DNA of 45,956 nucleotides from an uncultured Verrucomicrobiota bacterium (GTDB lineage Bacteria; Verrucomicrobiota; Verrucomicrobiia; Chthoniobacterales; JACTMZ01): assembly GCA_903953565.1 (NCBI GenBank), contig CAJBKE010000042.1:1-45956 (forward strand), read 5' to 3'. A program made the position numbers and the translations under genes. Below are positions 1 to 45,956 of the stretch, one piece after another. The notes below the pieces were generated by a model. That model worked only from the letters and a program-made list of their open reading frames with translations, made no database searches and was not told the origin of the DNA. Numbering within the stretch: position 1 is the first letter of the stretch; each line of letters starts with the position of its first letter.

Positions 1-29
1 CCGTCGGTCGCTATCTTTGTCAGGTTGCT

Positions 30-55
30 CCGGCGGTCATAGACCGCCGCTACAA
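30..55. repeat. Palindromic intergenic repeat, family 3, copy 1
   Basis: A hairpin with an 8-bp perfect stem (31-38 with 42-49) and a 3-nt loop. The 26-nt unit matches 45911-45936 in inverted orientation at 25 of 26 positions. It lies just upstream of the first gene, in a spacer. It looks like a dispersed REP-type palindrome; no function is shown by the sequence. Confidence 0.75.
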
Positions 56-119
56 GAAGAGTCCCTCTGCACCCTCTGCGGTTAAAAAACGAAGATGGGA
101 AAGCGCTGATGGATGATAT

Positions 120-1010
120 ATGAGAAACAGCATCATGAGTGTTGCCCCGGTTGAAATCGAACACCTGACCAAAGTCTTCAAAGTTCCCATGCGCCAGGAA
201 CGCGTGGTGGCGGTGCGTGATTTGTCGATCAAAGTCGAACCGGGCGAGGTCTATGGATTGCTCGGACCGAACGGCTCGGGGAAAAGCACGACGCTCAAGG
301 TCTTACTGGGGCTCGTCACTCCGACCAGGGGACAAACAAAGGTGTTCGGCGAAGACAGTGCGCTGGTCAGCAGTCGCAAGGATGTCGGATTTCTTCCCGA
401 GAATCCTTATTTCTATAAATTCCTCAGCGGCGCCGAGACGGTGCGGTTTTTCGGGAAACTGAGCGGGTTGGGTGGTGCTGCTCTGGAGAAGCGGGTCGAA
501 GAGTTGCTTGAGTTGGTCGGTCTGACCGAGGCGGCCGGCCGGCGGGTGGGTTCCTATTCCAAGGGAATGCTGCAACGTATCGGTTTGGCCCAGGCACTGG
601 TGCAGGATCCGAGGCTGCTTGTTCTCGACGAGCCGACGGCCGGTGTCGATCCGGTCGGCTCGCGGGAAATCCGTGATTTGATCTTGGCGCTCAAAGCCCG
701 CGGCAAAACCATTCTGCTTTGTTCCCACCTGCTCTCGCAGGTGCAGGAAATCTGCGACCGTGTCGGTATTCTGGCGCGTGGTCAGTTGGTGCGCGAGGGG
801 CGCGTCGAAGATCTCCTTGCCGTGCGCGACCGGACGGAATTTGTCCTCGATGAGGTTTCCCCGGAGAAAGTCGCGGCGTTGCGCGAGGCCGCGGAAAAAC
901 TCGGCTTGAAAGTTGTTTCGAGCGGACGAGCCCAGACCACGCTGGAGAATTTGTTTCTCGAGGCGATCGAGCCGGGCGCGTCGCCGGACGCGGGTTCGGG
1001 CAAGAACTGA
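120..1010 (+). CDS. ABC transporter ATP-binding protein
   Basis: ATPase subunit of an ABC transporter, 296 aa, of the type that pairs with ABC-2 permeases (multidrug or gliding/GldA-like exporters). Walker A is GPNGSGKST near residue 50, the ABC signature is SYSKGMLQR near residue 143, and Walker B is LLVLDEPTAGVDP, followed by the switch histidine in CSHLL. The C-terminal 70 residues are the usual accessory region of this subgroup. An alternative start is the ATG at 135, which begins MSVAPVEIEHLTKVF and fits the family N-terminus well. No permease gene follows: the next gene is convergent. The transported substrate cannot be read from the sequence. Confidence 0.9.
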   Translation: MRNSIMSVAPVEIEHLTKVFKVPMRQERVVAVRDLSIKVEPGEVYGLLGPNGSGKSTTLKVLLGLVTPTRGQTKVFGEDSALVSSRKDVGFLPENPYFYKFLSGAETVRFFGKLSGLGGAALEKRVEELLELVGLTEAAGRRVGSYSKGMLQRIGLAQALVQDPRLLVLDEPTAGVDPVGSREIRDLILALKARGKTILLCSHLLSQVQEICDRVGILARGQLVREGRVEDLLAVRDRTEFVLDEVSPEKVAALREAAEKLGLKVVSSGRAQTTLENLFLEAIEPGASPDAGSGKN

Positions 1011-1053
1011 CGGATAATACCAGACCTCAAAAGGCTTCAGATTTTGATCGGCC

Positions 1054-1120
1054 GGTGGATCGCGATGTTCCTATCGCGATTTACTGATCGAAATATCGCG
1101 CCGAGACGGCGCGATCCACC
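1054..1120. repeat. 67-bp twin-hairpin element, copy A
   Basis: The 67-nt element is bounded by an inverted repeat, GGTGGATCGCG at the left and CGCGATCCACC at the right. It contains two perfect hairpins: an 8-bp stem with a 6-nt loop (1059-1066 with 1073-1080) and a 9-bp stem with a 3-nt loop (1095-1103 with 1107-1115). A second copy of exactly the same length lies at 9754-9820 in the opposite orientation. It sits between the convergent ends of the ABC ATPase gene and tpiA, so it may act as a bidirectional terminator or a REP/MITE-like element; that role is inferred. Confidence 0.85.
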
Positions 1121-1136
1121 TATGGCGCACCGGCGC

Positions 1137-1901
<765 letters not shown>

Positions 1902-1952
1902 AAAGCCGTTCAGTTTGCAGGGCCGCGTCAGCGCTGACAAGCACGGCGATGC

Positions 1953-3017
1953 TCAAGCGTCGGCCAAAAGCGGCTCGATGGCGTCGATGGCCGGCCAAAA
2001 AAGCGGATGACGGCTTCCGCGACTCAGTTCCGAAAGCAAAACATCGGACATTTTTTCCCTTCCGGCGGGCAGCAATTGCGAAAAGGTTTCCCCGCCCGGC
2101 GCATTGAATTCGAGCAGGTAAAAGTCGCCGGTCCGCTCGCGCCTGACTTCCGCGGCGGCATCGCCGAAGGAGAATTTCACCGAATCAATGCAGGAAACAG
2201 AATGCTCGTGTTCCTGGATTTCAAAATGCGCGATGCCGTGGTCCGGGCGGCGAAAAACCGCTTGCCCGCCTCCCGTATCGAGTTTCCAGCCCAGGCGGCT
2301 GGCGATCCATCCGAGGAGTTCGAGGGCGGTCAAAGATCTTCCGGGTGCGTGGCTGATGACCACGTGCCCGATCTTTCCAAGGCGTTCGCGCGCCGCGGGC
2401 AGATCGAATACTTGGGCCACGGCGTAGCGCAGATTGAAGATTCGCGTCCAATTGAGGTCGCACGCGCCGGAGCGCCGGTGTCCGAGCGTGGTGATTTCGC
2501 GCAGGATCCGGAATTGCGTGGCTGGACGGGACCAATCGGCGCTGTCGACGATCAGCCGGTCGACCCAGCGCCAGAGCTGCAGTTCCGGTTCGGCGTGCAA
2601 CTCGCCTTGCCACCAAAGATAGAGGGGCAGGTCCGAGTCGAGGTGGGAAAAGACGATGCTGGGCAGGCGGCCCGCGGCGGGTCCGTCGAGCTGGAAGGTG
2701 ATTTGCTCCGAGCAGATCTCCTTTTTGCCCGCTTCGCGCAAGTGGCAGTGCGCCGTGATCCAGGCGTGCACACCTGATTGGTTCGCTTTCGGATCGGCCT
2801 GCACGAGGAGTGCGCGAAAGGCGTGGTCGGACGCGATTTCCGAGAGCAGGGGCGTGTTGGCCGCGATGGCGTCGGGCGCCTCGCTGTAGATGACGAGATT
2901 GACGAGCGAGGCACGAACTTTGCCCGCGTCGGATTGCTCCCACAACCGGCCGAGTTGCCGGTCGATCTCACCGACTTCGACCGGGAGGCCCGGGGAAATG
3001 GCGGGCGCGGAGTTCAT
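1953..3017 (-). CDS. opcA: Glucose-6-phosphate dehydrogenase assembly protein OpcA
   Basis: 354-aa protein related to OpcA, which in cyanobacteria and actinobacteria activates or assembles glucose-6-phosphate dehydrogenase. Recognisable parts are the N-terminal segment with RASLVNLVIYSE, the central PSIVFSHLDSDLPLYLWWQGEL and the WRWVDRLIVDSADW stretch typical of the family. The ATG at 3017 begins one base after the zwf stop codon at 3019-3021, so translation is probably coupled, and the pairing with zwf supports the call strongly. A longer open frame upstream runs into zwf and is not used. The C-terminal 100 residues look less typical. Confidence 0.88.
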   Translation of the reverse strand: MNSAPAISPGLPVEVGEIDRQLGRLWEQSDAGKVRASLVNLVIYSEAPDAIAANTPLLSEIASDHAFRALLVQADPKANQSGVHAWITAHCHLREAGKKEICSEQITFQLDGPAAGRLPSIVFSHLDSDLPLYLWWQGELHAEPELQLWRWVDRLIVDSADWSRPATQFRILREITTLGHRRSGACDLNWTRIFNLRYAVAQVFDLPAARERLGKIGHVVISHAPGRSLTALELLGWIASRLGWKLDTGGGQAVFRRPDHGIAHFEIQEHEHSVSCIDSVKFSFGDAAAEVRRERTGDFYLLEFNAPGGETFSQLLPAGREKMSDVLLSELSRGSRHPLFWPAIDAIEPLLADA

Positions 3018-3018
3018 C

Positions 3019-4554
3019 CTACATCCGGCGCCAAACCGCGCCGTCTTGCGCGAGCAGCTCGTCGGCCTCGCGCGGTCCCCACGATCCCGCGGGATAAAAA
3101 TCAAGACGCGGCGCCGCGCCGTCGTCCCATGCCTCCCGGATTCCGTCGATGAAGGTCCACGCCTGTTCCACCTCATCGCGGCGCGCGAAGAGCGTGGCGT
3201 CGCCGCTCATCGCATCGAGCAGGAGACGCTCGTAAGCTTCGGGGGTGGCTTTGCCGAAAGATGTGCCGTAGTGGAAATCCATTTTGACCGGCTCGAGTTG
3301 GAGAACGGCTCCGGGCATCTTCGCGGCCATGCGGAAGGAAATGCCTTCGTCGGGCTGGATGCGGATGACGAGGACGTTGGGATCCTGCAGCTTGCTCTCG
3401 CGATTGAAGAGGACGGGCGGCGTGCCGCGGAATTGGATGGCGATCTCGGTGCCGGACTTGGGCAGCCGTTTGCCCACACGCATGAAAAACGGAACACCGG
3501 CCCAGCGCCAATTGTCGATATGGAGGCGGAGGGCGACGTAGGTTTCGGTCATGGACTCCGGCGAAACCCCGGGTTCGTTGCGGTAGGCGGGCACTTCTTT
3601 CCCGTCGATGAAGCCATCGGTGTATTGGGCGCGGACGACATTTTCCGCCACGGCCTTGCCGGTCAGCGGACGCAGGGCCTGCATGACTTTGACCTTCTCG
3701 TTGCGCACGGCATCGGCGCCGAGATCGATGGGGGGTTCCATCGCGGTGAGGCAGAGAAGTTGGAGGAGATGGTTCTGCACCATGTCGCGCAGGGCGCCGG
3801 AATTCTCGTAGTATCCCGCGCGCGATTCGACGCCGAGCGGTTCGCTCGCCGTGATCTGCACATTGTCGACATAGCGGCGGTTCCACAGCGCTTCGAAGAC
3901 GGTGTTGGCGAAGCGCAAGACCATGATGTTCTGCGCGGTCTCCTTGCCGAGGTAGTGGTCGATGCGGAAAGTGTCGCGCTCGGGAAAGGCTGAAGCGACG
4001 GCATCGTTCAACCGGTTCGCGCTGGGCAGATCCGTGCCGAATGGCTTCTCCACGATGAGCCGCGACCAGGCGCCGGGCTTGGCGTGGCTGAGGCCGCTGG
4101 TGTGCAAATTTTCGAGGATGATGTCGAATTCGGTCGGCGATGAGGCCAGATAGAACAGGCGATTGCCGCGCGTGCCGAGACGCTCGTCGATGGCGTCGAG
4201 TTCGCGCCCGAGCGAAGCGTAGCCCTCGGTTTGGTCGAAGCTGCTGCGGTGGTAGAAAATGTTCGCCGCGAAGCGGGACCAGAGCTCGTCGTTGACCGGA
4301 CGGCGCGAATATCTGCGCGCGGCCTCGCCCAATTCCTCGCGGAAGCTCTCGCTCGTCTTTTCGCGGCGCGCGAAGCAGACCACGGCGAGCGACGGCGGCA
4401 GGTTGCCGTCGGCGGCGAGATTGTAGAGAGCGGGGATGAGTTTGCGTCGCGTCAGGTCACCCGTCGCGCCGAAGATCACCACCACGCAAGGATCCGGAAC
4501 CGGACGGTTGATCAGGCCGGTGCGCAGAGGGTTGCCACTGTAAGAATCAGACAT
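3019..4554 (-). CDS. zwf: Glucose-6-phosphate 1-dehydrogenase
   Basis: Oxidises glucose 6-phosphate to 6-phosphogluconolactone with reduction of NADP, the first step of the oxidative pentose phosphate pathway; 511 aa, full length. The dinucleotide-binding motif is IFGATGDLTRRKL near residue 30, and the active-site RIDHYLGKE is near residue 197. The C-terminal domain includes the conserved SGDATLFARRDEVEQAW. The start at 4554 (MSDSYSGNPL) lies 8 nt after the metF stop; an open frame further upstream overlaps metF and is unlikely. It is followed by opcA, its probable activator. Confidence 0.97.
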   Translation of the reverse strand: MSDSYSGNPLRTGLINRPVPDPCVVVIFGATGDLTRRKLIPALYNLAADGNLPPSLAVVCFARREKTSESFREELGEAARRYSRRPVNDELWSRFAANIFYHRSSFDQTEGYASLGRELDAIDERLGTRGNRLFYLASSPTEFDIILENLHTSGLSHAKPGAWSRLIVEKPFGTDLPSANRLNDAVASAFPERDTFRIDHYLGKETAQNIMVLRFANTVFEALWNRRYVDNVQITASEPLGVESRAGYYENSGALRDMVQNHLLQLLCLTAMEPPIDLGADAVRNEKVKVMQALRPLTGKAVAENVVRAQYTDGFIDGKEVPAYRNEPGVSPESMTETYVALRLHIDNWRWAGVPFFMRVGKRLPKSGTEIAIQFRGTPPVLFNRESKLQDPNVLVIRIQPDEGISFRMAAKMPGAVLQLEPVKMDFHYGTSFGKATPEAYERLLLDAMSGDATLFARRDEVEQAWTFIDGIREAWDDGAAPRLDFYPAGSWGPREADELLAQDGAVWRRM

Positions 4555-4562
4555 GGGAAAAA

Positions 4563-5447
4563 TCAGGCAGCATGCCCGAGCGAGCGCGCGAGGGTGATGG
4601 CCGAAGCGGACCGGTTCAAAATATAAAGATGCACGCCCGGGGCACCGTGACGCAGCAGTTCGCGGATCTGGTGGTAAGCCCACGTCACGCCGACCGCTTC
4701 CGCGGCGCGCGGATTGTCATCGACGACCTGCAATTGCTCGACCAACGCATCGGGCAGGGAACATCCGCACATCGGCCCGAAACGCTGGATCTGCGCGAGG
4801 GAGAGCGGGGGGAGCAATCCGGGCAAGATCGGGAGATCGATGCCGCGCGCGCGGCAGGCGTCGACGAATTGGAAGTAGTGCTCGTTGTCGAAGAACAGTT
4901 GCGTGGTGAGGAAGGACGCTCCGGCGTCGGCCTTGATTTTCAGATGATCCAGGTCTTCCTCCATCGACGCGGCCTCGGGATGTTTTTCCGGGTAAGCCCC
5001 CGCCCCGAGGCACATGTCGGGGAAATTCCCCCGGATGAGCGCGATCAAGTCGCTCGCGTAACGCAGTCCGTCCGGACAGGGGACGAATTCGTTTGCCCCT
5101 TTGGGCGGATCGCCGCGCAGGGCCATGATATTGCGGATGCCGTCGGCATGGTAAGCGCCGACGATATCGACGAGTTCGGCCTTGGTTGACCCGACGCATG
5201 TGAGATGCGGCATGACGAGCCAGCCGAAGTCTTGCCGGAGAATCTTGGCATATTTGAAGGTGCGTTCGCGCGTGGTTCCTCCGGCCCCGTAGGTGATGGA
5301 AACAAAATCCGGCTTGTAGGGGCGCAAGGCCTCGGCGGTGCGGAGCAATTGCTCGCCGCCCTCCTCATTCTTCGGCGGGAAGAATTCGATGGAAAGAAGC
5401 GGGCGCTTCTCGGCCAGAAGTTCGGTGATGGTCCGGTCCGCTTTCAT
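4563..5447 (-). CDS. metF: Methylenetetrahydrofolate reductase
   Basis: Reduces 5,10-methylene-tetrahydrofolate to 5-methyl-tetrahydrofolate for methionine synthesis; FAD-binding TIM barrel, 294 aa, typical of bacterial MetF. Visible marks are SIEFFPPKNEEGG near the N-terminus with the catalytic glutamate, VSITYGAGGTTRERT, HLTCVGSTKAEL, NIMALRGDPP, and LTTQLFFDNEHYFQF. The start at 5447 (MKADRTITELL) is chosen because it leads directly into the family fold; a start 13 codons upstream is possible. It is the first gene of the minus-strand group and lies head to head with a small membrane-protein gene, so the promoter should lie at about 5448-5538. Confidence 0.96.
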   Translation of the reverse strand: MKADRTITELLAEKRPLLSIEFFPPKNEEGGEQLLRTAEALRPYKPDFVSITYGAGGTTRERTFKYAKILRQDFGWLVMPHLTCVGSTKAELVDIVGAYHADGIRNIMALRGDPPKGANEFVPCPDGLRYASDLIALIRGNFPDMCLGAGAYPEKHPEAASMEEDLDHLKIKADAGASFLTTQLFFDNEHYFQFVDACRARGIDLPILPGLLPPLSLAQIQRFGPMCGCSLPDALVEQLQVVDDNPRAAEAVGVTWAYHQIRELLRHGAPGVHLYILNRSASAITLARSLGHAA

Positions 5448-5538
5448 GGGCAAAGGAGGCAAATACTGCCCGTCCCGCCCATCCACCCCAAGGAAAATTG
5501 CTTTGCCAAGGCGCCGAGTGGCGCCGGATGCTTCTGGA

Positions 5539-5724
5539 GTGAGCGCAAATTCGCCAACGGACGGCGCGGCGAGCCTGCCATCGGCCGCCGTTCTCCTGCT
5601 CTGCCTGCTTCTCCTTGGCGCGGGCTACGCCGCCGCGATTTTACGCGGACCGGCTCCGGCCCAAGAAGTGCGGGTCGTGACGTATCCGCCGCCGGCTCCC
5701 GCGCCCGAGGCGGTCACGGAATGA
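5539..5724 (+). CDS. Small single-pass membrane protein
   Basis: Hypothetical 61-aa protein starting at a GTG. Residues 12-35 form one strongly hydrophobic helix rich in Leu and Ala, followed by a Pro/Ala-rich tail that ends EAVTE. I do not recognise a family. Its stop overlaps the start of the ABC ATPase gene by ATGA at 5721-5724, the arrangement used for translational coupling, which is the main reason to believe it is expressed. An upstream open frame overlaps metF and is unlikely. It could be a small accessory subunit of the exporter, but this is inference, and the exact start is uncertain. Confidence 0.5.
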   Translation: MSANSPTDGAASLPSAAVLLLCLLLLGAGYAAAILRGPAPAQEVRVVTYPPPAPAPEAVTE

Positions 5725-6653
5725 ACCACGCGGTTGAAACCCGGGCTTTGGGGCGCAACTTCGGAGCGCGCGCGGCTTTGTCCGACGTGACGCTGTCTGT
5801 CCGCGACGGCGAAATGTTCGGCCTGCTCGGACCCAACGGCAGCGGCAAGACGACGCTCTTCCGGATTTTGTCCACTTTGTTGGCCCCGACCTCCGGCACG
5901 GCGCGCATTGGCGGCCACGATGTGGTGCATGAAGCCGTCCAAGTGCGCGAGCATCTCGGTGTTGTCTTCCAGTCGCCGGCGCTCGATCCGCAGCTAACCG
6001 TCGCGGAAAACCTCCGCTGTGCGGGCCACCTTTACGGATTGCGCGGCACGGAATTGGAGGAGCGTTTGCTTTCGTCGTTGCATGCGCTGCGCGTGGCAGA
6101 TCGGCTCGGTGACCGCGTGCACACTTTGTCCGGCGGTCTTCAGCGGCGCGTGGAAATTGCCAAGAGCCTGCTGCCGCGTCCGCGCGTTTTGCTCCTCGAC
6201 GAGCCGTCGACGGGGCTCGATCCGGCGGCACGTGCGGGCTTGCGCCTCGCTCTCGACGAACTGCGCGCCGCATCCGGAGTGACTATTGTTGTAACCACGC
6301 ATTTGCTTGACGAGGCCGAACGCTGCGATCGCGTCGCGGTTTTGCATCGCGGACGTCTGGTCGCCTGCGAGGCGCCTTCCGCTTTGCGTGCCACGCTCGG
6401 CACCGACATCGCGCTTGTCGCGGGCGATGATCTTGCCGCGCTCGCGGCGAGGGTGACGGCCGAGCTCGGGTGGCCGGCCGAGGTGCGAGGCGACAAATTG
6501 TGTGTCGAAGTGCCGACGGGTGACAACGGCGCCGGCCGCCTCGTCAATGCGCTGGCTGGCGCGGCGCATACCATCACGGTCGGTCGCCCGACCCTCGAGG
6601 ATGTTTTCCTCAAGCTGACCGGAGAATCATGGGGCGCGGGGGAGGACTCATGA
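5721..6653 (+). CDS. ABC-2 type exporter ATP-binding protein
   Basis: 310-aa ATPase of the daunorubicin-resistance/NodI-like ABC group. Walker A is GPNGSGKTT near residue 40, the Q-loop region is VVFQSPALDPQLTVAENL, the signature is TLSGGLQRRVEIAK, Walker B is VLLLDEPSTGLDP, and the H-loop is TTHLLDEAERCDRV. The C-terminal 80 residues end in TLEDVFLKLTGESWG, a tail usual in this group. The ATG at 5721 overlaps the stop of the preceding small gene, and its own stop overlaps the permease start (ATGA at 6650). The two should form one exporter; the substrate is unknown. Confidence 0.93.
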   Translation: MNHAVETRALGRNFGARAALSDVTLSVRDGEMFGLLGPNGSGKTTLFRILSTLLAPTSGTARIGGHDVVHEAVQVREHLGVVFQSPALDPQLTVAENLRCAGHLYGLRGTELEERLLSSLHALRVADRLGDRVHTLSGGLQRRVEIAKSLLPRPRVLLLDEPSTGLDPAARAGLRLALDELRAASGVTIVVTTHLLDEAERCDRVAVLHRGRLVACEAPSALRATLGTDIALVAGDDLAALAARVTAELGWPAEVRGDKLCVEVPTGDNGAGRLVNALAGAAHTITVGRPTLEDVFLKLTGESWGAGEDS

Positions 6654-7438
6654 GAAGTGGCGGACTTCTGCTTCTGCCGGTGCTCGCGCTATGGAGACGC
6701 GAAATGACGCGTTTTCTGCGTCAGCGCAACCGCATCATCGGCGCACTGGCCACACCGCTGGTTTTCTGGCTGCTCATCGGGTCGGGGTTGGGCGAAAGCT
6801 TTGCCGCACCCGGGGTCGAGGGCGGGTTCATGCGGTATTTCTTCCCCGGAACGGTGGTGCTGATTCTGCTTTTCACCGCGATTTTCTCGACGGTGTCGAT
6901 CATCGAGGACCGGCGCGACGGCTTTTTGCAGGGCGTTCTGGTCGCTCCTGTCTCGCGAGCGGCCATCGTGCTGGGCAAATGTCTCGGTGGAATGACCCTG
7001 GCCGCCTTGCAGGCTGCAATTTTCTGCCTGGCTGCACCGTGGGTCGGACTGCCCTTCGACGGAGTCGTGGTCTTGCGCTTGCTTGCCGCGCTCTTGCTCG
7101 GCGGCTTGGCGCTCACTGCGATGGGTTTCATCATCGCCTGGCCGCTTGAATCGACGCAGGGATTCCATGTCTTGATGAACCTCGTGCTGATCCCGTTGTG
7201 GTTGCTTTCGGGTGCGTTTTTCCCGGCGCGAGCGGGCGCGTGGACCGAATGGGCCGTGGCGCTGAATCCCGTGGCTTATGTCACCGCGGCGGTGCGCCGG
7301 TCCTTCTACGGTGACGGTGCCGACCTCGGATTGGTGCCTTCCTACGGTGTGGCCATGACAGTGACCGCCGTCTTTGCCGTCGCAATGTTCCTGCTCGCCT
7401 TGCGCGCCGTCAGGCGGGGAGGGCCGGGTTCAAGATGA
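6650..7438 (+). CDS. ABC-2 type transporter permease
   Basis: 262-aa integral membrane protein, about six hydrophobic segments, of the ABC-2 (DrrB/NodJ-like) permease family. The segment FFPGTVVLILLFTAIFSTVSIIEDRRDGFLQGVLVAPVSR includes the conserved cytoplasmic loop that contacts the ATPase, and LIPLWLLSGAFFP with LNPVAYVTAAVRR is typical of the C-terminal half. The start at 6650 has a strong GGGGGAGG Shine-Dalgarno and overlaps the ATPase stop; an in-frame ATG at 6629, which also has a GGAG upstream, would add 7 residues. It works with the ATPase encoded just upstream. Confidence 0.92.
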   Translation: MRSGGLLLLPVLALWRREMTRFLRQRNRIIGALATPLVFWLLIGSGLGESFAAPGVEGGFMRYFFPGTVVLILLFTAIFSTVSIIEDRRDGFLQGVLVAPVSRAAIVLGKCLGGMTLAALQAAIFCLAAPWVGLPFDGVVVLRLLAALLLGGLALTAMGFIIAWPLESTQGFHVLMNLVLIPLWLLSGAFFPARAGAWTEWAVALNPVAYVTAAVRRSFYGDGADLGLVPSYGVAMTVTAVFAVAMFLLALRAVRRGGPGSR

Positions 7439-8178
7439 AGTCCGTGGCCAGGGCAACATTGCTGCAGGCCGCGGTGGCATTGCTCGTGGTCGGTGCGTTG
7501 ATTTATGTCGCGCGCTCGGCGCCGTTCCTCGGCGCGGTGGAGGAAACCGAGGACGTGGTTCGCGGTTGGGGTGCGATGAGCATCGTGATTTATCCCTTGC
7601 TCGTCATGGCGGCTACGGTGCTGTTCTTGCCGGGCGGAATTCTGAGCTTGGGGGGAGGATTTTTTTTCGGCCTCTGGTGGGGCACGGTGCTGGTGCTGAT
7701 CGGCAATCTGCTCGGCGCAGCGGTGGCGTTTTTTGTCGGTCACAAGCTCGGACGGAAATTCGTCCGCAAGCGCATCCTGCGCGACCCGCGCTGGGCGGCG
7801 CTGGACGGCGCGATCGCCAAACACGGTCCCCGTATCATTTTTTACAGCCAACTCAATCCGCTCTTCCCGACCAGCCTGTTCAATTATCTCTACGGCATCA
7901 CCAAGGTGCGCTTCTGGGAGTGCCTGAAGTGGGTGGCGCTCGGCCGGCTGCCGGGAATTTTTCTCTATTGCTACCTCGGGACACTCGGGCAATTGGGCAT
8001 CCGCATTCTGCGCGGCGAGTCCGAGCCCGGCCCGATGGAGTATGTCCTTTGGGGTGGCGGACTGTTGTTGACGGTCGGGGTTGCCGCGCTGCTCGGCCGC
8101 ACGGCTGCCAAAGTCATCGAGGACTACCGGCGGTTGGCGCCGGCGCGGGACGAAGAGGACGAGGACGAGGAAGTTTGA
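7435..8178 (+). CDS. TVP38/TMEM64 (DedA-like) membrane protein
   Basis: 247-aa inner-membrane protein of the TVP38/TMEM64 (SNARE-associated/VTT domain) family. The core is residues 40-190: FLPGGILSLGGGFFFG, then GNLLGAAVAFFVGHKLGR, then RIIFYSQLNPLFPTSLFNYLYGITKVRFWEC. The last two are the re-entrant loop region with its conserved Asn-Pro, and a further helix follows. The C-terminus is a short acidic tail of Glu and Asp. Family members are implicated in lipid scrambling or transport, but the role here is not defined. It starts inside an ATGA overlap with the permease, so the exporter genes and this gene are probably cotranscribed. Confidence 0.9.
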   Translation: MKSVARATLLQAAVALLVVGALIYVARSAPFLGAVEETEDVVRGWGAMSIVIYPLLVMAATVLFLPGGILSLGGGFFFGLWWGTVLVLIGNLLGAAVAFFVGHKLGRKFVRKRILRDPRWAALDGAIAKHGPRIIFYSQLNPLFPTSLFNYLYGITKVRFWECLKWVALGRLPGIFLYCYLGTLGQLGIRILRGESEPGPMEYVLWGGGLLLTVGVAALLGRTAAKVIEDYRRLAPARDEEDEDEEV

Positions 8179-8289
8179 GGGGGGTTGTTGGCGGGGGCCA
8201 CTTGGAGTAGGGTGCGCGACTCCATGCGCTACAGAGGTATCCACTCCGGATTGTTCGCGGCGGCGTCCGAACCCCGCGGTTTGATCTGA

Positions 8290-9711
8290 ATGCGTCCGCG
8301 CTTGTCCAGATGGCCGCGCCTTGCCGCAGTGGTCTGCTTCCTGATTTGGGCGGCCGCGGGGGACGTGTTGGCTGCCGGTTGGAAGATCAAGCGTCTGGCC
8401 GGACGCGATTATTTGCCGGTGGCGCAGATCGCGGCCTTCTACGAGATGAGTATGCAACCGCGGGGCGATCGCGGTGTGATCTTGAAATCCGGAAAGCGTC
8501 GCATGGAGTTCGCCAAAAATTCGCGCGAGGCTCGCATCGACGGCGTGAAACAGTGGCTTTCCTTCCCCACTTTGTATTTCGGCGGACAGTATTTCATTTC
8601 GCGCATGGATTTGGCCAAGACGATCGATCCTCTCATGCGGCCCGATCGAATTCCTGGTCTCAAACCGGTGCACACCGTTGTCCTCGATCCGGGGCACGGA
8701 GGTCATGATCGCGGCGCGGTCAACCGCTGGGGATCGGAGAAAAATTACAACCTCGACCTCTGCCGCCGGATTCGTCCGCACCTTCAGAAAGCCGGTCTCC
8801 GCGTGGTCATAACCCGCAGCCAAGACCAGTTCATCGCGCTGGAGCAGCGCCCGGCCATGGCCAACCGCCTGGGCGCTGGAGCCATTTTTGTCAGCGTGCA
8901 TTTCAATGCCTCGGGCACGGGCAATTCCCTCGCCACCGGTTACGAGGTCTTCACTCTCACCCCGCGGGGCGCGCCGAACAGTCATGACGCCTACCTCACG
9001 CGACGCAGCTTCTCGGCCGAGCGCGGCCACCGCAACGACCACGCCAACCACGTGCTGGCCACGACCATCCAGCACGCGAAGCTCGGACTTGTTCCGATGT
9101 TCGATCGCGGAGTGAAGCGTGCGCGATTCGCCGTCCTGCGCGCGGCCAGCGTGCCCGCCGTGCTCATCGAGGGCGGATTCATGACCCATCCGCGCGACGC
9201 ACGGAATCTGCATTCGGTTGAATGGCGCGAACGGTTGGCCGAGTCCGTGGCCCGGGGCATCACCGAATTTGCCAAGCTCAGCAAAGAGCGCGTGCCTCCG
9301 AAGTTGCTCGCCGATTTCCGCGCGGAAAACGCCGCGAAATTGGCGGGCAGTTCGTTCGACTACCAACCGCTCGAGGGTATTTCGCGGCTGATGACTCCGA
9401 AGTTCAGCGGCCTGTCCGGATGGCGGAAGCTGTTACCTGCGCCGCTCGCCGAAGAAATGCCGCCCTTCCGCCTGGAATACGAACCAGCCGGCTGGGTACA
9501 GCTCGAGGTATGGGCCGCAGCGGGAGAAGATGCCCGTTCGGCCGTGATAGAGGAGCAAAGTTTTCTTTCTCGTCCGCGCGAGTGGCCCGATCCGCCGGCG
9601 CCGTGGCCGGGATTGCGCGGTTGGCGCGAACTCGTGCCGGTGCGCAGCGACGATGAGCAATTCATGCTCTTTGCCCCGCCGCCCGGGGCGCCGGTCGATG
9701 TCGACGCCTGA
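8290..9711 (+). CDS. N-acetylmuramoyl-L-alanine amidase (Amidase_3) with N-terminal stalk domain
   Basis: 473-aa secreted zinc amidase that cleaves the bond between MurNAc and L-Ala in peptidoglycan. A signal peptide covers about residues 1-29. Residues 36-118 resemble the copper-amine-oxidase N-terminal-like stalk domain found in some envelope amidases. The catalytic domain spans about 127-317, with zinc ligands H136 (DPGHGG), E150 (SEKNYNL) and H204 (SVHFNAS), and the catalytic E294 (LIEGGF). The C-terminal 150 residues are Pro/Trp-rich and unrecognised. It is preceded by a 111-nt spacer without an obvious Shine-Dalgarno and ends convergently with pta across a twin-hairpin repeat. Confidence 0.93.
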   Translation: MRPRLSRWPRLAAVVCFLIWAAAGDVLAAGWKIKRLAGRDYLPVAQIAAFYEMSMQPRGDRGVILKSGKRRMEFAKNSREARIDGVKQWLSFPTLYFGGQYFISRMDLAKTIDPLMRPDRIPGLKPVHTVVLDPGHGGHDRGAVNRWGSEKNYNLDLCRRIRPHLQKAGLRVVITRSQDQFIALEQRPAMANRLGAGAIFVSVHFNASGTGNSLATGYEVFTLTPRGAPNSHDAYLTRRSFSAERGHRNDHANHVLATTIQHAKLGLVPMFDRGVKRARFAVLRAASVPAVLIEGGFMTHPRDARNLHSVEWRERLAESVARGITEFAKLSKERVPPKLLADFRAENAAKLAGSSFDYQPLEGISRLMTPKFSGLSGWRKLLPAPLAEEMPPFRLEYEPAGWVQLEVWAAAGEDARSAVIEEQSFLSRPREWPDPPAPWPGLRGWRELVPVRSDDEQFMLFAPPPGAPVDVDA

Positions 9712-9753
9712 TGGCAGATGCTAAAAGTTTTTCGACGGGTTTAGTCGATTGAG

Positions 9754-9820
9754 GGTGGATCGCGCCGTCCCGGCGCGATGTCTCGTCCACAAGATCGCGA
9801 TGGGGACATCGCGATCCACC
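9754..9820. repeat. 67-bp twin-hairpin element, copy B
   Basis: Same length as copy A (1054-1120) but inverted. The end repeat GGTGGATCGCG pairs with CGCGATCCACC. The two hairpins are a 9-bp stem with a 3-nt loop (9759-9767 with 9771-9779) and an 8-bp stem with a 6-nt loop (9794-9801 with 9808-9815). By hand alignment about 57 of 67 positions agree with the reverse complement of copy A, and every difference falls in a loop or in the central spacer. It lies between the convergent 3' ends of the amidase gene and pta. Confidence 0.85.
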
Positions 9821-9834
9821 TTCGAGGAGGTGGC

Positions 9835-10902
9835 TTAGCGCGCCGCAGCGCGAGCGGGATTTCTTTTTTCCTCTTCGGCCATCTCCTGCAAGCGGCGCAT
9901 CTCGATGGCTTGCAGGCCGACGATAGCGGCGACGGCTGCGATTGTTTCCACCGTGTCGGAGCGCGACACATCGGCGGCTGGCTTGGTCAGTCCGGTGAGG
10001 ATCTGGCCGTAGGCCTGACTCCCGAGCAGGCCGGCCAGCTTGCCGGCTGTGTGGCCGCTGTTCAGATCGGGAAAAATCAGCACGTTGGCGCGCCCCGCCA
10101 CCGGACCGGTCACCCCTTTGTTGCGCGCGGCTACGGGCAAAAGGGCCGCGTCGATCTGCAGTTCCCCGTCGATTTCCATCTCGAGATGCCGGGCCTGCGC
10201 CTGTTGCCGGGCGAGCGCCGCGGCCGCTGCCATTTTTTCCGTGCCGGGCGCGACCGCGCTGCCTTTGGTCGAGTAACTCAGCATGGCCACACGCGGTATC
10301 TCTCCGGTGAGTTGCCGGCAGAGATGCGCGGCCTGCAGCGCAACGGCGGCGAGTTGTTCGACGTCGGGAGAGGGAATCACTCCGCAATCGGCCATGACCA
10401 CCACGCCGTGATGGCCGAGATCGGTGCGACCGGTGTCGACGATCAGGCAGCTGCTGACCAGATGCTGGGCATCCGAGGGTTTGACCACGCGAAGAAGCGG
10501 ACGGAGCAACGCGGCAGTCGGGGATTCGATGCCGCCGACCACGCCGTCGGCGCGTCCGTATTGCACCATCATGGCCGCATAGTAATTCGGATTGAGCAGC
10601 AACTCGCGCGCGTCCGACAAACCGAGCTTCTTGTAGCGCTCCAGTGTTTCCAGAAAGCGGCAAAAGTCGGGGAGGTCCGCCGAATTTTCCGGATTGATCA
10701 CGCCCAAGTGATCGAAAGGCACTTTCTCGCGCCGGGCCACTTCTTCCACCACCGCGCGACGTCCGAGGAGAATCGGAACGCCGCAGCCGAGTTCGTAAAA
10801 ACGCCGCCCGGCCTGGATGGCACGGAGATTTTCCCCCTCGGGAAAAACAATGCGCTTGGGATGGCGGCGCAGGCGCCGAAAAACGGATTCGATAAATTCC
10901 AT
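9835..10902 (-). CDS. pta: Phosphate acetyltransferase (PTA_PTB domain)
   Basis: 355-aa enzyme converting acetyl-CoA and phosphate to acetyl phosphate and CoA. It is the short single-domain form, with the N-terminus RRHPKRIVFPEGENLRAIQA, the central ADGVVGGIESPTAALLRP, VVMADCGVIPSPDVEQLA, MLSYSTKGSA and the C-terminal NVLIFPDLNSGHTAGKLA, then GLTKPAADVSRSDTVE. A phosphate butyryltransferase is less likely because these motifs match Pta. The ATG at 10902 fits the family start; the frame stays open upstream to 11280 but that part does not look like Pta. No acetate kinase gene is adjacent. Confidence 0.92.
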   Translation of the reverse strand: MEFIESVFRRLRRHPKRIVFPEGENLRAIQAGRRFYELGCGVPILLGRRAVVEEVARREKVPFDHLGVINPENSADLPDFCRFLETLERYKKLGLSDARELLLNPNYYAAMMVQYGRADGVVGGIESPTAALLRPLLRVVKPSDAQHLVSSCLIVDTGRTDLGHHGVVVMADCGVIPSPDVEQLAAVALQAAHLCRQLTGEIPRVAMLSYSTKGSAVAPGTEKMAAAAALARQQAQARHLEMEIDGELQIDAALLPVAARNKGVTGPVAGRANVLIFPDLNSGHTAGKLAGLLGSQAYGQILTGLTKPAADVSRSDTVETIAAVAAIVGLQAIEMRRLQEMAEEEKRNPARAAAR

Positions 10903-11205
10903 GGCTTGCGCGCTGGGCAGCAGCGTGTCCGAGATTGCGGCAAGGCTCAAGCAACAAGCGAAGCCGAAGCGCGGCACGGTGGGCTTCGCGCGAAAGGCAA
11001 CGCGGGAGCGGGCGGAAAGAGTGTCATAAACCCGCGGGCCGAGGCGACCCCGAAGCAATTCGCCGCCAGCTCCCAATACGCGAAAGCCAGGTCCCATCGC
11101 GGGCAAGAGCGGGGAGGGCGCACCAAAAAGAGAAATGATCCGCAAAATATTAAATTGTCCTGCTCCCAGGGTTGGAACTTTTTTTAGTTTTTTCTCTGAA
11201 AAGGG

Positions 11206-11235
11206 TTGACCAACCAGATGGCGTGGTGGTTTAAA
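11206..11235 (+). promoter_or_regulatory. Putative dcw promoter upstream of mraZ
   Basis: A TTGACC -35-like hexamer (11206-11211) and a TTTAAA -10-like hexamer (11230-11235) are separated by 18 nt. An AT-rich tract lies just upstream. It stands 40-70 nt before the mraZ start, and the MraZ boxes overlap the -10 element. Predicted by eye only. Confidence 0.5.
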
Positions 11236-11250
11236 GTGGGTCAAAGTGGT
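11226..11250 (+). promoter_or_regulatory. MraZ box (10-bp-spaced direct repeats)
   Basis: Three GTGGK pentamers lie exactly 10 nt apart at 11226-11230, 11236-11240 and 11246-11250. The last two belong to near-perfect AAAGTGG[G/T] repeats (11233-11240 and 11243-11250). Known MraZ operators are TGGGN direct repeats with 5-nt spacers in E. coli and AAAGTG-type repeats in mollicutes, so spacing and sequence fit both. The boxes overlap the putative -10 element, predicting autorepression of the whole dcw operon by MraZ. Confidence 0.8.
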
Positions 11251-11278
11251 GCAGAATGGCGCTACAACCCTGAAATTC

Positions 11279-11734
11279 ATGTCAAAGTCCTCGCCAGTTC
11301 CGACCGTTTACGCCGGCGAATTCCGTCACGCGATGGACGCGAAGCACCGTGTGACAATTCCGTCACGTTGGCGCGGCCAGGACGGCGAGGAGTTTTTCGC
11401 CGTGCCGGATCCCGCGGGGAATTTTCTCATGATCCTGCCTCCGGCCGAATTCGACCGCGTGAAATCCGACGTCGAAGCCAATGCCGCGATCTCGCCGGCC
11501 GACCGGCGCAAATTCATCCGTCGCTTTTATGCCCTCGCGCAAATGGTCGCGGTCGACAAGCAGGGGCGTGTGTTGCTGCCGGAAGACTATTGTCGGCGAC
11601 TCGGACTCGAAGGCGAAGTGGTGCTGATCGGCAGCCACAGTCGCGTGGAAATTTGGAACACCGAACGTTGGGCGGCCGCCACGGCCGCAGAGGACGAAGT
11701 CTTCCGCCGGGTGGCGGGAGAAGTCGGCCTGTAG
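11279..11734 (+). CDS. mraZ: Transcriptional regulator MraZ
   Basis: 151-aa DNA-binding protein with two tandem SpoVT/AbrB-like domains that assembles into a ring and controls the dcw cluster. Domain 1 contains YAGEFRHAMDAKHRVTIPSRW, and domain 2 contains AQMVAVDKQGRVLLPEDYCRRLGL, followed by VVLIGSHSRVEIW. The ATG at 11279 is preferred because an in-frame GTG at 11246 would lie inside the operator repeats. It is the first gene of the cluster, and its binding sites lie directly upstream. Confidence 0.95.
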   Translation: MSKSSPVPTVYAGEFRHAMDAKHRVTIPSRWRGQDGEEFFAVPDPAGNFLMILPPAEFDRVKSDVEANAAISPADRRKFIRRFYALAQMVAVDKQGRVLLPEDYCRRLGLEGEVVLIGSHSRVEIWNTERWAAATAAEDEVFRRVAGEVGL

Positions 11735-11775
11735 CGACCGCCTCGTTCAACCCCCGAACAACAAAATCCAGACGC

Positions 11776-11928
11776 ATGGCAAAAAACGGCCGCAAATTCG
11801 CTTTCGGTTTCTCCGCGAAAAAAGACGGGGAAGGCCGGGCGGAAGGAGCGGTCTGCATCCGGCTTCGGGTGCGCACAGTCTATGAACAATTTGGCCTCCG
11901 TAAAAAATCATCCTCGCGCAAACCCTGA
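11776..11928 (+). CDS. Possible small basic protein between mraZ and rsmH
   Basis: Hypothetical 50-aa frame starting MAKNGRKFAFGFSAKKDG and ending LRKKSSSRKP, rich in Lys and Arg. It fills the otherwise unexplained spacer after mraZ and overlaps the first 47 nt of rsmH. I recognise no family and see no strong Shine-Dalgarno, so it may be chance. The alternative is that the spacer is simply the leader of rsmH. Confidence 0.25.
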   Translation: MAKNGRKFAFGFSAKKDGEGRAEGAVCIRLRVRTVYEQFGLRKKSSSRKP

Positions 11929-12871
11929 CGCGCAGGACTGGCACGAGCCGGTGTTGCGCGAAGAGGTGGTCGCGCTGCTTCAGCCCGCGGCGGGGCGCGT
12001 CTATCTCGACGGCACGCTGGGAGGGGGCGGCCATGCCGGAGCCCTGCTCGCAGCGGGAGCGGATGTGGTCGGCCTCGACCGCGATACCGAGTCGCTGGCC
12101 CATGCTGCGGAAAAGTTGGGCTCTTACGGCAGTCGTTTCACCGTGGTGCAGGCCAATTTTGCCGATGCCGCGCAGATTCCCGCCGTTCTGGCCCGCGCGC
12201 CCTACGATGGCGCGGTTCTCGACCTCGGTGTCTCCTCGCATCAGCTCGACACTGCCGAACGCGGCTTCAGCTTCCGCCACGATGGGCCGCTCGACATGCG
12301 GATGGATCCGTCCTCTGGCGAACCGGCCGCCCTCTTGGTCAACTCGGCGAGCGAATCCGATTTGGTGCGCATCTTCCGCGAATACGGCGAGGAACCCCAG
12401 TCGCGTCGGGTTGCGCGGGCCATTGTCGCCGAGCGCGAGCGCCTGCCCTTCACGCGCACGGGCCAGCTTGCGGCCCTGATCGAGAAAGTTCTCGGCCGGC
12501 GCGGTCGAGTGCATCCCGCCACGCGGGTCTTCCAGGCGCTGCGCCTGACCGTCAATGACGAACTCGGATCGCTGCGCCGCGCGTTGGTCACCATTCCGCC
12601 GCTGCTCAAAGCCGGAGCCAGGTTCGCCATCATCACTTTTCATTCGCTTGAGGATCGCGCCGTGAAAACCTTCTTCCGCGCCGGAAGCGAACGCTGGCTC
12701 GATCGCCCGGAGTGGCCCGCCCCGCGCCCCAATCCCGATTGGCGCTTCCGTGACCTGACGCGGAAGCCCTTGCAGCCGGGCGACGCGGAAGTGTCGCGCA
12801 ATCCGCGCTCGCGGTCTGCCCGACTGCGCGCGGTCGAGATCCTGCCCATGGCCCAGGAGGTGGCGGCATGA
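11882..12871 (+). CDS. rsmH: 16S rRNA m4C1402 methyltransferase
   Basis: S-adenosylmethionine-dependent methyltransferase (MraW) acting on N4 of C1402 in 16S rRNA, 329 aa. The family start HEPVLREEVVALL is at residues 21-33; the SAM site is YLDGTLGGGGHAGALL with VVGLDRDTES; LDLGVSSHQLDTAERGFSF and PLDMRMD follow. The C-terminal half has VFQALRLTVNDELGSL, IITFHSLEDRAVK and RNPRSRSARLRA. All core motifs are intact. The start gives a 20-residue lead before the first motif, slightly longer than usual. It lies 147 nt after mraZ and overlaps the ftsL-like gene by ATGA. Confidence 0.96.
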   Translation: MNNLASVKNHPRANPDAQDWHEPVLREEVVALLQPAAGRVYLDGTLGGGGHAGALLAAGADVVGLDRDTESLAHAAEKLGSYGSRFTVVQANFADAAQIPAVLARAPYDGAVLDLGVSSHQLDTAERGFSFRHDGPLDMRMDPSSGEPAALLVNSASESDLVRIFREYGEEPQSRRVARAIVAERERLPFTRTGQLAALIEKVLGRRGRVHPATRVFQALRLTVNDELGSLRRALVTIPPLLKAGARFAIITFHSLEDRAVKTFFRAGSERWLDRPEWPAPRPNPDWRFRDLTRKPLQPGDAEVSRNPRSRSARLRAVEILPMAQEVAA

Positions 12872-13230
12872 ATCGTCAAACGAACGACAACGTCCTTCCC
12901 ATCGGCCCGCTCATGCGGTGGCTGGTGCTCGTGGCTTTCGTCGGATTGCTCGGGCTGTGCTACGTGCACATGAAAAACAAATTGAAGGTCGATGGCGACC
13001 GATGCCGCGAGCTCGAGATGGCCATCAAACTCCTCGACGAAAAACTTCAGGTGGCCGGAAACGAAATCACGCGCCTGACCTCGCGCCCCGAATTGGAGCG
13101 GCGTCGGCAGGAGGGGCTCATCCGCATGGTTCCGGTGCAGGATAGCCGGCTCAACCGCCTGCGTGTCCAAACCTCCGCACTGGCCGCCGAACCGGTCGTG
13201 CGCGGACCCGACGGGGAGGTGCTGAGATGA
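12868..13230 (+). CDS. FtsL-like cell division protein
   Basis: 120-aa bitopic membrane protein. One transmembrane helix lies at about residues 15-35 (MRWLVLVAFVGLLGLCYVH), after a short cytoplasmic tail, followed by a periplasmic coiled-coil-like stretch rich in Lys, Glu and Leu (36-85). Sequence similarity to E. coli FtsL is not obvious, but size, topology and position between rsmH and ftsI are those of FtsL, which bridges FtsQ/FtsB and FtsW/FtsI in the divisome. ATGA overlaps on both sides imply translational coupling. The call rests mainly on position and topology. Confidence 0.75.
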   Translation: MNRQTNDNVLPIGPLMRWLVLVAFVGLLGLCYVHMKNKLKVDGDRCRELEMAIKLLDEKLQVAGNEITRLTSRPELERRRQEGLIRMVPVQDSRLNRLRVQTSALAAEPVVRGPDGEVLR

Positions 13231-14996
13231 GCGCTGCGGCCCACAAGCGGGCGGGCTTGGTCTGCATTTTGCTCGCCGTGGTGTTCAGCATCTATTCGGC
13301 CCGTCTCGTCCATCTGCAAGTGGCCAAACACAAGGAATACCGCTCGCTCGCCGGCGCGACGACGGCAAAAACAGTGGACGAGCGCGCCGAGCGCGGAATC
13401 ATCACCGACCGTAACGGCGAAGCATTGGCCGTGAACGTGCCGATTTACGCCGTGGCGGTCGATGGCAAGCTGGTCACCGAGACCAAGGCAGACCGTGCCA
13501 AGCTAGCCGGAATTATCTCGCGTCATTTGGAACTGCCGCTCGACAAAGTCGCCGAGCGTATCGCCACCGAGCGTCCCTATGTCGTCGTGCAACGCGGCGT
13601 CGATGCCATCCGCGTGGCGGGCCTCAAGGAAGAACTGAGCGCCGAGCGTATCCGCGGCGTGATGTACGAGTCGGAGCCGCGCCGGTTTTATCCCAACGAG
13701 GAACGCCTCAGCCACGTTCTCGGGTTCCTCAACCACGACGGCGACGGTGTGCAGGGCGTGGAAATGATGATGCAGCCGTATTTGCGCGGCGAGGACGGCT
13801 TCGTCACGACCGAGCGCGACCGCACCGGCCGAGAAATCGTCGCTTACCGTGGCACGGAACGTCCGGCCAAAGATGGCATGACCGTCGAGTTGACCATCGA
13901 CATGGAATTGCAGGAAATCGTCGAGAAGGAGCTTGATGAGGCCTACAAACGGCTGAACCCGAACATGCTCACCGCCGTCTACGTGCGTCCGCGCACCGGT
14001 GAGGTGCTGGCCATGGCGACGCGCCCGGCCTTCAACCCGAATCATCCCGGCGAGGCGAAAGTCGAGACGACGAAAAACCGGGCGATCATCGAAATGTTCG
14101 AGCCCGGCTCCACCTTCAAGATCGTGGTCATTGCGGCCGCCTTGGAGCAGAAGACCGTCACGCCCCAGAGCATTTACCACTGTGAGAACGGCAGCTTCGC
14201 CTACGGCGGCAAGATTCTGCGCGATGTGCACGGCTACGGGTCGTTGTCCGTCCACGACATCATGGTGAAGTCCTCCAACATCGGCTGCGCCAAAATCGCC
14301 ATGCACTTGGGCGCGGATACCTTCCACGAATACATCCGCCGTTTCGGTTTCGGCGAGCGCACCGGCCTCGGTCTGCCCGGCGAAATTTCCGGAATGGTTC
14401 GCCCCCGCCACAGTTGGACGCCGCTTTCCATCACGCGTGTTCCCATGGGGCATGAAATTGCGGTCACGCCTTTGCAAATCGTCATGTCCATGTCGGCCAT
14501 CGCCAACGGCGGCAACATGATGCTCCCGCAAATTGTGCGTGCCGTCCGCGATCAAGATGGACGGGAAGTCGTCTCGTTTTCCCCGCAAGTCGTGCGTCGC
14601 GTGGTCTCGGAGCAGACAGCGGCACATGTTGCCGCATCGCTTGCCGATGTGGTCGGCGAAAAGGGCACCGCCCCGCAAGCTGCCATTCTCGGGTACCCGG
14701 TGGCCGGAAAAACCGGCACCGCGCAGCGCGTCGATCCGAAGGGGGGCTACACGCCCGGCAAATATGTCGTTTCCTTCGCCGGATATTTCCCGGCCAACGA
14801 TCCGGAAGTCGCGGGCATCGTGTTGGTCGACGACGCGCGCACCCCGGGGACGCGGAACTACGGTGGCCTGGTCGCCGCGCCGATCTTCGCCGCCATCGGC
14901 CGGGGCATGGCCCGGCAACTGGATCTCGTCCCGGCCGCAACGAAGAGCGATGGCACGACCATCGCGCTCGTTCCATTCGGATCCGGGGCGAACTGA
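13227..14996 (+). CDS. ftsI: Septal peptidoglycan transpeptidase (PBP3/FtsI)
   Basis: 589-aa class B penicillin-binding protein that cross-links septal peptidoglycan. A membrane anchor is at about 8-28, the pedestal domain begins at RGIITDRNGEALAVN, and the transpeptidase domain holds all three active-site motifs: GSTFK with the nucleophile S295, SSN at 349-351 and KTG at 495-497. No PASTA repeats are present. The start overlaps the ftsL-like gene by ATGA. The position before murE matches E. coli and other dcw clusters, so FtsI is favoured over the elongation enzyme PBP2. Confidence 0.95.
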   Translation: MSAAAHKRAGLVCILLAVVFSIYSARLVHLQVAKHKEYRSLAGATTAKTVDERAERGIITDRNGEALAVNVPIYAVAVDGKLVTETKADRAKLAGIISRHLELPLDKVAERIATERPYVVVQRGVDAIRVAGLKEELSAERIRGVMYESEPRRFYPNEERLSHVLGFLNHDGDGVQGVEMMMQPYLRGEDGFVTTERDRTGREIVAYRGTERPAKDGMTVELTIDMELQEIVEKELDEAYKRLNPNMLTAVYVRPRTGEVLAMATRPAFNPNHPGEAKVETTKNRAIIEMFEPGSTFKIVVIAAALEQKTVTPQSIYHCENGSFAYGGKILRDVHGYGSLSVHDIMVKSSNIGCAKIAMHLGADTFHEYIRRFGFGERTGLGLPGEISGMVRPRHSWTPLSITRVPMGHEIAVTPLQIVMSMSAIANGGNMMLPQIVRAVRDQDGREVVSFSPQVVRRVVSEQTAAHVAASLADVVGEKGTAPQAAILGYPVAGKTGTAQRVDPKGGYTPGKYVVSFAGYFPANDPEVAGIVLVDDARTPGTRNYGGLVAAPIFAAIGRGMARQLDLVPAATKSDGTTIALVPFGSGAN

Positions 14997-15002
14997 AACA
15001 CC

Positions 15003-16502
15003 ATGCTCCTGAGCAAAATCATCTCCGCCCTCCGGACCGAGCCGGTGAAAATCACCGGACCCGCTGACCGCGAGATCACGGCGTTGACCCATGATTCGCG
15101 GCAGGCCGGACCTGGAACGCTCTTCGTCGCTTTACCCAGCGTAACTCCGGGTCGGACCGGCGGCGCCGCGGCTGGCGGGGCAAACCATATTCTCCAAGCG
15201 GTGGAGAAAGGTGCGGCCGCTGTCATCACGGCCGGAGACCTGGAAGTGCCGCGTGCCACCGTGGTGCGCGTGGCCGATCCACGGCTCGCTCTTTCCCGGG
15301 CGGCTGCAACTTTTTACGGTCATCCTTCTTTGCAACTCCAGACTGCGGGGGTGACGGGAACGAATGGAAAAACCACCGTCGCCTTCCTGCTCAAACACCT
15401 GCTCGACGTGGCGGAGCGCCCGTGCGGGCTCATCGGCACCGTGCGCTATGTCATAGGGCCGCGCGAAATTCCCGCATCGCGGACCACGCCCGAAGCGGAT
15501 GATGTGCAGCGTTTGTTGCGCGAAATGCGCGATGTCAATTGCCGCGCGGCGGTCATGGAGACATCGAGCCACGCTTTGCACCAGCGCCGCGTGCGCGACG
15601 TCGAGTTCGATGCCGCGGTCTTCACCAACCTGACGCAGGATCACCTCGATTACCACGAGACGATGGAAGCCTACTTCGCGGCCAAGCAGGGCCTGTTCGA
15701 CCAGTTGGCCGGGCAAACACACAAGCGTGGAACTGCGGTGATCAACATCGATGACCGTTACGGGCGCCGACTTTTCGACAGTTTCGCCCAGCGCGTCAAC
15801 ACCATCACCTACGGCCAGTCGTCGAATGCCATGTTCCGCGCGACCGACCTGCGCACCGATCTGCACGGCACGCAGTATTCGCTCCATGCGGGCGGCAAAA
15901 GCTACCTCGTGCGTCTCCCGCTCTTCGGCCCGTTCAACGTCTACAACTCCCTCGCCGCCCTGGCCTCCATGCAAGCTCTCGGCCACGATGTGCGCAAATC
16001 GGTCGAATCGCTCAAGGATGCCCCGCAGGTGCCCGGACGTCTCGAGATCGTGGCGGGCCCGAAAACTTTCCGCGTCTTTGTCGATTACGCCCATACGCCC
16101 GACGCGTTGGAAAATGTGCTCCGCACCCTGCGCGCGCTGCAGCCGTCCCGTCTCATCACGGTTTTCGGTTGCGGCGGTGATCGCGACAAAGCCAAGCGCG
16201 GTCCGATGGGCCGCGCCGCCGAGGCTTCCTCTGATTGGTGCATCGTCACTTCGGACAATCCCCGCAGCGAGGATCCGGAAGAGATTTGCAGCCAGATCAG
16301 CGCGGCTCTGCGCGGAAAAAATCACGAGACCATCGTCGACCGTCGCGCGGCCATCCGCCGTGCTGTCGCCATGGCCGGCGCGGGGGATATTGTCCTCATC
16401 GCGGGCAAAGGCCACGAGAACTATCAGGAATTTGCCGACCGCAAGGTGCCGTTCGACGACGTGGCGGAGGCCGCGTCGGCCATCCGGGAGAAAGCCGCCT
16501 GA
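15003..16502 (+). CDS. murE: UDP-MurNAc-tripeptide ligase (meso-diaminopimelate adding)
   Basis: 499-aa Mur ligase that adds the third residue to UDP-MurNAc-L-Ala-D-Glu. The N-terminal UDP-binding domain contains LTHDSRQAGPGTLFVALP; the ATP site is GVTGTNGKTTVAFL near residues 117-130; the central domain includes METSSHALHQRRV, FTNLTQDHLDYH and VDYAHTPDALENVL. The specificity loop reads TSDNPRSEDP; the DNPR motif indicates meso-diaminopimelate rather than lysine. It begins 6 nt after ftsI and is followed 2 nt later by murF. Confidence 0.96.
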   Translation: MLLSKIISALRTEPVKITGPADREITALTHDSRQAGPGTLFVALPSVTPGRTGGAAAGGANHILQAVEKGAAAVITAGDLEVPRATVVRVADPRLALSRAAATFYGHPSLQLQTAGVTGTNGKTTVAFLLKHLLDVAERPCGLIGTVRYVIGPREIPASRTTPEADDVQRLLREMRDVNCRAAVMETSSHALHQRRVRDVEFDAAVFTNLTQDHLDYHETMEAYFAAKQGLFDQLAGQTHKRGTAVINIDDRYGRRLFDSFAQRVNTITYGQSSNAMFRATDLRTDLHGTQYSLHAGGKSYLVRLPLFGPFNVYNSLAALASMQALGHDVRKSVESLKDAPQVPGRLEIVAGPKTFRVFVDYAHTPDALENVLRTLRALQPSRLITVFGCGGDRDKAKRGPMGRAAEASSDWCIVTSDNPRSEDPEEICSQISAALRGKNHETIVDRRAAIRRAVAMAGAGDIVLIAGKGHENYQEFADRKVPFDDVAEAASAIREKAA

Positions 16503-16504
16503 TC

Positions 16505-17860
16505 ATGGACGCGACCACTCTCCATGCTTTGGCCGCAGCCTGCGGCGGAGTTCTGCTCTGCGGGGACGGCGCCGTTGCCGTGACGGACATTTGCAAAGAC
16601 ACGCGCGCGTTGAAGGCGGGCGATCTCTACTGGGTCCTTTCGGGTGAAAATTTTGACGGTCACCAGTTCGTCTCCGCCGCCGCGGCGGCCGGTGCCGCGG
16701 GTGCGGTGGTGGCGCGCGAGGTTGCCGATGTTCCCGCGGATTTCCCGCTCATTCGCGTCGATGATCCGCAGGCCGCACTGGTCCGTTTGGCACACTGGTA
16801 TCGCGACAAACTTGCTGCCCGCGTGATCTGCCTCACGGGTAGCAATGGAAAAACGAGCACCAAAGACTTTGCCGCTTCGGTTGCCAGCACGCGTTTTGCG
16901 GTGAACAAAACCGAAGGCAACTTGAACAACCATATCGGTCTTCCCCTGACCATTCTCTCGGCCAAAAGCACTGATCAAGTTTGCGTCTGGGAAATCGGCA
17001 TGAACCACGCCGGTGAAATCGAACCGCTCGCCAGCCTCGCCCGCCCGGATATCGGCATCATTACCAACATCGGCGTGGCACACATCGAATTCCTCGGATC
17101 GCGCGAGGCCATCGCGGAGGAAAAAGGAATGCTCGGCGAGGCCCTGTCGCCCAACGCGGTGCTGGTCCTTCCGGAGTGGGATGAGTTCACACCCTCGCTG
17201 GCCGCACGGACCAAAGCGCGCGTTGTTCTCGCCGGAACGTCCGATGGCCTGCGTGCGGAGAAATTGCGGCCCTCCACGCACGGCCTCGACTTCGAATTGG
17301 TTCACGGCGGTGAAAAAGTGGCCGCCCATTTGCCGGTGACCGGTGACCACATGGTGCGCAATGCCCTGTTGGCGGTTTCCGCCGGGCTCGAACTCGGACT
17401 GACCCTGCGCGAATGCGCCTCGGGACTCGCTGCGACCAAATTGTCCGCCCGCCGTCTGGCCTGCCTTGATGTGCGGGGTGTCACCGTGCTCGACGACAGT
17501 TACAATGCGAATCCCGATTCGATGGAAGCCGCTCTGCATGCGCTGCGCGGCTTGCCGGGAGGCGGCCGCAGATTCGCCGTGCTCGGCCGTATGGGCGAAC
17601 TCGGGTCATACGCCGACGAAGGCTACCGCCGCGTCGGGCGCACCGCGGCGACAACGATGAGCGTTCTCATTGCCGTCGGACCGGAAACCGGACCGATGGC
17701 CGAGGCGGCCCGGCACGCCGGAAACGTAGAGGTTCATTCCGTCGCCGATACGGGCGAAGCAGCCAAGCTTTTGCGTGAGCTCGCCCGGCCCGGGGATGCG
17801 GTCGTGCTCAAGGGGAGTCGCGCTGCACGCATGGAACGCGTCCTGGAGGATTTTTCCTGA
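16505..17860 (+). CDS. murF: UDP-MurNAc-tripeptide--D-Ala-D-Ala ligase
   Basis: 451-aa Mur ligase that completes the pentapeptide by adding D-Ala-D-Ala. It shows the N-terminal DTRALKAGDLYWVLSGENFDGH, the P-loop CLTGSNGKTSTKDF, the NNHIGLPLTIL segment, NIGVAHIEFLGS, and the C-terminal DDSYNANPDSMEAAL with GRMGELG. The ATG at 16505 lies just after the murE stop; an upstream open frame overlaps murE and is a shadow. Its stop overlaps the mraY start by one base (TGATG). The D-Ala-D-Ala substrate comes from the Ddl encoded further down the cluster. Confidence 0.95.
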   Translation: MDATTLHALAAACGGVLLCGDGAVAVTDICKDTRALKAGDLYWVLSGENFDGHQFVSAAAAAGAAGAVVAREVADVPADFPLIRVDDPQAALVRLAHWYRDKLAARVICLTGSNGKTSTKDFAASVASTRFAVNKTEGNLNNHIGLPLTILSAKSTDQVCVWEIGMNHAGEIEPLASLARPDIGIITNIGVAHIEFLGSREAIAEEKGMLGEALSPNAVLVLPEWDEFTPSLAARTKARVVLAGTSDGLRAEKLRPSTHGLDFELVHGGEKVAAHLPVTGDHMVRNALLAVSAGLELGLTLRECASGLAATKLSARRLACLDVRGVTVLDDSYNANPDSMEAALHALRGLPGGGRRFAVLGRMGELGSYADEGYRRVGRTAATTMSVLIAVGPETGPMAEAARHAGNVEVHSVADTGEAAKLLRELARPGDAVVLKGSRAARMERVLEDFS

Positions 17861-18984
17861 TGCTCTACTACCTTTACCTGCTTGCCGATCAGGCCGAAGG
17901 GCCGTTCTCCGCGCTCCTCAAGGGCTTCAACGTTTTTCAATACATCACGTTCCGCGCCGTGGCGGCGGGCGTGACGGCCTTCGTGCTGAGTCTGGTTTTC
18001 GGCAACTGGGTGATCCGCCGGCTTATCTCGCTCAAGCTGGGCCAACCGATCCGCTCGCAGGAGGAAGTTCATCGCTTGCACGAATTGCACGGCAGTAAAG
18101 CGGGCACGCCAACCATGGGAGGCGTGTTGCTGCTCGGCGCGCTGCTCATTTCGGTTCTTCTCTGGGCGCGGCCGACCAATCCGCTCGTCTGGCTCGCGCT
18201 CTTCTCCGTGATCTACCTCGGAGCGCTCGGCTTCATCGACGACTACCTCAAAGTAACGAAGAAATCTTCCGACGGCATCAGCAGCCGCCTCAAATTTGCA
18301 CTTCAGTGTGTCTTGGCCGCGTTGATCACCGCATTTTTTGTCTGGGATCCGGCGCTGAAGTCACACGCTTCGCAGCTCTATGTGCCTTTCTTCAAGGAGC
18401 CGATCATCCAGAACCTCGGAATCTTCACGTTCTTTCTCTACCTCTTTGTCATCGTCGGGTCTTCCAATGCGGTCAATCTGACCGACGGTCTCGACGGTCT
18501 GGCCGCCGGTTGCACTGCGACGGTGGCCTTCGGTTTTGCCGTCCTCACCTATGCGGCGGGCAACGGCAAGATCGCCCAGTATTTGCAGATTCCCTTCGTT
18601 CCTTTCTCCGGCGAGCTTGCCGTGGTCTGCCTTGCGCTGGTCGGCGCGTCGCTCGGATTCCTCTGGTGGAACTGCCACCCGGCACGCGTTTTCATGGGCG
18701 ACACCGGTTCGCTGGCCATCGGCGGATTGCTCGGCGTGATCGCCATCTCGGCCAAACAGGAACTCCTGCTCGCGCTGATCGGCGGCGTGTTCGTCCTCGA
18801 GGCTGGCTCGGTCATCCTGCAGGTGGCGAGCTTCAAGACCACGGGCAGGCGCATCTTCAAGATGTCGCCGCTGCACCACCACTTTGAACTGAGCGGATGG
18901 AAGGAAAGCACCGTCATCGTGCGGTTCTGGATCCTCTCCGTCATTTTCGCCCTGCTCGGGCTGGCCACTTTGAAACTGCGGTGA
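17860..18984 (+). CDS. mraY: Phospho-MurNAc-pentapeptide translocase
   Basis: 374-aa polytopic membrane enzyme that transfers phospho-MurNAc-pentapeptide to undecaprenyl phosphate, giving lipid I. About ten hydrophobic helices are visible, with HGSKAGTPTMGGVLLL, the catalytic FIDDYLKVTKKSSDG, NAVNLTDGLDGLAAG, NCHPARVFMGDTGSLAIGG and SPLHHHFELSGW. All are hallmarks of MraY. A GGAGG lies shortly upstream in the end of murF. The length is slightly above the E. coli protein, with the extra residues in the loop carrying the SHASQLYVPFFKEP segment, as in several other phyla. Confidence 0.97.
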   Translation: MLYYLYLLADQAEGPFSALLKGFNVFQYITFRAVAAGVTAFVLSLVFGNWVIRRLISLKLGQPIRSQEEVHRLHELHGSKAGTPTMGGVLLLGALLISVLLWARPTNPLVWLALFSVIYLGALGFIDDYLKVTKKSSDGISSRLKFALQCVLAALITAFFVWDPALKSHASQLYVPFFKEPIIQNLGIFTFFLYLFVIVGSSNAVNLTDGLDGLAAGCTATVAFGFAVLTYAAGNGKIAQYLQIPFVPFSGELAVVCLALVGASLGFLWWNCHPARVFMGDTGSLAIGGLLGVIAISAKQELLLALIGGVFVLEAGSVILQVASFKTTGRRIFKMSPLHHHFELSGWKESTVIVRFWILSVIFALLGLATLKLR

Positions 18985-18989
18985 TTGAC

Positions 18990-20333
18990 ATGGATTACAC
19001 GGGAAAACATGCGGCCGTGCTCGGCCTCGGGCGGAGCGGGGCGGCTGCGGCGCGCTTGCTCCTCGAGAGCGGGGCATCCGTCACCGTGCTCGATTCCGGC
19101 GATCCCGCCCCGCGGCGTGAAGCCGCCGGACAACTTTCCTCGCGTGGCGCACGCGTCGTTTTGGGGGATGACGCGTTGCGCTGCGTGCAGGATTTTGACT
19201 TCGCGGTGCTCAGCCCCGGGATCGATCCCGTGGTGCCGCTCGCGCGAAGGCCGGTCGAATCCGGCGTTCCCCTGCTCGGCGAAATCGAACTCGCCTTCCG
19301 CAGTTGCCGCTGCCCGGTCGTGGCCATCACCGGCACCAATGGCAAGACGACGACGACCGGACTGACGGCCGAGCTGCTAAATGCAGCCGGCATCACCGCC
19401 GAAGCCTGCGGCAACATCGGCCTGCCCTTCAGCGAAGTGGCGGCGCACAGCGGGTCACTCGATGCGGCCGTCGTTGAGATCAGCTCTTTCCAGCTGGAAA
19501 CAACGGACACTTTTCGGCCACGGGTAGCGGTCTGGACCAACTTCAGCGCAAACCATCTGGACCGCTACCCGGATGTGGCCTCCTACCGCGCTGCGAAACT
19601 GCGCATCTTCGACCGCCAAACGGCGGAAGATTTTGCCGTGGTCAACGCGCGCTTGGAACTGCCGGCCCTGCGCGCGCAGCGCGTGACTTTCACCGCCGCG
19701 CCCGCGGTCGAGGCGGATTTCACCCTGGGCGAGGGGGACATGATTCTGCACCACGGTGCGCCGGTCATCGCCATGTCGGAAACGCGTCTTCGCGGACCGC
19801 ACAACGCCGAAAATCTCATGGCCGCGCTGGCGGCCGGCCTCTGCCTCGGTGCGGATCTTCAAAAAATGCTGCCGGCCGCCCGTGCCTACGCGCCGCCGCC
19901 GCACCGTTGTGAATTCGTCGGCGAAGTCGACGGCGTCACCTACATCAACGATTCCAAGTCGACCAATCTCGACGCGCTCGCCCAAGCCCTGCAGGGACAA
20001 AGCGGCGGCGTGGTTCTCATCGCGGGCGGCAAAAACAAAGGATTCGATTTCGCACCGTTGACCGATCTTGTCGGCGCGCGCGCGCATGATGCGGTTCTCA
20101 TCGGCGAATTGCGCGGGTCGATTGCCCGTGAGTGGTCCGGGTCCGTTCCTTGTCATCCGGTCGATTCGCTCGGAGCCGCGCTCGACCAAGCGCGCTCGCT
20201 GGCCCGCCCCGGCGACACCGTCCTTTTCTCTCCCGGCACTTCGTCCTTCGACATGTTCCGCAGTTATGAGGAACGCGGGGACACCTTCAAACAACTCGTC
20301 CGACAAATCCAACCAACCAACCACACATCATGA
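18990..20333 (+). CDS. murD: UDP-MurNAc-L-Ala--D-Glu ligase
   Basis: 447-aa Mur ligase adding D-glutamate to UDP-MurNAc-L-Ala. The N-terminal Rossmann-like segment is AAVLGLGRSGAAAARLLLESG, the P-loop is ITGTNGKTTTTGLTAELL, and VEISSFQLETTDTFRPRVAVWTN, NHLDRYPD, INDSKSTN and FSPGTSSFDMFRSYEERG follow. The ATG at 18990 is 5 nt after the mraY stop; a GTG at 18981 would overlap that stop and is also possible. The stop overlaps the next start by ATGA. Confidence 0.96.
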   Translation: MDYTGKHAAVLGLGRSGAAAARLLLESGASVTVLDSGDPAPRREAAGQLSSRGARVVLGDDALRCVQDFDFAVLSPGIDPVVPLARRPVESGVPLLGEIELAFRSCRCPVVAITGTNGKTTTTGLTAELLNAAGITAEACGNIGLPFSEVAAHSGSLDAAVVEISSFQLETTDTFRPRVAVWTNFSANHLDRYPDVASYRAAKLRIFDRQTAEDFAVVNARLELPALRAQRVTFTAAPAVEADFTLGEGDMILHHGAPVIAMSETRLRGPHNAENLMAALAAGLCLGADLQKMLPAARAYAPPPHRCEFVGEVDGVTYINDSKSTNLDALAQALQGQSGGVVLIAGGKNKGFDFAPLTDLVGARAHDAVLIGELRGSIAREWSGSVPCHPVDSLGAALDQARSLARPGDTVLFSPGTSSFDMFRSYEERGDTFKQLVRQIQPTNHTS

Positions 20334-21034
20334 AAATACCATTGTTCAGCAAACTGACGGCCAAGTCTCGCGGTCGCAAAGTGGTGCGCGCTTCGGCCCG
20401 CGCCATGCGCGGCGGCGAGGATGACTACTACGAAGCGGAACCCAACATGAAGCTGTCCCACGCCTTCATGGTCGTGCTTATCCTGCACATCGTGGCCGTG
20501 GGCGGCATCTACGCCTTCAATCAGATCAAGGTCAACAAGAACGCCAATCTGCTGGAAAACATCTCCGGCAAGATTTCGCAAGCCACCGGCGGTGCAGTGC
20601 CCGCGGTCGCCGCGGCATCGAAGACGGTCGCAGCCGCCGCCGCCAACGCGACGCCGTTCGCGCCGGCTGCTCCGGAATTGCGGCGTATGCCGGGTGATGC
20701 CGATGAACCGCTTCCCATGGTCGGCGGCTCGTCCCAGGCTGCGGTCGCTGCGGCCCCGGTGGTGAAGACGGAGCCCGCGGCTCCCGCGGCGCCCGTGGTC
20801 ACGCAAACCTCGCCGGCCAAAGCCGCCGCGACCAAACCGGTGGTTGCCACGACCAAAGCCGAACCGGTCGTCGCGTCGTCCGCCACTTACAAAGTCGCGA
20901 AAGGGGACAACCCCTACAAAATCGCCAAGAAGTTGGGCGTGACCTCGCAAGAGTTGCTCAAGGCCAACAACATCGAGGATCCGACCAAGCTGCAAATCGG
21001 CCAGGTCCTCAAGGTTCCGGGCAAAGTGAACTGA
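20330..21034 (+). CDS. Membrane-anchored LysM protein within the dcw cluster
   Basis: 234-aa protein with a basic cytoplasmic N-terminus (about 1-38), a single transmembrane helix (about 43-63, in MKLSHAFMVVLILHIVAVGGIYAF), a long Ala/Pro/Val-rich linker (about 85-180), and a C-terminal LysM domain (about 184-231: YKVAKGDNPYKIAKKLGV, then LLKANNI and LQIGQVLKVP). It is therefore an inner-membrane protein that could bind peptidoglycan in the periplasm. It is inserted between murD and ftsW with an ATGA overlap to murD. The topology resembles peptidoglycan-binding divisome proteins such as FtsN, but with LysM instead of SPOR; a division role is inferred from position only. Confidence 0.88.
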   Translation: MKIPLFSKLTAKSRGRKVVRASARAMRGGEDDYYEAEPNMKLSHAFMVVLILHIVAVGGIYAFNQIKVNKNANLLENISGKISQATGGAVPAVAAASKTVAAAAANATPFAPAAPELRRMPGDADEPLPMVGGSSQAAVAAAPVVKTEPAAPAAPVVTQTSPAKAAATKPVVATTKAEPVVASSATYKVAKGDNPYKIAKKLGVTSQELLKANNIEDPTKLQIGQVLKVPGKVN

Positions 21035-21044
21035 GAGACGAGTG

Positions 21045-22187
21045 ATGCGCCGCCGCACGGGTTACGTTCTGATTCTCTCGATGGTGAGTTTGCTCGTCAT
21101 CGGGATTGTCATGCTGTCGAGCACCGGCGCCTTCGCCAGCGACAGCCGCGGCGACATGTCTTACTTCATCAAGCGGCAGTCCCTGTGGTTGGTCATCGGC
21201 GGCGCGGCGTTGGTTGGCGCGGCTTTCGTCGATTACCGCCTTTGGGCGCGCTACTGGCCGTGGATCTACGGACTTGCCGCGGTGCTGCTCATTCTCTGTT
21301 TTGTCCCGCCGATCGGGATGAAAGTGAACGGGGCGTGGCGCTGGATCAATCTCGGCTTCGCCAGCTTCCAGCCGAGCGAACTCGGCAAAGTGGCCGTCCT
21401 CTTTTTCCTCGCCTGGTGGTATCAGCGTCACGAAGAGGAAGCGTCCCAATTCTGGCGCGGTTTCGCCCTGCCGCTCGCCATCGCCGGGGCGATCATGGCG
21501 CTCATTGTCATAGAGGTCGACCTCGGAGCCACCGCTCTCATCGGATTGACCACGCTGGCCGTCATGTTTGTCGCGGGTGCCGGCTTGCGCTGGCTCTTGC
21601 CGCTGCTCGGCGCCGGATTGGCCGGACTGGTCTTCGCCGTCTCGCAGATGCCCGAGCGCATGGGGCGCATTCTCGCGTTCCTCGATCCGGAAAAGCACAA
21701 ACTGACCGAGGGTCTGCAGCAATGGCAGGCAATGCTGGCCTTCGGCGCAGGCGGCGTCGAGGGGCTCGGTCTGGGGAGCGGGCGTCAAAAAATGCTCTAC
21801 CTGCCGTATGCCCACACCGATTTCATTTTCCCCATGATCGGCGAGGAACTCGGGTTGCGCTTCACCCTGCTTATCGTCTTTTGTTTTCTTCTTCTTCTGC
21901 TCTCCGGCGTGCTCATCGCAATGAATTCGCGCGACCGCTTCGGCATGCTCCTCGGATTCGGGATCACGTTCATCATCACGCTGCAGGCGGCGATCAATAT
22001 CGGCGTGACCACCTCGTTGCTTCCCAACAAAGGAATGCCGCTGCCTTTCATCAGCTACGGAGGCAGCAACCTCGCCGTCACCATGGCGCTCGTCGGGGTT
22101 CTTCTCAACATCCACCGCCAGGGGCGGCGCGAACCCAAGCGCCGGTCGCGCGCCGTTCCTGCGACCAGCCTCGCGGTCCGCTTCTGA
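21045..22187 (+). CDS. ftsW: Septal peptidoglycan glycosyltransferase/SEDS protein FtsW
   Basis: 380-aa SEDS-family integral membrane protein with about ten transmembrane segments, the septal glycan polymerase acting with FtsI. Diagnostic segments are MVSLLVIGIVMLSSTGAF, NGAWRWINLGFASFQPSELGKVAV, IEVDLGATALI, AHTDFIFPMIGEELG and the C-terminal LLPNKGMPLPFISYGGSNL. Position between murD and murG and pairing with ftsI favour FtsW over RodA. A GTG at 21042 would add one residue. GAGAGACGAG upstream serves as the likely ribosome-binding site. Confidence 0.95.
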   Translation: MRRRTGYVLILSMVSLLVIGIVMLSSTGAFASDSRGDMSYFIKRQSLWLVIGGAALVGAAFVDYRLWARYWPWIYGLAAVLLILCFVPPIGMKVNGAWRWINLGFASFQPSELGKVAVLFFLAWWYQRHEEEASQFWRGFALPLAIAGAIMALIVIEVDLGATALIGLTTLAVMFVAGAGLRWLLPLLGAGLAGLVFAVSQMPERMGRILAFLDPEKHKLTEGLQQWQAMLAFGAGGVEGLGLGSGRQKMLYLPYAHTDFIFPMIGEELGLRFTLLIVFCFLLLLLSGVLIAMNSRDRFGMLLGFGITFIITLQAAINIGVTTSLLPNKGMPLPFISYGGSNLAVTMALVGVLLNIHRQGRREPKRRSRAVPATSLAVRF

Positions 22188-22190
22188 TCC

Positions 22191-23279
22191 ATGAAGTTCG
22201 CCATCGCATGCGGGGGCACGGGCGGGCATTTGTTCCCGGGACTGGCGGTGGCGGAAGTGCTGCGCGCGCAGGGGCACGAGGTTCTGCTCTTCGTCTCTGA
22301 GAAAGAAGTCGACGCACGCGCGCTGCGTGCCCATCCGGATCTTCCGAGCGCGAAACTTCCGTCCATCGGTCTGCCGTCGGCTTTTTCTCCGGCCATGGTC
22401 ACCTTCCTGCGCCGTCTTTGGGAGAGTCTGAGAAAATGCGGGACGGCGTACGACGCGGACCGGCCGCACGCGGTCCTCGGCATGGGTGGATTCACCAGCA
22501 TCGCCCCGCTCATGGCCGCGCGTCGCCGCGGCATTCCCGCTTATTTGCACGAATCGAATGCCATCCCAGGAAAAGCCAACCGCTTGGCTGCCCAGTTCTG
22601 CCGTGCCGTGCTCCTCGGGTTCGACGATTGCGCGAAACATTTTCCCAAGCGTCCGACCCAAGTCACCGGCACGCCAATCCGCCGTGAACTTGCGGACAAT
22701 GCGCCGACGCGCGAGGAAGCGTGCCGCGCACTCGGGCTCGATCCGCAGCGCACGACGCTGCTCGTCATGGGCGGAAGCCAGGGTGCGGTGGGAATCAACG
22801 CTCTCATGACGCAGGCCGCACCACATCTCGCCGCGGCGGATTTGCAGATTGTCCATCTGTCCGGCGAACGAGACGTCGAAACCGTGCGCGCCGCCTATCA
22901 TGGGGCGGGTATCCGGGCGGTTGTGCTTCCGTTTTGTGACCGCATGCAGGAAGTCTATCCCGCGGCCGATCTGGCCGTCTCGCGTTCGGGTGCGGCCAGC
23001 CTCGGCGAGCTTTCCTGGTTCGGCCTCCCCTCAGTGCTTGTGCCGTTTCCCTACGCCGCGGAGGACCACCAGCGGCTCAATGCGGAAATTTTCTCCCGCG
23101 CGGGCGCCGCGCGGATCCAAGCGGAAAGAGACGCCACGGGCGAAGGTCTGGCCCGGTTGCTGCTGTCTATGCTGGAATCGCGGGAAACTTTGGCCACCAT
23201 GTCCGCTTCGGCCAAAGCACTGGCCCCGCGCGACGCTGCCGCGCGTGTGGCCGCGGTTTTGACCGAGGCGCAGGCATGA
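22191..23279 (+). CDS. murG: UDP-GlcNAc:lipid I N-acetylglucosaminyltransferase
   Basis: 362-aa peripheral membrane GT28 glycosyltransferase converting lipid I to lipid II. The N-terminal glycine-rich loop is ACGGTGGHLFPGLAVAEVL; GMGGFTSIAPLMAA and LHESNAIPGKANR follow in the acceptor domain. The C-terminal donor domain has LLVMGGSQGAVGIN, FCDRMQEVYPAADLAVSRSGAASLGEL and PSVLVPFPYAAEDHQRLNAE. All the usual motifs are present. It starts 3 nt after ftsW and overlaps the murC-murB gene by ATGA. Confidence 0.96.
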   Translation: MKFAIACGGTGGHLFPGLAVAEVLRAQGHEVLLFVSEKEVDARALRAHPDLPSAKLPSIGLPSAFSPAMVTFLRRLWESLRKCGTAYDADRPHAVLGMGGFTSIAPLMAARRRGIPAYLHESNAIPGKANRLAAQFCRAVLLGFDDCAKHFPKRPTQVTGTPIRRELADNAPTREEACRALGLDPQRTTLLVMGGSQGAVGINALMTQAAPHLAAADLQIVHLSGERDVETVRAAYHGAGIRAVVLPFCDRMQEVYPAADLAVSRSGAASLGELSWFGLPSVLVPFPYAAEDHQRLNAEIFSRAGAARIQAERDATGEGLARLLLSMLESRETLATMSASAKALAPRDAAARVAAVLTEAQA

Positions 23280-25561
23280 ACACGCAGGAATTGGCAGAGA
23301 TTTTACACGGAGCACCCCGCCGCATCCACCTCATCGGGGTGGCCGGATCGGGGATGAGCGGCATCGCCGGTCTCCTGCTTGCGCTCGGCCATCAGGTCAG
23401 CGGCTCCGACAAGGTCGATACCGTCGAGGTCAAACGCTTGCAGTCCCTCGGGTTGGATTTCCGCACGCCGCAGCGCGCCGAGGACGTGGTCGATGCGCAG
23501 TTGGTCATCTACTCCTCCGCGATTCGCGAGGGCAACGCGGCCTTTGATGCCGCGCAGCGGCTGGGTAAACCCATGGTCCGCCGCGCCGAGGCCCTCGCCG
23601 CGCTCGCTCTCGGGAAAAAAGGAATCCTCGTGGCGGGAATGCACGGCAAAACGACAGTTTCGGCCATGACCGCCCACGCCCTGCGCGCGGCCGGAGTCCA
23701 TCCCTCGCATTATGTCGGCGCGGAAATTCCCATTCTCGGAACCAACGCACGCTGGGATGCGGGCGGCGAATATTTCGTCGCAGAGGGGGACGAGAGCGAC
23801 GGCACGATCGTGCTCTACCATCCCGAGCACACCATCGTTCTCAATATCGAACCCGAGCACCTCGACCACTATGCGGACCTTGCCGCGATCGACGCGGCCT
23901 TCGGACGGCTTCTCGATCAAACCACCGGGAATATATTCTACTGTGCCGACGATCCCGGTGCGGTCCGCGTCTGCGCCGGTCGTCCGCGGGCCGTTTCCTA
24001 CGGCAAAACCGGAACCTATTCCTGCACCGATATCCGTTCCTCCGGTTTCGTCTCGGAATTTTCATTTTGTCATAATGGTCGCGAGTTGGCCCGCGTGACC
24101 CTGAACGTTCCCGGAGAGCACAACGTGGTCAATGCGACCGCGGTGCTGGCTTTGGCCGCCGAGCTGGGTCTCGACGTGGCCAAATGCGCGGCCAGCCTCG
24201 GCAGCTTCCGCGGTGCGCGGCGGCGCTTCGAGGTGGTCTATTCCTCGGATGACTATCTTCTGATCGACGACTATGGTCATCATCCGACCGAAATCGCCGC
24301 GGTGGTTCGCGCCGCGCGTGACGCCGGCCGGCAGCGTGTTCTTTTGCTCTTCCAACCCCACCGCTATACGCGAACCCAGGCCCTGAAAGACGATTTCGGA
24401 CGGGCGCTTGCCCTCGCCGATGCCGTGGTGGTCACCGATGTGTATGCTGCGAGCGAGGCTCCGATTCCGGGAGTGAGCGGACGTCTGGTCGCCGATGCCG
24501 CCACCGATTCCGGATCCAGTCATGCCTCCTACGCCGCCTCGCGTGCCCAAGCCGGTGTGGAAGTCGGCCGTCTTTTGCGCCCCGGCGATCTGCTCGTCAC
24601 GCTCGGAGCGGGAAACATCCACGAACAAGGCGCGGTCTTGGCGCGTGATTTGCAGACCTTGGAAAAATTGCGCGCGGCCATGGGCCCTGGTGTGGCGAGG
24701 TTGTACGAGCCGTTGGCCAAGCACACCACGATGCGGGTGGGGGGTCCGGCCCAATTCTGGCTGGAACCGGAGACCGAGGAGGGCTTTTGCGAGCTGGTGC
24801 GCACCGCGCACGAAGCAGGGATCCCGTTCATGGTCATGGGACGGGGTTCGAATCTCATCGTACGCGATGGCGGATTACGCGGCGCGGTGGTGCGCTTGCG
24901 CCGCGGGGTCTTCGGTGAGTTCAGCGTGGAGGGTGATCACATACGCGCGGGTGTCGGCGTGCGGCTCAAAGCTTTGAGTGGCGCGGCTATCACGGCCGGA
25001 CTCGAAGGATTCGAGTGGATGGAGGGAATCCCCGGCGATGTCGGCGGATGTTTGCGCATGAACGCGGGCGCCATGGGTGTCGAGGCCTTCGATCAGGTCG
25101 AGTCGCTGCGTTACGCGGACCAGGAAGGAAATATCCTCGAAAAATCACCGCGCGACCTCGATGTGCATTATCGCAATGTGCCTTTGCTGCGCACGAATTA
25201 CGCGCTGTCCGCGCGTTTCCGCGGCCGCAAATCCACGCCGGCGGAGGTGGAACGCCGCACGCGCGATTACTCCTCCAAACGCAAGGCATCGCAACCTGCC
25301 GGCGCCAGTGCCGGCTGCATTTTTCGCAATCCGGACGGCGGTAAAGCGGGGCAGCTCATCGATGCCTCGGGACTGAAAGACTCGCGGGTCGGCGCGGCAC
25401 GGGTTTCCGATGTGCATGCCAATTTCATTCTGAACGAAGGCGGCGCTACGGCCTCGGAAGTCCTCGCGCTGGTCGAACAAGTCCGCGCAGAAGTTCTGAA
25501 ACAGCATGGAGTCCGCCTCGAGACCGAAGTGCAAATCATCGGCGAGGAGGTTGCCGCATGA
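23276..25561 (+). CDS. Bifunctional UDP-MurNAc--L-Ala ligase / UDP-MurNAc dehydrogenase (MurC-MurB fusion)
   Basis: 761-aa fusion of two enzymes of UDP-MurNAc-peptide synthesis. Residues 1 to about 460 are MurC: IHLIGVAGSGMSGIAGL, P-loop GMHGKTTVSAMTAHAL, EGDESDGTI, NIEPEHLDHY and DDYGHHPTEIAAVV. Residues about 470-761 are FAD-dependent MurB: KHTTMRVGGPAQFW, MGRGSNLIVRDGGLRG, GIPGDVGGCLRMNAGAMG, ending VHANFILNEGG and VRLETEVQIIGE. In MurB the residue that is the proton-donating Ser in E. coli is Cys681 (SAGCIFRNP). MurB catalyses the NADPH step before MurC, so fusion couples successive reactions. There is no stop or frameshift between the parts. Confidence 0.95.
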   Translation: MNTQELAEILHGAPRRIHLIGVAGSGMSGIAGLLLALGHQVSGSDKVDTVEVKRLQSLGLDFRTPQRAEDVVDAQLVIYSSAIREGNAAFDAAQRLGKPMVRRAEALAALALGKKGILVAGMHGKTTVSAMTAHALRAAGVHPSHYVGAEIPILGTNARWDAGGEYFVAEGDESDGTIVLYHPEHTIVLNIEPEHLDHYADLAAIDAAFGRLLDQTTGNIFYCADDPGAVRVCAGRPRAVSYGKTGTYSCTDIRSSGFVSEFSFCHNGRELARVTLNVPGEHNVVNATAVLALAAELGLDVAKCAASLGSFRGARRRFEVVYSSDDYLLIDDYGHHPTEIAAVVRAARDAGRQRVLLLFQPHRYTRTQALKDDFGRALALADAVVVTDVYAASEAPIPGVSGRLVADAATDSGSSHASYAASRAQAGVEVGRLLRPGDLLVTLGAGNIHEQGAVLARDLQTLEKLRAAMGPGVARLYEPLAKHTTMRVGGPAQFWLEPETEEGFCELVRTAHEAGIPFMVMGRGSNLIVRDGGLRGAVVRLRRGVFGEFSVEGDHIRAGVGVRLKALSGAAITAGLEGFEWMEGIPGDVGGCLRMNAGAMGVEAFDQVESLRYADQEGNILEKSPRDLDVHYRNVPLLRTNYALSARFRGRKSTPAEVERRTRDYSSKRKASQPAGASAGCIFRNPDGGKAGQLIDASGLKDSRVGAARVSDVHANFILNEGGATASEVLALVEQVRAEVLKQHGVRLETEVQIIGEEVAA

Positions 25562-26478
25562 AGACCGCGGATCTGAAAGACCTTCATCTCGCCGTGCTCA
25601 TGGGCGGCCCAGGATCGGAACGCGAAGTCTCGCTGCGTTCCGGGACGGCGGTGGCCCGCGCGTTTCGCGGAGCAGGCTACCGCGTGAGCGAGGTAGACGT
25701 GAAAGGTCCGGATTTCGAACTGCCGGATGGCATCGGCCTGTGCGTCAACATGATCCACGGCACTTTCGGCGAGGACGGACAAATCCAAGCGATCCTCGAG
25801 CAGAGCGGTGTCGCCTACACCGGGGAAGGCGAGGCCGCGAGCCGCATTGCCTTCGACAAGCTGGCCAGCAAAGAACTTTTCGTCCGGTCCGGCGTGCCGA
25901 CGCCCCGCTCGGAAGTCATCGCTCCGGGGGCCAAGCCCACGCTGCCTCTGCCCATCGTGGTCAAGGCACCGCGCGAAGGCTCGAGCGTCGGCGTGCACCT
26001 GGTGCGGGAGGCCGGGCAACTCGAGGCCGCGCTGGCTGATTGCGCCAACCTCGATCGCGAAATCCTGATCGAGGAACTGGTTGAGGGACGTGAATTGACC
26101 GTCGGCGTGGTCGGAGACCGCGCTTTGGCCGTGGTGGAAATCCGGCCGCACGAGGGTTTCTACGATTACGCCCACAAATACACCAAGGGCGCGTCTGAAT
26201 ATTTCTGTCCCGCGCCACTCGATGAAACCACCACCCGCCGCGTGCAGGAGACGGCCGTTGCAGCGCACCGCGCCCTCGGTTTGAAAGTCTATTCACGGGT
26301 CGATATCCTATTGCGGGCGGACGGCGAGCTTTTCGTGCTCGAAGCGAACACCATTCCCGGCATGACCGAAACCAGCCTGCTGCCCAAAGCTGCCGCCGCC
26401 GTGGGTGTCGACTTTCTCGCGCTTTGCGAGGAGATCGCCGGACTTTCCCTGCAACATCGCAAAACTTCCAAGTCATGA
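25558..26478 (+). CDS. ddl: D-alanine--D-alanine ligase
   Basis: 306-aa ATP-grasp enzyme making D-Ala-D-Ala for MurF. The N-terminus LAVLMGGPGSEREVSLRSG and MIHGTFGEDGQIQAILEQSGVAYTG are typical; ATP-grasp features include FDKLASKELF, PIVVKAPREGSSVGVHLV, EILIEELVEGRELTVGVV, YDYAHKYTKGASEY, SRVDILLRADGELFVLEANTIPGMTETSLLPKAA. The metal-binding Glu and Asn are in FVLEANT. It overlaps the murC-murB gene and ftsQ by ATGA on either side. Confidence 0.97.
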   Translation: MKTADLKDLHLAVLMGGPGSEREVSLRSGTAVARAFRGAGYRVSEVDVKGPDFELPDGIGLCVNMIHGTFGEDGQIQAILEQSGVAYTGEGEAASRIAFDKLASKELFVRSGVPTPRSEVIAPGAKPTLPLPIVVKAPREGSSVGVHLVREAGQLEAALADCANLDREILIEELVEGRELTVGVVGDRALAVVEIRPHEGFYDYAHKYTKGASEYFCPAPLDETTTRRVQETAVAAHRALGLKVYSRVDILLRADGELFVLEANTIPGMTETSLLPKAAAAVGVDFLALCEEIAGLSLQHRKTSKS

Positions 26479-27410
26479 GTCTCTTTTCGTCCAAGAAACC
26501 ACGCTCGCGCCGCCGTCCGGCCCGCCGCAAACGTCGCGAGCATCTTCTCGAGGTCACGGCCACCGCGGAAACCGAACGCCGTCGGCGCAACCAGAAGGCG
26601 CTGCTTTATGTTTTCGAGGGAATTTTTCTCGCCGGTCTGCTCGCCGTGGCATGGTTCGGGGTCACCCTTTTCATCGAGCAATTTTTCACCAAAAACAAAA
26701 ATTACGATGTCCGCATCGTCGAGGTGAATACCGATGGTGTCATGACCCGCGAGGAGGTGCTCTCCAAAACGGGGATCCGCGAAGGACTAAACATTTTTTC
26801 GCTCAATCTCGAAGCGGCGCAGAAAGCATTGGCCCTCATACCCGAGGTGAAGTCGGCCAGCGTGCAGCGCAATCTTCCCGACACGGTGACCATCAGCATC
26901 GAAGCGCGCCGTCCGATCGCCTGGGTGGCTCCGGGCGACACGGGGGCCGACCCCTCGACCATGGAAACTTCCTGCCTGGTCGATGAAGATGGTGTGATGA
27001 TAAAGCCCCAGGGCTTCGAGGTATCGCACACGCGCTTGCCCGTGGTCTATGGGGTGCCGACCGAGCAGTGGCGCATCGGGGACAAAATCGAAATGCCCGA
27101 ACTGGAGGCGGCGCTCGATTTGTTCACGTTGGCGGCGGAACGCAGCAATCCGCAGGTCAGTCTGCGCGCCGCTGACATCACCAAAGGTTGGTGCATCGTG
27201 GCTTGGAATGATCCGCAGACCAGACTGACCTTCGGCTTGAAGGACATTCCGGCCCAACTCGACCGCCTTCAGGTCATCCTCTCCCACGTGGATCAGACCT
27301 CACGGCGGATCGCCACCGCCAACCTCATCCCCGAGCGCAACACCCCGGTCATCTTCGTCGGCGAAGCACCCGAAGCCGAGACCGTCGAGAATGCGGCCAA
27401 GAAACCCTGA
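26475..27410 (+). CDS. ftsQ: Cell division protein FtsQ
   Basis: 311-aa bitopic membrane protein. A very basic cytoplasmic region (residues 5-45, many Arg and Lys) precedes a transmembrane helix at about 49-70, then a POTRA domain (about 78-150: DVRIVEVNTDGVMTREEVL, GLNIFSLNLEAAQKAL, SVQRNLPDTVTISIEARRPIAWV), then the beta domain. FtsQ, with FtsL and FtsB, regulates the FtsWI synthase at the division site. The start at 26475 overlaps the ddl stop. The C-terminus has an acidic/Ala tail of no known role. Confidence 0.92.
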   Translation: MSLFSSKKPRSRRRPARRKRREHLLEVTATAETERRRRNQKALLYVFEGIFLAGLLAVAWFGVTLFIEQFFTKNKNYDVRIVEVNTDGVMTREEVLSKTGIREGLNIFSLNLEAAQKALALIPEVKSASVQRNLPDTVTISIEARRPIAWVAPGDTGADPSTMETSCLVDEDGVMIKPQGFEVSHTRLPVVYGVPTEQWRIGDKIEMPELEAALDLFTLAAERSNPQVSLRAADITKGWCIVAWNDPQTRLTFGLKDIPAQLDRLQVILSHVDQTSRRIATANLIPERNTPVIFVGEAPEAETVENAAKKP

Positions 27411-27418
27411 TCACGACC

Positions 27419-28633
27419 ATGGCGCGACCTTATCTCCATGTCGGTCTGGAAATCGGAACCTCCAAGGTTGCGGCGATCATTGCCGAGACGCGCAGCGACG
27501 GATTGTTGCGCATCATTGGCGCGGGCGAAGCGCCCTCGCGCGGCGTGCGCAAAGGCGAGATCGTCGACATCGGGAAGATCACCCTGTGTCTGACCGATGC
27601 CGTTTCCGAGGCGGAGGAAAAAGCCGACCGCGAAATCACCGAAGTGGTGGCGGCGGTGACCGGTGCCCATCTCGACAGCCTCAACAATCGCGGCGGCGTG
27701 CCTATTCCGGAGGATCGTGACGAAATCGAGGAAGAGGAGATCCAGGAAGTCGAGCAAAGCGCCCTCGATGTCACTATCCCGTCGGGAAATGTTTTTCTCC
27801 ACACCATCATCCAGCACTACTACGTGGACGGACAGGAGGGTGTGGCCAGCCCGCTCGGCATGATCGGACGCAAACTCGAAGCGGCTTTCCACATCGTCCA
27901 CGGGACGAAAACGCGCATCCAGAACAACCTCCGCTGCATCCGCGAGGCCAACCTCAAGGTCACCAACGTGGTCATGAGCGCCGTCGCCTCGGCCCACGCG
28001 GTGCTCGAACCGTCGGACCGCGAACTCGGTGTCCTCGTCATCGATATCGGCGGCGGCACGACCGATTACATCCTTTTCCGCGATGGCTCCGTGCGTCAAA
28101 GCGGCGTGCTCGCGGTCGGAGGAGACCACATCACGAACGACATTTCCATCGGCATGCGCGTTCCGACCAAGTGGGCGGAAAAACTCAAAGTCGAAGAGGC
28201 TGACGTTGCTCCCGGCGCGACGAGCGTCCGCGGGTCGGTCCAGATCGAGGATCCGACATTTGCCGGCGGACAGATCGAGCGGCGCGTGCTCAACATTGTG
28301 ACCGAAGCGCGCGTGCGCGAACTTCTCACTCTGGTCAAACGCCGTCTGCAATTCGACCGTCAGGCCCAATTCGTCGGCAGCGGTGTCCTTCTTACCGGCG
28401 GCACCGCCGAGCTCAAAGGTATTGCCGCTTTGGCTTCCGAGATTTTCGGTGTTCCCGCGCGCGTGGCTTCGCCCCGTCCGCTCATGGGGCCGAGTGCGCT
28501 TTTCGAAAGTCCGCGCTTCAGCACGGCAGTCGGGCTTGTCCTTTACGCGCAGGCCGCGCAGGAAGCGTTGGACGACATTTCCATCATGGACCGTCTGCGG
28601 CGCAAGATCGGGAGGTTCATTCCCGGGATATGA
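27419..28633 (+). CDS. ftsA: Cell division protein FtsA
   Basis: 404-aa actin-like ATPase that tethers FtsZ to the membrane. Actin-fold motifs are HVGLEIGTSKVAAII (phosphate 1), VLVIDIGGGTTDYILF (phosphate 2) and GVLLTGGTAELKGI (adenosine). The SHS2/1C subdomain (about 80-165) contains VTGAHLDSLNNRG and FLHTIIQHYYVDG. The C-terminal 16 residues, with DRLRRKIGRFIPGI, form a basic amphipathic helix fit for membrane binding. It starts 8 nt after ftsQ, and its stop overlaps the ftsZ start. Confidence 0.96.
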   Translation: MARPYLHVGLEIGTSKVAAIIAETRSDGLLRIIGAGEAPSRGVRKGEIVDIGKITLCLTDAVSEAEEKADREITEVVAAVTGAHLDSLNNRGGVPIPEDRDEIEEEEIQEVEQSALDVTIPSGNVFLHTIIQHYYVDGQEGVASPLGMIGRKLEAAFHIVHGTKTRIQNNLRCIREANLKVTNVVMSAVASAHAVLEPSDRELGVLVIDIGGGTTDYILFRDGSVRQSGVLAVGGDHITNDISIGMRVPTKWAEKLKVEEADVAPGATSVRGSVQIEDPTFAGGQIERRVLNIVTEARVRELLTLVKRRLQFDRQAQFVGSGVLLTGGTAELKGIAALASEIFGVPARVASPRPLMGPSALFESPRFSTAVGLVLYAQAAQEALDDISIMDRLRRKIGRFIPGI

Positions 28634-29874
28634 TTTCCATGGGTACCAGCGGCCAGTTGGCCACGCCGGTTGCACCGGTCACTTCGATCAAGGTCATCGG
28701 CGTGGGTGGCGTGGGTCTGGCCATCATCGAGCATCTCGCCGGGGAGGGCGCCGTTCTCTCGGAATGCGTGGCCATGCATACGGACGCGCAGGCTTTGCTT
28801 GGCTCCTCGGCCGCGCACAAAGTCCAACTCGGCCGCGAGGCCACCACGGGTTTGGGCGCGGGTGGTGATCCGTCCGTCGGCCAAGCGGCCGCCCGTGAAA
28901 GCGCAGGCGATATCGCCGAGGCCTGCTCGGGAACGCAATTGGTCATCCTTTGCGCCGGCTTGGGCGGAGGGACAGGCTCGGGTGCCGCGCCGGTCATTGC
29001 GCAAGAGGCGAAGAAATCCGGCGCCTTGGTTGTCGGGGTGGTCACGCTTCCTTTCGCCGGTGAGGGCGGCAAGCGGGGAGAGCAGGCGCGCGCCGCGCTG
29101 GCCCGTCTTGGACGCCACTGTGTGGCCGTGCTTTGCTTTGAAAACGATCGCATGACCGAGCTTGCGCCTGCCGAGGCGCCGGTGGCCGAGACCTTCCGCG
29201 CGGCCGGCGATGTGCTGGCTGGAGCGGTGCGCGCGGTGGCGCGAATGGTCGGGCTCCCCGCGGTCATGCCGGTGGGGCTCGACGAATTGATGCAATCTTT
29301 CCGCGGTGGCGATGCGCGTTGCCAGTTCGGACACGGCTCGTCGTCGGGCAGCGACCGCGTGCGGGAGGCCGTCGAGCAAGCCCTGCGCAGCCCGATGCTG
29401 GACGGAGGACGCATGCTGGCCGAGCCCGGCAATGTGCTGGTCCATGTGACGGGCGATGCCACGCTGAGCTTGGCCGAGGTGCAATCCGTGCTGCGGCAAC
29501 TTTCCCGTTACATCGAAGACAGCTCGCAAATTTTGCTCGGCGTCGCGACTGATCCTGCCCGATCCGGGGAATTGGGAGTAGCCATCATGGCGGCCGCCCG
29601 TGCCACCGGCTACGCGGACTACGAGGAAGAAGAAATCGAACAAGAGATTCCGGTCGAGTCTGCCGGCGCAACGGACGGCGACGGCGAGAAACCGGCCAAA
29701 CCATCCGCCAAACGCCCGAAGGGCACCAAGAAAAACGATGCCGGGCAGACCCAGGAGGAACTCCCGCTTGATCAGGCTATGCGCGGACGTTTCAAAGACC
29801 TCGACCCGACCATGGTCGACGGTCAGGACCTCGATGTGCCGACGTTTATTCGGCTGCGAATCCGTCTGAAATAG
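28630..29874 (+). CDS. ftsZ: Divergent cell division GTPase FtsZ
   Basis: 414-aa tubulin homologue that should form the division ring. Conserved features are IGVGGVG (23-29), TDAQALL, GLGAGGDPSVG (74-84), the tubulin signature GGGTGSG (112-118), GVVTLPF, FENDR and AAGDVL, then an acidic/Lys-rich linker and a C-terminal peptide (401-414, LDVPTFIRLRIRLK) suited to FtsA binding. The conserved Asn after GGVG is replaced by Ala31, and NTDAQ is HTDAQ. Most strikingly the catalytic T7 loop, NxDFAD in E. coli, aligns as PVGLDE (214-219). Position after ftsA fixes its identity; GTP hydrolysis may be altered. Confidence 0.93.
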   Translation: MISMGTSGQLATPVAPVTSIKVIGVGGVGLAIIEHLAGEGAVLSECVAMHTDAQALLGSSAAHKVQLGREATTGLGAGGDPSVGQAAARESAGDIAEACSGTQLVILCAGLGGGTGSGAAPVIAQEAKKSGALVVGVVTLPFAGEGGKRGEQARAALARLGRHCVAVLCFENDRMTELAPAEAPVAETFRAAGDVLAGAVRAVARMVGLPAVMPVGLDELMQSFRGGDARCQFGHGSSSGSDRVREAVEQALRSPMLDGGRMLAEPGNVLVHVTGDATLSLAEVQSVLRQLSRYIEDSSQILLGVATDPARSGELGVAIMAAARATGYADYEEEEIEQEIPVESAGATDGDGEKPAKPSAKRPKGTKKNDAGQTQEELPLDQAMRGRFKDLDPTMVDGQDLDVPTFIRLRIRLK

Positions 29875-29892
29875 TGTTAGCTTTCCGGTTCC

Positions 29893-32463
<2,571 letters not shown>

Positions 32464-32470
32464 GTGGATC

Positions 32471-32530
32471 GGCGCGTCGGCGACGCCGCACCCTAACCGG
32501 TCAGGTAGGGCGGGGCCTCCGGACCCGCCG
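32471..32530. repeat. Palindromic intergenic repeat, family 2, copy 1
   Basis: GC-rich spacer between the convergent ends of clpB and cinA. A first hairpin, GCGTC-ggc-GACGC, lies at 32474-32486, inside the shared string GGCGCGTCGG-n-GACGCCGC-n-CCCTA (32471-32495). A second hairpin, GGCGGG with CCCGCC, follows at about 32510-32529. The first part recurs at 34726-34750. It may serve as a terminator for clpB and cinA. Confidence 0.65.
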
Positions 32531-32536
32531 ACCGCC

Positions 32537-33814
32537 TCAACCCAACCGCGGCGATGACGAACCGCCGCCGAGTTCAAGCGGTAGCTCAAGAACTTGGCGG
32601 CGCAGCAAATCCAACGCTGCGCTCGTCGCCATGTGCTTGAAGGTGACGCGATCGAGAGGAAAGTAGCAGCGCCGCACGACCGTCGGATATCCGGCTGAAG
32701 CCAGTCCGAGGTAAACTGTGCCGACCGGCTTGTTTTCCGTCCCGCCACTCGGCCCGGCGATTCCGGTGGTGGATAGTGCGAACTTTGCCCCGGATACACG
32801 GCGTGCGCCTTCGGCCATGGCCGCGGCAACCGGTTCGCTTACGGCTCCATGCACGGCTAGCAACTCGGAGGGGACTCCGAGTATGTTTTCTTTGGCTTCA
32901 TTCGCATAGGTCACGTAGCCGGCGAGGAAAACCTCCGAGGCGCCGGGCACATTGGTGATGCGTCCGGCCAGCGAACCGCCCGTGCACGATTCCGCGGTGG
33001 CCAGCGTGAGGTGCTTGTCACCCATCAACCGGACGATGGCAGCCTCGAGGGATTCTCCTTCCGAGTAAATCCACTCGCCGAGAACCGCGCGGATTTCGGG
33101 TTCGATCTGGTCAAGCAGTCCGGGTGTTCCGATCAACCGGAAGTCCACCTCGGAGGGGCGCGCGCAATAGCCGACTTCGAGGTCGCCGCGCGCTTCGAGC
33201 TTCTCTCCAATGCGTTCCTCGACTTGGCTCTCTCCGATGCCGGTCAACCGGTAGATGCGACGTTCGCGCCTGGACGATGCCGGTAAAACGGTGCCCAGTT
33301 TGGGCAGAACATAATCCTGCGTCATAGGCCGCAGTTCGCGGGGCGGTCCGGGCAAAAGGAAAAGATGCCTCGCGCGGCGCGATCCGAGCACGGTGGGCGG
33401 AAAATAGAGCCCCGGTGCGGTGCCGTTCGGGTTGGGGAGGACCTCCGCACCGACCGGCACCATGGCTTGGCGGGCAACGCGTTCGGCCATGGGCAATCCG
33501 CGCCGAGCGAAGCGTTCGCGAATGCCGGAAAGAATTTCTTCGTCCGGCAGAAGAGGCAGCCCGAGCAGTTCGGCGGCCGCTTCGCGCGTGATGTCATCGG
33601 TGGTCGGACCGAGGCCTCCCGTGGTGAAAACGACATCGGCGCGTTCGAGCGCGGCGGCCAGAGCCTCCCTGATGGGCGGTCCATCAGGCACGCAGACCTG
33701 TCGCGCGACGGTGATTCCGCAGGGGGCCAGTTCGCCCGCGAGGTATCCGAGGTGGGTGTTGGTGACGAGGCCGAGCAAAAGCTCCGAGCCCGTGTTGATC
33801 ACTTCGGCCTGCAT
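32537..33814 (-). CDS. cinA: CinA family protein (nicotinamide-nucleotide amidase type)
   Basis: 425-aa CinA protein. The N-terminal MoCF-like/COG1058 domain (about 1-250) contains EVINTGSELLLGLVTNTH and FTTGGLGPTTDDITREAAAELLG. The C-terminal amidase domain (about 265-425) contains LATAESCTGGSLAGRITNVPGASEVF with the catalytic Ser, and STTGIAGPSGGTENKPVGTVYLGL. Family members deamidate nicotinamide mononucleotide in pyridine nucleotide salvage and may hydrolyse ADP-ribose. The start at 33814 shares one base with the stop of the upstream SirB1-like gene, so the two are coupled. nadC lies nearby but in a separate unit. Confidence 0.93.
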   Translation of the reverse strand: MQAEVINTGSELLLGLVTNTHLGYLAGELAPCGITVARQVCVPDGPPIREALAAALERADVVFTTGGLGPTTDDITREAAAELLGLPLLPDEEILSGIRERFARRGLPMAERVARQAMVPVGAEVLPNPNGTAPGLYFPPTVLGSRRARHLFLLPGPPRELRPMTQDYVLPKLGTVLPASSRRERRIYRLTGIGESQVEERIGEKLEARGDLEVGYCARPSEVDFRLIGTPGLLDQIEPEIRAVLGEWIYSEGESLEAAIVRLMGDKHLTLATAESCTGGSLAGRITNVPGASEVFLAGYVTYANEAKENILGVPSELLAVHGAVSEPVAAAMAEGARRVSGAKFALSTTGIAGPSGGTENKPVGTVYLGLASAGYPTVVRRCYFPLDRVTFKHMATSAALDLLRRQVLELPLELGGGSSSPRLG

Positions 33815-34644
33815 CAAGGTCGGCGGTGGACGAGCAGATGACTCCAGTGCTTGAGCCGCGCGTATTGCGCGTCGTCGCCCTTGCGGTGGTAAACGTAGAG
33901 CAAGTTGGCGAGGATTCGCGCCAGCATCTGGCGCGGGGAGGCAGGGGCGAGGTGCCAGTCTTCGAGGCGTTGGTTTTGGCGGCGGAGGATTTCCTCGCAG
34001 TCGCGGCGCGTCAGGATGCGGCCATGATGGAACGGATCGAAAAAAACCTCGCCATGCCGCGCCAGAAAATGGCCCGGAAGATTGATGCCCTCCACCGGCA
34101 TGCCGGCGTGGTGTCCGACCAGCATGTAAACCAGCGTCAGGCTGATCGGAATGCCTTTGCGCGAATCGAGCACGCAAGGCAGGAGCGAATTGCGGTCATT
34201 GTAGTAGTCCTCCGTGTTCCCGACGAAGATGAGTTCGCCGGCGAGCAAGTCGGCCATGATGCTGACCTTGTGGCGCTCGGTCGTGGACCGGCGCAGACGG
34301 CGGGCCAACTCCGCACCCCAAGTCGCCAATCGCTGGCGGTAAGCAGCCGGTTCGAAGCCGCGCAGCATGGCGGCTGCCAGCAGCCAGCAGGCTTCCTCCA
34401 GGTCCGAGTGGTCGCTGAACGTGGCGCAGAGCAACGCGAACCGGTCGAGCGATTCGCTGTGCATGACCTCATGGAGCACATCGCGCGCATGGAGGGCCGC
34501 CACGGGGTTGTCGCAGGCCGCCAAATCGCGAAGGTCATCCATGTGCTCCGCTCCGTCATGCGTGAGCTGTTCCTTGACCAAGCGGACCGTCTGCTCGTCG
34601 TCATCCGAGAGCAGGCGCACAAGGGCATTTTTTTGCGGATGCAT
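33814..34644 (-). CDS. SirB1-like transglutaminase-fold protein
   Basis: 276-aa protein of the SirB1/transglutaminase-like superfamily. An alpha-helical N-terminal half resembling tetratricopeptide/HEAT-type helices (about 1-130) is followed by the core DLLAGELIFVGNTEDYYNDRNSLLPCVLDSRKGIPISLTLVYMLVGHHAGMPVEGINLPGHFLAR-type segment: LPCVLDSRKGIPISL, GINLPGHFLARHG and FFDPFHHGRIL are the visible family marks. The usual catalytic Cys is not at its typical place in that core, although C155-like LPCVLD is close by; enzyme activity is therefore uncertain. Function in the cell is unknown. It is translated just ahead of cinA with a one-base overlap. Confidence 0.82.
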   Translation of the reverse strand: MHPQKNALVRLLSDDDEQTVRLVKEQLTHDGAEHMDDLRDLAACDNPVAALHARDVLHEVMHSESLDRFALLCATFSDHSDLEEACWLLAAAMLRGFEPAAYRQRLATWGAELARRLRRSTTERHKVSIMADLLAGELIFVGNTEDYYNDRNSLLPCVLDSRKGIPISLTLVYMLVGHHAGMPVEGINLPGHFLARHGEVFFDPFHHGRILTRRDCEEILRRQNQRLEDWHLAPASPRQMLARILANLLYVYHRKGDDAQYARLKHWSHLLVHRRP

Positions 34645-34725
34645 GCGCTTGCCTGCAATTAAGCAGGTCGGGCCGTGAAGGCAAGGGTGGGGCGGGGAGG
34701 TTGCTGCTGGTTGAGCAATGTTCCC

Positions 34726-34750
34726 GGCGCGTCGGGGACGCCGCGCCCTA
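34726..34750. repeat. Palindromic intergenic repeat, family 2, copy 2
   Basis: Contains GCGTC-ggg-GACGC as a perfect 5-bp hairpin (34729-34741) within the shared string GGCGCGTCGG-n-GACGCCGC-n-CCCTA, also seen at 32471-32495, with only two differences over that string. It lies in the 127-nt spacer between nadC and the SirB1-like gene, 3' of nadC, and could end the nadC transcript. Confidence 0.65.
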
Positions 34751-34771
34751 CCAAGGCAAGACCCGCCGTGG

Positions 34772-35611
34772 TTAGGAGATTTCCATCGAGAGATCGATGG
34801 CCCGGGCCGAGTGGGTGAGGGCTCCGACGGAAATTTGGTCGATGCCGGTGGCGGCGATGGCGGCGACGGTGTCGAGGTTCACGCCGCCGCTCGCTTCGAG
34901 AAGAATTTTCTTATCTCCGCGGATTTGCACGGCTTCGCGAAGTTTGTCGTTCGTCATGTTGTCGAGCAGGATGATGTCGACGCCGCGAAGGTCGCAGAGG
35001 AGGCGGACTTGATCGAGGGTGTCGGCTTCGATTTCGATGAGGATATCGGGGGCGCGATTTTTGGCTTCGTCGATGGCACGTTGGAGTCCCGCGGCATCGC
35101 CGGTGATGGCGAGGTGGTTGTCCTTGGCCAGCACGCGGTCGAAAAGACCGAAGCGGTGATTGACGCCGCCGCCGGCGCGGACGGCGAGGCGTTCAAATTC
35201 GCGGAGTCCGGGGGTGGTTTTACGGGTGTCGAGGATGACGACTTTGGTTCCGCTTACCGCGTCGACAAAGCGGCGGGTGAGGGTGGCGATGCCGCTGAGG
35301 CGCTGGAGAAAGTTGAGGGCGGTGCGTTCGGCGGAGAGGAGGGCGCGGGTCGGGCCGGTGGCGGTGAGGATGAGGTTACCTGGCGCGATGGCTTCGCCGT
35401 CGTTCTTGCGGATTTCGATTTCGATGGCTGGATTGACTTGCCGGAAAACTTCGCGGGCGACTTCAGTGCCGGCGATGATGGCGTTTTCTTTGGCGATAAT
35501 ACGTGCGGACGAGCGGTGATCCGAGAGGATGAAACATTCGGAGGTGATGTCGCCGGGGCCGAGGTCTTCGGCGAGGGCACGACGGATGACGTCAGTGGAC
35601 GACGGGCTCAT
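34772..35611 (-). CDS. nadC: Nicotinate-nucleotide pyrophosphorylase (quinolinate phosphoribosyltransferase)
   Basis: 279-aa enzyme converting quinolinate and PRPP to nicotinate mononucleotide in NAD synthesis. Features are ALAEDLGPGDITSE at the N-terminus, SAERTALNFLQRLSGIATLT, LDTRKTTPGLREFERLAVRAGGGVNHRFGLFD, and the C-terminal DIILLDNMTNDKLREAV, LEASGGVNLDTV and DQISVGALTHSARAIDLSMEI. The start at 35611 (MSPSSTDV) overlaps the last 20 nt of the ribonuclease D gene; an in-frame start at 35653 would overlap more. It is the last gene of a six-gene minus-strand operon. Confidence 0.96.
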   Translation of the reverse strand: MSPSSTDVIRRALAEDLGPGDITSECFILSDHRSSARIIAKENAIIAGTEVAREVFRQVNPAIEIEIRKNDGEAIAPGNLILTATGPTRALLSAERTALNFLQRLSGIATLTRRFVDAVSGTKVVILDTRKTTPGLREFERLAVRAGGGVNHRFGLFDRVLAKDNHLAITGDAAGLQRAIDEAKNRAPDILIEIEADTLDQVRLLCDLRGVDIILLDNMTNDKLREAVQIRGDKKILLEASGGVNLDTVAAIAATGIDQISVGALTHSARAIDLSMEIS

Positions 35612-36653
35612 CGAGTTGCAGCAGATCGCGTTGCCAGGGAAGGAGGCGTGCACCGTTTTGGGAGGCGACGGACATGAGGGTCAGGCGCGAGGCGATGAGG
35701 GACGGATCGAGAGCGAGGTCTTTGGCCACGGCGTCGCGTTTTTCACGGAGTTGCTCGAAGCGGCGGCAGGCGGCGCCGTTCGGGCGCGGTTTGCGTTCGT
35801 ATTCAAAGACGGGCCATTCGTGCTCGGGGATTTCGAGGGCGGCACGAAGCGTTTCCTTCATGCGGTTGTAGCGCGGGGGCGGCATGCGGTGGACTTCCAC
35901 TTTTTCCCCGGCCACGGCGGCGCGCGCCGTGTCGATCAGGCGGTCGTTGGAAATGACGTGGAAGGTCGGACGATCCCACGCGCTGGCCTCGGCATCGCGC
36001 CAGTGCCAGAGGGCGCGCAGGACGGCGGATTCCCGCGGCGTGAGTTTGCTGCTGCCGCTGATGCGCCAGGCGTTTTCCACGTCGCGCTCGCGCGGTTCGC
36101 GGGCGCTTTGCACCATGGCGTCGCGGGACTGGAGATACCACTCCCAGCGGCCGAGTTGCTTGAGTTGGTTTTCGAGAATTTCGGCAAGGGGCAGGAGATA
36201 GCGGACGTCGTTGAGCGCATATTCCTCCATTTTCGCGGGCAAGGGGCGGCGTCCCCAGTCGGCACGTTGCGACGCTTTGCACAAAGTGACGCCGAAAAAT
36301 TTCTGCACGAGCGCGGCGTAGCCGATTTGTTCGAGGCCGAGAAAGCGCGCGGCGATGGAGGTGTCGAAAATATCGGCGGCATCGAAGGCCGGGTGACGTC
36401 CGAGCAGGCGCAAATCGTAATCCGCCCCGTGGATGATGATGATGTGCGGCTTGAGCGAGGCGTAGAACGCGGAGAGTTCGAGGCCCTCGGCCAGCGGATC
36501 GACGAGAAAAAACCCGTCGGGGCTGGCGATCTGCAGAAGGCAGATCTTTTCGCGGTAGCTGTGCAGGCTGTCGGCCTCGGTATCGAGTCCGATGACCTTG
36601 TGCGTATCGAGGCGGGCCGTGAAGTCCGCCAGCTGGTCCGGCGTGGAGATCAA
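35592..36653 (-). CDS. rnd: Ribonuclease D-like 3'-5' exoribonuclease
   Basis: 353-aa exonuclease of the DEDD superfamily with an HRDC domain, acting on tRNA 3' ends. Exo motifs are IGLDTEADSLHSY (DxE), HGADYDLRLL (second Asp), and the DEDDy motif ALNDVRYLLPL with its Tyr. HRDC covers about residues 195-290 (SKLTPRESAVLRALWHWRDAEA). The start is a TTG at 36653 within the nuoC stop region (TTGATC overlaps the TGA); no ATG or GTG is available near the N-terminus, which otherwise matches the family. A weak GGA lies just upstream. Confidence 0.92.
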   Translation of the reverse strand: MISTPDQLADFTARLDTHKVIGLDTEADSLHSYREKICLLQIASPDGFFLVDPLAEGLELSAFYASLKPHIIIIHGADYDLRLLGRHPAFDAADIFDTSIAARFLGLEQIGYAALVQKFFGVTLCKASQRADWGRRPLPAKMEEYALNDVRYLLPLAEILENQLKQLGRWEWYLQSRDAMVQSAREPRERDVENAWRISGSSKLTPRESAVLRALWHWRDAEASAWDRPTFHVISNDRLIDTARAAVAGEKVEVHRMPPPRYNRMKETLRAALEIPEHEWPVFEYERKPRPNGAACRRFEQLREKRDAVAKDLALDPSLIASRLTLMSVASQNGARLLPWQRDLLQLDEPVVH

Positions 36654-37258
36654 GGTTCCGCGATGAAGGCCTGCTCGGGCGGGAGTTCGCCGGCGCGGCG
36701 GGCGCGCGGTTCGCGGACTTCGGTGGTGCCTTCGACGGGGGCTGTGACGAACGGTCCGCCGGCGAGGGGGGCGGGCTCGGTGAAGGCAACGTCGGGCACG
36801 TCGCTGAATTTGCCTTCAAGGGGGAAATCTTTGCGCAGCGGATGATAGGGGTAACCCTCCCACATGATGATGCGGCGCAGGTCGGGGTGGCCGGCGAAGC
36901 GGAGACCCATCATGTCCCAAGCTTCGCGTTCGTGCCAGTTGGCCGTCGGCCAGAGGTCGCAGACCGTGCGGACTTCGGGATGATCTTCCGTCGCGGTGGT
37001 CTTGAGGCGGAGGTGGAGTCCGTTTTCGAGCGAGTAAAGTTCGTAGACGATTTCGTAGCGCGGTTCGTATTCGAAGTGGTCGATGCTCGAGATATCGAGG
37101 AGAAAATCGAAGCCGAGTTCGTCGCGGCAGAATTCGCAAACCTGGTGCAGCGCTTCGGGTTGGAGCGAAAGGGTCAACTCGCCGCGGAATTCCGCGCGCT
37201 CCGTCACGCCCCCGCCGAATCGCGAGGTGATGGCTTCGGCGACGTCCGCGAGTTTCAT
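36650..37258 (-). CDS. nuoC: NADH-quinone oxidoreductase subunit C
   Basis: 202-aa peripheral-arm subunit of respiratory complex I. The 30-kDa domain is intact: FDFLLDISSIDHFEYEPRYEIVYELYSL, then PEVRTVCDLWPTANWHEREAWDMMGLRFAGHPDLRRIIMWEGYPYHPLRKDFP, which is the signature region. A 45-residue Pro/Ala/Glu-rich C-terminal extension (from about 158) is unusual. It is not fused to NuoD. The start at 37258 is one base past the nuoB stop. Only nuoB and nuoC occur here; nuoA and nuoD-N must be elsewhere if complex I is complete. Confidence 0.95.
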   Translation of the reverse strand: MKLADVAEAITSRFGGGVTERAEFRGELTLSLQPEALHQVCEFCRDELGFDFLLDISSIDHFEYEPRYEIVYELYSLENGLHLRLKTTATEDHPEVRTVCDLWPTANWHEREAWDMMGLRFAGHPDLRRIIMWEGYPYHPLRKDFPLEGKFSDVPDVAFTEPAPLAGGPFVTAPVEGTTEVREPRARRAGELPPEQAFIAEP

Positions 37259-37259
37259 G

Positions 37260-37781
37260 CTACAGCGAGGCAAGAAGTTCCTTCTTCTGTTCGAGGAAGG
37301 AGTGTTCGCCCATGATTTTCTTCTGCAAACGCATGAGGCCGTCGAGCAGGGCTTCGGGGCGGGGCGGGCAACCGGAAACATAGACGTCGACCGGGATGAG
37401 GTGGTCGATGCCTTGCAATACGGCGTAGCTGCGATACATGCCGCCGGACGAGGCGCAGGCGCCCATGGCAATGACCCACTTCGGATCGGCCATTTGTTCG
37501 TAGATACGTTTGACGGCGAGGGCCATTTTGTAGGTGACGGTGCCGGCCACGATCATGACGTCCGACTGGCGCGGCGAGAAACGCATGACTTCGGCGCCGA
37601 AGCGGGCGATGTCGAAGCGGGCGGCCCCGGCAGCCATCAGTTCGATGGCGCAGCAGGCGAGGCCCATCGGCATGGGCCAAAGCGAATTGCTGCGCATCCA
37701 ATTGATGGCCGTGTCGAGTTGGGTGAAGATGATGTTGCCTTCGATTTTCGAATCGTAGGCGTAGGGACTGTGGTCACTCAT
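37260..37781 (-). CDS. nuoB: NADH-quinone oxidoreductase subunit B
   Basis: 173-aa complex I subunit that binds the terminal iron-sulfur cluster N2. The tandem cysteines are in [13 protein letters not shown] (near residues 43-44), and the other ligands in [21 protein letters not shown] and [17 protein letters not shown]. The family segment [22 protein letters not shown] is also present. The length is normal. The upstream gene encodes an M23 peptidase whose stop overlaps the nuoB start by 8 nt, an unusual neighbour because nuoA normally precedes nuoB. Confidence 0.97.
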
Positions 37782-38862
37782 CGGAGGCCGGAAGATTAAG
37801 GTTGGCCGAGACGTCTGACAAGCCGCCTTCCGGTTGCGGGGGGCGCGAGGCGGAATCCCAGGCGATCAGATCAACGAGTTTCTTGCCGCTTTCGCCGAGG
37901 ATAGGGCGGCTGCGTGAGCCGTCGACGAGGCGGCGGGTCATTTTGTCGTAGGGAAATTTCGAGGCGGCGACCCATTCGACACGCGGGTCGTCGGCAGGTT
38001 GCGGCGACGCTTCGATCGACACGGGGAAGCCTGGGGCGGTGAAAGAAACGATCCAAGAACGCGCGCCGGCGGGGTCGCCTTTGACCAGCCACGGGTAACG
38101 GCGGGGGAGTTGGAAGTTTGGGGATTCGGGGAGGCGGACGCGGAAGAAGGGTTCTTGTTGGCGGACGAATTCCGGGAGGGTGAGCGAGGGATTCTTTTTC
38201 TGCTGTAGATAGAATCGGGCCACGTTGAGGCCCATCAGGTTGATGCCGTTGTAGAGCCCGTGTTTGTTGGCGGAGGGAAAATTGAGCGGATGCCAGCTTT
38301 CGAATTGGTCGTGCCAGAGCAGCGCGATTTCGAGGTGCAGGTGGGCGCGGCGTTGGTTGATCCCGGCTCCGGTGTAGCCGAGTTGTCCGATGCGGTCGCC
38401 CTGCGCGATGATCTGTCCCGGTCGCACATCGACCGTGGCGAGGTGCGCGTAAATGCTGTAAACCGGCGTGCCCGCGACGTCGTGCTCGACGATGGCCAGC
38501 TTGCCGTAGTTCGAGTCCTTGGAGTCATTGTTCGTGTGGACGACGCGCCCGGATTCAATGGCGCGGACTTCATCGAGCGGTTCGCCCGAGGCGTCACGCC
38601 GCAGAGGTTTGACGTCGATGCCCTCGTGGAATTTGGTCAGGACGATGTTTCCGCCGACGCGCTGTTGGTTGCGGGTGAAGCCATAGGTGCCTCCTTGCCA
38701 CGGACGGCTTTTCACGCCCTCGAAGTCGCGGTCCGTATACATGTAGAATTGCTCGGGTTGGCCGCGGAAGAGCGCATCGTTGTCCGTGGGGAGGATCGGC
38801 GAAAAGGCGCGCAGGGCGCCTGCGCCGAGCAAAAGGAGCGCGGTGGCTGCAGCCGATTTCAT
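37774..38862 (-). CDS. Secreted M23-family (LytM-like) metallopeptidase
   Basis: 362-aa protein with a signal peptide (about 1-19, [19 protein letters not shown]). The peptidase M23 domain spans about 70-180: the zinc site is HEGIDV (H79, D83) and HLHLE (H174 and H176), with [31 protein letters not shown] between, all ligands intact. It probably cuts peptidoglycan peptides or activates other hydrolases in the periplasm. The remaining 180 C-terminal residues are unrecognised, with Trp- and Pro-containing segments. The start overlaps the stop of the upstream SecD-head-like gene (ATGA), and its stop overlaps nuoB. Confidence 0.9.
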
Positions 38863-39329
38863 CGGCCCTTCTTGCCCGTCTCTCCCATGACCGGGAACGC
38901 CGTCCGGAGCAAGGTGATCTCCTCCGGAGAAAGTCCGCGCGGGATCGACACGATTCCATCGGTCACGGGGCGGTCGACGATGAGGTTGATCACTTGGCGA
39001 CCGTTGAGCAGGACCACGAGCGTGCGTCCCCGGCGCTCCATGGTGTGCTGCTGGAGAAGTCCCGTGCCGTGGTTGTCGAGCTTGAGGTAAACGCCCTCCG
39101 AACCGTCGGCGGCAGGGAAGGGAAAGATCGAGCGAATTTCCCGCTGGGTGATGAGCGGCATGCGGGAAAGATAGACCTCCTGCCCGTTGAGCAAGGTGGC
39201 GGGAAAGGCGAACGACGGGGCTTCGGCGGCAATCCCTTCGCCGTGGATCCGCAGGTCGACGGCGGGTTTTTTCGCTCCGCCGGTGCAGAGCAGTGCGGCG
39301 GCAAAAAGCAGCACGAGCGGACGATGCAT
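38859..39329 (-). CDS. Secreted protein with SecD P1-head-like domain
   Basis: 156-aa hypothetical protein. A signal peptide covers about residues 1-19. The rest looks like the SecD/SecDF P1 head subdomain: VYLSRMPLITQREIRSIFPF, EGVYLKLDNHGTGLLQQHT, RGRTLVVLLNGRQVINLIVDRPVTDG and LSPEEITLLRTAFP follow the pattern in which a product-like residue, a putative 'remaining value' strand, an antiparallel sheet and a final helix occur in SecD. No membrane segments of SecD are present, so it is a stand-alone periplasmic domain; its role is unknown. It is the first gene of the minus-strand operon. Confidence 0.65.
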   Translation of the reverse strand: MHRPLVLLFAAALLCTGGAKKPAVDLRIHGEGIAAEAPSFAFPATLLNGQEVYLSRMPLITQREIRSIFPFPAADGSEGVYLKLDNHGTGLLQQHTMERRGRTLVVLLNGRQVINLIVDRPVTDGIVSIPRGLSPEEITLLRTAFPVMGETGKKGR

Positions 39330-39394
39330 TGCTCCAGCTAATCTTACGGGCGCGGAATTGCAACTGCCGGCGTAGGGAGATTAAAACTTCGGAC

Positions 39395-39847
39395 ATGCTC
39401 GTTCGGTTATCGGTTTTGCTCGCGGCATTCGTGCTCGGCGGTTGCTCCATGGCGCAACGCGGCCACGATCCATCGGTTCCGCGTCCGCTCTGGCGCACCG
39501 AATTGCGTGCCGACCCGGCGGAGTTTCCGCTTTCCGGGCACCGCGAGGTGAAGGTCGTCTATGCCTTGGTCAATACCTCCAGGCAGACGCAACGGCTGGA
39601 TTTTCCCTCGGCGCAAAGGCTCGAAGTCACCATGCGCGGGCCGGACGGCCGGCAACTTTTCCAATGGTCGGAGGATCGCCAATTTGCTGCAGTCGCTTCT
39701 TCCGTGGTGGTCAATCCCGGGGAGCGTCTCGAATACGAGGCCGGCATTCCGACCCGCGATATGCTGGCCGGCCGCACCTACGCAGTGGAGGCGGTCCTGC
39801 CCGGATACACTGATACTGCTGCTTCAATTCGGCTGCTTCCGCAGTAG
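39395..39847 (+). CDS. BsuPI-like domain lipoprotein
   Basis: 150-aa putative lipoprotein: lipobox LGGC with Cys17, then a single beta-sandwich domain resembling BsuPI, the intracellular proteinase-inhibitor domain. Marks are VKVVYALVNTSRQTQRLDFPSAQRLEVTMRGPDGRQLFQWSEDRQF, GERLEYEAGIPTRDMLAGRTYAVEAVL, which match the NxS...LxF.tgq.yd-type pattern of that family. Whether it inhibits proteases is not known. GGGAG lies shortly upstream of the start at 39395. It is divergent from the SecD-head-like gene across a 65-nt spacer, which should hold both promoters. Confidence 0.8.
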   Translation: MLVRLSVLLAAFVLGGCSMAQRGHDPSVPRPLWRTELRADPAEFPLSGHREVKVVYALVNTSRQTQRLDFPSAQRLEVTMRGPDGRQLFQWSEDRQFAAVASSVVVNPGERLEYEAGIPTRDMLAGRTYAVEAVLPGYTDTAASIRLLPQ

Positions 39848-39905
39848 GACGCCGAATTGAATTTGACCCGAAACCTTCCTGAGGCTTTATTTTGCCCCGT
39901 TTGTG

Positions 39906-40514
39906 ATGAACCTCACCATCAGACTCACTCTCTGCGCCCTGATCGTGGCCTTGGCCGGTTGCGCCAGTCACGACCGTCGCTTGACCAGTTCGAGCACCCG
40001 CTACCTGTCTTCCGGCGGTGAAGTGGTAACCAAGCCGTCCAATGTCGGCATCGCCGATACCGTTTCCTATTGGGATGGCGACGGCGTTTCCGGAAGCCCG
40101 TCGATCACCATTAACCTCGGGGAGCAAAAGGCCTTTTTCTACAAAGACGGCCGGTTGGTCGGTGTCTCCATGATTTCCTCCGGCCGCGAGGGCTACGCGA
40201 CACCGGCCGGGACCTACAAAGTCATTCAAAAGAGCAAAGACCACGTGTCGAATCTTTACGGCGATTACGTCGACGGCGGCGGCAATGTCATGGTGGCGAA
40301 TGTCGGTGTGAATCGGGATCCGAAGCCGTCCGGGGCGAGCTTCCGCGGTGCTCCGATGCCTTACTTCCTTCGCTTCCACGGCGGTTACGGACTGCATGCC
40401 GGATTCCTGCCGGGCTTCCCAGCCTCGCACGGATGCGTACGCATGCCCGAGCGCATGGCGGAAATTTTCTTCGCCAACTCGTCGCAGGGCACGCCGGTGC
40501 GCGTGGTCAACTGA
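39906..40514 (+). CDS. L,D-transpeptidase (YkuD) lipoprotein
   Basis: 202-aa lipoprotein (lipobox LAGC, Cys19) with a YkuD L,D-transpeptidase domain at about residues 65-201. The catalytic motif is SHGCVRMP with nucleophile Cys177 and His175; ITINLGEQKAFFYKDG, SSGREGYATPAGTYKV and the second histidine in FLRFHGGYGLHAG are typical. It would cross-link diaminopimelate residues or attach proteins to peptidoglycan, in line with the meso-DAP peptidoglycan inferred from murE. A GTG at 39903 could add one residue. The gene follows the lipoprotein gene after 58 nt. Confidence 0.93.
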   Translation: MNLTIRLTLCALIVALAGCASHDRRLTSSSTRYLSSGGEVVTKPSNVGIADTVSYWDGDGVSGSPSITINLGEQKAFFYKDGRLVGVSMISSGREGYATPAGTYKVIQKSKDHVSNLYGDYVDGGGNVMVANVGVNRDPKPSGASFRGAPMPYFLRFHGGYGLHAGFLPGFPASHGCVRMPERMAEIFFANSSQGTPVRVVN

Positions 40515-40527
40515 CCTCGCGGCACGT

Positions 40528-40977
40528 ATGAGCACCGCGCCCGATGCCTTGGCGTGGTTGGTAGCCGTCCAGTCCGCGGCCACTTTTGCCATGACGGGAG
40601 TTATTTGGCTCGTGCAACTGGTCCAGTATCCGGGCTTTGCCCGCGTGGGTGCGGCCGAGTTCGGCGCCTTCCACCGGCATCATTGCCGATCCATCGGGTT
40701 CGTAGTCGGTCCGCTCATGGTTTTGGAACTTCTGACCGCTTTACTCCTCGCGGCCGCGGGCGAACCGCATTGGTTTTGGCGCGTGATGCTGGGAGCGCTT
40801 CTTTCCATTTGGCTTTCCACCGCGTTGCTGCAGGGACCTTTGCACGGGCGTTTGACCCGCGAGGGTCCGCATCCCGAGTTGGTCCGTGCTCTGGTGCGCG
40901 GCAATTGGCTGCGCACGATTTTGTGGTCCGCACGCTCGGCGGGACTGGTCTGGTTTTACGCCCGCGGGTGGGCTTGA
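40528..40977 (+). CDS. Small polytopic membrane protein, unknown function
   Basis: 149-aa hypothetical protein with about four transmembrane helices (about 8-32, 55-75, 82-100 and 125-145). Between helices 1 and 2 lies VQYPGFARVGAAEFGAFHRHHCRSIGFVVGP, with several His and a Cys that might bind something. I recognise the overall pattern of a widespread bacterial family of unknown function but no named domain. It follows the L,D-transpeptidase gene by 13 nt. Its 3' end overlaps the convergent recombinase gene by 22 nt. Confidence 0.75.
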   Translation: MSTAPDALAWLVAVQSAATFAMTGVIWLVQLVQYPGFARVGAAEFGAFHRHHCRSIGFVVGPLMVLELLTALLLAAAGEPHWFWRVMLGALLSIWLSTALLQGPLHGRLTREGPHPELVRALVRGNWLRTILWSARSAGLVWFYARGWA

Positions 40978-41849
40978 TCGTAGACTTTCTTCAGCCGTTC
41001 GGTTGTGACATGCGTGTAAATCTGCGTGGTCGAGAGGCTGGCGTGTCCGAGCAAGCTCTGCACGCTGCGGAGATCGGCGCCGGCATCGAGCAAATGCGTG
41101 GCGAAACTATGGCGGAGTTTGTGCGGACTGGCCGGCACCGGGATTTGCGCGAGGCGTAGGTATTTTTTGACCAACGCCCAGATGGCGGATGAGCCCATGC
41201 GCCGGCGCAATTTGCTCAGGAAAAGCGGGCCCGTTTGCACGTTGGCGCGTTGGCGGTATTGCTGGATGGCCTCGAGGGCGGGTTCGCCCACCGGAACGAT
41301 GCGTTCTTTCGAGCCTTTGCCGAGAACGCGGACGGTTTCGTCATAGGGATCGATATCGCGGACATCGAGGGCGGCCAGTTCTGACAGACGGAGTCCGCTT
41401 GAATAAAACAGTTCGAGAATCGCGGCATCCCGCCACGCCATCCAAACCGGCGCTTGCTTCTCCGGCTTCGCTTCGTGCGGCGCGCGGAGGAGTGCGTCGA
41501 TTTGCGTGGTGGTGAGGAAGACGGGTAGTCGTTTCTCCGCTTTGGGCAGTGACACAACCATCAGTGGATTGGCGGCCAGTCCTTTGCGCTCGCAGAGGAA
41601 GCGGTAAAAGCTGCGCAGCGCGGCGAAATCGAGGCGGATAGTGGCGCGCGAACGCTCGCGCTTCATCAAAGCGAAAAGATACGCGCGGAAATCATCCGCT
41701 GTGGCCTCGTGCCATGACTTGGACCCGAGGAATTCCGCGGCGGCGCGCAGGGCGCGGTCGTAATTGTCGACCGTGCGCGGCGAGGCGTTGCGTTCGTCGC
41801 GCAAGTGATCGAGATAAGCCGGCGCGAGCGGATCGTCGGGGGCGGGCAC
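40956..41849 (-). CDS. Tyrosine recombinase XerC/XerD-like
   Basis: 297-aa site-specific recombinase, the length of XerC/XerD. The N-terminal SAM-like core-binding domain (about 5-90) contains the pattern YLDHLRDERNASPRTVDNYDRAL. The catalytic domain has Arg154 (GLRLSEL), Lys in GKGSKERIVP (178-181), HKLRHSFATHLL (His243, Arg246), LLGHASLSTTQIYTH with His269 and the nucleophile Tyr278. It likely resolves chromosome dimers at dif; whether it is XerC or XerD cannot be told. No mobile-element features surround it, so a housekeeping role is favoured over an integrase. Confidence 0.92.
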   Translation of the reverse strand: MPAPDDPLAPAYLDHLRDERNASPRTVDNYDRALRAAAEFLGSKSWHEATADDFRAYLFALMKRERSRATIRLDFAALRSFYRFLCERKGLAANPLMVVSLPKAEKRLPVFLTTTQIDALLRAPHEAKPEKQAPVWMAWRDAAILELFYSSGLRLSELAALDVRDIDPYDETVRVLGKGSKERIVPVGEPALEAIQQYRQRANVQTGPLFLSKLRRRMGSSAIWALVKKYLRLAQIPVPASPHKLRHSFATHLLDAGADLRSVQSLLGHASLSTTQIYTHVTTERLKKVYDQAHPRA

Positions 41850-41922
41850 GGACTGAAGTTACCGCAAGAGTTCGCGGACGGGAATGCCTTAACCGCCGGC
41901 TCCGTCCCCGGCGCCGGTCGTT

Positions 41923-43194
41923 TTATGCCTTCCGGCCCATCGGCGCACCGAGCGGGGGTTGCGCGGTAGAGCCGACATCGCCTTCGCGCGCCGTGGCGCG
42001 CTCGAAGCGCAGGACGCCGCGGCGCGTCTCCACTCCGTCCGGCGAAGTGGCGGTGATCGGAATTTCGAATTCGCCGTCGGGAAAAACGAAGTGGTAGCGG
42101 AAAGTGCCGTCGGGGCGGATCATGATTTCCTTTCCGGCGATCGTCACTTTCGCATCGGGATGCGTGCCGCCGTAGAAGATGACTTCGGCATTGAGATGCA
42201 TGAAGAATTCGCGCGGAGCCCAGCTTGACATCCAACTACTCACCACGCCCCAACTGCTCATGGCCGCGGAGGACCAGCTGCCCAGCGCGCTTTCCCATGA
42301 GGCGCCCGGCAGGCCAAGAAACGCGCTGGAAAATCCTCCCGGGGCCTGCGCCCAAGAAGCAGCGCCCGCACCCCAAGAAGACTGTGCGAATCCGCCGGAG
42401 AACAAGCCCGCGCCGGGCGATCCGAGATAGCTGGCCAAGTCGCCGGAAGTCAGGGAGCCAAGTTCTGTGTCGATCAAACGGTCGAGTGCGATGCGCTGCG
42501 CCGGGGAAAGGCGTCCGAGCGGCAGATCACCGCGTCCCTGCAGACGTGCCAGCGCGGCGGCGAGACTTTCGCCCTCGCGCATTTCACCGCGGAGCTTTTC
42601 GACCAGCTGCTGGAACGTCGCGTGGAAAGGCATGTTGGCGAATACAGGATCGCCGAAACCGGCCAGCGTATCGCGCGGAGTCAGCACGGTGCCGGAACGG
42701 GTCAGTGTTTTCCAATGACCGCCGTTGTAATGTCCGAGTTCGACGTAATAATCAGCGTCGGCATCGCGCACGGAAAGATACCAGCTGTTCGTCTCCGCCG
42801 GCACCGGCACCTCGGCTTCGGGGCGCTCCGCGCCCTCGCGGCCATGACGCAGAAAGATCGTGCCTTCGATGCCCTCGGTGAGCGTGTAGTCCCAGTAGCA
42901 GAACAACCAGTGGGGTTCTTGCGCTATGACAAAGATCTTATCGTCCCCGTAGCTGCGCGGCAAATCGCCGAGATTGTCGATATCGGCTCCGGCGATTTTT
43001 TTGGATCGTGCCACCGGGGTGGCTTTGCGCGTCGGTTTCCGCGTGGTCGCCGCGACTTTGCGGCTGCTCGGCGGGGTCTTGACCGTGCTGCTGCGTTTGG
43101 CCGGTTTGCTTTTGGGTGCGGGCTTGCCCTTCGCTGCGGATTTCTTCGCCCCCGTTTTCGGAGATTTCGCGTCGGATTTGGACGTTTTTTTCAT
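41923..43194 (-). CDS. DUF4912 protein with basic tail and Trp-rich central segment
   Basis: 423-aa protein in four parts. Residues 1-68 are dense in Lys, Ala, Pro, Ser and Arg, like the tail of histone H1. Residues about 72-185 form a DUF4912-like domain: LPRSYGDDKIFVIAQEPHWLFCYWDYT and WYLSVRDADADYYVELGHY. After a helical region (190-250) comes a low-complexity stretch (262-326) rich in Ser, Gly, Ala and Trp, with Trp at 274, 281, 300, 307, 315, 321 and 325. The C-terminus (330-400) looks like a small beta-sandwich (AKVTIAGKEIMIRPDGTF). DUF4912 occurs with glycan-related proteins in other bacteria, but its function is unknown. Confidence 0.85.
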   Translation of the reverse strand: MKKTSKSDAKSPKTGAKKSAAKGKPAPKSKPAKRSSTVKTPPSSRKVAATTRKPTRKATPVARSKKIAGADIDNLGDLPRSYGDDKIFVIAQEPHWLFCYWDYTLTEGIEGTIFLRHGREGAERPEAEVPVPAETNSWYLSVRDADADYYVELGHYNGGHWKTLTRSGTVLTPRDTLAGFGDPVFANMPFHATFQQLVEKLRGEMREGESLAAALARLQGRGDLPLGRLSPAQRIALDRLIDTELGSLTSGDLASYLGSPGAGLFSGGFAQSSWGAGAASWAQAPGGFSSAFLGLPGASWESALGSWSSAAMSSWGVVSSWMSSWAPREFFMHLNAEVIFYGGTHPDAKVTIAGKEIMIRPDGTFRYHFVFPDGEFEIPITATSPDGVETRRGVLRFERATAREGDVGSTAQPPLGAPMGRKA

Positions 43195-43267
43195 GGCGAC
43201 ACCCGCGGCCGGCCGCGGCAAAGCGCGGGAGAATTTCGGTTGATCCGCCTGTTGTAAAGAACTTTGC

Positions 43268-43939
43268 TCAAGGCACTTCCCTTCGCAGGAAGTCCTCTCG
43301 GGCGTATTTCTCACGAAGCAAACCACTTACCGCACTCTCGAAAAGCTCCGGGGGATTCCAAGGAACAGTTTCCCCGGCCAGATGAGAGGCTAAGACCGTT
43401 GCGAATTCCTCCGCCAATCCGGTGCCCTGAATCGAGCCCTGATGGAGCAATCCGCGCTTGGTCCGCCGCTGTGCGCCCCCGGCAATTTTGCGCGCTCCGG
43501 ACATCACATCGTAGCGGACCGGACCGGCGAAACATTCCGCTCCACTCGCGGCCCCGCCATCGAATAGAACCGCATCGACACCTTCAGCACGCAGCGCCTC
43601 TGCCGCGGCCAAGTGCAAGACGCGGTAGCTCTCGTCAGGCCGCTGGCGTGCCCAAGTCTCGGATCGCGGGGCGACCAGCGCAAAGGTGAAGTCCTGCTCA
43701 TGCACGACCACGCCGCCGCCGGTCCATCTCCGGCAGACCGGCAAGTCCGGTCGTGTTGCCTGAGCCTCAGACCAAGGCACGAAGTATCCCGCACTGACCC
43801 ACGGCTCCGACCAGCGGAAGACGCGCAAGACCGCTTCCTCGGCGTCGGCCAGCAAGGCCTCGTCGCACGCCATTTGCGCCGGCCCATTGCGGTGCACCGG
43901 ATCCATCCACACAGAGAGCCGGTTGAAGACGCACGCCAT
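43268..43939 (-). CDS. Lipoate-protein ligase A / octanoyltransferase-like protein
   Basis: 223-aa protein of the biotin/lipoate ligase (BPL_LplA_LipB) family. Key motifs are CRRWTGGGVVVH (69-80), which binds the acyl-adenylate, and GARKIAGGAQ with the family-conserved Lys151; Cys136 lies in the ECFAGPVRYDV segment, close to where LipM-type octanoyltransferases keep their nucleophile. It could attach lipoate or octanoate to lipoyl domains; a ligase and an octanoyltransferase cannot be separated here. It is shorter than full E. coli LplA because the C-terminal domain is absent. Divergent from parB across a 101-nt spacer. Confidence 0.85.
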   Translation of the reverse strand: MACVFNRLSVWMDPVHRNGPAQMACDEALLADAEEAVLRVFRWSEPWVSAGYFVPWSEAQATRPDLPVCRRWTGGGVVVHEQDFTFALVAPRSETWARQRPDESYRVLHLAAAEALRAEGVDAVLFDGGAASGAECFAGPVRYDVMSGARKIAGGAQRRTKRGLLHQGSIQGTGLAEEFATVLASHLAGETVPWNPPELFESAVSGLLREKYAREDFLRREVP

Positions 43940-44040
43940 GGCCGTTTTTATAGCCGCTTTGGACGCCCGGAAGCCAGTGGGGTCTTCGGCCTATGCGTAT
44001 GCTTCCCATCGGGGCGCCGCGCTCGCTATGATCGCAGGTT

Positions 44041-44931
44041 ATGGCCAAACCAGCACTCGGACGCGGACTCGGCGCGCTCATTTCGCCCTCGCGCGCCGCC
44101 GCCGAAGCGGTGGCCGCCGCGGAGGCCGCGGGGGAACGTGTGCATTCCGTGCCCCTGACGCAAGTCGTGCCCAGTCCGCTGCAACCGCGCACCACCTTCA
44201 TTCCCGAACACCTCGCCGAATTGGTCGAGTCCATCCGCGAGAACGGCATCATCCAGCCGCTCATCGTTCGCCGCGTCAACGAACTCCTCGAGCTGATCGC
44301 GGGCGAACGTCGCTGGCGCGCCGCGGGTCAGGCCGGCCTCCGGGAAGTTCCGGTCATTATCCGGGAGGCGACCGATCTCGAAGTCCTCGAATTCGCGCTC
44401 GTCGAAAATCTTCAGCGCGAAGATCTCAACCCGATCGAAGAGGCGCTGGCCTACAAACGCTTGGCCGACGAATTCAAACTGCGCCAGGAAGAGATTGCCA
44501 AAAAAGTCGGTAAAAGCCGCGCTGCCGTGGCCAACACCATGCGTTTGCTCGAACTCGACGGCGAATTGCAGACCCACCTCGTGCAGGGGCGCTTGTCCGT
44601 CGGCCATGCCAAGGCGCTTCTCGGACTGCGCGCCGCGGATGACCAGCGTCATTTGGCCGCCCAGGTGATGAAGAAAAGTTTGTCCGTCCGCGCCACGGAG
44701 GACTTGGTCAACGCACACCTGACCCGAGGCGGCACGGTGCGCAAAGGCCGCACGCGCCAGAAACGCACGGTCTCCGCTGCGGTGCAGCATTTGGAGAACC
44801 GCCTGCAGCAGCATCTTTCCACCCGTGTCGAAATCCACCATGGCGAAGACAAAGGGCGTATTCTCATCGAGTATTACGGCAACGACGACTTGCAGCGTCT
44901 CCTCGGGCAGCTAGGTTTGCCTCAAGAGTAA
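44041..44931 (+). CDS. parB: Chromosome partitioning protein ParB
   Basis: 296-aa DNA clamp that loads at parS and uses CTP. It begins with ALGRGLGALIS, typical of chromosomal ParB. The CTP-binding domain has LQPRTTF, GIIQPLIVRR, the GERRWR motif (88-93) and ENLQRED (122-128); the helix-turn-helix is at about 147-170 (QEEIAKKVGKSRAAVANTMRLL). A linker rich in Lys and Arg leads to the C-terminal dimerisation domain (about 245-296). parA is not next to it, and I found no perfect parS-type palindrome in the window. It is followed after 4 nt by a desaturase gene. Confidence 0.95.
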   Translation: MAKPALGRGLGALISPSRAAAEAVAAAEAAGERVHSVPLTQVVPSPLQPRTTFIPEHLAELVESIRENGIIQPLIVRRVNELLELIAGERRWRAAGQAGLREVPVIIREATDLEVLEFALVENLQREDLNPIEEALAYKRLADEFKLRQEEIAKKVGKSRAAVANTMRLLELDGELQTHLVQGRLSVGHAKALLGLRAADDQRHLAAQVMKKSLSVRATEDLVNAHLTRGGTVRKGRTRQKRTVSAAVQHLENRLQQHLSTRVEIHHGEDKGRILIEYYGNDDLQRLLGQLGLPQE

Positions 44932-44935
44932 GATC

Positions 44936-45898
44936 ATGTCTGCCCCCGCTGCCTCGCCGCTCCGGCGTCTCGTCAACTTCATCGACAGCGATCATTTCGT
45001 GGGCGATCCGGAGGTGATCCGCAACCAACCCGAGCGCATGGAGTGGGGCCGTCTCGTGCCCTTCATTATTCTGCACCTCGGCTGCCTCGGGGTCATTTGG
45101 GCCGGTTGGAGCTGGGTGGCGGTGGCCACCGCGGTATTCCTTTATTTCGGACGCATGTTCCTCGTCACCGGTTTCTACCACCGCTATTTCAGCCACAAGA
45201 CGTTCCAGATCTCGCGGGCCGGACAATTCATCGCGGCGTTTCTCGGTCTAACCTGCACCCAGCGCGGTCCGCTCTGGTGGGCGTGGGTCCATCGTCATCA
45301 CCACAAACATTCCGACGAGGAGGATGATTTCCATTCCCCCGGCGTGCAGGGCTTTCTCTGGTCGCACATCGGCTGGATCACCAGCAGTTGCAATTTCCCG
45401 ACCGACTACTCGCGGATCAAAGACCTCGCCAAGTATCCCGAGTTGGTTTTCCTCAACCGCTTCGACCTCATTGGTCCCGTCTTCCTCGCCGTCGTCATGC
45501 TCGGCTGGGGCTGGATACTGCAGGTCTTTGTCCCCGCGCTCGGCACTTCTCCGCTGCAGATGCTGGTCTGGGGATTTTTCATCAGCACGACCTTCCTCTT
45601 CCACGGGACGTCCTGCATCAATTCGCTGGCCCACGTGCTCGGCCGCAAGCGTTATGACACGCATGACGATAGCCGCAACAGCATGATCCTCGCCTTTATC
45701 ACGCTGGGCGAGGGCTGGCACAACAACCACCATCGCTATCAAGCGGCGGCGCGCCAGGGTTTCTACTGGTGGGAGTTCGATCCGACCTACTACATGCTGA
45801 AAGTCCTCTCGTGTCTCGGGATCATCAAAAACCTGCGCCCCGTGCCCGAGTCGGCTTACCGCGAGGAGGAGCAGATCGGCGGGCGGGTTTCAGCGTGA
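44936..45898 (+). CDS. Acyl-CoA/fatty acid desaturase (delta-9 type)
   Basis: 320-aa membrane di-iron desaturase that introduces a cis double bond into fatty acyl chains. The three histidine boxes are intact: HRYFSH (82-87), HRHHHKH (119-125) and HNNHH (262-266), with extra His in LFHGTSCINSLAH. About four transmembrane helices lie at roughly 40-60, 63-78, 178-200 and 205-222. The pattern and length match stearoyl-CoA-type desaturases rather than the soluble acyl-ACP type. It begins 4 nt after parB, an odd partner. A hairpin followed by a T run downstream should end its transcript. Confidence 0.95.
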   Translation: MSAPAASPLRRLVNFIDSDHFVGDPEVIRNQPERMEWGRLVPFIILHLGCLGVIWAGWSWVAVATAVFLYFGRMFLVTGFYHRYFSHKTFQISRAGQFIAAFLGLTCTQRGPLWWAWVHRHHHKHSDEEDDFHSPGVQGFLWSHIGWITSSCNFPTDYSRIKDLAKYPELVFLNRFDLIGPVFLAVVMLGWGWILQVFVPALGTSPLQMLVWGFFISTTFLFHGTSCINSLAHVLGRKRYDTHDDSRNSMILAFITLGEGWHNNHHRYQAAARQGFYWWEFDPTYYMLKVLSCLGIIKNLRPVPESAYREEEQIGGRVSA

Positions 45899-45910
45899 GT
45901 GTCTTTTTGT

Positions 45911-45936
45911 TTGTAGCGGCGGTCTATGACCGTCGG
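45911..45936. repeat. Palindromic intergenic repeat, family 3, copy 2
   Basis: Inverted copy of the repeat at 30-55, matching at 25 of 26 positions. The stem is 45917-45924 with 45928-45935, with a TAT loop and one G-T type mismatch. Here it is the hairpin of the likely terminator of the desaturase gene. Confidence 0.75.
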
Positions 45937-45947
45937 TGCCTTTTTTT
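45917..45947 (+). terminator. Likely Rho-independent terminator after the desaturase gene
   Basis: The GC-rich hairpin (45917-45935) is followed by GTGCC and then a run of seven T's at 45941-45947. It lies 19 nt past the desaturase stop codon. Built from a family-3 palindromic repeat. Confidence 0.65.
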
Positions 45948-45956
45948 ATGTTCCGA

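Follow-up and report, generated by a model that had tools for sequence, protein, structure and literature searches.

The two aspartates of the T7, or synergy, loop of FtsZ, which lie in the motif Asn-x-Asp-x-x-Asp, are generally held to be invariant between species and to be necessary for assembly or hydrolysis. D46, Q48, R143, N208, D210 and D213 of the Staphylococcus aureus protein were reported to be conserved across species (Ruiz et al. 2022, PMC8936486). In that enzyme, D210 of the top subunit (D209 in Escherichia coli) swings to place the water molecule, D213 (D212) stays put, a water molecule connecting it with R143 in the bottom subunit, and a K+ ion is held by N208 (N207) (PMC8936486). 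Assembly was abolished by each of the substitutions D210N, N208L and D213N, so the canonical site does not tolerate such losses, and R143K or Q48A lowered the GTPase activity about six-fold and stabilised the polymers (PMC8936486). For E. coli D212G, a nearly tenfold fall in GTPase activity was measured with a chimera, and an earlier report cited in the same paper put the activity at less than 1% (PMC7320174).

The FtsZ of Verrucomicrobiota was already known to be divergent (PMC1845146, PMC9871819, PMC12283558), as the first-pass annotation of the present locus had noted. The Verrucomicrobium spinosum protein was found to differ at 8 conserved positions and was called canonical; the text of that paper names no T7 residues (Yee et al. 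2007, PMC1845146). A search of open-access papers brought up no description of a loss of T7 residues in verrucomicrobial FtsZ, and a prior description in the subscription literature is possible.

The ftsZ locus and its T7 loop

The window, the whole stretch of 45,956 nucleotides that was analysed, carries on its forward strand an intact tail of the dcw cluster in the order ddl-ftsQ-ftsA-ftsZ, followed by clpB. The D-Ala-D-Ala ligase gene ddl (25558..26478) precedes ftsQ (26424..27410), which has a POTRA_1 domain, and ftsA (27419..28633), the stop codon of which overlaps the start of ftsZ in ATGA. The ftsZ gene (28630..29874) encodes 414 amino acids and has clpB (29893..32463) as its 3' neighbour. 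It was the sole gene of the FtsZ/tubulin family found in the genome, the completeness of which is 95.7%; neither a second, canonical FtsZ nor a tubulin was found there.

The product matched Pfam Tubulin (PF00091, 127 bits, 1.5e-36) and FtsZ_C (PF12327, 51.9 bits, 9.6e-14), both above the cut-off, and scored 246.8 bits against NCBIfam TIGR00065, below the equivalog cut-off of 295.2. Solved FtsZs were 33-37% identical to it across about 305 residues, and an AF2 model (39 input sequences; pLDDT mean 83, and 85 for residues 211-220) superposed on them with Z of about 41 and an rmsd of about 2.5 over about 305 residues. BtubA/B and eukaryotic tubulin were considered and ruled out, as the best matches by sequence and by fold were FtsZ. 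Both Pfam domains, the GGGTGSG signature, the FtsZ fold, the adjoining ftsA and a C-terminal FtsA-binding-like peptide, LDVPTFIRLRIRLK (29830..29871), which contains LDVPTFIRLR and is matched in relatives, were all present, and the protein is a true FtsZ, though divergent.

The T7 loop (29269..29286), in contrast, does not have the two-acid motif. It reads P214-V-G-L-D-E219 against N207-V-D-F-A-D212 in E. coli. Both phmmer comparisons with the Bacillus subtilis, Klebsiella and Methanocaldococcus jannaschii proteins and MAFFT alignments placed P214, G216 and E219 opposite N207, D209 and D212. When all sequences were aligned to a profile built from canonical, non-verrucomicrobial FtsZs only, the register was the same in 211 rows and different in none, with 10 further rows not covered. 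In the AF2 model, helix H7 spans residues 185-208, residues 214-216 fall in the H7-H8 loop and H8 begins at 217, with D218 and E219 in its first turn. A one-residue insertion between H8 and the next strand could suggest that the alignment is at fault and that the true N-x-D-x-x-D lies elsewhere, the outcome that had been named beforehand as refuting the claim of an altered loop. We consider this hardly credible: the several methods gave an identical register, which ruled out the alternative registers, and the modelled H7, loop and H8 are arranged as in known FtsZ, with the Z score already given. As far as the sequence and the predicted fold allow, an artefact of alignment is thus refuted.

The other sites of the protein were changed to differing degrees. 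The T1 loop GVGGVGLA (24-31, 28699..28722) has Ala31 for the canonical Asn, and the T2 loop HTDAQ (50-54, 28777..28791) has His for Asn43 and keeps the Asp and Gln, D52 and Q54. The T3 loop GLGAGGDP (74-81, 28849..28872) and the T4 GTP-binding signature GLGGGTGSG (110-118, 28957..28983) are intact, and the T5 region E145-GGK-R149 (29062..29076) keeps the Arg that corresponds to R142 in E. coli and R143 in S. aureus. The segment ENDRM (171-175, 29140..29154), a clade signature, has an acid for the canonical P164 and Met for L168. Thus the first-pass annotation was right in its reading of the T7 changes (Asn to Pro, first Asp to Gly, last Asp to Glu), of Ala31 and HTDAQ, and of the retained GGGTGSG and C-terminal peptide.

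Distribution of the two T7 acids

Of 57 genomes from the window's order nearly all had an FtsZ, as did 144 of 145 across the phylum. D209 was gone from every one of the 50 FtsZs read from the order, replaced mostly by Gly and otherwise by Thr, Ser or Ala, and was also lost in two further families of the same class (f15 and f18). Among named relatives, position 209 was Gly in 77 of 80 and Ser in 2, and one metagenome-assembled genome (MAG, L200) retained N-V-D-F-A-D. To judge from these relatives, the group comprises Chthoniobacterales, Akkermansiaceae/Luteolibacter, including the isolate Luteolibacter pohnpeiensis, and Verrucomicrobiaceae/Prosthecobacter, the last represented by Prosthecobacter MAGs and by Verrucomicrobium sp. 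BvORR034, with the loop R-M-G-I-A-D; MAG names such as 'Akkermansia muciniphila' are the submitters' labels. Sequences rather than species were counted, and a few genomes probably appear twice, in a named and in an unnamed row. In a quick-search FtsZ tree made with the T7 columns left out, the rows that have lost D209 formed one clade of 76 (SH-aLRT 100). The loss is therefore not peculiar to the window's genome: the altered loop reported in the first-pass annotation is real, and its scope was drawn too narrowly, as the loss of D209 marks out a branch that spans two orders or more.

Across 132 FtsZs of this clade, position 209 was Gly in 89%, position 212 held an acid (Asp, or Glu as in the window) in 131, and position 211, Ala in E. 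coli, held an acid in 109. Asn207 was still present in 27 of the 132, most of them from records under the names Akkermansiaceae or Luteolibacter, and can therefore outlast D209. Of all changes in the protein, the one most strongly specific to the clade is the replacement by Glu or Asp of the Pro in canonical PNDKL (P164 in E. coli), which was seen in 98% of the clade, is rare elsewhere and coincides with the loss of D209. Only the fixed Glu at 212, the lost T1 Asn and the His of HTDAQ mark the window's genus, the His doing so within the order only, as the same type of His also occurs in Verrucomicrobiaceae.

A neighbouring clade of the same class (families f14, f17 and f20-f23; 22 rows, SH-aLRT 98), probably Opitutales and relatives, showed the mirror image: D209 and mostly N207 were kept and D212 was replaced by Thr, Ser, Ala or Gly. 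In a tally of 209 verrucomicrobiote FtsZs, which leaves out the very divergent families f16 and f19, only D209 was lost in 142, only D212 in 46, neither in 17 and both in 4, so that exactly one catalytic Asp was missing in 188. Outside the D209-lost clade, all three canonical residues were kept in only 7 of 78. Divergent FtsZ copies from CPR bacteria group with those of Verrucomicrobiota. The T7 loops were very heterogeneous across the phylum, with 10 state changes on the tree at D209 and 12 at D212. When losing one acid and keeping the other was scored by independent pairs on the tree, the result lay in the expected direction (about 3.2 against 0.1) with a median p of 0.25, the pairs being too few. 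Across independent lineages, the loss of D209 showed no signal of correlation with a newly gained acid at 211 or with the loss of N207. The mirror pattern thus covers two large clades together with some smaller lineages and does not so far amount to a statistical law.

The control FtsZs from outside the phylum kept N, D and D in 50 of 50, in a set of low diversity that consisted of E. coli and 49 proteins from IMG/VR contigs, 43 of which share one T7 loop. Set against these controls, the 89% Gly at 209 in the clade goes beyond chance. These 49 genes (L222-L270) lay on contigs classed as viral and came from many samples, the shared T7 segment being PGQINIDFADIKR; they may be phage-carried or host carry-over.

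The TIGR00065 cut-off was passed by only 14 of the 145 genomes of the phylum. Since 130 of the 144 with an FtsZ match fell below it, automatic annotation may miss or misname verrucomicrobiote FtsZ. Among the named control genomes 13 of 14 had a match, all 13 above the cut-off. In family f16 (L085-L087, genomes of 2.3-2.5 Mb), FtsZ was recognised only in its GTP-binding half and the T7 loop was not identifiable; in Methylacidiphilum-like bacteria, FtsZ is reported to have been detected only when an alternative query was used (PMC5147048). In families f25 and f34 of the same phylum there are second FtsZ/tubulin-like reading frames (L138, L139 and L140) of about 366-376 amino acids with GGGTGNG, located away from the dcw FtsZ and scoring only about 29-36 bits against TIGR00065, which are possibly another tubulin-like family.

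How the altered site may work

The ftsZ gene is under purifying selection. Within the genus, among pairs drawn from the window, L003, L006, L142 and L144 only, dN/dS (NG86) was about 0.10 for L006-L142 (dS 0.39), 0.16 for L006-L144 (dS 0.73) and 0.18 for the window and L003 (dS 1.45). Of 310 columns ranked by conservation in the D209-lost clade, Gly209 was 58th, the acid at 212 was 76th and position 207 was 246th, a pattern that suggests a re-set loop in which 209, 211 and 212 are held and 207 is free to vary.

We lean towards the view that this is a true, working FtsZ, the T7 loop of which was rebuilt a single time, in the ancestor that the sampled Chthoniobacterales and Verrucomicrobiales share, turning a two-acid GTPase into a one-acid GTPase with probably slower hydrolysis. 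In that ancestor D209 would have become Gly and an Asp would usually have been gained at A211, with the second acid (D212) retained as Asp or Glu and N207 released to vary. The filaments would assemble head to tail as usual, and the single acid at 212 (E219), together with R149 of the neighbouring subunit and perhaps D218, would orient the attacking water; GTP hydrolysis would then be slower than in E. coli and the ring would turn over more slowly. The roles of D209 and N207 are missing here and E219, R149 and D52/Q54 remain; a one-acid site is the most economical reading. The constant register, the single D209-lost clade with its conserved 209 and 212, the low dN/dS, the intact dcw cluster and FtsA-binding peptide, the status of the gene as the only ftsZ in its genome and its essentiality in V. 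spinosum speak for a working enzyme of this kind. Against it, the sequence is without two of the three T7 residues that S. aureus FtsZ needs for assembly and has the third conservatively changed. D218 would be a poor direct stand-in for D209, to judge from helix geometry, and it cannot be the general solution, as 23 of the 132 have no acid at 211. Of the two options offered by the first-pass annotation, hydrolysis through D218/E219 or a much more stable polymer, the near-universal acid at 212 favours the former without showing it.

The main rival to a one-acid site is that the GTPase is almost inactive and the filaments are stable, in which case the ring would be a slowly exchanging scaffold and division would be independent of treadmilling. 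The same loss of two of the three catalytic residues points that way, and E. coli D212G can yet assemble into ring-like vortices, which are, however, static (PMC7320174). In addition, searches of 19 genomes from this order gave no match to MinC, ZapA or SepF, while the same searches matched 6, 4 and 7 of 14 controls; the usual tuning of the Z-ring thus seems absent, which fits unusual ring control and proves nothing. However, D212G concerns the acid that the window protein retained, not the one that it lost, and a dead site would have no need of the acid present at 212 in 131 of 132 clade members, so we regard this explanation as rather unlikely. Less probable still is that selection is relaxed and the T7 changes are drift, FtsZ decaying in this superphylum toward the loss seen in Planctomycetota and Chlamydiota, which are without it (PMC5147048). 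The heterogeneous loops, the repeated state changes at both positions and the few genomes above the TIGR00065 cut-off would agree with decay, but dN/dS is low, the clade holds Gly at 209 in 89% and an acid at 212 in 99%, and both acids are missing in only 4 of 209. Moreover, V. spinosum cannot live without ftsZ (PMC12283558); Gly at 209 was read in its congener BvORR034. Finally, another new acid, such as E/D171 of ENDRM, might have taken over the role of D209, and the change at the P164 place, the strongest in the clade and coincident with the loss, invites this idea. In known FtsZ, however, that segment lies near the guanine/ribose side of the pocket, away from the gamma-phosphate, which makes such compensation very improbable.

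Comparison with known systems

Taken together, a large and successful bacterial branch is without one of the T7 aspartates and its neighbour is without the other. We would give an even chance to the broader proposition that, where one branch of orders is left with the second Asp/Glu alone and the neighbour with the first alone, FtsZ is a one-acid GTPase or division proceeds with little GTP turnover. If true, such split one-acid sites would contradict the idea that neither aspartate can be dispensed with. The one-acid clades are natural variants in which the role of each carboxylate, and the GTP turnover that a Z-ring needs, can be tested, and they bear on how FtsZ has changed in a superphylum in which it has disappeared from two phyla. 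Inhibitors with reported contacts to N207, D209 and D212 of FtsZ may act differently in Verrucomicrobiota.

The window protein resembles the canonical FtsZs of E. coli, B. subtilis and S. aureus in its fold, T3 and T4 loops, T5 Arg, C-terminal FtsA peptide and place in the dcw cluster. It differs from them in the loss of N207 and D209, Glu for D212, the acid at 211, the lost T1 Asn and ENDRM for PNDKL. V. spinosum FtsZ belongs to the same clade, judged by BvORR034 with its D209 to Gly change. The proteins of f14, f17 and f20-f23 have likewise lost one catalytic Asp and kept the remaining site, but in them D209 is kept and D212 is lost. E. coli D212G and S. aureus D210N and D213N also are without one of the two T7 acids; these mutants, however, are laboratory-made and have strongly reduced GTPase or do not assemble, whereas the loss in the window's clade is natural and old. 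Alpha-tubulin, with Glu at the D212 place (E254 in NVDLTE), offers a parallel for E219, so the change of the last Asp to Glu, although real, is milder than was first implied; unlike the window protein, alpha-tubulin still has the Asn and the first Asp.
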